The notes under the pieces were generated by a model. It made no database searches. It worked only from the letters and a program-made list of their open reading frames with translations, and had not been told where the DNA came from. The position numbers were made by a program, and so were the translations under genes. Positions 1 through 41,150 of a DNA stretch of 41,150 nucleotides are shown in pieces (within the stretch, counting starts at the first letter, position 1; each line of letters begins with the position of its first letter). Source of the stretch: Halonatronum saccharophilum DSM 13868 (GTDB taxonomy: Bacteria; Bacillota; Halanaerobiia; Halobacteroidales; Halobacteroidaceae). The DNA lies in the NCBI RefSeq assembly GCF_000517025.1, contig NZ_KI912091.1, forward strand, positions 328,635 to 369,784, given 5' to 3'.

Positions 1-908
1 TTTAAGTTCTCATTACTCCCTCTTTGCCAAGAAGAGTAAGCATCAGCATAATATTGCTTTGTCCTTGGAATTTTACTTCTTGTAAAAGAAGTCTCTATTC
101 CTGTATAGTTATAAAATTCTTTCCCATTATCAGTTGTAATAGTCTTGAACAATTCTCTAAACTTCTTTACTCCTATTCTTCTTTCTATTCGATCCAGACC
201 TCTTATTACAGCTTCCTGCGTCTTATTAGGTATAATCTCTATTATTTCTTTTCTACTATACCTCTCCGTTAGAACTAATAAGAAAGGCTCTCCTTTTCCC
301 TTTCTACCCTCTACTAGATCCATTTCCCAATGACCTACTTCTAACCTCTCATCAGCTGCTTTAGGCCTATCTGATATTCTTCTACCTTCTTTACGTCTTT
401 TAGTTGATTCTTTTCTTTCTTCTTTGTCTTTTAGACTTTTATAATTACCATAGGTCAACTCTTCTCTACTTACAAATAGGATGCCTTTATCTATATAATT
501 ATAGATAGTCTTCCAATGTAATTCTATTTCAAAATCTTCACTATTTTTTATCATATCTGCAATTACTTCTGGAGAATACTTATCTTTGATTTTTTCCTCT
601 ATAAACTCAGCTAACCTGTGATCTTTACCTATTTTTATTTTAGCTCCTTTAGCTGTAGCATTTTGATCATATACCTTTTGAGCCTTTAATGCATCATATT
701 CTATTCTAATTGTATAGTCCCAATTTAATAGCTCTATTTTGCCTTTTTTAACCTCTCTGCTTATTGTAGTTCTATGTCTACCTAACTCTTGTGCAATCTC
801 TTTGGGAGACTTGTTTTGTTGATTATACAAGTGTTCTATTACTTTTCTATCTTCCCATTTTAAGTGTTCACCTTTGTTCTCATTTGTGTTATAATTATCT
901 TGGCACAT
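1..908 (-). CDS. IS30-family transposase (partial, C-terminus off the left edge)
   Basis: This frame is open for 302 codons from an ATG at 908-906 to the edge. The N-terminus has an IS30-type helix-turn-helix (SPKEIAQELGRHRTTISREV), which binds the element ends. The catalytic RNase-H-like domain follows: HWEMDLVEG supplies the first Asp (about residue 197), TTDNGKEF the second (about 260), and QRGSNEN the Glu (about 300), just inside the edge. This DDE set catalyses cut-and-paste or circle-type transposition. A GAGG ribosome site precedes the ATG. No frameshift or internal stop was seen, so the gene may be functional. Only the last part, normally 10-40 residues, is missing. Confidence 0.9.
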   Translation of the reverse strand, partial: MCQDNYNTNENKGEHLKWEDRKVIEHLYNQQNKSPKEIAQELGRHRTTISREVKKGKIELLNWDYTIRIEYDALKAQKVYDQNATAKGAKIKIGKDHRLAEFIEEKIKDKYSPEVIADMIKNSEDFEIELHWKTIYNYIDKGILFVSREELTYGNYKSLKDKEERKESTKRRKEGRRISDRPKAADERLEVGHWEMDLVEGRKGKGEPFLLVLTERYSRKEIIEIIPNKTQEAVIRGLDRIERRIGVKKFRELFKTITTDNGKEFYNYTGIETSFTRSKIPRTKQYYADAYSSWQRGSNENL

Positions 909-968
909 ATCAATACCTCACTTTATGTTATTTGTGGTTATTTAACATTATATATGAGGTATTCATAT
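907..968 (-). promoter_or_regulatory. Hairpin covering the transposase ribosome site and start codon
   Basis: Bases 907-920 and 955-968 are inverted copies matching at 13 of 14 positions, with a 34-base gap. In the transposase mRNA the downstream arm contains the GAGG ribosome site and touches the ATG. Known IS elements use such stems so that transcripts entering from outside cannot be translated, while a promoter inside the loop would omit the first arm. That function is inferred here. Confidence 0.6.
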
Positions 969-1010
969 GTGTCATTTATTTTTTGCACTATCCGTGCATT
1001 TAATTATACA

Positions 1011-1511
1011 ATGTTCCAAAGTTACAAAATAAAGAGGATTTTCAGATGGTATATTGAAATTATTACTATAATATAACCTAATTGTAACTGGAGATTATCT
1101 TTATAAATATTCATCATACAGAAGAAACTACTAGGTAGTCAATGAATATACTATAATTAGTTTAATTTTTTAATATAGTAGAATGTAAAGGAAGGGCTAT
1201 TAATATATCTAGTGGATAGTTATTGAGCTTATAAATTTAGAATGTAATTTGTAAAAAAGTTAAGTATAGTTAGTGGGTGTATATTCTTTAATTAGCTTAA
1301 GTTGTATAAGAAGAGAGTTACCCCTTTTATCCTAAGGTAGTGCTATCTATTTAGAGAGTTATTAATAGTTAGCATTGTCTAATTTGAATTTAATCAGTAA
1401 TGCCGATTTTTTGGGGGATTTTCGATTTTATAGTTTTACTTCCAAATTTGAGGGAGTTAGTGTAACTGAAAGAAAGTTGATTTTATAGATTAGTAATTAA
1501 GGGGTGATTAT
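1011..1511. other. 500-bp A+T-rich non-coding region between the IS and the envelope operon
   Basis: No open frame with a ribosome site is visible on either strand. The region should hold the promoter of the downstream five-gene block. Several T-rich and TATA-like strings exist (for example 1425-1440), but none makes a convincing -35/-10 pair. No GTTGGCCC octamer, riboswitch or strong terminator was recognised. Confidence 0.5.
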
Positions 1512-2363
1512 ATGTTTAGACAGAGGATTTTACCTTTGCTTTTAATCTTATTTTGGGTAACTAGTATAGTCAAGGCTGATGTTGGAAGTAGCATCTTTGC
1601 AGAGAAGGATAATGGAGTCTATGATTGGGAAAAGTCAGTTGTTCAAGCTACAGGTTTTGGTATTTCACCTTCTTTTATAAATAATTCATCTCAAGGAAGG
1701 ATTATGGCAAGAGAAGCTGCAATAACAACAGCTCAAAGAAGGCTGTTAGAGTTGATTGATGGTGTGCAGATTGATTCAAAGCAAACTGTAAAGAATGTTC
1801 AAATAGAGTCTGATGTTATTGAAAAAAGAGTTTCTGGCTTATTACAAGGGGCTAGGATAATTGAAGAAGAGTCAATAGACGATAAGACATATATGGTAGT
1901 AATGGAATTAGAGTTTTATGGTAATGGAGGAGTTATAGAAGCTATATTTCCAGCTATAGAGGATAGTAGAAGATCTACTAAAGATAGCATCTGGATTGAT
2001 AGAAATGATGGCTTTGGAGAAGAAGAGGGAGAGTATACTAGTATTATTATAAAGGCACCCTCTGATCTTAGTCCAGCGTTAGCTCCTAAAATATATAATT
2101 CTAGTGGAGATTTGATATATGGGGTAAGTACTATTGATATTGATGATGTTATTACAGATGGTTTGGTATCATATAGTAGGAGTTTAGCAGATGCTAGAAA
2201 TAATTCAAGAGCTGGCAATAATCCTTTAATAATTGATGCACAAGGAGTTAAGGGTGATTATAGCACTGATATAGTAATCTCTAATCGTGATGCTAGATCT
2301 ATTAAATCTGCTGGAATACGTGGGGTCTTCAGTGATCGTAGGGTAATAGTTGTTCTCAATTAA
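1512..2363 (+). CDS. Exported LPP20-family protein
   Basis: The 283-residue protein has a signal peptide (about 1-22, basic start then LPLLLILF, probable cut after KA). Unlike its neighbour it has no lipobox Cys. The LPP20/FlgT-N-type domain spans about 43-150, with the family's AREAAITTAQRRLLELIDG helix and the following QIDSKQTV and SGLLQGARI segments. A second conserved block, SDLSPALAPKIY, near 185 is also typical of LPP20 lipoproteins. The family includes Helicobacter LPP20 and the N-domain of Vibrio FlgT and is generally envelope-associated; its biochemical role is unknown. The ATG at 1512 follows AAGGGGTGA. The next gene is 13 bases downstream, and its C-terminal two thirds is a paralogue of this protein. 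Confidence 0.75.
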   Translation: MFRQRILPLLLILFWVTSIVKADVGSSIFAEKDNGVYDWEKSVVQATGFGISPSFINNSSQGRIMAREAAITTAQRRLLELIDGVQIDSKQTVKNVQIESDVIEKRVSGLLQGARIIEEESIDDKTYMVVMELEFYGNGGVIEAIFPAIEDSRRSTKDSIWIDRNDGFGEEEGEYTSIIIKAPSDLSPALAPKIYNSSGDLIYGVSTIDIDDVITDGLVSYSRSLADARNNSRAGNNPLIIDAQGVKGDYSTDIVISNRDARSIKSAGIRGVFSDRRVIVVLN

Positions 2364-2376
2364 GGAGGAGGTTTTC

Positions 2377-3567
2377 TTGAAGAAACTTACTATTGTATTA
2401 ATAATGTTATTATTATTAACTGGTTGTAGAGGAGAAGAGTTTATGACTCTACGAGGGAGAGTTATAGATGATATGACTGGGGAAGGTTTGGCAGGAGTTA
2501 GGGTGGAGATTGGTGATATCGATTTAAAGACAAATACTTCAGGTTTCTTTATTTTAGAGGATATACCTGTAGTTGAAGAGGTACCTTTAGAGGATAGATT
2601 CGTTAAGGTAGGTGTTTCTGGTTATAATACCTTTGTTCAAGAGTTGATTCTAGAAAAAGGGGATAAGAGCTTAGAGATAAGGTTAAGTCCTTATTCTACT
2701 AAAGAAGAATCTAATGATAAAGTAGATGAAGGTAACTTGAAAGAGCAAGACTTAAGAGGTGGAATTAAATTACCAGAAGATATTAATGATGGGTGGTCTA
2801 AAGATACTAATATTGTAGAGGAGAGGGATGAAGGTCTTTATGACTGGGAAAGATCAATTATTCAAGCCACTGGTTTTGGAATCTCACCTTCCTTTACTAA
2901 AAATAAAACTCAAGCTAGGATTATGGCTAGAGAAGCTGCAATAACAGCAGCTCAAAGAAGGTTAATTGAATTAATTGATGGTGTACAGATAGATTCTAAA
3001 CAGACTGTCCGCAATGCTCAGATTGAATCAGATATTATTGAGAGAAGAATTTCGGGACTGCTCAAAGGTGCACGGATAGTTGAAGAGAAGGAATTAGATG
3101 AGGATAGTTATATGGTAGTTATGGAAGTTCATCTTTATGGTAAAGAGGGTGTTATAGAGGCTGTACTACCAATACTAGAAGGGGATGGCAAGAGTAGTAG
3201 ACCTATTGATAATAAAGAACCTAATGTTAAAGTTAATTATACTGGGGTTATTATCAATGGGACTTCTGATCTTAAACCAGCTTTGGCCCCTAATATATAT
3301 AGCTCAAGGGGAGAATTGATCTATGGGATGGATACTATTAATGTAGATGGAGTTGTTATAGATGGATTAGTATCTTATAGTAGAAGTTTAGCAGATGCAA
3401 AGAATAATTCTAGGGTTGGCAATAACCCTTTAATTATCGATACAAAAGGTAGCCGAGGAGATTATAATACCGATTTAATAGTATCTAATAATGATGCTAA
3501 AGTAATGAAAGCTTTAGAAAGAGAAGGTATTTTAAGTGAACGTAGAGTTATCATTGTTCTTAATTAA
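2377..3567 (+). CDS. Lipoprotein: carboxypeptidase-regulatory-like domain fused to an LPP20 domain
   Basis: The chosen start is TTG 2377, which sits 6 bases after GGAGGAGG and gives a clean lipoprotein signal ending LLTGC (Cys17); an earlier in-frame TTG at 2350 would overlap the previous gene and lie upstream of the ribosome site. The 396-residue product has, after the lipidation Cys, a beta-sandwich of the carboxypeptidase regulatory-like type (about 22-100, TLRGRVIDDMTGEGLAGVRV), an acidic linker, then an LPP20 region (about 150-396) closely related to the preceding gene. The residue after Cys is Arg, not Asp, which by the E. coli Lol rule would favour the outer membrane; that rule may not apply here. 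No catalytic motif is visible, so a structural or binding role is most likely. Confidence 0.75.
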   Translation: MKKLTIVLIMLLLLTGCRGEEFMTLRGRVIDDMTGEGLAGVRVEIGDIDLKTNTSGFFILEDIPVVEEVPLEDRFVKVGVSGYNTFVQELILEKGDKSLEIRLSPYSTKEESNDKVDEGNLKEQDLRGGIKLPEDINDGWSKDTNIVEERDEGLYDWERSIIQATGFGISPSFTKNKTQARIMAREAAITAAQRRLIELIDGVQIDSKQTVRNAQIESDIIERRISGLLKGARIVEEKELDEDSYMVVMEVHLYGKEGVIEAVLPILEGDGKSSRPIDNKEPNVKVNYTGVIINGTSDLKPALAPNIYSSRGELIYGMDTINVDGVVIDGLVSYSRSLADAKNNSRVGNNPLIIDTKGSRGDYNTDLIVSNNDAKVMKALEREGILSERRVIIVLN

Positions 3568-3579
3568 GGAGGGGTATAA

Positions 3580-4701
3580 TTGAAGAATAGGCTGATACTT
3601 ATATCAATAGTTATCACCTTATTATTGTTAACTGGTTGTAGAGGAGAAGAGTTTATGACTCTACGAGGAAGAGTTATAGATGATATAACTGGGGAAGGGT
3701 TGGCAGGAGTTGGGGTAGAGATTGGTGATATCGATTTAAAGACAAACTCATCAGGTGGTTTTATCTTAGAAGATATACCGGTAGTTGAAGATATTCCCTT
3801 AAAGGAGAGGCTAATCAAAGTCGGGGTTCCAGGTTATAGAACTTTTGTTGAAGAGCTGATCTTAGAAGAAGGTGATAAGAATATAGATATAAGGCTTAGA
3901 CCTAGTAGGGTTAGGAATTTTTTCTTTGTTAGTGATAAGGATGGATCAAAGAGTATTTATTTAGGAGATATATATGGCGGAGAAAGAACTAAATTGACTG
4001 ATAGCAATAGTAATGATTGGTCTCCTGCTTGGTCAGAAAAAAGAGGAGAGATTTTGTTTTTATCAGATAGGGATGGCAATAGCAACATATATACAATGAA
4101 GGAAGATGGTTCGAATTTGAGGCAGATTACCTCTAATAAAGGGGATAAAGAAAGTCCTATTTGGTTAAGTGATGACAAGATAGCTTTTGTAGCCAATTTT
4201 GAAGGAGAATTTCATATCTATTCGATGAATTTAAATGGAGATAATCTATTAAGGTTAACTAACAATAATCATTACGATGGTCAAATAGATTACTCTGATA
4301 TAAGAGGTAGTATAGTTTATATTTCTCAAACTACAGGAGAAGATAAGGTTCACTTAATGGATAAGAGTGGGAGAGGAAAGATCTTGTTAAGTCAATCCTT
4401 TGGTAATGACAGTGATCCTAGTTGGTCAAAGGATGGAGGAGAATTTGTATTTGTTACTTCAACTAGTGAGAGTTCAGGAATATATAAGATGAACTATAAT
4501 GGCAGTGGATTAAGAAATCTATTAGAGTCAAAAGATGAAAGTTATCAGTATCCAGTTTGGAATGCAGAATTAAATACCTTAATATATGTAAGTAAGAAGG
4601 ATGGTACTAAGGATATAAATTTATTAACTCCTAAAGGTGAAATTAGAGGTATATTAGTAGATGAAGATATTAATTACAGTAAGCCAATTTGGAAAGATTA
4701 G
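3580..4701 (+). CDS. Lipoprotein: carboxypeptidase-regulatory-like domain plus TolB-like six-bladed propeller
   Basis: The TTG start at 3580 follows AAGGAGGGG. The lipobox LLTGC places the lipidated Cys at residue 20. Residues about 25-107 repeat, almost base for base, the N-terminal domain of the gene before. From about 113 to the end there are six PD40-type repeats, each with an (F/I)xFVSxxDG strand, an IYxM strand and a turn before the next WS motif (for example LFLSDRDGNSNIYTM), as in TolB. A six-bladed propeller on a lipid anchor suggests protein-protein binding at the periplasmic face of a membrane. It is not TolB itself: the TolB N-domain is absent and no tol-pal genes are adjacent. 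Confidence 0.75.
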   Translation: MKNRLILISIVITLLLLTGCRGEEFMTLRGRVIDDITGEGLAGVGVEIGDIDLKTNSSGGFILEDIPVVEDIPLKERLIKVGVPGYRTFVEELILEEGDKNIDIRLRPSRVRNFFFVSDKDGSKSIYLGDIYGGERTKLTDSNSNDWSPAWSEKRGEILFLSDRDGNSNIYTMKEDGSNLRQITSNKGDKESPIWLSDDKIAFVANFEGEFHIYSMNLNGDNLLRLTNNNHYDGQIDYSDIRGSIVYISQTTGEDKVHLMDKSGRGKILLSQSFGNDSDPSWSKDGGEFVFVTSTSESSGIYKMNYNGSGLRNLLESKDESYQYPVWNAELNTLIYVSKKDGTKDINLLTPKGEIRGILVDEDINYSKPIWKD

Positions 4702-4719
4702 AGAAGGGGTGTTGATACT

Positions 4720-6255
4720 GTGAGAGACCTTTCTAGAATTATAGCTATGGTTTTATTGGTATTTATTTTTGTTAGTTTTGTAGGGGTAGATTGTGCGTTG
4801 GCCCAAGAAATATATAACTTATCAGGGCAATTTAATGGTGATAATGACTCTCAAACAATTAGAAATTTAGGTGTAAGTGCTCTTATCTTCTTAGGGGTCT
4901 GGGGGATTTATCGAAGGTCTAGAAGTAAGCGTAAGGCAGAGTACAGGTCTAACTTAGAGCAGGGTCAATACTTTTTAGAAAGAGGAGATTATAGGCTAGC
5001 AATTTATAGGTTTGAAGCAGCAAGGAAGATCAAAGATACTAATGAAGCGTTAAGGCTCTTAGATGAAGCAAGAGATAAATATCAAAAGTCACGCCAAAAA
5101 ATAGAGGATCAGAGGTTTAAAGATATTAATAATGAAGGTGAGAGCGAAGACTTATCATCTAATAAGCCAATAGAGAGTGGAGATTCAAAGGTAGTTGAAG
5201 TTAAAGGTATATCTTATATTGCGGGTAGGGATATAGCTAGAGCTAAAAGTTTAGCTATAAATGATGGCTTACGTAGAGGTGTAGAGAAAGTAGTAGGCCT
5301 TCATATAAATGCCCAAACTAAAGTTGAGAATTATGAGTTGATTAGTGATAGTATCTTAAGAAGTAGTGAAGGGTATGTGAAGAATTATCAGATAGTTGAT
5401 GAGTATAATGATGGAGATAATTATTATGTTTATTTGAGAGTTGAGGTTGGGGTAGGTGAGTTAGAAGATGATCTTGAAGCATTAAAGTTAAATATTAAAC
5501 GTCAAGGAAATCCTAGGTTAATGGTAGTTGCATCTCAAAGGGCCAACTTCACTAACCTTTCTAATTCTATCATTGAAAATGAATTTATTAAAATCCTTTT
5601 AGAGTCAGGTTATCAAGTAGTTGATTCCACTGAAGTAAAGAATGTAGTTAAAAAGGAGCAAGAAGAGGCAATGGTTAGAGGTGATTATCAACTAGCATCT
5701 CAATTAGGAAAGCAACTTAATGCTGAGGTTGTTCTAATAGCAGATGGTGTTGCTAGTAAGGTTGATCTAAGAGGAATTAATAATAATAGTTTATCTGGAC
5801 TTGTATCTTATAGTGGCCAAGTTGAAGTAAGGGCTATCGATACGTCTAACGCAAGAGTTATTGGGGTTAGTACTGGTAGAGGAGAGGGAATAGGAATTAG
5901 CAGACAGGATGCTGCTAGTAAAGCTTTATTAGCTGCAAGCAAGGATAGTGGAGAAGAGATTGTTAGTAGCATAAGTAATGTTATATTAAGTTCTGAGAAG
6001 AATATTAGGTTGCAGATAAGAGAAGTAGAATCGTTGGCCCAATTAGGAACTATCAGAAGAGAACTTCCTTCTATTTCTCAACTCGATAATGTTTATTTTA
6101 GAGAATATAGTAATAATTTAGCGATATTTGATTTAGAATTGATGAGTGGCTCTGATCCTCTAGATTTTGCTTTGGATTTAGAAGATCTTCTACCATTTAA
6201 ATTTAAAGTAGTTAGTTTAAGTGATGGAAAGTTGATTTTAGAGCTTATAGAGTAA
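4720..6255 (+). CDS. Membrane-anchored TPR protein with FlgT/LPP20-like domain
   Basis: This 511-residue protein starts at GTG 4720 after AGAAGGGG. A signal peptide (1-29, ending ALA) is followed by a short exported linker, a membrane span about 49-64 ending GVWGIYRR, and a basic stretch. Then come TPR-like helices (about 80-125: GQYFLERGDYRLAIYRFEAA), a FlgT-N/LPP20-type domain (about 158-250: GISYIAGRDIARAKSLAIN, then DNYYVYLRVEV), and a C-terminal region opening with NPRLMVVASQ that resembles the FlgT middle domain. FlgT proteins work at the cell surface, but no flagellar gene is near, so a flagellar role is not supported. Its first 120 residues are paralogous to those of the next gene. 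Confidence 0.65.
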   Translation: MRDLSRIIAMVLLVFIFVSFVGVDCALAQEIYNLSGQFNGDNDSQTIRNLGVSALIFLGVWGIYRRSRSKRKAEYRSNLEQGQYFLERGDYRLAIYRFEAARKIKDTNEALRLLDEARDKYQKSRQKIEDQRFKDINNEGESEDLSSNKPIESGDSKVVEVKGISYIAGRDIARAKSLAINDGLRRGVEKVVGLHINAQTKVENYELISDSILRSSEGYVKNYQIVDEYNDGDNYYVYLRVEVGVGELEDDLEALKLNIKRQGNPRLMVVASQRANFTNLSNSIIENEFIKILLESGYQVVDSTEVKNVVKKEQEEAMVRGDYQLASQLGKQLNAEVVLIADGVASKVDLRGINNNSLSGLVSYSGQVEVRAIDTSNARVIGVSTGRGEGIGISRQDAASKALLAASKDSGEEIVSSISNVILSSEKNIRLQIREVESLAQLGTIRRELPSISQLDNVYFREYSNNLAIFDLELMSGSDPLDFALDLEDLLPFKFKVVSLSDGKLILELIE

Positions 6256-6304
6256 CTTAAATCAGTTTAATTATTATATAAAATTAATAAAGAGGGTGAT
6301 TGTT

Positions 6305-7378
6305 TTGTTAAGCAGGTATTCTAAGTTTATTTCGATGATATTATTGGTCTTTATATTTATTAGTTTTGTAGGGGCTGATTATGTGTTGGCCCAGGAACTA
6401 TACAGCTCATCTAACCAAGATAGTGATTCTAATATATCTAAAGGCTTAGGGATAGGTGCTTTAATAACTTTAGGTGTTTGGGGGATATATCGTAGAGTAA
6501 GAAGTAGTCGTGAAGCGAGGTATGAATCGAATTTAGAGAGGGGACAATACTTTTTAGATAGAGGGAATTATCAATTGGCTATTAATTATCTAGAAGAGGC
6601 TAGAGCTATAAATGATACAACAGAGGTATTAAGCCTTTTACATGAAGCCCAAGATAAGTACAAAGATTATCATTATAGCCAAGGCATAAAATATTTAGAA
6701 GAAGAAAATTGGGAACTAGCTTATAGATATTTTAATAATGTAAGAAGATATGATCAAAATTATCTAAATGTTAATCATAATTATGATCAAGCTTATCAAA
6801 AGTTAAGAGAAATTAAGTTAAAGAGGATGGCAGTTATAGAGTTTGAAGATACAACTTATCGTACATACCGTTATAACTTAGGAAGAAGAGCTACTAGTTT
6901 ATTTACAGCTAAATTATTAAGCAGAGACCCTAAGTTTATTGAGGTAATTGAACGAGCTCGACTTAATCAGATTTTAGAAGAACAGAAGTTAGGGGCGAGC
7001 GGATTAGTTGATTCCTCTACTGCTAAAGATATAGGTAATATATTGGGAGTTGACTTTTTGGTAGTTGGGAAGGTTTTAAGTGGTAGTGTAACAGAAGACA
7101 GGAATTCACAAAAGGTAGATGTTAGATATCAAGATGATCCAGTAACAAGAACTAATGTACAAAAGGAAGCATATACTCAAATTATCTTTAATATTCTTGA
7201 TGTTTCTAATGGAGCAATAGTCTTAAGTGAGACTATTAGAGAAAGAGAGAACTTTAGAACATCCTATTATCAAGGAGAATCAGTTTCAATTCCTTCTGAT
7301 GAAGAGATGATTGATGATGTATTAACTAAAGCAGTTGATAGGTTTGCCCAAATAGTTTATGATAGGTATGAATTTTAA
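6305..7378 (+). CDS. Membrane-anchored TPR protein with CsgG-family domain
   Basis: TTG 6305 is taken as the start because AGAGGG lies 8 bases upstream; the GTG at 6296 would lie inside that ribosome site. The 357-residue product repeats the design of the previous gene: signal peptide ending VLA, a span ending GVWGIYRR, and TPR helices (about 75-155). The C-terminal half (about 178-357: MAVIEFEDTTYR, VIERARLNQILEEQKLGASGLVD, GNILGVDFLVVGKVL) is a CsgG/HfaB domain. CsgG forms the curli secretion pore in diderm outer membranes, but many CsgG-like proteins without the lipidated N-terminus and long barrel hairpins are of unknown function, as here. It closes the five-gene block. Confidence 0.75.
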   Translation: MLSRYSKFISMILLVFIFISFVGADYVLAQELYSSSNQDSDSNISKGLGIGALITLGVWGIYRRVRSSREARYESNLERGQYFLDRGNYQLAINYLEEARAINDTTEVLSLLHEAQDKYKDYHYSQGIKYLEEENWELAYRYFNNVRRYDQNYLNVNHNYDQAYQKLREIKLKRMAVIEFEDTTYRTYRYNLGRRATSLFTAKLLSRDPKFIEVIERARLNQILEEQKLGASGLVDSSTAKDIGNILGVDFLVVGKVLSGSVTEDRNSQKVDVRYQDDPVTRTNVQKEAYTQIIFNILDVSNGAIVLSETIRERENFRTSYYQGESVSIPSDEEMIDDVLTKAVDRFAQIVYDRYEF

Positions 7379-7575
7379 TTTAAAATAAAAAGTAAAGAGA
7401 AATAAGGTGTAGGGTAGGTTTTAATTTTTTTATAACTTAATGGTCTTTTGAATATAATATATAATAAAGTAAAGTTTTATATTTGTAAAATCAAAGGAAG
7501 TAAGCAGGAGAATATTAAATCACACAAAATACTAATAGTAGTTACTATTAAATTTATTCAAAAGGAGGAGAAAAG

Positions 7576-7809
7576 GTGATTAAGTTATATCAATTTGAGA
7601 CCTGTCCATTTTGCAAAAAAGTTAGGGATAAGCTTGAAAGTATGGGTTTAGATTATGAAAAGGTTGAAGTACCAAGGGATAGGGGAAAGAGGACTGATAT
7701 TAAAGAGCTATCTGGTCAGATCAAGGTTCCCGTCATCCAAGATAGTGATGGCACAGTAGTAAATGATTCAGCTAAGATTATAGAATATTTAGAAGAAAAT
7801 TACAGCTGA
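7576..7809 (+). CDS. Glutaredoxin-like thiol-disulfide protein
   Basis: A 77-residue thioredoxin-fold protein with a dithiol active site CPFC (Cys10, Cys13) after the first strand, the cis-Pro motif KVPVIQD near residue 51, and a C-terminal helix NDSAKIIEYLEENY that fits glutaredoxins and glutathione-transferase N-domains. It would reduce or exchange disulfides in the cytoplasm; the actual reductant is unknown. GTG 7576 is preceded by AAAGGAGGAG. It stands alone between 197 upstream non-coding bases and its own terminator. Confidence 0.85.
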   Translation: MIKLYQFETCPFCKKVRDKLESMGLDYEKVEVPRDRGKRTDIKELSGQIKVPVIQDSDGTVVNDSAKIIEYLEENYS

Positions 7810-7819
7810 TAAATTACCT

Positions 7820-7866
7820 AGCTTTCTAATATAGAGTTAATTAATCCTATATTAGGAGGCTTTTTA
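7820..7866 (+). terminator. Rho-independent terminator after the glutaredoxin gene
   Basis: A stem formed by CTAATATAG and CTATATTAG, extended by weaker GC/GU pairs outward, ends in a run of five T residues. It lies 11 bases after the stop codon. Confidence 0.75.
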
Positions 7867-7950
7867 AATGCAAAGATAACTTTTTTGATTTAATAGGGAA
7901 GATAGATTATAATACTTTATAAGAGATTATTTTAGTTGAGGTGGGGTTAG

Positions 7951-8673
7951 ATGGTTAAAACAATATTATGGTTTTCTTATTTTTGGATATATCAGATTAG
8001 ACTTTTGCCGATATTCTTTAAACTTAAGTACCTTATGAAAAATAATAAAGAAGATGAAGTAAAGGGCTTGGTTAATAAATGGGTACCAAAATGGGCCAAA
8101 GAAATGGTAGAATTTACAGGTAGCAAGGTGAAAGTTATAGGGGAAGATAAGTTGCCCGATGAACCTGTTCTCTTTGTTTCTAATCATCAAGGTTCTTTTG
8201 ATATCCCTCTTTTGCTAGGTTACATAGATAAGCCTAAGGCCTTTATTGCTAAATGGGAATTAAGGTATTTACCTTTTATTGGGAGTTGGATGAAGGAGTT
8301 AGGTTGTATATTTATTAAAAGAAATGATTTTCGTCAAACTCTTAAGGCTTTTAAAGGAGCTGGGAGAGTCTTTGAAAAGGGCCAATCACTGGTCATATTT
8401 CCTGAAGGAACCCGAAGTAGATCAAGTAAATTGGGTAAATTTAAACGGGGAAGCTTAAAGATTGCTCTTAGAGAGAAGGTTCCTGTAGTCCCTGTGACTA
8501 TTAAAGGTTCTTATAAATTAAAAGAAAGAAATAATGGTTTTATCAAAGGAGATAATGTAGAGCTAGTTATTTCAGATCCTATTTACATTGATAGTTTAAG
8601 TAAAGAGGAGAAAGATGATTTAACTTTAATAGTTAGAGAAGAGATAAGTAAAGAATTAATAGGTGAAAGTTAA
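7951..8673 (+). CDS. plsC: 1-acyl-sn-glycerol-3-phosphate acyltransferase
   Basis: The enzyme adds the second acyl chain to lysophosphatidic acid, giving phosphatidic acid for membrane lipids. The 240-residue protein has all the family blocks in order: NHQGSFD (the catalytic HX4D, about residues 77-83), the KRND segment near 126, FPEGTRSR (about 150-157, substrate phosphate binding) and VPVVPVTIKGS. A hydrophobic, weakly basic N-terminus probably anchors it to the inner face of the membrane. The ATG follows GAGGTGGGG. Its neighbours do not suggest a special acceptor. Confidence 0.9.
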   Translation: MVKTILWFSYFWIYQIRLLPIFFKLKYLMKNNKEDEVKGLVNKWVPKWAKEMVEFTGSKVKVIGEDKLPDEPVLFVSNHQGSFDIPLLLGYIDKPKAFIAKWELRYLPFIGSWMKELGCIFIKRNDFRQTLKAFKGAGRVFEKGQSLVIFPEGTRSRSSKLGKFKRGSLKIALREKVPVVPVTIKGSYKLKERNNGFIKGDNVELVISDPIYIDSLSKEEKDDLTLIVREEISKELIGES

Positions 8674-8731
8674 TTTAAATTTAAAATGTAAAGGTAATAA
8701 TTAGTGATAAATTTGAAGGAGGAGATTAGTT

Positions 8732-9661
8732 TTGGCTGGCTGGTTAATACAAAATAATAAAACAGAAACAAATTTATTAAAAGTTTCAATATATAGTGCT
8801 TTATTTTTTTCTATAACATCTTTTCTTTTAGGTATAATATTAAACTCTCAATTATTAGTTTTTGATGGTTTATATTCTTTGATTTCTGTTTTTTTATCAT
8901 ATCTTTCTTTAGTAGCTATTAAATTTATAAAAAAGACTGATTATGAATTATTTCCTTTTGGTAAATCAGTTATTGAGCCTTTGGTTATAATTATTAAATA
9001 TTTTTTAATAATATTATTAGTAATAAGTTCTTTGGTTACTGCTATTATGTCAATATTAGAAGGTGGTCGGGATGTAGTTTTAGGTCCTGCTTTAATCTAT
9101 ACTATATTTGGTGTAATAGGTTGCTTTGTAACTTATAAGTATTTATATGGTGGTGGTAAAAGTTTAAATTCCAACATTGTTATTTCTGAAGCCAATCAAT
9201 GGTATATGGATACTTTAGTTAGTTTAGGAGTATTAGTAGGTTTTTTTATAGCTGTTATTTCTCAACTTATAGATCAACTTAATCCTATAATACCCTATAT
9301 AGATCCAATAATGGTAATTTTATTCTCAGTATATTTTATAAAGATTCCAATTGAAGAGATTATTTCTTCTATTAAGGAGTTATTACAAATGGCTCCTGAT
9401 GATGATTTGAGAACTAAAGTTGAAAAAGAGGTGTTAAAATTAAAAGAAGAATATAATATAGATAATGTTTTTATTAGAGTAACTAAGGTTGGAAGAACAC
9501 TTAAAATTGATGTTGATTTTATAGTAGGAAAGGATTCTTATATTAGATCAATTACTGATCAAGATGAAATAAGAGGTCAACTTTATAAAAAACTAAAGAA
9601 AAATCAGTTGGAGCTGTGGATGGATATTGCTTTTACTCAAGATGAAAAATGGGCTATTTAA
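8732..9661 (+). CDS. Cation diffusion facilitator (CDF) family transporter, divergent
   Basis: The TTG start at 8732 follows AAGGAGGAG by 7 bases. The 309-residue protein has about five to six hydrophobic spans through residue 210, then a soluble C-domain (about 225-309) with the alpha-beta pattern of CDF cytoplasmic domains. Landmarks are FDGLYSLIS in span 2 and EANQWYMDTLVSLGV in span 5. Classical zinc CDFs carry HxxxD or DxxxD metal sites in these spans; here span 2 keeps only the first Asp and span 5 keeps its distal Asp, so the metal is uncertain and transport of another cation, or loss of transport, is possible. Export from the cytoplasm is the family role. Confidence 0.75.
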   Translation: MAGWLIQNNKTETNLLKVSIYSALFFSITSFLLGIILNSQLLVFDGLYSLISVFLSYLSLVAIKFIKKTDYELFPFGKSVIEPLVIIIKYFLIILLVISSLVTAIMSILEGGRDVVLGPALIYTIFGVIGCFVTYKYLYGGGKSLNSNIVISEANQWYMDTLVSLGVLVGFFIAVISQLIDQLNPIIPYIDPIMVILFSVYFIKIPIEEIISSIKELLQMAPDDDLRTKVEKEVLKLKEEYNIDNVFIRVTKVGRTLKIDVDFIVGKDSYIRSITDQDEIRGQLYKKLKKNQLELWMDIAFTQDEKWAI

Positions 9662-9723
9662 TTTGATAAAGCAAGAGTTTTTTATTAATTAATCTGATCT
9701 AAATTCTCTAGGTGGGTGTGCTT

Positions 9724-10785
9724 ATGGAGCTTAGTATAATACATATAGATATGGATGCTTTTTATGCTTCTGTTGAAGTTAGAGAGAACCCTGCTTTAAG
9801 AGGAAAGCCTGTTATTATTGGTGGTAAGAGCAGAAGGGGAGTAGTAAGTACGGCCTCTTATGAGGCTAGATGCTATGGTGTAGGGTCCGCAATGCCCATA
9901 GCAAAAGCTAGAAAGTTATGTCCTAATGGGGTTTATTTAAAGCCTAGGCATTCTCTTTATAAAGAGGTTTCTAATAATATAAGAGAGATTTTTTATCGTT
10001 ATACAGACTTAGTTGAACCCTTATCCCTAGATGAAGCTTATCTAGATGTAAAGCAAAATCCTAAAAATAGTATTAGAATAGCTAAAGAAATTAAAAGGGA
10101 GATAGAGAATAATCTAGGGCTGACTGCTTCGGTAGGTATTAGTTATAATAAATTCTTAGCTAAGCTTGCTTCAGATTTTAATAAACCTAATGGTTTCAAG
10201 ATAATCTCACCTTATGATTTTGAAGAACTTATTCTTCCTTTAGATGTTAAATTTCTCTGGGGTGTTGGCCCTAAAACAGAGGGTAAGTTAAAGGAAATTG
10301 GTTTATATAAAATAAAGGATATTGCTCAAGCTGATAGAATAGTGCTGATAGATAAGTTAGGCAAAAAGGGTTATCAGATTTGGAAGTTGGCCCAAGGAGA
10401 GGATAATAGGGAAGTAACTCCTCCAAGCCGACCTAAATCTATTGGAAAAGAGACAACTTTTAAAAAAGATATTGGTGATAAAGTTCTTTTAATCGATTAT
10501 TTAAAAGAGCTATGTAGTGAAGTTAGTCAAAGAGCAGTTAGCAATAATATTAAAGGAAGAAGTATTTCTTTGAAGTTAAAGTATAGTGATTTTGAAGAGT
10601 TTTCAAAAAGTCAAAGTTGTGAGTATTATTTTAATAAAGAAGAAAAAATATATAAGCTAGCTTTGAGTATTTTAAAAGAGATAAATTTAAGAAAAAAAGT
10701 TCGATTAATAGGAATAACTTTATTCAATATGAGGGATAATAGTATTAAGCAATTATGTTTATCTTTTAAAAAAACTAAAAAATAA
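9724..10785 (+). CDS. dinB: DNA polymerase IV (Y-family translesion polymerase)
   Basis: The protein starts with the Y-family signature IIHIDMDAFYASVE, whose Asp residues bind catalytic Mg, followed by the SYEARCYGV segment and SLDEAYLD with the acidic catalytic pair. A helix-hairpin-helix region (FLWGVGPKTEGKLKEIG) and the C-terminal little-finger domain follow. At 353 residues it is full length. ATG 9724 is preferred over the in-frame GTG 9712 because the ribosome site AGGTGGG lies between them. It copies past DNA lesions with low fidelity. The C-terminus ends in basic residues without an evident sliding-clamp motif. Two GTTGGCCC octamers fall inside the gene. Confidence 0.93.
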   Translation: MELSIIHIDMDAFYASVEVRENPALRGKPVIIGGKSRRGVVSTASYEARCYGVGSAMPIAKARKLCPNGVYLKPRHSLYKEVSNNIREIFYRYTDLVEPLSLDEAYLDVKQNPKNSIRIAKEIKREIENNLGLTASVGISYNKFLAKLASDFNKPNGFKIISPYDFEELILPLDVKFLWGVGPKTEGKLKEIGLYKIKDIAQADRIVLIDKLGKKGYQIWKLAQGEDNREVTPPSRPKSIGKETTFKKDIGDKVLLIDYLKELCSEVSQRAVSNNIKGRSISLKLKYSDFEEFSKSQSCEYYFNKEEKIYKLALSILKEINLRKKVRLIGITLFNMRDNSIKQLCLSFKKTKK

Positions 10786-11227
10786 ATCGTTTTTTTCTTT
10801 CATTTTTCGTGAAGATATGATAAAATAAATTACGAAAAGCAGACAAAATAAGTTTATAAAAAAATTTAGATAAAGATAATAAAATCGAATGAAGCTTAAA
10901 AGACAGGCTAAAGTAATTTTATTATTTACAATCTGAGGGCAATGTTACTATGTGAGAACCCTGATTAACTTAGAAATAGTTGATCTAGGGTTTTTTGTCT
11001 TTGAAAAGGTAAAAAAAGTTGATAGTTAAGTTTTTTATAATTTCAAATAACCTGAATACATAAATGAAATAATTCTTTATTATAAAAGATCTTTTATAAT
11101 AAATGTTTATAAATATATCTAATTAGATATATTTTATATAAAATAATTTTTAGTATCAAAATTAAAATTAGATTATTATAATAATAGTAATCTAAAAAAT
11201 AAACAATTCAGAGGGGGACAAGAAAAA
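10786..11227. other. 440-bp non-coding region with a structured transcript candidate
   Basis: The region separates dinB from the phosphorylase gene. Bases about 10860-10996 look structured and end in a strong terminator, described separately; AGTAA (about 10914) can pair with TTACT (about 10946). The remainder, about 11000-11200, is very A+T-rich and contains TATAAA-like strings but no clear promoter pair. It could be a leader controlling the phosphorylase gene by attenuation or a free-standing small RNA. It matches none of the riboswitch classes I can recognise. Confidence 0.4.
10957..10996 (+). terminator. Strong intrinsic terminator upstream of the phosphorylase gene
   Basis: AACCCTGATTAACT pairs with AGTTGATCTAGGGTT as 14 base pairs with a single bulged T and a 7-base loop, followed by six T. 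It lies 170 bases after dinB and 230 before the phosphorylase start. The short AGGG at 10936-10939 could compete for the CCCT of the stem. Confidence 0.8.
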
Positions 11228-12898
11228 ATGAGTAAGGAACCAAAAGTAGCATATTTTTGTATGGAATATGGATTAGAGAGTGATTTTAAAATTTATTCTG
11301 GAGGATTAGGTATTTTGGCAGGTGACCATTTAAAGGCTGCTTATGACCAAGACAGAGATCTTGTAGCTATAGGAATGTTATGGAAACTAGGTTATAATCA
11401 GCAGATCGTAAAAGATGGTAAACCTTATAAGGCTTATCCAGTATTTAAAGAGGATTATGATTTCTTAGAAGATACTGGTGTTAAAGTTAAAGTTAACATC
11501 AGAGAAAGAGATGTACACTGTAAGGTTTGGAAAGTGACTAAGTTCGGTAATGCCGACTTGTATTTATTAGATACTGATGTACCAGAAAATTACGCTGGTG
11601 ATGAGTGGATTACTGACCGTCTGTATGGTGGATTTAATGAGCACAGAATTGCTCAAGAGATGGTATTGAGTATTGGTGGAGTAAAAGCTCTTAGAGCCTT
11701 AGGAATTGAACCAGATGTATATCACTTCAACGATAGTCACCCTGTATTTGCAGGTGTTGAATTATTAAGAGAGAAAATGGAAGATCAAGGTATGTGGTTT
11801 GATCATGCATTAGAAGAAGTTCGTAAGAAGGTTGTATTTACTACACATACACCTGTATTGGCTGGAAATGAAGTTCATACACATCATTTATTAAAGTATA
11901 TGGGTGCTTATCAACATTTAAATGTTGAGCAAATGGTTGCTATTGGTGACGCACCGTTTAGTATGACTGCTGCTGGTTTAAGATTGGCTAGAAATGCTAA
12001 CTCTGTTGCTAGTTTGCATGAGCAAACTGCTAATGAAATGTGGAGCCATGTAGATGGAGCTGCTCCAATAGTAGGAATTACAAATGGTGTTCATACAGGA
12101 ACTTGGACAGATGAAGATGTTGTTGCTGCTTTTGCTGATGGTGACAATGATAAGATCTGGTCTGCACACCAAAAGGCTAAACAAGCATTAATTGATTTAG
12201 TTGAAGAGAGAAATGGAGTTAAATTAGATGCAGACAAGTTATTAATTGGATTTGCTCGTCGTGCTGCTCCTTATAAGAGAAGTGACTTAATCTTTAGCAA
12301 GCCAGAGGTTATTGAAGAATACTTAAAGTCTGGTAAAGTTCAACTTGTATTCTCAGGTAAGCCTCATCCATTAGATGATATGGGTAGAAAGATTACAGCT
12401 AATCTTATTGCTATGAGCAAAAAGTATCCAAGTAGTGTAGTATTCTTAGAAGATTATGATATGACTATTGGTGCTGCTTTAACTAGAGGTGTGGATGTAT
12501 GGTTAAATAACCCACGTAGACCTAAAGAGGCTAGTGGTACTTCTGGTATGAAAGCTGCTATGAATGGTGTTCTAAACTTAAGTACTCTTGATGGATGGTG
12601 GCCAGAAGCTTGTCGTCATGGAGAAAATGGATGGGCTATATCTCCAGATGGTGTAGAAGCTAAGACTGCTGAAGATTTTGAAGGAAGTCATGAAGAGAAG
12701 CTTGCTCAATTAGATGAGTATGATGTTACAAATCTTTATGATGTTCTACTAAACCAAGTTGTACCTACTTATTATGATAATCAAGATAAGTGGATTGATA
12801 TGATGAAGGAGAGCCATAATGATACTTATGAGCAATTCTCTGCTGGTAGAATGTTAAATGATTACTATAAATTAGTTTATGCACCAGAGAACAATTAA
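11228..12898 (+). CDS. glgP: Alpha-glucan (glycogen) phosphorylase
   Basis: The enzyme splits alpha-1,4-glucans with phosphate to give glucose 1-phosphate, using PLP. The 556-residue protein is of the short prokaryotic phosphorylase type. Its N-terminus (VAYFCMEYGLESDFKIYSGGLG) is typical of that group; FTTHTPVLAGNE lies mid-protein; and EASGTSGMKAAMNG carries the PLP lysine (Lys442), followed by LSTLDGWW. ATG 11228 follows AGAGGGGGA. A leader of over 200 A+T-rich bases and relatively regular codon choice suggest good expression. The pullulanase downstream would remove the branches this enzyme cannot pass, although a terminator separates the two. Confidence 0.92.
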   Translation: MSKEPKVAYFCMEYGLESDFKIYSGGLGILAGDHLKAAYDQDRDLVAIGMLWKLGYNQQIVKDGKPYKAYPVFKEDYDFLEDTGVKVKVNIRERDVHCKVWKVTKFGNADLYLLDTDVPENYAGDEWITDRLYGGFNEHRIAQEMVLSIGGVKALRALGIEPDVYHFNDSHPVFAGVELLREKMEDQGMWFDHALEEVRKKVVFTTHTPVLAGNEVHTHHLLKYMGAYQHLNVEQMVAIGDAPFSMTAAGLRLARNANSVASLHEQTANEMWSHVDGAAPIVGITNGVHTGTWTDEDVVAAFADGDNDKIWSAHQKAKQALIDLVEERNGVKLDADKLLIGFARRAAPYKRSDLIFSKPEVIEEYLKSGKVQLVFSGKPHPLDDMGRKITANLIAMSKKYPSSVVFLEDYDMTIGAALTRGVDVWLNNPRRPKEASGTSGMKAAMNGVLNLSTLDGWWPEACRHGENGWAISPDGVEAKTAEDFEGSHEEKLAQLDEYDVTNLYDVLLNQVVPTYYDNQDKWIDMMKESHNDTYEQFSAGRMLNDYYKLVYAPENN

Positions 12899-12916
12899 AT
12901 AAATTAGACCTATTCT

Positions 12917-12945
12917 AAGACCTATCCTTAGGATAGGTCTTTTTA
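12917..12945 (+). terminator. Rho-independent terminator after glgP
   Basis: AAGACCTATCC and GGATAGGTCTT form an 11-bp perfect stem around a TTA loop, followed by a T run. It isolates glgP from the pullulanase gene. Confidence 0.9.
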
Positions 12946-13224
12946 TCATAAGGGGGTAAATTTATTTACATACATAATTAGACTTGTTAGTAAATATAAT
13001 TTAAGAGGACTAATTTAATTATTTATCTTTATTAACTCTTAAAAAAAAGGAGTTTAGGTAATAAATGTCTAATTTTAATTATAAGAAACTGGTTATTGAG
13101 AAGCGAATTATTCTTATTAACTATTTCTAAGTGATTATCTAATTCAAATAAGGTATTATATCTTATTTAGTTTAATCTATCTTTATCTGATAACAATTAA
13201 ATTTTAATAGGGGTGGTTTAAGAT
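12946..13224. other. Non-coding spacer before the pullulanase gene
   Basis: This stretch of about 280 bases is A+T-rich, with no plausible open frame. It should contain the pullulanase promoter. A ribosome site (AGGGGTGG) lies just before the ATG. No recognisable riboswitch or repeat was found. Confidence 0.4.
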
Positions 13225-15123
13225 ATGAGTAATTTGAAAGAGGCGAACTATAGTAGTGGAGAAAAATTCTTTAGTAAAGGTGAGTTAGGAGCAAACTACA
13301 GTCCAGAGATGACTAAATTCTCTGTTTGGTCTCCAGAAAATAATGAGGTTAATTTAGTATTATATGATGAAGCAGATGCTGTACATAGTCAAGGCGAAAT
13401 AATTCCAATGAAAAAGGATAAAGCAGGAGTATGGAGTACAACTGTAAAGGGTGATTTAAAGAATAAGTTTTATCATTATCGGGTTACTAGAGATAATGAA
13501 GAGTTTTATGCTGTTGATCCTTATGCAAAAGGTTTATCTCAAAATGGAGCAAAAGGTGTAATTCTAGATCTAAAGGAGACAGATCCTGAGGGATGGAGTA
13601 ATGATCAAAGACCAGAGTTAAAAAGGATAGAAGATTCTGTAATTTATGAGATGCATGTTAGAGATTTCTCTATTTCAGCTAATTCCGGTATGGAATATAA
13701 GGGTAAATATTTGGCCTTTACTGAAGAAGGGACAACGGTTCTAGGAAATGATATTAAGACAGGTATTGATCATCTAAAAGAATTAGGAGTAACCCATATA
13801 CACTTATTACCAATTTTTGATTTTGGTAGTGTTGATGAGGCGGCAGATGATGAATATAATTGGGGATATGATCCAGTTAATTATAATGCTCCTGAAGGGT
13901 CATACTCTACCAATTCAACCGATCCTGTTGCACGTGTTAAGGAGCTTAAATCTATGGTTCAAAGTTTACATAAAAATGGTATAAGGGTAGTTATGGATGT
14001 GGTTTATAATCATACATATACTACGGAAACATCTAACTTTGGTAAGTTGGCTCCAAAACATTATTACAGGTATAAATCTGATGGAGAGGTATCAAATGGT
14101 TCAGGATGTGGTAATGAGGTAGCTTCTGATAATCCTATGGTTCGTAAATTTATTGTTGATTCTGTTAAGTACTGGGCCAACGAATATCATATTGATGGAT
14201 TTAGATTTGATTTGATGGCCTTACATGATAAAGAAACAATGAAAATGGTGGCAAAAGAGTTGCGTGATATTGATCCAAGCATACTAATATATGGAGAACC
14301 TTGGATGGCAGACTATTCACCTTTGCCATTTGATGAACAATTAAGAAAAGGTGAGCAACGTGGTATGGGTGTTGGTGTCTTTAATGATGATTTAAGAGAT
14401 GCAGTCAAGGGAAGTACTAGAGGTGAAGATAGAGGTTATGCTACAGGTCGTATAAGCAATATAGATGAGGTTAAAGAGGGGATAGTAGGAGGTATTAACT
14501 CTTTTGCAGATAATCCTCAAGAGTCAATTAATTATGTCTCAGCACATGATGATTTAACTTTATGGGATAAGATAGATAAGAGTAATGTGGTAGATAGTCA
14601 AGAAGATAAGGTTAAGATGAATAATTTATGTAATGCTATAGTCTTAACTTCTCAAGGAATTCCATTCTTGCATGGAGGGGTTGAATTTTTAAGAACCAAA
14701 TATGGTGTAGCAAATAGCTATAGCTCATCTGATAAGATCAATCAGATAGAGTGGGAGAAGAAAGTAGATAATTATGATACATTCTTATACTATAAAGGTT
14801 TAATAAAATTAAGAAAAGAGCATCCTGCTTTTAGGATGGATTCTGCTAAAGATATTAAAGATAATTTAGAATTCCTAGAAACTTTAGATGGGGTGATTGC
14901 TTATACCTTAAAGAATAATGCCAATGGTGATAGTTGGAGAGATATTGTTGTTGCTTTTAATCCTCACCATGAAGCTAAGAAGGTAGAATTACCAAAGGGT
15001 GGAAAATGGAATGTTGTAGTTAAAGAAAATAAGGCAGGAGTTGAAAGTGTTGAGGTAGTTGAAGGAAAAGAGGTCTTAGTTCCTAAGATAAGTACAATGG
15101 TATTGTATAGTAATAAAGCTTAG
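13225..15123 (+). CDS. pulA: Type I pullulanase (glycogen/starch debranching, GH13)
   Basis: The 632-residue protein has a CBM48-like beta domain (about 20-115), then a GH13 barrel. The pullulanase-specific YNWGYDPVNYNAPEGSY is present, as are the four GH13 blocks: VVMDVVYNH, HIDGFRFDLM (nucleophile Asp329), ILIYGEPW (acid Glu358) and NYVSAHDD (Asp442). It hydrolyses alpha-1,6 branch points. There is no signal peptide, so it acts in the cytoplasm on glycogen or imported dextrins, complementing glgP. The last four residues (SNKA) and the stop are encoded by the left end of an inserted hairpin repeat, so the native C-terminus was probably slightly different. Confidence 0.93.
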   Translation: MSNLKEANYSSGEKFFSKGELGANYSPEMTKFSVWSPENNEVNLVLYDEADAVHSQGEIIPMKKDKAGVWSTTVKGDLKNKFYHYRVTRDNEEFYAVDPYAKGLSQNGAKGVILDLKETDPEGWSNDQRPELKRIEDSVIYEMHVRDFSISANSGMEYKGKYLAFTEEGTTVLGNDIKTGIDHLKELGVTHIHLLPIFDFGSVDEAADDEYNWGYDPVNYNAPEGSYSTNSTDPVARVKELKSMVQSLHKNGIRVVMDVVYNHTYTTETSNFGKLAPKHYYRYKSDGEVSNGSGCGNEVASDNPMVRKFIVDSVKYWANEYHIDGFRFDLMALHDKETMKMVAKELRDIDPSILIYGEPWMADYSPLPFDEQLRKGEQRGMGVGVFNDDLRDAVKGSTRGEDRGYATGRISNIDEVKEGIVGGINSFADNPQESINYVSAHDDLTLWDKIDKSNVVDSQEDKVKMNNLCNAIVLTSQGIPFLHGGVEFLRTKYGVANSYSSSDKINQIEWEKKVDNYDTFLYYKGLIKLRKEHPAFRMDSAKDIKDNLEFLETLDGVIAYTLKNNANGDSWRDIVVAFNPHHEAKKVELPKGGKWNVVVKENKAGVESVEVVEGKEVLVPKISTMVLYSNKA

Positions 15124-15302
15124 CTTTATTACTGGTGATGAGTAATCAGTAATGAGTAATGGGTAAAACCTTAAAAAAACAGAAACCCTTTTATTCCCTA
15201 AGGTCTATAAGAGGTTTTGAGATCTTGACTTTACTCATTACTCTTCACTCATTACCCATTACTAGTGGCACGAAAGTGACACTATATTACTATTAAGCTT
15301 CA
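15109..15302 (+). repeat. Long-hairpin intergenic repeat, copy A (194 bp)
   Basis: It begins with a small palindrome (AGTAATAAAGC/GCTTTATTACT), continues with a long arm of TGAGTAAT/AATGGGTAA-type units at 15133-15165, a central spacer with AAAACCT/AGGTTTT, the complementary arm at 15232-15265, and a small AGTGGCAC/AGTGACACT hairpin, and ends TTACTATTAAGCTTCA. Copy D at 38531-38724 is the same length, same orientation and nearly identical. No coding capacity. It overlaps the end of pulA. Confidence 0.85.
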
Positions 15303-15364
15303 ATATAAGATAGCAGTAAGGCTAAGATTAGTTCAATATCTAAAGAGCGAGGGGAGTGATAAGG

Positions 15365-15826
15365 ATGAAAGATCTTAATCAATTTATTGTCTTTAAATTA
15401 GATTCAGAGCAGTTTGGTATTGAGATAATCAAAGTACAAGAGATAATAAAGCCTCAAAAGGTAACTAAATTACCTAAGGCAGAAGATTTTATTGAAGGAA
15501 TAATTAATCTTAGAGGAGATATTATCACAATAATTGATCTAAGGAAGAGATTAGATTTTAATTTAGATGAGAATATAGAACCTAGAATAATGATTGTTAA
15601 GATTGATGGAATAAATGTAGGTTTTGTAGTAGATGATGCCTCTGAGGTTATTAGAATAGAAAAAGAGGATATTACGCCTCCTTCAAAAGGTGTAGCTGGG
15701 ATAAAAACTGAATTTATAGAGGGGATTGCTAAGGTTGATGAAAGGTTAATAATAGTATTGGATTTAGATAATATATTAACTACTAGCGAAAAGGTAAAAT
15801 TAGAAGAGGTGGCCAAGAGTTATTAA
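15365..15826 (+). CDS. cheW: CheW-like chemotaxis coupling protein
   Basis: This 153-residue single CheW domain links chemoreceptors to the CheA kinase in the cytoplasm. Seen features are the opening QFIVFKLDSEQFGIEIIKVQEI, the centre LPKAEDFIEGIINLRGDIITIIDLRKRL, and the GFVVDDASEVIRI segment, all standard for the family. ATG 15365 is preferred because GAGGGGAG sits 8 bases upstream; GTG 15356 would overlap that site. No cheA or receptor is adjacent; the nearest receptor is at 24820. It has its own terminator. Confidence 0.9.
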   Translation: MKDLNQFIVFKLDSEQFGIEIIKVQEIIKPQKVTKLPKAEDFIEGIINLRGDIITIIDLRKRLDFNLDENIEPRIMIVKIDGINVGFVVDDASEVIRIEKEDITPPSKGVAGIKTEFIEGIAKVDERLIIVLDLDNILTTSEKVKLEEVAKSY

Positions 15827-15834
15827 GCGCTAAT

Positions 15835-15862
15835 AGATCTCCCTATAAGGGGAGATTTATTA
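15835..15862 (+). terminator. Probable terminator after cheW
   Basis: AATCTCC-type arms (ATCTCCC at 15837 and GGGGAGAT at 15849) pair around a 5-base loop and run into a T/A-rich tail. The T run is interrupted, so strength is uncertain. Confidence 0.6.
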
Positions 15863-15930
15863 TTTTAAATTTGTAAGTTGATAAACTTTATTGTATAATT
15901 ATAAGAAAATAAGAGGTACAGGAGGAGAGT

Positions 15931-18429
15931 ATGGAGAAGCTAATACAATTATTGAATAATTATAAGAAGAAGGCTATGGACAGGAAGAAGAATTATAATT
16001 TAAATCCAAGACCTTTAACTAAAGAAGAGGTTGAAGGAATAGTAGAAGGATTATCTTTAAAAGGGTTAGGTGAAGAAAGCTTTATTATTTTTGAAGAAGA
16101 AAAGTTGGATAAGTTATTAGTCAGATTATTATCTAAAGAGGTTAGAAGGGGAACCTTCCCTTCATCTTATGTTAAGGCAGAAGGACTAGCAAAGGTAGTT
16201 AAAGGTGAGTTGGATACAGATTATATATCTAAAGAAGAAGCTTTAAATTTGTTGGCCCAGATGAAGGGTGGAGCTGCTTCTGTAGAGTTAGTTAGTTTAT
16301 TAGAAGAAGATTATTATATTGAAGAGATTGTAGAGATTTTAAAAGATACCGTATTGGTTAATAAAGAGGAATTTGATAGGTTAGTATCCTTAGATGAAAA
16401 ACCTTTAATTAAAGAATTATTGAAGAGTTGGGCAGAAGGTGAGTTTACTAAGGAGTGGAAATTAAAAGATTCTTATAAGGGATTAAGTATTAAGGTAGGA
16501 GATAATATAACTACTGGACATTTAAGTCCTTCAAAGAATGCAGATACTAGAACGGATCAACCGCTGCATGCTCAATTTATTATGGATGGTCGTGAGGACG
16601 AATCGGACTTTTTAGATCGTTTAGCTGATCTTAAGCAAAAGTCAGAGGATATTTTCTTGGTTGCAGGTTCTGCTTTAGGGGAAGGCTCTTCTAGAAAGTC
16701 TGCTACTTATACTATATTACAAGTCTTAGGTAAGTCGGTAGAAGGGGAGCCAGAGAAGAAAAAAGGCGGAGTTGTAATCGCTAAGAGTATGGCACCAATC
16801 TTTAAAATTTCTTTGGTAGCTTCAGCGATTTTGCCAGTTATTTGTGATACTGATGATATTGAAGAAGGGGATGAACTTGAAGTTGATCTAGAAGGTGAAA
16901 AGCTGATAGTTAATGGAAGCAAAGAATTAGATATTAAGCTTCCTATTCCTTTCCAGATGGATAAGATTGCTGCTGGAGGTATGACATCCTTTGATGCTGG
17001 AAATGAGCTTAAAAAGTGGGCATTAGCTTATTGTCAAGAGAAAGGGATTGAAGTTGAGGCTGATAAAGCTCTTAAAGAAGATACAAATAAGGTTCCTCAA
17101 ACGTTGGCCCAAAAGATAGTAGGGATGAATCGTTTAGATGGAAAGAATACAATCTTACCTGGCGAAACTGCTCCAGTTCAAATTAGGGGTGTATATTCTC
17201 AGGATACAACTGGGCCAATGACTCTAGAAGAGTATCAATCAATGGCTGGAGGATTATTTGGTGCTGATTATGTTGTCCAATCTCTTTGTCATACTGGAGA
17301 GTGCCCATCTAGTGAAGATAGAGATCGTCATAAATATATAGATGATTTTGTTACTAGTCGTGGTGGTGTATGTTTAGAGACTGGAGAAGGTATTATCCAT
17401 ACTATAGCAAATCGCTTTGTTCTACCAACAGATGTGGTAGTAGGTGGAGATTCTCATACTAGAACTCCCCGCGGTGTATCTTTCCCAGCTGCATCAGACA
17501 TTATAGCTGGAGCTATGAAGTATGGTAAGCAGGATTTGACTATGGATGAGTCTGTAAGGGTCATCTTTAAAGGCCAACCTAAGGAAGGGATTACTGCTAG
17601 AGATTTAGTATCTACTTTAGTTATGTATGCTGACAAGACTGTAGGCAAGGATATCTATAGTGGTCGAATTATTGAGATGGAGGGTGTTGAATTCCTTGAT
17701 TCTGATGAACGTTATATCTTGACTAATGCTGTAGCTGAAAGAAGTGCTTCAGCAGGAACAGTTCCGCCAGATGAGAGGACTATAGAGACAATTAAAGAGA
17801 ATTTGGAGTACTTAAGGTCTAGACCTGATGCTCAGTCATCACCTTCTGTTATTAGGACTATTGAGGCTATTGAAGAGTTCTTAAAGGATCCTATCTTGCC
17901 TAAGGGTGATGAGGATGCTCAATATGCAGCTACAATTGAGATTCCATTAGAAGAGGTTAATGAGCCGATTGTTGCTAAACCACATCATCCAGATAATGTA
18001 GCTTATCTATCAGAGGTAGCAGGTGTAGAGTTAGATGAAGTCTTTATTGGAAGTTGTGTAGGTGGAGATTTAGAGAGTATCAGGGCTGCTGCTAGAATCG
18101 TTGAAGGCCATAAGATACCTCATAAGGTTAACTTTGTAGTATGCCCTGCTTCTAGAGATATCTACAACCAGCTAGCAAAGGATGGTAGTTTAGCTAAATT
18201 GACTGAAGCTGGTGCTACTATAACTATGCCAGGATGTGGACTTTGTATGGGTAATAAAAGAAGAATTGGTGCGGGATCGACTGCACTAACTACTACAACA
18301 AGAAATTATCAATCTAGAATTGGCCCGGCTGATTCTAAGACTTACTTAGGTAGTGCTCATGTAGCAGCTGTTTCTGCCATCTTAGGTAAGTTCCCAACTG
18401 TTGATGAATATTTTGATATTTTCAAATAA
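15931..18429 (+). CDS. acnB: Aconitate hydratase B
   Basis: The enzyme interconverts citrate and isocitrate through a [4Fe-4S] cluster. The 832-residue protein has the AcnB order: a helical HEAT-like N-domain (about 1-155), the swivel domain next (about 165-370, with HLSPSKNADTRTDQPLHAQF and GSALGEGSSRKSATY), then the three catalytic domains. Cluster ligands are Cys709 (GSCVGGD) and Cys769/Cys772 (PGCGLCMGN), at nearly the same positions as in E. coli AcnB. HTGECPSSEDRDRHKY and GGDSHTRTPRG are substrate-side motifs. The ATG follows AGGAGGAG. No citrate synthase or isocitrate dehydrogenase is adjacent. AcnB apo-protein can bind RNA in other bacteria; that is untested here. Confidence 0.95.
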   Translation: MEKLIQLLNNYKKKAMDRKKNYNLNPRPLTKEEVEGIVEGLSLKGLGEESFIIFEEEKLDKLLVRLLSKEVRRGTFPSSYVKAEGLAKVVKGELDTDYISKEEALNLLAQMKGGAASVELVSLLEEDYYIEEIVEILKDTVLVNKEEFDRLVSLDEKPLIKELLKSWAEGEFTKEWKLKDSYKGLSIKVGDNITTGHLSPSKNADTRTDQPLHAQFIMDGREDESDFLDRLADLKQKSEDIFLVAGSALGEGSSRKSATYTILQVLGKSVEGEPEKKKGGVVIAKSMAPIFKISLVASAILPVICDTDDIEEGDELEVDLEGEKLIVNGSKELDIKLPIPFQMDKIAAGGMTSFDAGNELKKWALAYCQEKGIEVEADKALKEDTNKVPQTLAQKIVGMNRLDGKNTILPGETAPVQIRGVYSQDTTGPMTLEEYQSMAGGLFGADYVVQSLCHTGECPSSEDRDRHKYIDDFVTSRGGVCLETGEGIIHTIANRFVLPTDVVVGGDSHTRTPRGVSFPAASDIIAGAMKYGKQDLTMDESVRVIFKGQPKEGITARDLVSTLVMYADKTVGKDIYSGRIIEMEGVEFLDSDERYILTNAVAERSASAGTVPPDERTIETIKENLEYLRSRPDAQSSPSVIRTIEAIEEFLKDPILPKGDEDAQYAATIEIPLEEVNEPIVAKPHHPDNVAYLSEVAGVELDEVFIGSCVGGDLESIRAAARIVEGHKIPHKVNFVVCPASRDIYNQLAKDGSLAKLTEAGATITMPGCGLCMGNKRRIGAGSTALTTTTRNYQSRIGPADSKTYLGSAHVAAVSAILGKFPTVDEYFDIFK

Positions 18430-18432
18430 TAT

Positions 18433-18468
18433 AAAACCCTCTAGAATATATATTCTAGAGGGTTTTAG
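18433..18468 (+). terminator. Rho-independent terminator after acnB
   Basis: AAAACCCTCTAGAATATA and its exact complement form an uninterrupted palindrome ending in TTTT, 3 bases after the stop codon. The A run on the other side means it could also work leftward. Confidence 0.92.
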
Positions 18469-18563
18469 CTTTAAGTGAATAAAAAGAGGTCAATAGACAA
18501 TTCTAATAGTAAGTAGCTTTATATTAAACTGTTAATTAAAAATATTCATTAAATTATGAAAGG

Positions 18564-19496
18564 ATGATTCATATAGATTTTTTAGTTGTCTTCAACCAAG
18601 TTTTAGTTCTTTTTTCAATATTGCTTTTAGGATTTATTCTTAGAAAGATTGGTATTATAGATGAGAGAGGAAATAAAAATTTTACCAATCTTATCATATA
18701 TATAACTTTGCCAGCTTTAATCATTATTTCAATGGATTATGATTTTAGTTTAGAGCGTCTAGTAATGATGAGAACTACTTTAATTATCTCTGCAGGTATC
18801 TATATTGGAATGATAATAATATCCTATGTTATAATTAAGCTTTTACATCCATCTCCCAAAAGTGATGAAGATATCTATCAATTTATGATTATCTTTGCTA
18901 ATACAGCTTATATAGGCTTTCCAGTTATACAGGTTATTTATGGAGGAGAGGGAATATTTTTAGGGGCTATTTATAATGTAATTCTTAATTTGGTATTATG
19001 GACCTTAGGTATAGTAATTATGGAGAGAAGAAAAGGTGAAGGTGCAAAGATAACTATTAAGGCTATATTAAATCCTGGGATCGTATCAGTAGTAATTGGA
19101 TTTTTGATATTTATTCTTTCAATTGATTTACCTGGACCAATAAAAGATGCTATATCTATGGTAGGTGGAGTTACTTCTCCTTTAGCGTTAATTGTTGTAG
19201 GTTCTACATTATCCCAAGTTAAGATAGGGGGTACATTTACTAATATTAGATTATGGATAGTAAGTGTAATTAGGCAGGTAGTAATACCTATAATAGCTTT
19301 ATTTATTTTAAGAGGGTTTAATATAGACCCATTAATATTAGGGGTGGCAGTTATTTTAACAGCTATGCCAGTAGCTGCTATGACGGCAATCTTTGCTCAG
19401 GAATTTAGAGGAGACTCAGCTTTAGCCTCAGAGGGAGTATTTTTAAGTACTTTATTATCTATGTTAACTATTCCATTGGTTATACAATTATTATAA
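18564..19496 (+). CDS. AEC (auxin efflux carrier) family transporter
   Basis: A 310-residue membrane protein with about ten hydrophobic spans in two halves. The family pattern is visible: LGFILRKIGIIDERGNKNFTNLIIYITLPALII at the N-terminus, the ANTAYIGFPVIQVIYG motif near 113, and AMPVAAMTAIFAQEF near the C-terminus. Bacterial AEC members export or import organic acids such as malate or malonate, but the substrate cannot be read from sequence. The ATG at 18564 directly abuts GAAAGG, unusually tight spacing, yet no other in-frame start gives the first span. It converges on the next gene, sharing a terminator. Confidence 0.85.
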   Translation: MIHIDFLVVFNQVLVLFSILLLGFILRKIGIIDERGNKNFTNLIIYITLPALIIISMDYDFSLERLVMMRTTLIISAGIYIGMIIISYVIIKLLHPSPKSDEDIYQFMIIFANTAYIGFPVIQVIYGGEGIFLGAIYNVILNLVLWTLGIVIMERRKGEGAKITIKAILNPGIVSVVIGFLIFILSIDLPGPIKDAISMVGGVTSPLALIVVGSTLSQVKIGGTFTNIRLWIVSVIRQVVIPIIALFILRGFNIDPLILGVAVILTAMPVAAMTAIFAQEFRGDSALASEGVFLSTLLSMLTIPLVIQLL

Positions 19497-19499
19497 TTT

Positions 19500-19543
19500 A
19501 GAAAAGAGATAAGCACATAATATTATGTGCTTATCTCTTTTGG
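19500..19543. terminator. Bidirectional terminator between convergent genes
   Basis: A 20-bp perfect palindrome (AAAAGAGATAAGCACATAAT and its complement, 19502-19541) with A and T runs on both sides sits between the AEC gene and the leftward gene that ends at 19567. It should end transcription from both directions. Confidence 0.93.
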
Positions 19544-19566
19544 TAGTTTAATTTATCTTTTAGAAG

Positions 19567-20517
19567 TTATAATGAGATTAATTCTAAATCATTAGGCAAC
19601 TCTTTGAAATTTATTAGTAGTTTCTTAGAGTTCTTTTCTTTTATTAATTTACAGATAAAGTTACATCCATTATTGAATTGTAATTCTAAGGAATTATCAA
19701 AAGAAGAGATCTCTAGTTTATCTGGTAGTTCTATCTTGTCAAAGTTTATAATAATTATATCAGGTCTTGCAATTACTTTATAATGAGAATTTGGCCCAAT
19801 TATAAATTTGAAGATCTTCTTTATATTTAATTCATTATTCTTTTCTTTTAAGGTTTTAGCTAAATCTTCAATAAAGTTATCTGAATTGTTAAAGGTATTA
19901 ATTATTTTCCTTTCTATTTTATTAATAGGGCTTATCTTTTCATCTTTTTTATTTAATTTTAATTCTTTTAAATTATTTATCTCTCTTTTAAATATAAAGT
20001 TTAGATCATAGGGGCTTTTTCCTTCATATAAAGTGATTCTAAGATCAAAGGTGTCAACTTTATTCTTTAACCTGTCTGGTGATCTATCTATTACTACCTT
20101 AGTTAGACTACCATTGAAGAAGCTCTTTTTCAGCCAGTTAACGAAATTTTTAGAGAAATCATTATACTTATCTTGGATAATAGAAGGTAAGGTTTCAAAC
20201 TCTGTTAGATTTCTCTTCTGCTTGATAGAAGTTCTTTTAGTTAACTTAATAATAATATCCCTATCTTTTTTCATTGATTTTCTTATTTTATTACAGAGAA
20301 TAAAGGTTAAAAGTTCATCATTAAAAGAGATTAGATTATCTTTTGCTAAGCTATCAAAGTGTATTAAAGCATCCTCTTTGAGTAAATACTTATTATGATC
20401 TCCTTTACTTATCATCTCCGGTTCTTCTTCTCTAATCTTTTGAAGCCTATCGTATATTATATTTTGACTTAAATTGAAATAATTCCTTAACTCTTTTACT
20501 GTAAGGTAATTATCCAT
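19567..20517 (-). CDS. Unrecognised protein with N-terminal excisionase/MerR-like helix-turn-helix
   Basis: I do not recognise this 316-residue protein. Residues 3-26 (LTVKELRNYFNLSQNIIYDRL) form a winged-helix/excisionase-like DNA-binding motif followed by a polar segment (ISKGDHNKYLLKEDAL). The rest is rich in Lys, Asn and Ile, with no catalytic motif, signal peptide or membrane span; it looks like alternating alpha and beta elements (for example FKFIIGPNSHYKVIARPDIIIINFD). A strong ribosome site, AAAGGAGGA, precedes the ATG. It is divergent from an MFS gene across about 500 bases with repeated TACCATA-type motifs, so a regulator of one or both genes is a reasonable guess. The composition is more A+T-rich than its neighbours. 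Confidence 0.6.
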   Translation of the reverse strand: MDNYLTVKELRNYFNLSQNIIYDRLQKIREEEPEMISKGDHNKYLLKEDALIHFDSLAKDNLISFNDELLTFILCNKIRKSMKKDRDIIIKLTKRTSIKQKRNLTEFETLPSIIQDKYNDFSKNFVNWLKKSFFNGSLTKVVIDRSPDRLKNKVDTFDLRITLYEGKSPYDLNFIFKREINNLKELKLNKKDEKISPINKIERKIINTFNNSDNFIEDLAKTLKEKNNELNIKKIFKFIIGPNSHYKVIARPDIIIINFDKIELPDKLEISSFDNSLELQFNNGCNFICKLIKEKNSKKLLINFKELPNDLELISL

Positions 20518-21024
20518 AAATTAATCCTCCTTTTATAGATGGACATTCTATAAGTCTTTTAGTTAAATAGCTATAATTATTACCTATATAACTATTATAC
20601 TAATTTAATTCTTAGTTGCAAAAGGATAATTTATATATATGGGCGTTTAAAACTCGCATTTACCGAATTATGGTATAAATTTCCCTTAGACTCTCTATTT
20701 TAAGAGATAGCTTTAATTTTTAAGGTTACAAGGTTATTTATAATCATACCATATATTATAATTCTAATTTCTATGGTTTTATACCTATTTTTAAAAGAAT
20801 CTTATAGAGATTATACCATATATATATTATCTTAAGAGAGCTAGTGTGATAGAATCTTAATCTATATAGATGTTTAAAGTAGTTAGGGGTTATAAGTTGT
20901 TTTAAAAATTGTTGTTAATAATAAGCAGCCCAAGTAATATTCTTTGCAAAGTTGTTTAAAGTCAATTATAATATAAGTTGTTATCTTAAAAATTATATTA
21001 TAAGATACAGAAAGGAATAAATAG
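20518..21024. promoter_or_regulatory. 500-bp divergent intergenic region with repeated TATACCATA-like motifs
   Basis: The motif occurs as TATGGTATA at 20669-20677, CATACCATA at 20745-20753 and TATACCATA at 20812-20820, and a related interrupted palindrome TATGGTTTTATACC lies at 20772-20785. They are about 70 bases apart. This resembles an array of operators, possibly for the HTH protein transcribed leftward. No gene or riboswitch was recognised. In so A+T-rich a region chance cannot be excluded. Confidence 0.4.
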
Positions 21025-22203
21025 ATGAGTAAAAGAAATGATTATAGGTTATTAACTGTATTTGCATTTTCTATTGTTTTGACTTTTGGAATTATTATGA
21101 ACTTAAAGGCCCAAGTTAACCCTTTAATTCAAGATTATTATGGGATTAATTATTCTAGGTTGGGTCTAATTTTTTCTACTTTATCTACAGGAAGTATTAT
21201 AACAACCTTTTATGGGGGAAGGTTGATCCAGAATTTTGGGTTAAAGAAAGTTATCTTTAGTGGATTATCTGTTGTTGGGGTAGGTTTGGCTGTAGTAAAT
21301 TATTCTATTACTTACAATCTACTATTAGTTGCTATGTTTATAATTGGGCTAGGGTTGGGACTTTTAAATGTTAGTAATAACTCACTTGCTTCTTTATTAT
21401 TTGTCAAAAATAGAGGTAGGATGATGAATATCTTTCATTTATTCTTTGGAGTTGGTGGTATGTTGGCCCCTATTTATGCTAATGGATTATTTAATTTAGG
21501 TGGAAATTGGAAGAGTACATACTTTTTCGTTCTTTTGATAATAATACCTTTATTAATGGTTACCTTTAAAGCTAAATTCCCTAAGTTGGAGAGGGATAAA
21601 AAAGAGCCAACTTCTTTCTTTAAGCTATTAGGTGAACCTAAAATACTTATCTTTGCTCTAATCTTTCTGCTTTACGTAGGATTGGAGATTGGAATAGCCA
21701 GTTGGCTTGGTGTTTATCTAAATGATGTACAAGGTAGAAGTGAGGGAGAGATAGGGTTTTATTTAGCTATTTTCTTCTTTTTATTTACCTTTGGTCGTTT
21801 AGTTGCAAGTTTTATTGTAGAGAAAGTAGGTTACTTTAAAATGGTATTCATATCTGCTACTTTAGGTGGGCTAAGCTTTTTTCTTGGATTAGTTGGCCCG
21901 GAGGTATTTACAATCTTTTTTTCTATGGTTGGTTTATGGATAGCACCTATTTTCCCGACTATGCAGGCTATTATATTTGAAACTTTTGAAGAGGATATAT
22001 CAGCTATTATTGGATTGATATTGACCTTTGGTGCTTTAGGTGATGTAATTATTGCTAATTGGTTTACTGGCTTATTAAATGATTTATTAGGAATTAGATT
22101 AGGTTATGGAGGATTTCTTGTTTATATAGTACTATTAATCTTCCTATTAAATTGGTTAAGAGTAGGATATTTAAATCAAGATAAGGTTAAAGCATCTAAT
22201 TAA
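21025..22203 (+). CDS. Major facilitator superfamily (MFS) transporter
   Basis: A 392-residue protein with twelve predicted membrane spans split by a basic loop near residues 180-205 (KAKFPKLERDKKEP). The first half has the family-type GGRLIQNFGLKKVI loop between spans 2 and 3, and span 5 region GVGGMLAPIYANGLF. The overall pattern resembles the fucose/sugar permease-like branch, but the substrate is unknown. The ATG follows GAAAGGA. It is divergent from the unrecognised HTH gene and followed by an independent CBS gene with its own ribosome site. Confidence 0.85.
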   Translation: MSKRNDYRLLTVFAFSIVLTFGIIMNLKAQVNPLIQDYYGINYSRLGLIFSTLSTGSIITTFYGGRLIQNFGLKKVIFSGLSVVGVGLAVVNYSITYNLLLVAMFIIGLGLGLLNVSNNSLASLLFVKNRGRMMNIFHLFFGVGGMLAPIYANGLFNLGGNWKSTYFFVLLIIIPLLMVTFKAKFPKLERDKKEPTSFFKLLGEPKILIFALIFLLYVGLEIGIASWLGVYLNDVQGRSEGEIGFYLAIFFFLFTFGRLVASFIVEKVGYFKMVFISATLGGLSFFLGLVGPEVFTIFFSMVGLWIAPIFPTMQAIIFETFEEDISAIIGLILTFGALGDVIIANWFTGLLNDLLGIRLGYGGFLVYIVLLIFLLNWLRVGYLNQDKVKASN

Positions 22204-22281
22204 TGACTTTAACGATGAATCTAATGATTAAATTTTAAAACAATTGCATATCCTAATCTTGAAAAGGAGGAGGATATAAGA

Positions 22282-22707
22282 ATGCAATTAAGAGATATTA
22301 TGACCAATGATGTATCTAGTGTTGGCCCAACTTCAAGTGTGAATGAAGCAGCGCAGATTATGAAGAATTTAAATGTTGGTTGTGTTCCAGTCTGTAATGG
22401 TAATGAGCCTGTGGGTATTATTACTGATAGAGATATTGCTATTCGTAATGTTGCTGAAAATGGGGATTTTAACTCTCCAGTAGAGAGTATTATGTCTAAT
22501 AACTTAGTTTATGGAAGTCCGGATATGTCTGTCCATGAAGCAGCAGAGTTAATGTCAAAAAATCAGATTAGAAGGTTACCCATTGTAGAAAATGGTAATC
22601 TTGTTGGAATAGTAGCTTTAGGTGACTTAGCTGTACAGTCTGGATCAGATATGGAAGCTGGAGATGCTCTATCGACAATCTCTACTCCTAGTAAACCACA
22701 AAGTTAG
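22282..22707 (+). CDS. CBS-domain pair protein
   Basis: This 141-residue protein is essentially one Bateman module: two CBS motifs, about 1-60 (LRDIMTNDVSSVGPTSSVNEAAQIM, then VGIITDRDIAIR) and about 65-125 (VESIMSNNLVYGSPDMSVHEAAELM, then LVGIVALGDLAV). Such modules bind adenine nucleotides and often act as sensors. There is no fused effector domain, so the partner is unknown. Similar stand-alone proteins are common in spore-forming and stress-tolerant Firmicutes. An extended AAGGAGGAGG ribosome site suggests strong translation. Confidence 0.9.
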   Translation: MQLRDIMTNDVSSVGPTSSVNEAAQIMKNLNVGCVPVCNGNEPVGIITDRDIAIRNVAENGDFNSPVESIMSNNLVYGSPDMSVHEAAELMSKNQIRRLPIVENGNLVGIVALGDLAVQSGSDMEAGDALSTISTPSKPQS

Positions 22708-22717
22708 ATTTTAAATT

Positions 22718-22752
22718 TAGCAAGCTCTATCCTTTTTAGGGTAGAGCTTTTA
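22718..22752 (+). terminator. Rho-independent terminator after the CBS gene
   Basis: AAGCTCTATCCT and AGGGTAGAGCTT pair around a short T loop and end in TTTT, 11-15 bases after the stop codon. Confidence 0.9.
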
Positions 22753-22803
22753 AGTTCAGTAAGAAGGTTTTGCTCGCTTAGGCGCGAAGTTATTATTTAG
22801 ATA

Positions 22804-22945
22804 GAAGTGATATTAAGTGGCACTTTGGTGCCATTAGTAATGAGTAAGACCAAAATCTCAAAACCTTTTATAAACTTAGGGAGTAAAGGGGCTTCTGGTT
22901 TTTAAGAAGTTACCCATTACTGATTACTCATCACTAGTAATAAAT
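22804..22945 (-). repeat. Long-hairpin intergenic repeat, copy B (reverse, shortened)
   Basis: In reverse complement it matches copies A and D: AGTAATCAGTAATGGGTAA arm, AAACCTTAAAA-like to CCCTAAG spacer, AGGTTTTGAGATTTTGGTCTTACTCATTACT arm, then a GGCACC/GGTGCC hairpin. It lacks the small left-terminal palindrome and part of one arm. It lies between the CBS gene terminator and the radical-SAM gene, ending about 17 bases before the latter's start. Confidence 0.8.
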
Positions 22946-22962
22946 ACAAAGGAGTTCTAACA

Positions 22963-24720
22963 ATGAAGACACTGTTAACGACGTTAAATGCAAAGTTTAT
23001 TCATTCTTCTTTGGCTTTGAGATACTTAAAAGCTTACTGTGGAGATGAATTTGATATTAGAATAAGAGAATATACAATTAATCAACATACTGATGAATTA
23101 TTAGGTGAGATATATCGAGAAGGTTGTGATTTGGTTGGTTTTTCTTGTTATATATGGAATATAGGTCAGACTTTAGAATTGATTAGGCTATTAAAGAAGG
23201 TTCAACCTAATATTAAGGTTCTATTAGGTGGACCAGAGGTATCTTATGATGGTTACAAGTTGATGGAGGAGTATGAAGAGATAGATTATATAATATTTGG
23301 AGAGGGAGAGCTTAGCTTTAAGGAGTTGCTTGGTAACTTAAGGGTCAAAAAAGATCTGTCTAAGGTGGATGGTCTAATTTATAGAAAAGGAAGTAAGGTA
23401 GTAGAGAATAAAGCTAGAGAGGTTATTTGTGATTTAGATATTATCCCCTCACCCTATGAAAGTTTAGAAGGGTTAGATAATAAGATAATCTATTTTGAAT
23501 CAAATCGCGGCTGTCCTTTCAACTGCCAATATTGTTTATCTTCTACTTTATCATCAGTTAGGTTCTTCTCTTTAGATAGGGTAAAGAGTGATCTTTTAAA
23601 GTTGATTGAAAGTGGAGTTAAACAGGTTAAATTTGTAGATCGAACCTTTAATGCTAATAGTAATTATGCTATGGAAGTCTTTAGATTTTTGCTAGATCAA
23701 TGGTCGGAAGGTTTGGATATTAACTTCCATTTTGAAATTACGGCTGATCTAATGAGCAAAGAGATGATTGAATTATTATCTAAAGCTCCAAAGGGTTATT
23801 TCCAATTTGAGATTGGTGTACAATCGACCAATAAAGAGACTTTGAAGTTGATTGATCGTAGGATGGATCTAAAAAGGTTAAGCAAGGTAGTTAGAGACCT
23901 TAATAGCTATAATAATATCCACTTGCATTTGGATCTTATAGCTGCTTTACCAAAGGAGGACTATAATACTTTTAAAGAGTCATTTAATTTTGTTTATGAT
24001 TTAAAACCAGGCAAGTTACAGCTAGGTTTTTTAAAACTCCTAAAAGGATCTGGGCTTAGAAGAAGGGCCAACGAATATGGGTATATATGGGCAGCTAAGC
24101 CTCCTTATGAAGTGTTAGAGAGTAATAGTTTATCATATGGGGAGATGTTGAAATTAAAGATGGTAGAAGAGGTTTTAGAGACCTTTAGTAATTCTCATCA
24201 CTTTGATTATAGCATAGAATATATTAAAGATAACTTTTATGCAACCCCCTTTGATCTATTTGAAGATTTGGCTAAATTTTGGGAAGAGAAAGGATATTAT
24301 CGCTATCCTCATAAATTAGAGTCTCTTTATAAGTATTTGCAAGAATTCTATAGGGAGTATTGTGTGAAGGAAGAAGATATATTTAATGAAATATTAAAGT
24401 TTGATTATCTCTTAAGAAGAAGAAAAGTGGATATACCTGATTTCTTTAATAAGTATGAAGTGGATGATTATAAGGATAAGTTTAATAATTTTACAAGAGA
24501 TAAAGAGATGATTGATAAGTACTTACCAGATTTAAGCGGCTTTAGTGCACGCCAAATTAGAAGAAAGATTCAAATTGAGTCTTTTAAGTATGATATACTA
24601 AATGTTATAGATGGGTCAAAAGAGGGAATAAAAGAAGGATTAATAGCAATTTTGTTTAATTATAGTAATAAAGAAGGGCTTTTTAATAAAGCTAATTTTT
24701 CTAGAATTAACTTAAGTTAA
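22963..24720 (+). CDS. B12-binding-domain radical SAM protein
   Basis: The 585-residue protein begins with a cobalamin-binding-like Rossmann domain (about 1-130: LVGFSCYIWNIGQTLELIRLLK, VLLGGPEVSYDGYKLM). A radical SAM domain follows, with the cluster motif CPFNCQYC at Cys184/188/191 and downstream FQFEIGVQSTN. The C-terminal about 200 residues are helical and poorly defined, as in the group usually annotated with DUF4080. Members of this large class are often methyltransferases or peptide/lipid modifiers; the substrate here is unknown and no partner gene is evident. The classical DxHxxG cobalamin motif is not visible, so cobalamin dependence is uncertain. A hairpin repeat lies just upstream. 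Confidence 0.85.
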   Translation: MKTLLTTLNAKFIHSSLALRYLKAYCGDEFDIRIREYTINQHTDELLGEIYREGCDLVGFSCYIWNIGQTLELIRLLKKVQPNIKVLLGGPEVSYDGYKLMEEYEEIDYIIFGEGELSFKELLGNLRVKKDLSKVDGLIYRKGSKVVENKAREVICDLDIIPSPYESLEGLDNKIIYFESNRGCPFNCQYCLSSTLSSVRFFSLDRVKSDLLKLIESGVKQVKFVDRTFNANSNYAMEVFRFLLDQWSEGLDINFHFEITADLMSKEMIELLSKAPKGYFQFEIGVQSTNKETLKLIDRRMDLKRLSKVVRDLNSYNNIHLHLDLIAALPKEDYNTFKESFNFVYDLKPGKLQLGFLKLLKGSGLRRRANEYGYIWAAKPPYEVLESNSLSYGEMLKLKMVEEVLETFSNSHHFDYSIEYIKDNFYATPFDLFEDLAKFWEEKGYYRYPHKLESLYKYLQEFYREYCVKEEDIFNEILKFDYLLRRRKVDIPDFFNKYEVDDYKDKFNNFTRDKEMIDKYLPDLSGFSARQIRRKIQIESFKYDILNVIDGSKEGIKEGLIAILFNYSNKEGLFNKANFSRINLS

Positions 24721-24819
24721 TGATTTTCATAACACTAATCTATAAGAGAAAGGCTATAATTTTATAATGATCTCCTGTTTAAATAGATATGTGTAATTAG
24801 ATTAAGGAGGCGATGTATT

Positions 24820-26622
24820 ATGATTAAGCTGAAAGTTTTAGTAAAAAAATTTAAATCAGCAGTAGCTAAAATATTTAATAAAGATAGTTTTAAAAAGTTA
24901 AAAAACTTATTGAGCAAAGGGTGTAATATAGTTAAGGATTTTTTAGTTGACAAATTTGAGTTAGCAAAAGAATTTTATTTAAAACAAGGTAAGGGCAATG
25001 GCCAAGGGGAGAAAGATCCCTTCAAATTAACTATTGTTAAATTCGTTCAGATGGGATTTATACTTATGATGTTGGTAATCATTTTTGTTGGTTTCTTTGT
25101 TTATAGAGGTACTGCAGGTATAAATAGAGAGATTGAGGAGATTAGATATGGGGTGGAAGAGTTAACTGATCAGTCTATTCCTATAATTAGAAGAAATACA
25201 GATTTGGTAAATGAGATAAATAGAAGACAGATTGCTTTATATAGATGGGAAGCAGGCTTAGGGAATACATCAAGTTTAGAGAGTGAAGTTGCTCAAAATA
25301 ATATAGCTAATATAAAAACTTTAACTGATAATAAAGATATATTAGCCTCTTTAGAAGATGTTACTAGATGGAATGATCGATTTGAAGATGGTGTAGAGAG
25401 TATAAGAGGAACTTCTGATACCCATTTAAGAAGTGATATAATGCATAATCTTCATGATCGTATTAATTTACAATTAGGAATGGCTTCTGCATCTTTGACT
25501 AGAGAAATTTGGGATAATCTCCATAGTAGAATAGATGAGTTAAGTTTAAGAGTTGAAAATATTAGTGAAGATTCTCGCTCTAGTAGAAATATAGTTATCA
25601 TTGTAGCTATAGTTACTTTATTAATTGGAATTTTGCTTGGATTTTTTATTAGTTTAAGTATATATAAAGTTACTAAAGAGGTGAAAGATCAGACTTATAA
25701 GGCCTCTGATAAGGCGGAAATTGTCTCTAAATCTGCTTATTCTATGAAGGAGGTAGCAGAAGAGGTTACCATTAAATTGAATAAATCAGTAGAAATTATA
25801 ATGGATATGATGTCAGGTAATAATGAGATTTCTGAAGCTATAAGTCAGGTCTCCCTTTCGATTAAAGAGGTTTCTACAGGAGCAGAAAGCTTAGCCTTAA
25901 ATGCCGAAGAGGTATCAAAGGCGGGAAATGAAACATATTCAGTTATTAAAGATACTTACAAGAAGATTGAATATGGAGATAAGCTGATTGAAGATACTGC
26001 AATAATAATGAATAAATTACAAGCAAGTGTAGAGAAAATTGGTAATATTTCTGATAGGATAATGAAAATAGGAGATCAAACTAATCTGTTAGCTTTAAAT
26101 GCTGCTATTGAGGCAGCCCGGGCTGGTGAATCAGGAAAAGGTTTTGCTGTAGTAGCTCAAGAGATTAAAAAGCTGGCTGATGAAAGTATGGTGGCTACAA
26201 AAGAGGTTAAAAATATTGTTCAAGAGGTAGAGGCAGTATCAGCAAAAGCTATAAGAATGATGATAATGGATGAAGAAGAGGGAAGAGAAGATAGTATTGT
26301 TAGGGTTTTTTCTGATATTAAAGATTCATCTGCTAAAGTAAGAGATAAAATGGAACAAGTGATATCCTTTGCTGATGACCAAGTAGCGGCTACTCAAGAG
26401 ATGAGTGCTTTATCTCAAGAAATTTCAGCTACCAGTGAGGAGGTTGCAGCACAGACAGGGGAGTCTACTAGTAGTGCTGACTCTTTAAATGATATTATGG
26501 TAGAGGTTACCGATTTTAATGATAAGCTTTATGATAAGGTTAATGAACAGCTTATGGAAAGTAAAGAGCAGTTAGAATTAATTGATAAGGTTGTAGAGTC
26601 AAATAAGAAACTTTCTAATTGA
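24820..26622 (+). CDS. Methyl-accepting chemotaxis protein
   Basis: A 600-residue receptor. Residues 1-75 are a basic cytoplasmic extension, unusually long. Span 1 is about 77-95 and span 2 about 257-280; the 160 residues between form a helical four-helix-bundle-type sensor ([14 protein letters not shown]). The signalling domain carries the invariant tip [20 protein letters not shown] (about 418-437), which contacts CheA and CheW, and Gln/Glu-rich helices suited to methylation. Between span 2 and the signalling helices no good HAMP motif is seen. The ATG follows AAGGAGGCG. The ligand is unknown. It is a stand-alone gene; CheW at 15365 is the nearest partner. Confidence 0.92.
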
Positions 26623-26641
26623 CTTTAATCTTTTTTTAAAT

Positions 26642-26669
26642 TTGAAGTTTTTTAGAAATACTATATAAT
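26642..26669 (+). promoter_or_regulatory. Putative promoter of the thiamine operon
   Basis: TTGAAG (26642-26647) and TATAAT (26664-26669) are 16 bases apart, placing the start about 12-15 bases upstream of the TPP aptamer. A second TATAAT at 26680 lacks a good -35 partner. Confidence 0.55.
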
Positions 26670-26687
26670 TAAAATACAGTATAATAT

Positions 26688-26782
26688 TAAGGCTAGGGGT
26701 GCCCTTAATTAAAAGGGCTGAGAGGGGAGAGTTCCCTAACTCTATAACCTGATCTGGTTAACACCAGCGGAGGGAAGCTAAT
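26688..26782 (+). ncRNA. TPP riboswitch (THI element)
   Basis: The conserved aptamer core is present: AGGGGTGCCC, then GGGCTGAGAGG, then ATAACCTGATCTGGTTAACACCAGCGGAGGGAAGC. These are the helices and bulges that bind thiamine pyrophosphate. The 3' strand GGAAGC can pair with GCTTCC in the terminator hairpin 40 bases downstream, so ligand binding should favour termination and switch off the thi genes. A GTTGGCCC octamer lies between the aptamer and the terminator. Confidence 0.97.
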
Positions 26783-26817
26783 TTATATATTTAATGGGCG
26801 TTGGCCCAGTTTTAGAT

Positions 26818-26855
26818 AAAGAAGCTTCCTCGTTTAACGGGGGAGCTTCTTTTGT
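26818..26855 (+). terminator. Riboswitch-controlled terminator
   Basis: GAAGCTTCCTCG and CGGGGGAGCTTC form a 12-bp stem (two G-U pairs) with loop TTTAA, followed by TTTTG. Its 5' arm is complementary to the 3' strand of the TPP aptamer, which gives the mutually exclusive antiterminator. Confidence 0.9.
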
Positions 26856-27190
26856 ATTAGCAGTGAGCAGAGTAGTGTACAATGCACAGTTTACAGTTAA
26901 GGGATAGAAGATAAAGAATAGAGAACAAAGAATAATCTTGCACAGGGGCTTCTTTAAAGTTGGAATTGTACGAGATGTTTTTGGATTTAGGTTTCTAGTG
27001 CGGAAAGATCAAAAGTTAGGGGTAGATTAAATCTGATAAGGTAGGATTAAGTTCAGATTAAAAGATAAGAAATTAATTAAGATTTAAATCAGATTTAATC
27101 GGCTCTGATCCTTTTTTATCTGCGCTAAGTCTTTAGGGTTTATTAAGATTTTGAATATGAAATTACTACTTTAAAATGGGAGGATATATA
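26856..27190. repeat. Non-coding spacer with a palindromic element (27025-27100)
   Basis: The 330 bases between the riboswitch terminator and thiS contain no gene. Bases 27025-27037 and 27088-27100 are a perfect 13-bp inverted repeat (GATTAAATCTGAT), and the outer flanks GCGGAAAGATCAAAAG and CTTTTTTATCTGCGC are partly complementary, so about 27000-27125 could fold as one hairpin. Upstream, 26880-26935 is a purine-rich stretch of AGAGAA/AAAGAATA units resembling a worn intergenic repeat. Confidence 0.5.
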
Positions 27191-27394
27191 ATGAAGATAA
27201 CTGTAAATGGTAAGGAAGAAATATTAGAAGAAGAGATAACAATAAAAGAGTATCTGCTTGGGAAGTCAATGGAGTTAGAAAGGTTGGTTGTTGAGTATAA
27301 TTATAATGTTTTAGAGAGTGAAGAGTGGGATAACATTACTTTAAAAGCTGGAGATAATTTAGAGGTATTAAAGTTTGTAGGAGGGGGATGTTAA
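27191..27394 (+). CDS. thiS: Sulfur carrier protein ThiS
   Basis: This 67-residue ubiquitin-fold protein carries sulfur as a C-terminal thiocarboxylate for thiazole formation. The pattern [23 protein letters not shown] and [10 protein letters not shown] fits. ATG 27191 is used because GGGAGG lies just upstream; ATG 27176 would precede it. Oddly, the product ends GGG-Cys rather than the usual Gly-Gly, so the functional tail would need trimming or the Cys is tolerated. The codons for this tail overlap thiG's ribosome site (GGAGGGGG). First gene of the thi operon. Confidence 0.92.
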
Positions 27395-27395
27395 G

Positions 27396-28178
27396 ATGAA
27401 GAAGGATTCTTTAGTTATTGGTGGAGTTAAGTTAGAGAGTAGGCTTTTAACTGGGACTGGGAAGTTTCCAAGAAAGGATATAATTAAGGATACTATTGAA
27501 GCTTCAGGCTCTCAGGTGGTGACTATGGCTTTAAGGAGGGTTGATTTTGATTCTCCTAAGGAGAATATACTAAATTATATTCCCAAAGGTTGTATCCTTT
27601 TGCCTAACACTTCAGGAGCAAGAACGGCTGAGGAAGCAGTAAGGATTGCTAGGATAGCTAAGGCTGCAGGCTGTGGAAATTGGATTAAGATAGAGGTTAT
27701 ATCAGATAATAAGTATCTAATGCCTGATAATCAGGAGACAATTAAGGCTACAGAGATCTTGGCTAAAGAGGGGTTTGTAGTTCTTCCTTATGTCAGTCCT
27801 GATTTAATGGTAGCTAAACGATTAGAGGAGGTAGGAGCTGGGGCTGTTATGCCTTTGGGAGCTCCAATTGGTTCTAATCGTGGTTTGAAGACCAAGGAGA
27901 TGATTAGAATACTGATAGATGAAATTGAAGTTCCAATAATAGTAGATGCAGGAATAGGAAAGCCTTCTCAAGCAGCAGAGGCAATGGAGATGGGGGCTGA
28001 TGCAGTTCTTGTTAATACTGCAATTGCTACAGCTCAAGATCCAATTGGAATGGGAAGGGCTTTTGCTAAGGCTGTTCAAGCAGGTAGAATGGGATATCTA
28101 GCTGGTAGTGGTCCAGTAAGAGATTATGCTAAGGCTTCTTCACCTTTAACAGGTTTCTTAGAAGGGATTGAATCATGA
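27396..28178 (+). CDS. thiG: Thiazole synthase ThiG
   Basis: ThiG condenses deoxyxylulose 5-phosphate, dehydroglycine and ThiS thiocarboxylate to the thiazole phosphate. The 260-residue TIM-barrel protein has [10 protein letters not shown] at the start, [17 protein letters not shown] with the Schiff-base lysine region, the phosphate-binding [10 protein letters not shown] and [29 protein letters not shown]. Length and motifs are standard. It starts one base after the thiS stop and overlaps thiH by four bases (ATGA), indicating translational coupling. Confidence 0.97.
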
Positions 28179-29275
28179 GCTTTTATAATGAATATTTAAA
28201 GTATAAGGGATTAAATTTAGATGATGTATTTAAAAGGGCCAACGATAATGATGTAAGAAGAGTCTTAGCAAAGGATAGTTTAGAGTGGGAGGATTTTTTA
28301 ATTCTCCTATCACCTGTAGCAACTAAGCATTTAGAGGAGATGGCTCAAAGAGCCAACAAAGAGACGATTCAAAACTTTGGTAGAGTTATCTTCTTATATG
28401 CTCCTCTTTATTTATCTGATCATTGTGTAAACCAATGTGCTTATTGTGGTTTTAATGTTAAGAATAAATTCAAACGAAAGAAACTAAATATAGAAGAGAT
28501 AAGAAGAGAAGGAGAAGCTATAGCTAAGAAGGGGATTAAGCATCTTCTAATCTTAACAGGTGAATCTCGTAAACATAGCCCAGTCTCTTATATAAAAGAG
28601 GCAGTCGAGGCTTTAAAGGACTACTTTTCATCTATTGATATCGAGATCTATCCTTTATATAAGGGTGAGTATGAAGAGCTTATAGAAGCTGGGGTAGATG
28701 GCCTTACTATTTATCAAGAGGTTTATAATGAAGAAATTTATGATCAGGTACATATAACTGGGCCAAAGAAGGACTATCGTTATAGGTTGGATGCACCAGA
28801 AAGAGGAGCTAAGGCTGGGATGAGAAGGATTAATATAGGTCCTTTATTTGGTCTTGATGATTGGAGAAAAGAGGCCTTCTTTTCAGCTATTCATACCCAA
28901 TATCTCCAGAAAAATTATCTAGACTTGGAGTTGGCCCTATCTTTACCTAGATTACGACCTCATTTAGGATCTTTTCAACCAAAATCTATTGTAAGTGATA
29001 GGGATTTAGTTCAGATAATCTTAGCTTATAGGCTCTTTTTACCACGGGTTGGTATAAGCCTCTCGACTAGAGAGGGAGAGAATCTTAGAGATAATCTCCT
29101 TCCTTTAGGTATTACCAAGCTATCTGCTGAGTCTTCTACAGCAGTAGGTGGATATACCCAAAAAGATAGCACCGATCAATTTGCAATCTCTGATGGTAGA
29201 AGCTTAAAAGAGATTAAAAAGCTACTTTTGGAGAAAGGATATCAGCCTATTTTGCAGGATTGGCATAGGATATAG
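28175..29275 (+). CDS. thiH: 2-iminoacetate synthase ThiH (tyrosine lyase)
   Basis: A radical SAM enzyme that cleaves tyrosine to give dehydroglycine for ThiG, the anaerobic alternative to the oxidase ThiO. The 366-residue protein has the cluster motif CVNQCAYC (Cys84, 88, 91), then ILTGES and the C-terminal [16 protein letters not shown]. Full length for the family. Choice of ThiH over ThiO agrees with an anaerobic lifestyle. Overlaps thiG by four bases; a palindromic element separates it from thiF. Confidence 0.96.
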
Positions 29276-29277
29276 AT

Positions 29278-29413
29278 AATTGAAAGTTTAAAATTGATAA
29301 TTGACAGTTAAGATCAAAAAAATATAGAATGAAAATTAACAATTTTAGGTTTTGTTGTTATGTTTAGTGTTTTGATTTTTTACTATCAATTATCAATTGT
29401 CAATTCTAAACTG
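29278..29413. repeat. Palindromic AATTGATAATTGA-type intergenic element inside the thi operon
   Basis: Left arm (29281-29320: AGTTTAAAATTGATAATTGA and on to GATCAAAA) and right arm (29371-29413) are imperfect inverted copies; the right arm carries one extra TTGACAAT-like unit. About 50 bases separate the arms. It would be transcribed between thiH and thiF and could fold into a long hairpin. Similar AATTGACAATTGATAATTG repeats are common in intergenic DNA of A+T-rich bacteria. Confidence 0.65.
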
Positions 29414-29429
29414 AAAAAGGGGGGTAGTT

Positions 29430-30047
29430 ATGAATTCTTTTGAAAAGGGGTTGGAGTCTTATCTAGGAAAAGATAGGCTAAAGAAGGTTCAATCCTATCG
29501 GATTGGTATAGGAGGGGCTGGAGGTTTGGGGTCTAATGTGGCCTTTAATCTTGTAAGAAGTGGTTTTAAGTCTTTTGTAATAGTTGATTTTGATATTATT
29601 GAAGCTTCTAATTTAAATAGACAGTTTTATTTCATTGATCAAGTCGGTAAATTTAAGGTTGAAGCTCTAAAAGAAAATCTTTTAAGGATAAATCCAGATT
29701 TGGATCTAAAGGTTATTAGAAAAGAGGTTAATAAAGAAAATATGGAATACTTCTTTTCTGATTGTGATATATTAGTAGAAGCCTTTGATAAGGTTAAAAG
29801 TAAGAAGTTGATGGTAGAGAGGTATATGAATTCGGATAAGTTATTGGTTAGCGCATCTGGAATAGGAGGCTGGGGAAATTCTGATGATTTAAGTGTCAAA
29901 AAGATAAATGATACTTTTTATTTAGTCGGTGATCTAGTCAGTGAAGTTTCTAAAGAGAGACCTCCTATTTCACCTCGTGTCAATATTTGTGCAGCAAAGC
30001 AGGGAAATATTATTTTAAAGCTGGTATTGGAGGATTATTATGGATAA
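29430..30047 (+). CDS. thiF: ThiS adenylyltransferase ThiF
   Basis: An E1-like enzyme that activates the ThiS C-terminus with ATP. The 205-residue protein has the nucleotide-binding GIGGAGGLGSNVAFNLVRSG (about 27-46), DFDIIEASNLNRQF with the Mg/adenylate residues, and CDILVEAFD. It is the short ThiF type, without the CxxC zinc pairs of E. coli ThiF or MoeB. The start follows AAAAAGGGGGG. It overlaps thiE by eight bases. Presence of its own thiF in the operon supports the identity of the small ThiS upstream. Confidence 0.9.
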   Translation: MNSFEKGLESYLGKDRLKKVQSYRIGIGGAGGLGSNVAFNLVRSGFKSFVIVDFDIIEASNLNRQFYFIDQVGKFKVEALKENLLRINPDLDLKVIRKEVNKENMEYFFSDCDILVEAFDKVKSKKLMVERYMNSDKLLVSASGIGGWGNSDDLSVKKINDTFYLVGDLVSEVSKERPPISPRVNICAAKQGNIILKLVLEDYYG

Positions 30048-30675
30048 ATGTCGAAATTTAAATACAGACCTATATTGTATTACAGCAGAAAAGTTTTCTA
30101 AAGGCAGAAGTAATGTAGAGGTAATAAGAGAGATGATTGATGGAGGAATTAAGATAATACAGTATCGAGAGAAGGAGAAGAAGATGCTCTATAAGTATCA
30201 GGAGTGTCTTAAGATTAGAGAGATGACTAAGAAAGCAGGGGTAAGCTTTATAATTAATGATGATATCGCTTTGGCTTTAGCTATAGGAGCCGATGGGGTT
30301 CATATTGGTCAAGAGGACCTTCCAATTGAAGAGGTAAGAAAGATAGTAGGGGAAGAGATGATAATTGGCTTATCTACCCATTCTCCCAAAGAGGCAAGGG
30401 AGGCAGAGAATAGGGGAGCAGATTATATAGGCGTTGGCCCTATCTTTAAAACTTATACAAAAGAAGACGTCTGTGACCCAGTTGGACTAGAATATCTTGA
30501 TTATGTAGTGGAGAATATTAATATACCCTTTGTAGCAATTGGTGGCATCAAGGAACATAATATAAAGACTGTTAGTAAGAGAGGAGCAAAGACTATTTGT
30601 ATGGTAACAGAGATAGTTGGCTCTGAAAGTATTAAAGAAAAGATAGAAGGGGTTAGAAGAGCAATTAGAGAGTAA
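30040..30675 (+). CDS. thiE: Thiamine-phosphate synthase ThiE
   Basis: ThiE joins the pyrimidine pyrophosphate and thiazole phosphate to make thiamine phosphate. The 211-residue TIM barrel has YCITAEKFSKGR, IIQYREKEK, INDDIALALAIGADGVHIGQEDLP, GLSTHSPKEAREAENRGADYIGVGPIF and IPFVAIGGI, the expected blocks. A GTTGGCCC octamer encodes the Val-Gly-Pro of this last-but-one motif. It is the final recognisable thi gene; no thiC, thiD or thiM is in the window, so the pyrimidine half must be made elsewhere or imported. Confidence 0.95.
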   Translation: MDKCRNLNTDLYCITAEKFSKGRSNVEVIREMIDGGIKIIQYREKEKKMLYKYQECLKIREMTKKAGVSFIINDDIALALAIGADGVHIGQEDLPIEEVRKIVGEEMIIGLSTHSPKEAREAENRGADYIGVGPIFKTYTKEDVCDPVGLEYLDYVVENINIPFVAIGGIKEHNIKTVSKRGAKTICMVTEIVGSESIKEKIEGVRRAIRE

Positions 30676-30809
30676 TAATTGATAATAAATATTAAAGAGT
30701 AGCCTAAAATTAAAGAGCTTATATTAAGTTTTAAAGCTGATATTTAATCATTAATAGCCTAATTTGTTCATTTTTAACTCTTAATTAAATTCTTCTAAGG
30801 AGGGATATT

Positions 30810-31364
30810 ATGGTTAAGAGCATCCTTGAGAATCTTATAAAGAAGATTAGTAGTTGGATGGAAGAGAAGAAAAAGATAGTAGAGAAGAACTTTAGGTTAT
30901 TTGAAGAATTTTATTTGCCCCATGTAATTGCCTTTATATTCTTTGGTTTTGGGGTGCTGTTATTTTTATTTTTAATAATAAGCACTCTTAATATTGACCC
31001 TCGAGAGATAGAGGGGGTAAGTACATCTATCCTTCAGCTTTTACTTGTAATTTTAATTCTTGGTTTCTTTGTAGTATCAATTATGTTTACCTATGTAATA
31101 TATAGTCTTTTAGGGGTAGAAGATGAGATGAATCAAGAGGTTGGAGTTTATGTCTTTAAACATAAGGCTAGTCCTTTAACTAGAAAGGTTAAGGGGTTAA
31201 AAGAGATGCTTGATTTTTTAACCAAGTATGATCTTGTCGAAGAAGAATCTTACTATGAAGTTAGATATAATTTACAAAGGTTAAAGTATGATAAAGGTTA
31301 TGGAAAATATGAAAAAGAGAAGTATAGAATAACCTTTGAGAAAATCTATAAAAAAGATCTATAG
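30810..31364 (+). CDS. Unrecognised membrane protein with two spans
   Basis: I do not recognise this 184-residue protein. It starts at ATG 30810 after AAGGAGGGA. Residues 1-33 are amphipathic and basic; spans lie at about 38-60 and 73-100; the remaining 80 residues are cytoplasmic-looking, rich in Lys, Glu and Tyr (MLDFLTKYDLVEEESYYEV). No motif suggests an enzyme. It follows thiE by 134 bases without a clear terminator, so read-through from the thi operon is possible, and converges closely on the desulfurase-like gene (7-base gap). Confidence 0.6.
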   Translation: MVKSILENLIKKISSWMEEKKKIVEKNFRLFEEFYLPHVIAFIFFGFGVLLFLFLIISTLNIDPREIEGVSTSILQLLLVILILGFFVVSIMFTYVIYSLLGVEDEMNQEVGVYVFKHKASPLTRKVKGLKEMLDFLTKYDLVEEESYYEVRYNLQRLKYDKGYGKYEKEKYRITFEKIYKKDL

Positions 31365-31371
31365 CTTTTAC

Positions 31372-32787
31372 TTAAAATTTAAAGTAGCGATTAAAGTCAA
31401 TTTTATTAACTGATTTATATTCTCCTTTATTTTCATCAAACTTGTAGTTACTACTCAAGTCTTCTCCTTTCTTATGACGTGCTATAATTTCTTTGATAGC
31501 TTTAATTAGATACTTAACTTCGTGAAGGTTATTGTAGCAGCCAAAGCTAATCCTAACTAGCCCTGGTTTATCTGAATAGTCTCCTTTGAAGGCCCTTTCT
31601 TTAAATTCTTCAGCTTCATCAGGCCCAATATCCAAAAGGTGATTTATATAAGGGTGAGCACAGAAGCATCCATTTCTAACACCTATTCCATATTCATCTG
31701 CTAAGATGGCAGCCACCAATGAATGGTCGATTCCTTTAATGTTAAAGGGGATTACGGCTAAATGATCTTGGGGTACTTTTTTATCCATATTACAGTATAG
31801 TTGCACTTGTGGTATTTTTTGCAACTGTCTTAAGGTATAATCTGTTAATAAAGATTCAGCCCCTATAATATTATCCCATCCTAATCTATTAAGAGTTTTA
31901 ATACTTTCACTTAGGGCAAATGCTCCTACTATATTTGGTGTTCCAGCCTCTTCTTTGTCAGGCAAGTTGGCCCAGATTACATCTTCTAAAGTAACTACTT
32001 TTACCGTTCCCCCACCAGAATAGTCTGGCTCATTATCTTTAAAAAACTTCTTAGGTGCAAATATTACTCCTGTACCAAAGGGTGCATAGAGCTTATGGGC
32101 TGAGAAGACTAAAAGGTCAATATGCTCAGGATGGTCATTACTCTTAACATCAATTTGGCGATGAGGAATAAGTTGGGCTGCATCAACTAATATCTTGGCT
32201 CCATACTGATGGGATAACTTAGCAATTTTATAGATGGGGTTGATGATTCCAGTAACATTAGATGCTCCACTTATAGCTACTAACTTAACTTTATCTCTAT
32301 GTTCTTTTAATTTAGATTCTAAATCTTCTAAGTCCAATCGACCCTCGTCAGTTAAACCTACATAAAGTAATTTACCCTTTTTACGCCAAGGTAGTATATT
32401 TGAGTGATGTTCCATTAAAGAGCTAATAATTATCTCATCTTCTTTTACCTCCAAAGTATTGGCTATTTTATTAATCCCCTCGGTTGCATTTTTGACAAAG
32501 ATGATTGTATTATCATCAAAATTCCCATTTAAAAATTCAAATACTAGGCTATGGGATTTATCATAAACCTCTGTAGAAAGTCTAGATTTGAATCCACTTC
32601 CACGATGAACATTAGAGTACCAATTTAAGAATTCTCTCATTTTAGAGAAGACCTGCCTAAAGGAAGGAGTACTCGCCCCATTATCAAGGTTAATATATTT
32701 TCTGTGTCTTCCATCTAGTAAAGGTACTTTTTTATTTAAACCAATTATTTCTTTTCTTATTTTTTTAAAAAAAGATTTGCTAATCAT
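31372..32787 (-). CDS. Class V aminotransferase, SufS-like cysteine desulfurase
   Basis: A 471-residue PLP enzyme. Lys232 (SAHKLYAPFG) should bind PLP, with VDAAQLIPH (Asp/Gln ring contacts) and MEHHSN upstream. RNGCFCAHPY aligns with the SufS active loop RxGxxCA, making Cys376 the probable persulfide Cys. It would release sulfur from cysteine for Fe-S clusters or thiamine. It is longer than SufS (about 406) owing to a C-terminal extension of about 50 residues and may have a related PLP function. The ATG follows AAAGGAGAA. It lies opposite the thi operon and near a ferredoxin and biotin synthase, all sulfur-dependent, but has no suf neighbours. Confidence 0.8.
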   Translation of the reverse strand: MISKSFFKKIRKEIIGLNKKVPLLDGRHRKYINLDNGASTPSFRQVFSKMREFLNWYSNVHRGSGFKSRLSTEVYDKSHSLVFEFLNGNFDDNTIIFVKNATEGINKIANTLEVKEDEIIISSLMEHHSNILPWRKKGKLLYVGLTDEGRLDLEDLESKLKEHRDKVKLVAISGASNVTGIINPIYKIAKLSHQYGAKILVDAAQLIPHRQIDVKSNDHPEHIDLLVFSAHKLYAPFGTGVIFAPKKFFKDNEPDYSGGGTVKVVTLEDVIWANLPDKEEAGTPNIVGAFALSESIKTLNRLGWDNIIGAESLLTDYTLRQLQKIPQVQLYCNMDKKVPQDHLAVIPFNIKGIDHSLVAAILADEYGIGVRNGCFCAHPYINHLLDIGPDEAEEFKERAFKGDYSDKPGLVRISFGCYNNLHEVKYLIKAIKEIIARHKKGEDLSSNYKFDENKGEYKSVNKIDFNRYFKF

Positions 32788-32975
32788 ACTGATTCTCCTT
32801 TCATAACTTAGGAACCTGGAATTAGGAATTAGTTAAACAGATACTAAATTCCAGATTGAAAAGTTTTAATTTATCTTATGAAATTATAGGGTCAACTGTG
32901 AGTCTATGGTGAATAAATTATTGTAAATCTAGCAATACTAAAGTTGAGTTTTAGCTTAAAAAAGGAGGGAATAAA

Positions 32976-33164
32976 GTGAAGGTTAAAGTTATAAAAGATG
33001 ACTGTATAAGTTGTGGTTTATGTGTAAATGAAGTGCCTGCTGTATTTGATTGGGATGATGATGATAAGGCAGTGGCCATTACAGATGATGTCCCTGATAA
33101 ATTAGAGTCAGAGGCTCAAGATGCTATGGATGGATGTCCAACAGATGCTATTATTGAAGCCTAG
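32976..33164 (+). CDS. Ferredoxin, single [4Fe-4S]
   Basis: This 62-residue acidic protein has CISCGLC near the N-terminus and a remote CPTDAI, the four cysteines for one [4Fe-4S] cluster. It is the compact ferredoxin type common in Thermotoga and anaerobic Firmicutes, where the second cluster's cysteines are lost. The strong negative charge (WDDDDKA) fits an electron carrier and a high-salt cytoplasm. GTG 32976 follows AAAGGAGGGA. The partner is unknown; QueG and radical SAM enzymes nearby need low-potential electrons. Confidence 0.93.
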   Translation: MKVKVIKDDCISCGLCVNEVPAVFDWDDDDKAVAITDDVPDKLESEAQDAMDGCPTDAIIEA

Positions 33165-33211
33165 AATTAGGCAAAGAGGTAGAGATGTCGTTAGTATTGA
33201 GGTGGTGTAAA

Positions 33212-33454
33212 ATGGGAAAAATATGTTTAGATTTCAGACCAGAGATAAGCTCTTCAGAGATGATGAAGTTGAAACGGTTGGTCGATGATATGGAGAGCGG
33301 GCAAGAGTTATCAATTACTCTTGAAAGATATGATGCCCACCAAGCAGATCAGATATTAGATCTGTTAAGGGAAAACTCTTATAAGTGTTATACCAAAGGT
33401 GGTCACCATAAAGAATTTTATATCAATGCCAAGAAGGAAGAAGAAGAGGAGTAG
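33212..33454 (+). CDS. Small conserved-looking protein of unknown function
   Basis: I do not recognise this 80-residue protein. ATG 33212 is chosen over the ATG 33185 because GAGGTGG sits between the two. It begins MGKICLDFRPEISSSEMMKL, with an alpha-beta pattern and a C-terminal half LRENSYKCYTKGGHHKEFYI that suggests a small, possibly nucleic-acid or partner-binding, fold. The acidic Glu tail is encoded by sequence that doubles as the left arm of the terminator. It follows the ferredoxin by 47 bases and is probably cotranscribed with it. Confidence 0.6.
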   Translation: MGKICLDFRPEISSSEMMKLKRLVDDMESGQELSITLERYDAHQADQILDLLRENSYKCYTKGGHHKEFYINAKKEEEEE

Positions 33455-33476
33455 CTTTTTAGCTACTTCTCTTTTT
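33444..33476 (+). terminator. Terminator overlapping the stop codon of the small unknown gene
   Basis: AAGAGGAGTAGCT and AGCTACTTCTCTT pair as 13 bp with one G-U, loop TTT, and a T run. The left arm is inside the coding sequence. Confidence 0.85.
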
Positions 33477-33485
33477 GTTGATTTG

Positions 33486-33668
33486 TAGTAATCTAGTTGC
33501 ACTTTTGTGCAACTAGTAATCAGTGATGAGTGACGAGTAATGAGTAAGATCAAAACCTAAAGACCTTTTATTCAAATTTAGGCAACAAAGGGGTTTTTAA
33601 GGTTTTATCCATTACTCATTACTGATTACCCATTACTAGTGGCACGATAGTGCCACTATATTACTATA
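33486..33668 (-). repeat. Long-hairpin intergenic repeat, copy C (reverse)
   Basis: The reverse complement matches A and D in the arms and central spacer (AAACCTTAAAAACCCCTTTGTTGCCTAA). Here both small hairpins are perfect but different: AGTTGCAC/GTGCAACT at 33494-33515 and AGTGGCAC/GTGCCACT at 33639-33658. It sits between a terminator and the queG promoter region. Confidence 0.85.
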
Positions 33669-33717
33669 TAATGTAAAGTTAAATATGATATAATAGGTCT
33701 AAGGGAGTTGATTTAAA

Positions 33718-34839
33718 GTGAAGGCTAAGATAAGAGAGTATGCTAAAGAGCTTGGAATAGATGCAATAGGATTTGCAGATGGAGAGCCTCTTTTTGAAAC
33801 GAGAGAATTTTTAGCAAAGATGAAGGAAGAAGGTTTTTTATCTGAGTTTGTTAAAGATGATCTGGATCAGATCTGTAATCCAAGGATGGTTATGAAAGGG
33901 GCCAATACAGTAATAGTTTGTGCTATCTCTTATAAGATAGATGATCCTAAGGTTGAAGAGGAGAGAATGAGGGCCAACAAAGAATTAAGAGCTAGGCTAT
34001 CTAGGTTTGCTTGGGGTAAGGATTATCACCGGGTATTAGGAGAGAAGTTAGATAGGCTAATAGATTTCTTAGAAAAGGAGTTTGAGGAATTTAAAGGGGT
34101 CAAGTTTGTTGATAACGGACCAACGGTTGACCGGGCTCTAGCTAGAAAGGCAGGGATAGGCTGGCAGGGCAAGAACTGTTCAATAATTAATCAAGATTAT
34201 GGGTCTTGGATCTTCTTAGGTGGGATAATAACAAACTTAGACTTAGAGACTGATGAACCTGTCGAGAATAGGTGTGGGGAGTGCAGAAGGTGTATAGAGG
34301 CTTGCCCTACAGGAGCTTTGGTAGATGATTATACTTTAGATAGTCGTAAGTGCTTAGGCTATATTACCTTGAGTAAGGGGCATATCCCCCGCAAGTACCG
34401 CAAGAAGATGGGAAATCGCTTATGGGGGTGTGATACCTGCCAAGATGTCTGCCCCCATAATAAGAAGACCAAGGCAGGAAATCATAAGGAGTTTAAGCCA
34501 GGAGAGTTGGGAGCTTATCCAGAGTTGGCCCCATTATTAGCTATGAGTAATAAGGGGTATAAGAAAAAATTTATGCCTACTCCGATGAATTGGCGGGGAA
34601 AGAGGCCAATTCAGCGTAATGCAGCGATAATCTTAGGAAACTTAAGAAAGGAAGAAAGCCTACCTCATTTGATTGAGGCTTTAAAAGATCCTAAGCCTAT
34701 AGTTAGAGGAAGTGCTGTCTGGGCTATTGGTCAGATTGGGAGTCAGAGAGCATTGGATGCGTTGGAGAAGGCTTTGATTAAGGAGAATGATGAGAAGGTT
34801 AGAGAAGAGATAAGACAAGTATTGTCAACTAAACGATAA
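33718..34839 (+). CDS. queG: Epoxyqueuosine reductase QueG
   Basis: QueG reduces epoxyqueuosine to queuosine in tRNA wobble positions, using cobalamin and two [4Fe-4S] clusters. The 373-residue protein has the N-terminal QueG domain (WGKDYHRVLGEKLDRLIDFLE, VDNGPTVDRALARKAGIGWQGKN), cluster motifs CGECRRCIEACPTGAL and CDTCQDVCPHN, and a C-terminal PBS/HEAT-like repeat tail (PHLIEALKDPKPIVRGSAVWAIGQIG), as in longer Firmicute members. GTG 33718 follows AAGGGAG. Its last 11 codons lie inside a 25-bp perfect palindrome. It precedes the biotin operon but is separately controlled. Confidence 0.95.
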   Translation: MKAKIREYAKELGIDAIGFADGEPLFETREFLAKMKEEGFLSEFVKDDLDQICNPRMVMKGANTVIVCAISYKIDDPKVEEERMRANKELRARLSRFAWGKDYHRVLGEKLDRLIDFLEKEFEEFKGVKFVDNGPTVDRALARKAGIGWQGKNCSIINQDYGSWIFLGGIITNLDLETDEPVENRCGECRRCIEACPTGALVDDYTLDSRKCLGYITLSKGHIPRKYRKKMGNRLWGCDTCQDVCPHNKKTKAGNHKEFKPGELGAYPELAPLLAMSNKGYKKKFMPTPMNWRGKRPIQRNAAIILGNLRKEESLPHLIEALKDPKPIVRGSAVWAIGQIGSQRALDALEKALIKENDEKVREEIRQVLSTKR

Positions 34840-34865
34840 GTTAGTTGACAATACTTGTCTTATCT
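34808..34865. terminator. 25-bp perfect inverted repeat spanning the queG stop codon
   Basis: Bases 34808-34832 and 34841-34865 are exact inverted copies with an 8-base loop holding the TAA. It may end queG transcription, although no T run follows. The inner part, TTGTCAAC (34822-34829) and GTTGACAA (34844-34851) with 14 bases between, also resembles a BirA box. Confidence 0.7.
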
Positions 34866-34899
34866 AATATAATTAAAAAAGGGAAAATTTTTACCAACA

Positions 34900-34930
34900 T
34901 TGTCAACTTTGAATTTTATCAGGTTAACAA
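34900..34930 (+). promoter_or_regulatory. BirA (biotin repressor) operator
   Basis: TTGTCAAC (34900-34907) and GTTAACAA (34923-34930) are separated by 15 bases. This fits the known TTGTTAAC-N14/15-GTTAACAA palindrome bound by BirA with biotinyl-AMP. It lies 21 bases before the first gene of the bio operon, where binding would block transcription when biotin is plentiful. A good core promoter could not be read; TTGTCA may serve as -35. Confidence 0.88.
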
Positions 34931-34951
34931 AAATGAAGGGAGGATTTTTAT

Positions 34952-35626
34952 ATGGGTCTTGTTGTATTATTTCCTGGTTGGGGGACTAGTAAGAAGTTAT
35001 ATAAAAATCTAGATTTTGGAGAGCATCAAATCTTATTTGTAGATTATTTTGATTTAAATAGATTGAAAGAAGAGGTTAAAGAACTAAGTGAAGGTGAACT
35101 GATTTTCTTTGGTTGGTCTTTAGGAGCTATGTTGGCTTTAAAACACTTAAAAGATTTTGAGGTTGATAAGTTAATATTAATTTCACCGACTTTAAATTTT
35201 TTAGAGAATCAGCCTAAGGTTGTGGTAAAGAAGATGCTTAGGGACTTGCGAAGAGATAAGTTAGGTCTATTAACTAACTTTAGCAGGCTTAATTTTTATA
35301 AAAACAAGTACTTTAAAGACTATTTAGAAAAGAATCAAGGAGCTTTAGAAAGTTTAGATTTGGATTATTTAGAACAAGGTTTAAATTTTTTACTGGAAGA
35401 GGATCTAAGAAATCTAAAGGTAAATGATACTTTAAATCCACTTATAATAATAGGAGAGAAAGATAGGATAATGAAAAATTTAAGTTCAAGAAGGGTTTTA
35501 GAGAAGTTTTCTAATTATTACTTCTATGACTTAGAAGTAATAGGTCATAACCTCATCTACGAGGGTAAAAAAGAAGTGAATAGATTAATAAGGGGATATT
35601 TAGATGATAAAGAAGAGCTTGGTTAA
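34952..35626 (+). CDS. BioH/BioG-like pimeloyl-ACP methyl ester esterase
   Basis: A 224-residue alpha/beta hydrolase. The nucleophile elbow is GWSLGA (Ser56); Asp171 (IGEKDRI) and His199 (VIGHNLI) complete the triad; the start LVVLFPGWGTSKK resembles both BioH and BioG. In the bio pathway it would remove the methyl cap from pimeloyl-ACP after two elongation rounds. Position first in the operon and directly before bioC supports this. It is shorter than E. coli BioH and closer to BioG in length, so which clade it belongs to is unclear. ATG follows AAGGGAGGA. It overlaps bioC by 23 bases. Confidence 0.82.
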   Translation: MGLVVLFPGWGTSKKLYKNLDFGEHQILFVDYFDLNRLKEEVKELSEGELIFFGWSLGAMLALKHLKDFEVDKLILISPTLNFLENQPKVVVKKMLRDLRRDKLGLLTNFSRLNFYKNKYFKDYLEKNQGALESLDLDYLEQGLNFLLEEDLRNLKVNDTLNPLIIIGEKDRIMKNLSSRRVLEKFSNYYFYDLEVIGHNLIYEGKKEVNRLIRGYLDDKEELG

Positions 35627-36374
35627 GAGTAATTTTTCAAAAGCTGCAAATAGTTATGATGATTATGCGGTAGTGCAGAGGTATATGGGCCAACATTTAA
35701 AGGATTATCTAGACAAAAATGAAGCAAATAAGGTATTAGAAATAGGTGCTGGGACAGGTCTTTTTACTCAGATGCTATTAGATCAGTTCCCAAAAAGTGA
35801 TTATCTATTGGTAGATATCTCTTCTAAGATGATTAGCAGATGTAAAGAGAAGTTTAAAGATTATTCTAACATTAGTTATTTAGTAGAAGATGGGGAAACT
35901 TTAGAGTTGGATTGTAGCTTTGATTTGATAGCATCTAATGCTAGCTTCCAATGGTTTGAAGATTTAAAGGGGGCTATTAAAAATCTTAAAAAGCACCTAA
36001 ATAGAGGTGGGAAGATATACTTTTCAACCTTTGGAGATAGAACTTTTTATGAATTAAGAAATTCTTTAGTTTCAATCTATGGTGAAGATAACTATTCTCA
36101 GAGCTTTTTTAGTAAAGAGGAGTTAGAAGAGCTTTTAAAGGATGAATTCGAAAGGGTTTACATAGAAGAGAAGGAGTATAAAGAAAGATTTTCTAGGGTA
36201 AGAGACTTTTTAAGGGCCACTAAAAAGATTGGGGCCAATAGTGCCACAAAGGGGAAGCCTATTATGACAAAAGGTCTCCTAAAGAGATTAGAGCAAGAGT
36301 ACGAAAGTAGGTATAAAAAGGATGGGGATATTATTGTAACCCACCATCTGTTATTTGTAAGGTTAGAAGATTAA
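35604..36374 (+). CDS. bioC: Malonyl-ACP O-methyltransferase BioC
   Basis: BioC methylates malonyl-ACP with SAM so that fatty-acid synthesis can build the pimeloyl chain. The 256-residue class I methyltransferase has the BioC-type start VKSNFSKAANSYDDYAVVQ, the SAM-binding VLEIGAGTGLFTQ (about 43-55), YLLVDISSKMI and SNASFQWFEDL with BioC's characteristic FQW. ATG 35604 has AAGGGG 8 bases upstream; TTG 35619 is a weaker alternative. The 23-base overlap with the esterase gene implies coupled translation. Confidence 0.93.
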   Translation: MIKKSLVKSNFSKAANSYDDYAVVQRYMGQHLKDYLDKNEANKVLEIGAGTGLFTQMLLDQFPKSDYLLVDISSKMISRCKEKFKDYSNISYLVEDGETLELDCSFDLIASNASFQWFEDLKGAIKNLKKHLNRGGKIYFSTFGDRTFYELRNSLVSIYGEDNYSQSFFSKEELEELLKDEFERVYIEEKEYKERFSRVRDFLRATKKIGANSATKGKPIMTKGLLKRLEQEYESRYKKDGDIIVTHHLLFVRLED

Positions 36375-36395
36375 ATTTAGAAAGGATGAGAAAAT

Positions 36396-37361
36396 ATGAT
36401 AAGTAAGTTAAAGCATAAGGTATTAGCTGGGGGAGAGATTACTAAAGAAGAAGCTTTGGAGTTGGTTAATTTAGCAGAGGTTAAAACACTAGAGCTTTTA
36501 GGAGCAGCAAACGAAATTAAAGAGAAGTATAAGGGGAAGAAGGTTGATTTATGTTCAATTGTTAGTGCAAAGGCAGGTAGTTGTTCTGAGGATTGTACCT
36601 TCTGTTCTCAATCGGCTCATTATAATACAGGAGTACAAAGTTATCCTTTGATGGCTAAAGAGGACATTTTGGCTAGAGCCAAAGAGATGGAGGGGAGTGG
36701 GGCTAAGCACTTTGGAATCGTAACTAGCGGTAGGGGTGTAATAGATGATCAGGAGTTTGAACAACTAGTAGAGGCTTTTAGGACTATAAAGGAGGATACA
36801 AGCTTAGAAGTCTGTGCTTCTTTGGGAACCTTAGATGAAGATAGGGCTAAGAAGTTATCGGGGGTAGGGTTGAAGAGGTATAATCACAACTTAGAAACTT
36901 CTGAAAGTCATTTTGCCAATATCTGTACGACCCACCAGTATGAAGATAGGGTGAAGACTGTAAGAGCCTTAAAAGCAAGAGGAGTAGAGGTCTGTAGTGG
37001 TGGGATTATAGGTTTGGGTGAATCCTTTGAGGATAGGGTAGATTTAGCCTTTACTTTAAAAGAGCTAGATGTTGACTCTATACCTTTAAATATCTTAAAT
37101 CCAGTAGAGGGAACTCCAGTAGAAGATAATAGGAAGGTTCCACCAATGGAAGCTTTAAAGACAGCAGCAATCTTTAGGTTTATCAATCCTAAAAAGACTA
37201 TTAAGTTATGTGGAGGGCGAGAGAAGAATTTGCGTGATTTACAGTCTTTAGCTTTATTATCTGGGATTAATGGTTTACTAATAGGAAATTATTTGACTAC
37301 TCAGGGAAGAGATGTTAAAGAGGATTTACAGATGATTAAGGATTTAGGTTTAGAGTTTTAG
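36396..37361 (+). CDS. bioB: Biotin synthase
   Basis: A radical SAM enzyme that inserts sulfur into dethiobiotin. The 321-residue protein has the cluster motif CSEDCTFC (Cys63, 67, 70), YNHNLETSE with [2Fe-2S] ligand region, CSGGIIGLGES, and NILNPVEGTP, all standard. Sulfur comes from its auxiliary cluster, which needs a cysteine desulfurase system. The ATG follows GAAAGGATGAG. Next gene begins ten bases later. Confidence 0.97.
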   Translation: MISKLKHKVLAGGEITKEEALELVNLAEVKTLELLGAANEIKEKYKGKKVDLCSIVSAKAGSCSEDCTFCSQSAHYNTGVQSYPLMAKEDILARAKEMEGSGAKHFGIVTSGRGVIDDQEFEQLVEAFRTIKEDTSLEVCASLGTLDEDRAKKLSGVGLKRYNHNLETSESHFANICTTHQYEDRVKTVRALKARGVEVCSGGIIGLGESFEDRVDLAFTLKELDVDSIPLNILNPVEGTPVEDNRKVPPMEALKTAAIFRFINPKKTIKLCGGREKNLRDLQSLALLSGINGLLIGNYLTTQGRDVKEDLQMIKDLGLEF

Positions 37362-37371
37362 GAGGGTTAAT

Positions 37372-38532
37372 GTGAGCAGATGGAAAAGTGAACTAGACTC
37401 ATTAAAGAAGGAGGGGCTATATAGGAGATTGAGAGTTTTAGAAGGCTCTCAATCTCCTAGAACTATTGTTGATGGCAGAGAAGTTATAATGTTAGCCTCA
37501 AATAATTATCTAGGTCTAAGCACAAATAAACAGGTAAAAGAAGAGGTTATAGAGATAGTAAGAAGGTATGGAATTGGTTCAGGTGGCTCAAGACTAACTA
37601 CTGGTAATTATGATTTACATAGAGAGTTGGAAAAAAGGTTGGCGCAATTTAAAGAAACTGAGGATGCTCTGGTCTTTAATACCGGTTATATGGCCAACAT
37701 AGGTGTCTTGACTACTCTGGTAGGAAAAGGAGATATCATCATCTGTGATAAGTTAAATCATGCCAGTATTATTGATGGTTGCCGGTTAAGTAAGGCAAAG
37801 TTAAGAGTTTATAGGCATAATAATATGGAGCAATTGGAGAGAAAATTGCAAGGTGCTGGTAAGTATAGAAGAAGGCTGATTGTAACTGATGGGGTCTTTA
37901 GTATGGATGGAGATTTGGCCCCCTTAGATCAGATAGTCAATTTAGCTAGAAAGTATGATGCTATGGTGATGGTTGATGATGCTCATGGGACGGGAGTTTT
38001 AGGTAAAAATGCTGGAGGAAGTGTTGAATATTTTGGTTTAGAGGGCCAAGTGGATATTCAACTGGGTACTTTAAGTAAAGCGTTGGGATCAGAAGGTGGC
38101 TTTGTAGCAGGAAGTAGGGAATTGATTGATTTATTAAGAAATAAGTCACGGTCTTTTGTATACTCTACAGCTTTATCCCCTTCTACAATAGGTGGGTCTC
38201 TAGCTTCGCTAAGGTATTTAACAGAGCACCCAGAGATTATTGAAAAATTATGGAATAATATAAAGTTTTTAAAGTCTGGATTAGAGGATTTGGGTTATGA
38301 TCTATTACCTAGTAATAGTGCAATTATCCCGATTATAATCGGTGATGCTAAGAGGGCTACAAGTTTAAGTAAGGCTTTATTAGAAGAAGGGGTGTTGGCT
38401 CCAGCCATTAGACCACCAACTGTAGCAAAGGGTAGTAGCAGGCTTAGAGTTACAGTTATGGCTAACCATAGTAGATCTGATTTAGAAGAAGCATTGAGAG
38501 CTTTTGCGAAGGTGAAGAGTGAAATATTATAG
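37372..38532 (+). CDS. bioF: 8-amino-7-oxononanoate synthase (BioF/KBL family)
   Basis: A 386-residue PLP alpha-oxoamine synthase that condenses pimeloyl-ACP with alanine. Seen are ASNNYLGL, YGIGSGGSRLTTGN, VDDAHGTGVLG and the PLP lysine in QLGTLSKALGSEGG. The same family includes glycine C-acetyltransferase (KBL), which cannot be excluded on motifs alone; the bio operon context decides. GTG 37372 follows GGAGGG. The stop codon abuts hairpin repeat copy D. No bioA or bioD follows, so the last two carbon-nitrogen steps must be encoded elsewhere. Confidence 0.92.
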   Translation: MSRWKSELDSLKKEGLYRRLRVLEGSQSPRTIVDGREVIMLASNNYLGLSTNKQVKEEVIEIVRRYGIGSGGSRLTTGNYDLHRELEKRLAQFKETEDALVFNTGYMANIGVLTTLVGKGDIIICDKLNHASIIDGCRLSKAKLRVYRHNNMEQLERKLQGAGKYRRRLIVTDGVFSMDGDLAPLDQIVNLARKYDAMVMVDDAHGTGVLGKNAGGSVEYFGLEGQVDIQLGTLSKALGSEGGFVAGSRELIDLLRNKSRSFVYSTALSPSTIGGSLASLRYLTEHPEIIEKLWNNIKFLKSGLEDLGYDLLPSNSAIIPIIIGDAKRATSLSKALLEEGVLAPAIRPPTVAKGSSRLRVTVMANHSRSDLEEALRAFAKVKSEIL

Positions 38533-38724
38533 TAATAAAGCGGAGCTTTATTACTGGTGAAGAGTAATCAGTAATGAGTAATGGGTAAAACCTTAAAAAA
38601 ACAGAAACCCCTTTGTTACCTAAGACTTATAAGAGGTTTTGAGATTTTGACTTTACTAATTACTCTTCACTCATTACCCATTACTAGTGGCACGAAAGTG
38701 ACACTTTATTACTAATATGCTTCA
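38531..38724 (+). repeat. Long-hairpin intergenic repeat, copy D (194 bp)
   Basis: Same length, orientation and near-identical sequence to copy A: AGTAATAAAGC/GCTTTATTACT left palindrome, TGAGTAAT/TGGGTAA arm, central CCTTAAAAAAACAG and CTAAG spacer, complementary arm, AGTGGCAC/AGTGACACT hairpin and TTACTAATATGCTTCA end. It begins inside the bioF stop codon. Confidence 0.87.
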
Positions 38725-38756
38725 CTCTATAATCCCTCATATTAAAAAAACGGATA

Positions 38757-38803
38757 TTTTCCACTTGCTTGGTAAAACTAAAAAATAAAAAAGCGGTGGA
38801 AAA
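38757..38803 (+). promoter_or_regulatory. Hairpin over the ribosome site of the 76-residue membrane protein gene
   Basis: TTTTCCAC (38757-38764) pairs with GTGGAAAA (38796-38803), extended by GCTT/AAGC, with a 22-base loop. The right arm contains the only Shine-Dalgarno-like GGTGG and ends three bases before the ATG, so the stem would hide the site. Function is inferred. Confidence 0.4.
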
Positions 38804-38806
38804 TAA

Positions 38807-39037
38807 ATGTTATATATTATGACAATATTCTTTATTATAATAGCTTATCTTCAGATAAAGAGGTTAGTACAAGCAAAGCTTAAAAGAGAGTTAATAGTCT
38901 ATATAGTTATAATGGCTATAGCCGTCTTTTATAGTTGGGGAATATTATTAAATTGGAATTTGTTTAGACCGGGTAGTATAATATCAAGGATATACCAACC
39001 TATTTCAAATTATATATTTATTCAAACAGAAAAGTAA
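38807..39037 (+). CDS. Small two-span membrane protein
   Basis: A 76-residue protein with hydrophobic spans at about 1-17 and 28-49 flanking a basic loop (KRLVQAKLKREL), and a C-terminal tail with RPGSIISRIYQPISNYIF. The two spans, the RELI start of span 2 and the Pro-rich tail recall small proteins found beside spore germinant receptor genes in clostridia, but no germinant receptor genes are present here, so that link is tentative. The ribosome site is weak (GGTGG) and possibly hidden in a hairpin. It converges on the flavoprotein gene with a gap of only seven bases. Confidence 0.55.
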   Translation: MLYIMTIFFIIIAYLQIKRLVQAKLKRELIVYIVIMAIAVFYSWGILLNWNLFRPGSIISRIYQPISNYIFIQTEK

Positions 39038-39044
39038 ATTAGAT

Positions 39045-40124
39045 TTAGGGGTTCTTTACTTTATTTAAAAAGTTGTATATTTTTGCAATAGAAGCGCCAT
39101 ATTTCACTTTGAAAAGAGGGTTATTATAGATTAATTTTTTAAGTGTAGGTTTTTTTAATAAGTTGATTAGTCTATCTAAATCTTGATTAGTAAAGGTGTT
39201 CAATAACATTCTAAGTTCATAAAATTTTTTCATATCTTGAACAAAGGGGTTGATTAGTTTATCATAATCAATCCCTTTGACAATAGAATCTGCTGCTAAG
39301 ATTCCACTTTCTATTGATTTAATCTGACCAAGACCTACTAAACTGCCAACAAATCCCCCTGCATTTCCTATTAAATAAATGTTATCTTTTTGGTGTCTAG
39401 ATAAGAAACCACAATTAAAACTTGAGTCTCTTGTTTCAATTATCTTATAATCTAATTTTTCGCTGGAAAGAAATTTCTCCCAATAGTAATCTATTTCACG
39501 AGCAGTAATGTTGTCAATCACAAGATTTAAATTAGCTTCTTTTGAACTGATTGGTATGAGGTAGGCAGAGCAATTTTTGGCATAGTCTTTATTCAACCAC
39601 ATTGAGACAGACTGGGTATCAAAGTGTCCAATAACAGTAGCAGATCTAAAGTGAGTATTAAAGATATCTTCCCATAGGTCTAGCTTTTTTGGAATTACAC
39701 TATTTCCAGTAGCTACTAATATATGATCAAATTCTTCTTTTAAATCATCTATATCTACTAAGCTATCAAATTCAACTGAAAGAGATAGTTTAGAAGAGAG
39801 TTGATTGTTAATAGAAGTTCCTTCTCTCATTCTATTTGTAATATATCCTAAATTTCCCTCTATAGTAACTTGTTCTGTTGGCCCGTACATAGCAATTCTT
39901 TTTATAGAAGAGGAAGGGGATAACTTTAGATTATACTTTTTTTTAAGGTGCTTAAAAGGGTCTGATTTAAAATGATTAAATATATGAAGAATGGCTGAGG
40001 TAAATAATACAGGATCTCCTATATGACCATTCTTTTCGAAAACAACAGGAGTAATTCCATACCTTTCAAATGCCAAAGCAGATGCTAAACCAGATATACC
40101 ACCACCAATAATTGCAACTTTCAT
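39045..40124 (-). CDS. FAD-dependent oxidoreductase, geranylgeranyl-reductase-like
   Basis: This 359-residue flavoprotein starts with a Rossmann GxGxxG motif (AIIGGGISGLASALAFERYG, residues 4-23) and acidic VFEKNGHIG. Near residue 255 it has YLIGNAGGFVGSLVGLGQIKSIESG, the second FAD-contact block of the geranylgeranyl reductase and UbiH-like group. The substrate is unknown; saturation of isoprenoid or lipid chains is typical for the group. It has a soluble look with no spans. The ATG follows AAAGGAAGG. No prenyl-lipid genes are adjacent. Confidence 0.78.
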   Translation of the reverse strand: MKVAIIGGGISGLASALAFERYGITPVVFEKNGHIGDPVLFTSAILHIFNHFKSDPFKHLKKKYNLKLSPSSSIKRIAMYGPTEQVTIEGNLGYITNRMREGTSINNQLSSKLSLSVEFDSLVDIDDLKEEFDHILVATGNSVIPKKLDLWEDIFNTHFRSATVIGHFDTQSVSMWLNKDYAKNCSAYLIPISSKEANLNLVIDNITAREIDYYWEKFLSSEKLDYKIIETRDSSFNCGFLSRHQKDNIYLIGNAGGFVGSLVGLGQIKSIESGILAADSIVKGIDYDKLINPFVQDMKKFYELRMLLNTFTNQDLDRLINLLKKPTLKKLIYNNPLFKVKYGASIAKIYNFLNKVKNP

Positions 40125-40232
40125 ATAAGATACCTTCCTTTCGACGTCTGTATATAAGAATAATATTTACTTATAAGCGGGAAAATATTTATTAAGATTA
40201 AATTATATCAAAGAGAGTAGGAGGAAATAGAT

Positions 40233-40442
40233 GTGCAAAAACTTTCAGCTGAATATATTCTAGTGATTTACTTTAAGAAGGCATTAGAAAAGGAAGAATT
40301 GCTTATAGAGAAATATGATGAGTATTATCCAGATATTCAAAATGATGAATTGAAAGATATTATAAAGGAATTTAAAAAAACATCTCAAGAACATATAAGT
40401 TTTATAAAGGATAAGATTATAAAATTAGGGCTTGAATCTTAA
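40233..40442 (+). CDS. Small helical protein, possibly ferritin-like fold
   Basis: A 69-residue, highly charged protein predicted to be two long helices (ALEKEELLIEKYDEYYPDI and KDIIKEFKKTSQEHISFIKDKI). The spacing of Glu, Tyr and His (EFKKTSQEHISF) is reminiscent of half of a four-helix bundle as in CotF- or rubrerythrin-like proteins, but metal ligands are incomplete. GTG 40233 is chosen because GGAGGAAA precedes it; the overlapping ATG 40231 is in another frame and stops at once. It pairs with the next small helical gene. Confidence 0.6.
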   Translation: MQKLSAEYILVIYFKKALEKEELLIEKYDEYYPDIQNDELKDIIKEFKKTSQEHISFIKDKIIKLGLES

Positions 40443-40463
40443 TTGAAAGGGGAAAGAATTTAA

Positions 40464-40691
40464 ATGAAAGATGTAGATATCTTAAAGGACATACTCGAAT
40501 ATCGGATTTCAAATCAAAAATTTTACAATCAAAATCTTATTGAGATTAGGAATCCAGAGGTAAGGGCAATTACCACCCAGATGAGGGATGATGAGATGCG
40601 AGCTATTGTAGAGCTACAGCATAAGATAAAGAGGCTAGAAGCACCTTCTGGTATTATTTCAAAGGTCTTCCCTAAAAATTCTACATTTTAG
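40464..40691 (+). CDS. Small helical protein, partner of the preceding gene
   Basis: A 75-residue protein with two helices (ILKDILEYRISNQKFYNQNLIEI and VRAITTQMRDDEMRAIVELQHKIKRL) and a short tail. The DDEMRAIVELQHKI segment resembles the second helix pair of ferritin-like or CotF-type spore coat proteins. ATG 40464 follows AAAGGGGAAAG. With the preceding gene 21 bases upstream it could form a two-subunit four-helix bundle; that is a guess from length and pattern only. Confidence 0.6.
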   Translation: MKDVDILKDILEYRISNQKFYNQNLIEIRNPEVRAITTQMRDDEMRAIVELQHKIKRLEAPSGIISKVFPKNSTF

Positions 40692-40729
40692 TAATTAAGT
40701 GTAGTCTTTATAATATTATTTAGGGGGCA

Positions 40730-40751
40730 GACACATAGGTCTGCTCCTACA
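40730..40751. repeat. GGCAGAC/GTCTGC hairpin element
   Basis: TAGGGGGCAGAC and GTCTGCTCCTA form a stem around ACATAG. The same sequence type (GGGGCAGACCTATGTGTCTGCCCC) recurs between genes in many bacterial genomes. No T run follows, so it is called a repeat rather than a terminator. Confidence 0.6.
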
Positions 40752-40852
40752 TTTAATCCATCAAAAGTTAACCTATGTTACTATAGTTTTCAACTTCAAG
40801 CATAAATAATATCGTTAAATCTAATTACTATATGAGGGGGTGCTTTATTTAT

Positions 40853-41150
40853 ATGGAATGGATTATAGTCTTTATAAAAAGTTGGATTCTCCTTTATCTT
40901 TTAGTTGATTTGAAGAGACTAAAGGTTAATATCTGGTGTGGTGTCCTAGCAGTAGCTTTACAGATAGCTATAGATACTAGGGCAATAAGCAGAGGTTGGT
41001 ATCATATTAATCGGAAGGGTATTTCTATATTAGGGTCTTCGCTATTTTTTACTTTAGGACCAGTTTTAGTAATAGGTATTCTTATGGCCCAATATCATCC
41101 TAGAAAAAGATGGTTAAGGATAGTAAATGTTTTTGTAATTAGTGCTTTAT
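40853..41150 (+). CDS. Membrane protein, partial (runs off the right edge)
   Basis: The frame stays open from ATG 40853 to the edge (99 codons). ATG 40853 follows GAGGGGG by 12 bases; an in-frame ATG at 40832 has no ribosome site. Visible spans are about 5-15, 27-40 and 62-80 (ILGSSLFFTLGPVLVIGILMA), with basic loops (HPRKRW) after the third. It may belong to the small membrane proteins of spore-formers annotated CBO0543-like, but that is weak. The C-terminus is missing. Confidence 0.55.
   Translation, partial: MEWIIVFIKSWILLYLLVDLKRLKVNIWCGVLAVALQIAIDTRAISRGWYHINRKGISILGSSLFFTLGPVLVIGILMAQYHPRKRWLRIVNVFVISAL

What the first reader, a model, noticed from the sequence alone, without database searches (positions are those of the whole stretch)
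1512..7378. Five-gene exported-protein locus built by domain shuffling
LPP20 domain, carboxypeptidase-regulatory-like domain, six-bladed propeller, TPR/span module, FlgT-like and CsgG domains are combined in five adjacent genes: gene 2 is the N-domain of gene 3 joined to gene 1, and genes 4 and 5 share their first 120 residues with different C-terminal modules. CsgG, LPP20 and TolB-like parts together suggest an undescribed outer-membrane-facing complex in a diderm Firmicute.
Basis: partly seen in the sequence, partly recalled or inferred. Interest (0 to 1): 0.68.

Follow-up and report, generated by a model that had tools for sequence, protein, structure and literature searches.

The report
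Shuffled outer-membrane ring-protein gene cluster
Five adjacent genes in a two-membraned Firmicute make exported proteins built from modules related to proteins that form rings under the outer membrane around some flagella; the core set is shared by many outer-membrane-bearing Firmicutes, including ones without flagella, and here two of the genes are fusions made from parts of their neighbours.

Summary
In detail: five co-directional genes at 1512-7378 carry the stated domains, and the claimed duplications are real (61-62% identity, E to 1e-113). Relatives show how it arose. In the same family the genes are unfused (FlgT/LipL46-like, LPP20, in some a short CsgG, CPD-reg+TolB, TPR-CsgG). In the window's genome gene 2 is the N-domain of gene 3 joined to a copy of gene 1, and gene 4 is the N-module of gene 5 replacing the signal peptide of the FlgT-like protein.

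The FlgT-like/LPP20 pair is conserved, usually adjacent, in six families of OM-bearing Firmicutes. In a 299-genome sample all 28 LPP20 carriers have Omp85 (76 of 299 do; P about 3e-19). The LPP20 part is homologous to Campylobacter FlgP, the basal-disk ring protein (E 1e-24), with the ring-forming insert ungapped; its second domain is Tp0624 D2 (E 3e-14). Three carriers lack flagellar genes, and flagella are not enriched in carriers, so an obligatory flagellar role is disfavoured.

Most likely: a periplasmic, outer-membrane-linked ring or scaffold complex. The topology of genes 4 and 5 is unresolved, and no function is shown. The parts are known families; their combination was not found described in the papers held.

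The parts
1512..2363 (+). g1: exported protein; signal peptide, LPP20/FlgP-like domain (about 1641-1916), Tp0624-D2-like domain (about 2034-2360)
   Evidence: profile matches to C. jejuni FlgP 9hmf_C (E 1.3e-24) and Tp0624 5jir (E 2.9e-14)
2377..3567 (+). g2: lipoprotein (lipobox LTGC, Cys at 2425-2427), CPD-reg domain (about 2446-2661), linker of about 40 aa, then full copy of mature g1 (about 2806-3564)
   Evidence: g1/g2 61% identity; g2N/g3N 62%
3580..4701 (+). g3: lipoprotein (Cys20 at 3637-3639), CPD-reg domain (about 3658-3897), six-repeat TolB-like propeller (about 3913-4698)
4720..6255 (+). g4: chimera; residues 1-122 = N-module of g5 (signal peptide, 15-residue hydrophobic core about 4867-4911, TPR), then FlgT_N (about 5191-5448), CsgG/TolB-N-like middle (about 5503-6015, by inspection) and C-terminal domain; the only full-length FlgT-like gene found in the genome
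6305..7378 (+). g5: signal peptide, hydrophobic segment followed by basic residues, TPR (about 6533-6616), CsgG/LpoB-like domain (about 6824-7246)
   Evidence: orthologs in all seven other same-family genomes
1..908 (-). IS30-like transposase (HTH_38 + rve), runs off the left end of the window; lies on the side where relatives have the lipoprotein and DUF5723 barrel
   Evidence: L025:16530-17543; synteny
7577..10785 (+). 3' flank: glutaredoxin-like, acyltransferase, cation efflux, DNA polymerase IV; not part of the system, but glutaredoxin/acyltransferase/polymerase IV also follow g5 orthologs in relatives

Best explanation
The locus encodes a periplasmic, outer-membrane-linked structural complex of diderm Firmicutes, built on FlgP-type SHS2/LPP20 subunits. 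g1 (soluble) and g2 (lipid-anchored) would oligomerise through the FlgP-type beta-hairpin into rings or sheets at the inner leaflet of the outer membrane. The FlgT/LipL46-like part of g4 and the CsgG-like part of g5 would assemble on or through this scaffold, with the TPR module as docking arm; g3 would be a lipid-anchored propeller partner. Shown: domain content, homology, conserved clustering, correlation with an outer membrane, lack of dependence on flagella, origin of g2 and g4 by fusion within the operon. Inferred: oligomerisation, membrane placement, mutual contacts. In this genome tandem amplification of the ancestral operon followed by deletions probably made the fusions, because the surviving pieces keep the order of an unrolled array (LPP20; TolB-N+LPP20; TolB; g5-N+FlgT; g5).
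For: LPP20 domain of the g1 family matches C. jejuni FlgP (E 1.3e-24) and Vibrio FlgP (1e-7), ungapped across the hairpin that PMC12222027 links to ring formation. All 28 carriers among 299 genomes have Omp85, against 48 of 271 non-carriers (P 2.7e-19). Full-length FlgT-like occurs in 19 of 28 carriers and 0 of 48 OM-bearing non-carriers (P 1.8e-11), within 8 kb of the LPP20 gene in 14 of 19, over six families. Signal peptides and lipoboxes. FlgO- and FlgT_C-like modules occur in CsgG-type members of the same clusters. Paralogue trees put g2N with g3N (99/98), g4N with g5N (88/88) and g1 beside g2 (open fork).
Against: No structure could be modelled (mean pLDDT 41 and 30). g5 and g4 carry a conserved second hydrophobic core followed by basic residues, which would put TPR/CsgG in the cytoplasm. 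Nothing shows physical contact. Many OM-bearing Firmicutes lack the set, so it is not needed for an outer membrane as such. Carriers in the sample are related, so the P values overstate independence.
Confidence: 0.45

Rival explanations
1. Flagellar accessory ring: the set is the Firmicute counterpart of Vibrio FlgO/FlgP/FlgT or the Campylobacter basal disk and sits around the L ring.
For: Homology of g1 to FlgP and of g4 to FlgT_N; this genome has FlhA and FlgH; FlgO domain in an f26 cluster member.
Against: G257 (one contig, 99% complete) has two FlgT/LPP20/CsgG groups but neither FlhA nor FlgH; G154 and G233 likewise lack both and carry LPP20 and FlgT-like genes. Flagella are not enriched in carriers (24/28 against 38/48, P 0.55). 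On shared contigs FlgH lies more than 50 kb from the cluster.
Confidence: 0.2
2. Export or surface system serving the DUF5723 barrel and large lipoprotein, or the neighbouring polysaccharide genes, with CsgG-like parts as a conduit.
For: In same-family genomes a DUF5723 barrel and a 650-700 aa lipoprotein stand next to the cluster, beside polysaccharide-type genes. The CsgG family includes the curli secretion channel.
Against: Association looked at and seen only in this family, and lost in the window's genome, where the barrel is on another contig. The window's genome has no CsgG match beside g5. Whether the CsgG-like domains have the membrane-spanning hairpins of curli CsgG was not tested.
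Confidence: 0.15
3. Peptidoglycan-synthesis regulators: TPR and LpoB-like domains act on penicillin-binding proteins.
For: g5 exceeds the Pfam LpoB cut-off (24.2 against 22.3 bits); LpoB hits in several cluster members.
Against: CsgG scores far better on the same stretch of g5; LpoB and CsgG have related folds (own knowledge); no PBP gene noticed next to the cluster.
Confidence: 0.1
4. The fusions g2 and g4 are rearrangement debris without own function; only the unfused genes matter.
For: Fused form seen in one genome only; IS30-like transposase upstream.
Against: Reading frames intact with joins near domain borders, dN well below dS between copies (0.24/1.0, 0.18/0.6, 0.29/1.6), and g4 is the sole full-length FlgT-like gene found in the genome.
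Confidence: 0.08

Closest known systems
Campylobacter jejuni FlgP (basal disk; PDB 9HMF)
   Same: SHS2/LPP20 domain of g1/g2, ungapped through the ring-forming insert, E 1.3e-24 with the family profile
   Different: g1 has a second, Tp0624-D2-like domain; family members occur in genomes without flagella and away from flagellar genes
Vibrio FlgO/FlgP/FlgT
   Same: FlgT_N in g4, FlgP-like g1, FlgO or FlgT_C domains in relatives' CsgG-type members, all in one cluster
   Different: FlgT_M and FlgT_C not detected in g4; extra TPR, CPD-reg and TolB modules; not tied to flagella
Treponema pallidum Tp0624 (5JIR)
   Same: D2-like domain at the C-terminus of g1/g2 (E 2.9e-14); nearly 50 D1-D2 proteins without OmpA were already noted in 2016 (PMC5104382)
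   Different: No OmpA-like D3; that D1 corresponds to the LPP20 part rests on position and described fold only
Leptospira LipL46
   Same: g4 residues 155-342 match the NCBIfam model (1e-12)
   Different: 47 bits against a cut-off of 400, so not an equivalog
CsgG (curli) / LpoB
   Same: g5 C-terminal domain above both Pfam cut-offs
   Different: Signal peptide, hydrophobic segment and TPR in front, no lipobox, no curli genes noticed
TolB
   Same: g3 has a TolB-type propeller (1e-39)
   Different: Lipoprotein with a CPD-reg domain in front of the propeller; below the equivalog cut-off

Membership tests
FlgP/LPP20 (g1, g2) | SHS2-like domain similar in sequence to FlgP | tested here: met
   E 1.3e-24 to 9hmf_C, 1.1e-7 to Vibrio FlgP; the Pfam LPP20 model itself is below cut-off for g1/g2
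FlgP/LPP20 (g1, g2) | Insert between helix and second strand linked to ring formation | tested here: met
   Ungapped alignment over that stretch; sequence level only, model too poor
FlgP/LPP20 (g1, g2) | Lipoprotein | tested here: inconclusive
   g2 has a lipobox, g1 does not
Flagellar accessory ring (FlgOPT/basal disk) | Occurs only in flagellated genomes | tested here: not met
   G257, G154, G233 lack FlhA and FlgH
Vibrio-type FlgT (g4) | FlgT_N domain | tested here: met
   29.1-32.5 bits against 28.8
Vibrio-type FlgT (g4) | FlgT_M and FlgT_C domains | tested here: inconclusive
   Not detected in any of 20 members; CsgG/FlgO/LpoB hits in a few members
CsgG (g5) | CsgG domain above curated cut-off | tested here: met
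   53.3 bits against 20.8
Curli secretion system | CsgA/B/E/F partners and lipoprotein CsgG | tested here: inconclusive
   g5 lacks a lipobox; partners only looked for by eye among neighbours
Tp0624 D1-D2 | D2 domain | tested here: met
   E 2.9e-14 over 122 residues
TolB (g3) | Equivalog score | tested here: not met
   136.8 against 343 bits

The most novel reading that the evidence does not exclude
OM-bearing Firmicutes keep a flagellum-independent FlgO/FlgP/FlgT-like outer-membrane ring machine, from which or alongside which the flagellar basal disk and H/T rings were recruited.
Probability: 0.17. Interest if true: 0.75.

Novelty: new variant of a known kind. Interest (0 to 1): 0.48.

Why it matters
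FlgP, FlgO and FlgT are known as flagellar accessories. A conserved cluster of their relatives that tracks the outer membrane rather than the flagellum would point to a more general envelope role for ring-forming SHS2 proteins and give diderm Firmicutes, whose envelope is central to the diderm-monoderm debate, a testable new envelope component. The chimera g4 is also a natural test of the topology of g5.

Tried and rejected
VIA-align on g4 spoke only to its last 78 residues: an arrangement shared with GspL and PilO periplasmic domains, Z at most 7.4, taken as a common arrangement. The genome-contig scan with g5 found one distant locus only. Viral contigs gave no relatives. Promoter and terminator scans were uninformative against shuffles. 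No paper in the library held FlgT, LPP20 and CsgG together, and none of the ten diderm-Firmicute papers listed mentions LPP20 or FlgT; absence there is not proof of novelty. The A7 search of 48 non-carriers returned nothing, but that run held no positive genome.

Full report
What is there. Five co-directional genes with small gaps lie at 1512-7378. g1 is exported and has an LPP20-type domain followed by a second conserved domain. g2 is a lipoprotein with a carboxypeptidase-regulatory-like (CPD-reg) domain joined to a full copy of mature g1. g3 is a lipoprotein with the same N-domain and a TolB-like propeller of six repeats. g4 and g5 share about 120 N-terminal residues (signal peptide, hydrophobic segment, TPR); g4 continues with FlgT_N and a LipL46-like part, g5 with a CsgG domain. 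The claimed duplications are real: 61% over 258 aa, 62% over 142 aa and 61-62% over about 118 aa.

How it arose. Same-family genomes show the unfused state. In G010 and G012 the order is FlgT/LipL46-like, LPP20, short CsgG, CPD-reg+TolB, TPR-CsgG. In G011 the same order holds except that no short CsgG was detected in the gap; in G006 the short CsgG-type gene is on another contig and the TPR-CsgG gene is doubled; in G007 the TPR-CsgG gene stands before the FlgT-like gene. In G008 and G009 the TPR-CsgG gene keeps its place while a more distant FlgT/LPP20/CsgG group lies elsewhere. The relatives' FlgT-like proteins have an ordinary signal peptide. In the window's genome PF03783 rings only in g5, so no separate short CsgG is left, and g4 is the only full-length FlgT-like gene. 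g2N joins g3N (99/98) and g4N joins g5N (88/88) in trees, while g1 and g2 sit at one open fork; with the identities this makes the events lineage-specific. The pieces keep the order of an unrolled tandem array, which suggests amplification and deletion; this is inference. dS values (0.6, 1.0, 1.6) are large and do not prove one event. The upstream partners of relatives, a DUF5723 barrel and a large lipoprotein, are on another contig here, and an IS30-like transposase lies upstream of g1. CPD-reg domains are doubled in G006, G011 and G012.

How widespread. Profiles of the g1 family ring in 28 of 299 phylum genomes. All 28 have Omp85; 76 of 299 pass the Omp85 cut-off (P 2.7e-19). FlgT-like matches over most of the profile occur in 19 of the 28 and in none of 48 OM-bearing non-carriers, which give only partial CsgG-region hits (P 1.8e-11). 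In 14 of the 19 they lie within 8 kb of the LPP20 gene, in six families (f1, f3, f13, f26, f35, f54); in four f35 genomes they are unlinked and in one the contig ends. Phylogenetic relatedness is not corrected for.

What the modules are. The LPP20 part matches C. jejuni FlgP, chain C of 9HMF (E 1.3e-24); [quoted passage not shown]). That paper ties ring formation in the family to an insert between the helix and the second strand; the g1 family aligns through it without gaps, also in the non-flagellated carriers. The C-terminal domain of g1 matches Tp0624 D2 (E 2.9e-14), and D1-D2 without OmpA was reported in nearly 50 other proteins (PMC5104382). In f60 genomes the matches cover only D2 with a different N-part. 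Members of relatives' clusters add FlgO and FlgT_C.

Flagella. This genome has FlhA and FlgH. But G257, a single-contig genome at 99% completeness, has neither and keeps two FlgT/LPP20/CsgG groups; G154 and G233 also lack both. Flagella are not enriched among OM-bearing carriers (24/28 against 38/48, P 0.55). The cluster lies more than 50 kb from FlgH in the genomes where both share a contig. A strictly flagellar role is therefore unlikely; a role at the flagellum in some species remains open.

Topology. All g5 relatives examined keep a second hydrophobic core of 15-22 residues after the signal peptide, mostly followed by net positive charge. Read plainly this puts TPR and CsgG in the cytoplasm. 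Against this, in g4 the same N-module replaces the signal peptide of an otherwise exported protein, and g4 is the only copy. Either the segment does not stop transfer (its hydropathy is low here, 1.3, against up to 2.3 elsewhere) or the FlgT part changed sides. This is unresolved.

Most likely reading. An outer-membrane-linked periplasmic ring or scaffold of FlgP-type subunits with FlgT- and CsgG-like partners, remodelled here by fusion within the operon. Domain content, homology, clustering and the outer-membrane correlation are shown; oligomerisation, contacts and placement are inferred. Function in the cell is not shown.

Noticed in passing
window 1-908 (L025:16530-17543): IS30-like transposase immediately upstream of the cluster, on the side where synteny with relatives breaks.
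   Followed up: partly
L027, L028, L032: The carboxypeptidase-regulatory-like domain of the g3 ortholog is tandemly doubled; G006 (L032) also has two adjacent g5-like genes.
   Followed up: partly
L026:15319-18656, L031:11013-14349, L094:9144-12347: Conserved pair of a DUF5723 outer-membrane barrel and a 650-700 aa lipoprotein without Pfam match, next to the cluster in relatives but on another contig in the window's genome.
   Followed up: partly
L088:9389-10165: Tp0624-D2-like domain with an N-part that does not match LPP20 (f60), although the 2016 Tp0624 paper found D1 and D2 only together.
   Followed up: no
L025:7567-11984: LolA-like protein, weak DUF1302 barrel and MMPL transporter in a row about 6 kb upstream of the cluster.
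   Followed up: no
L079 and L080 (G257): A genome without FlhA and FlgH carries two separate FlgT/LPP20/CsgG groups.
   Followed up: partly
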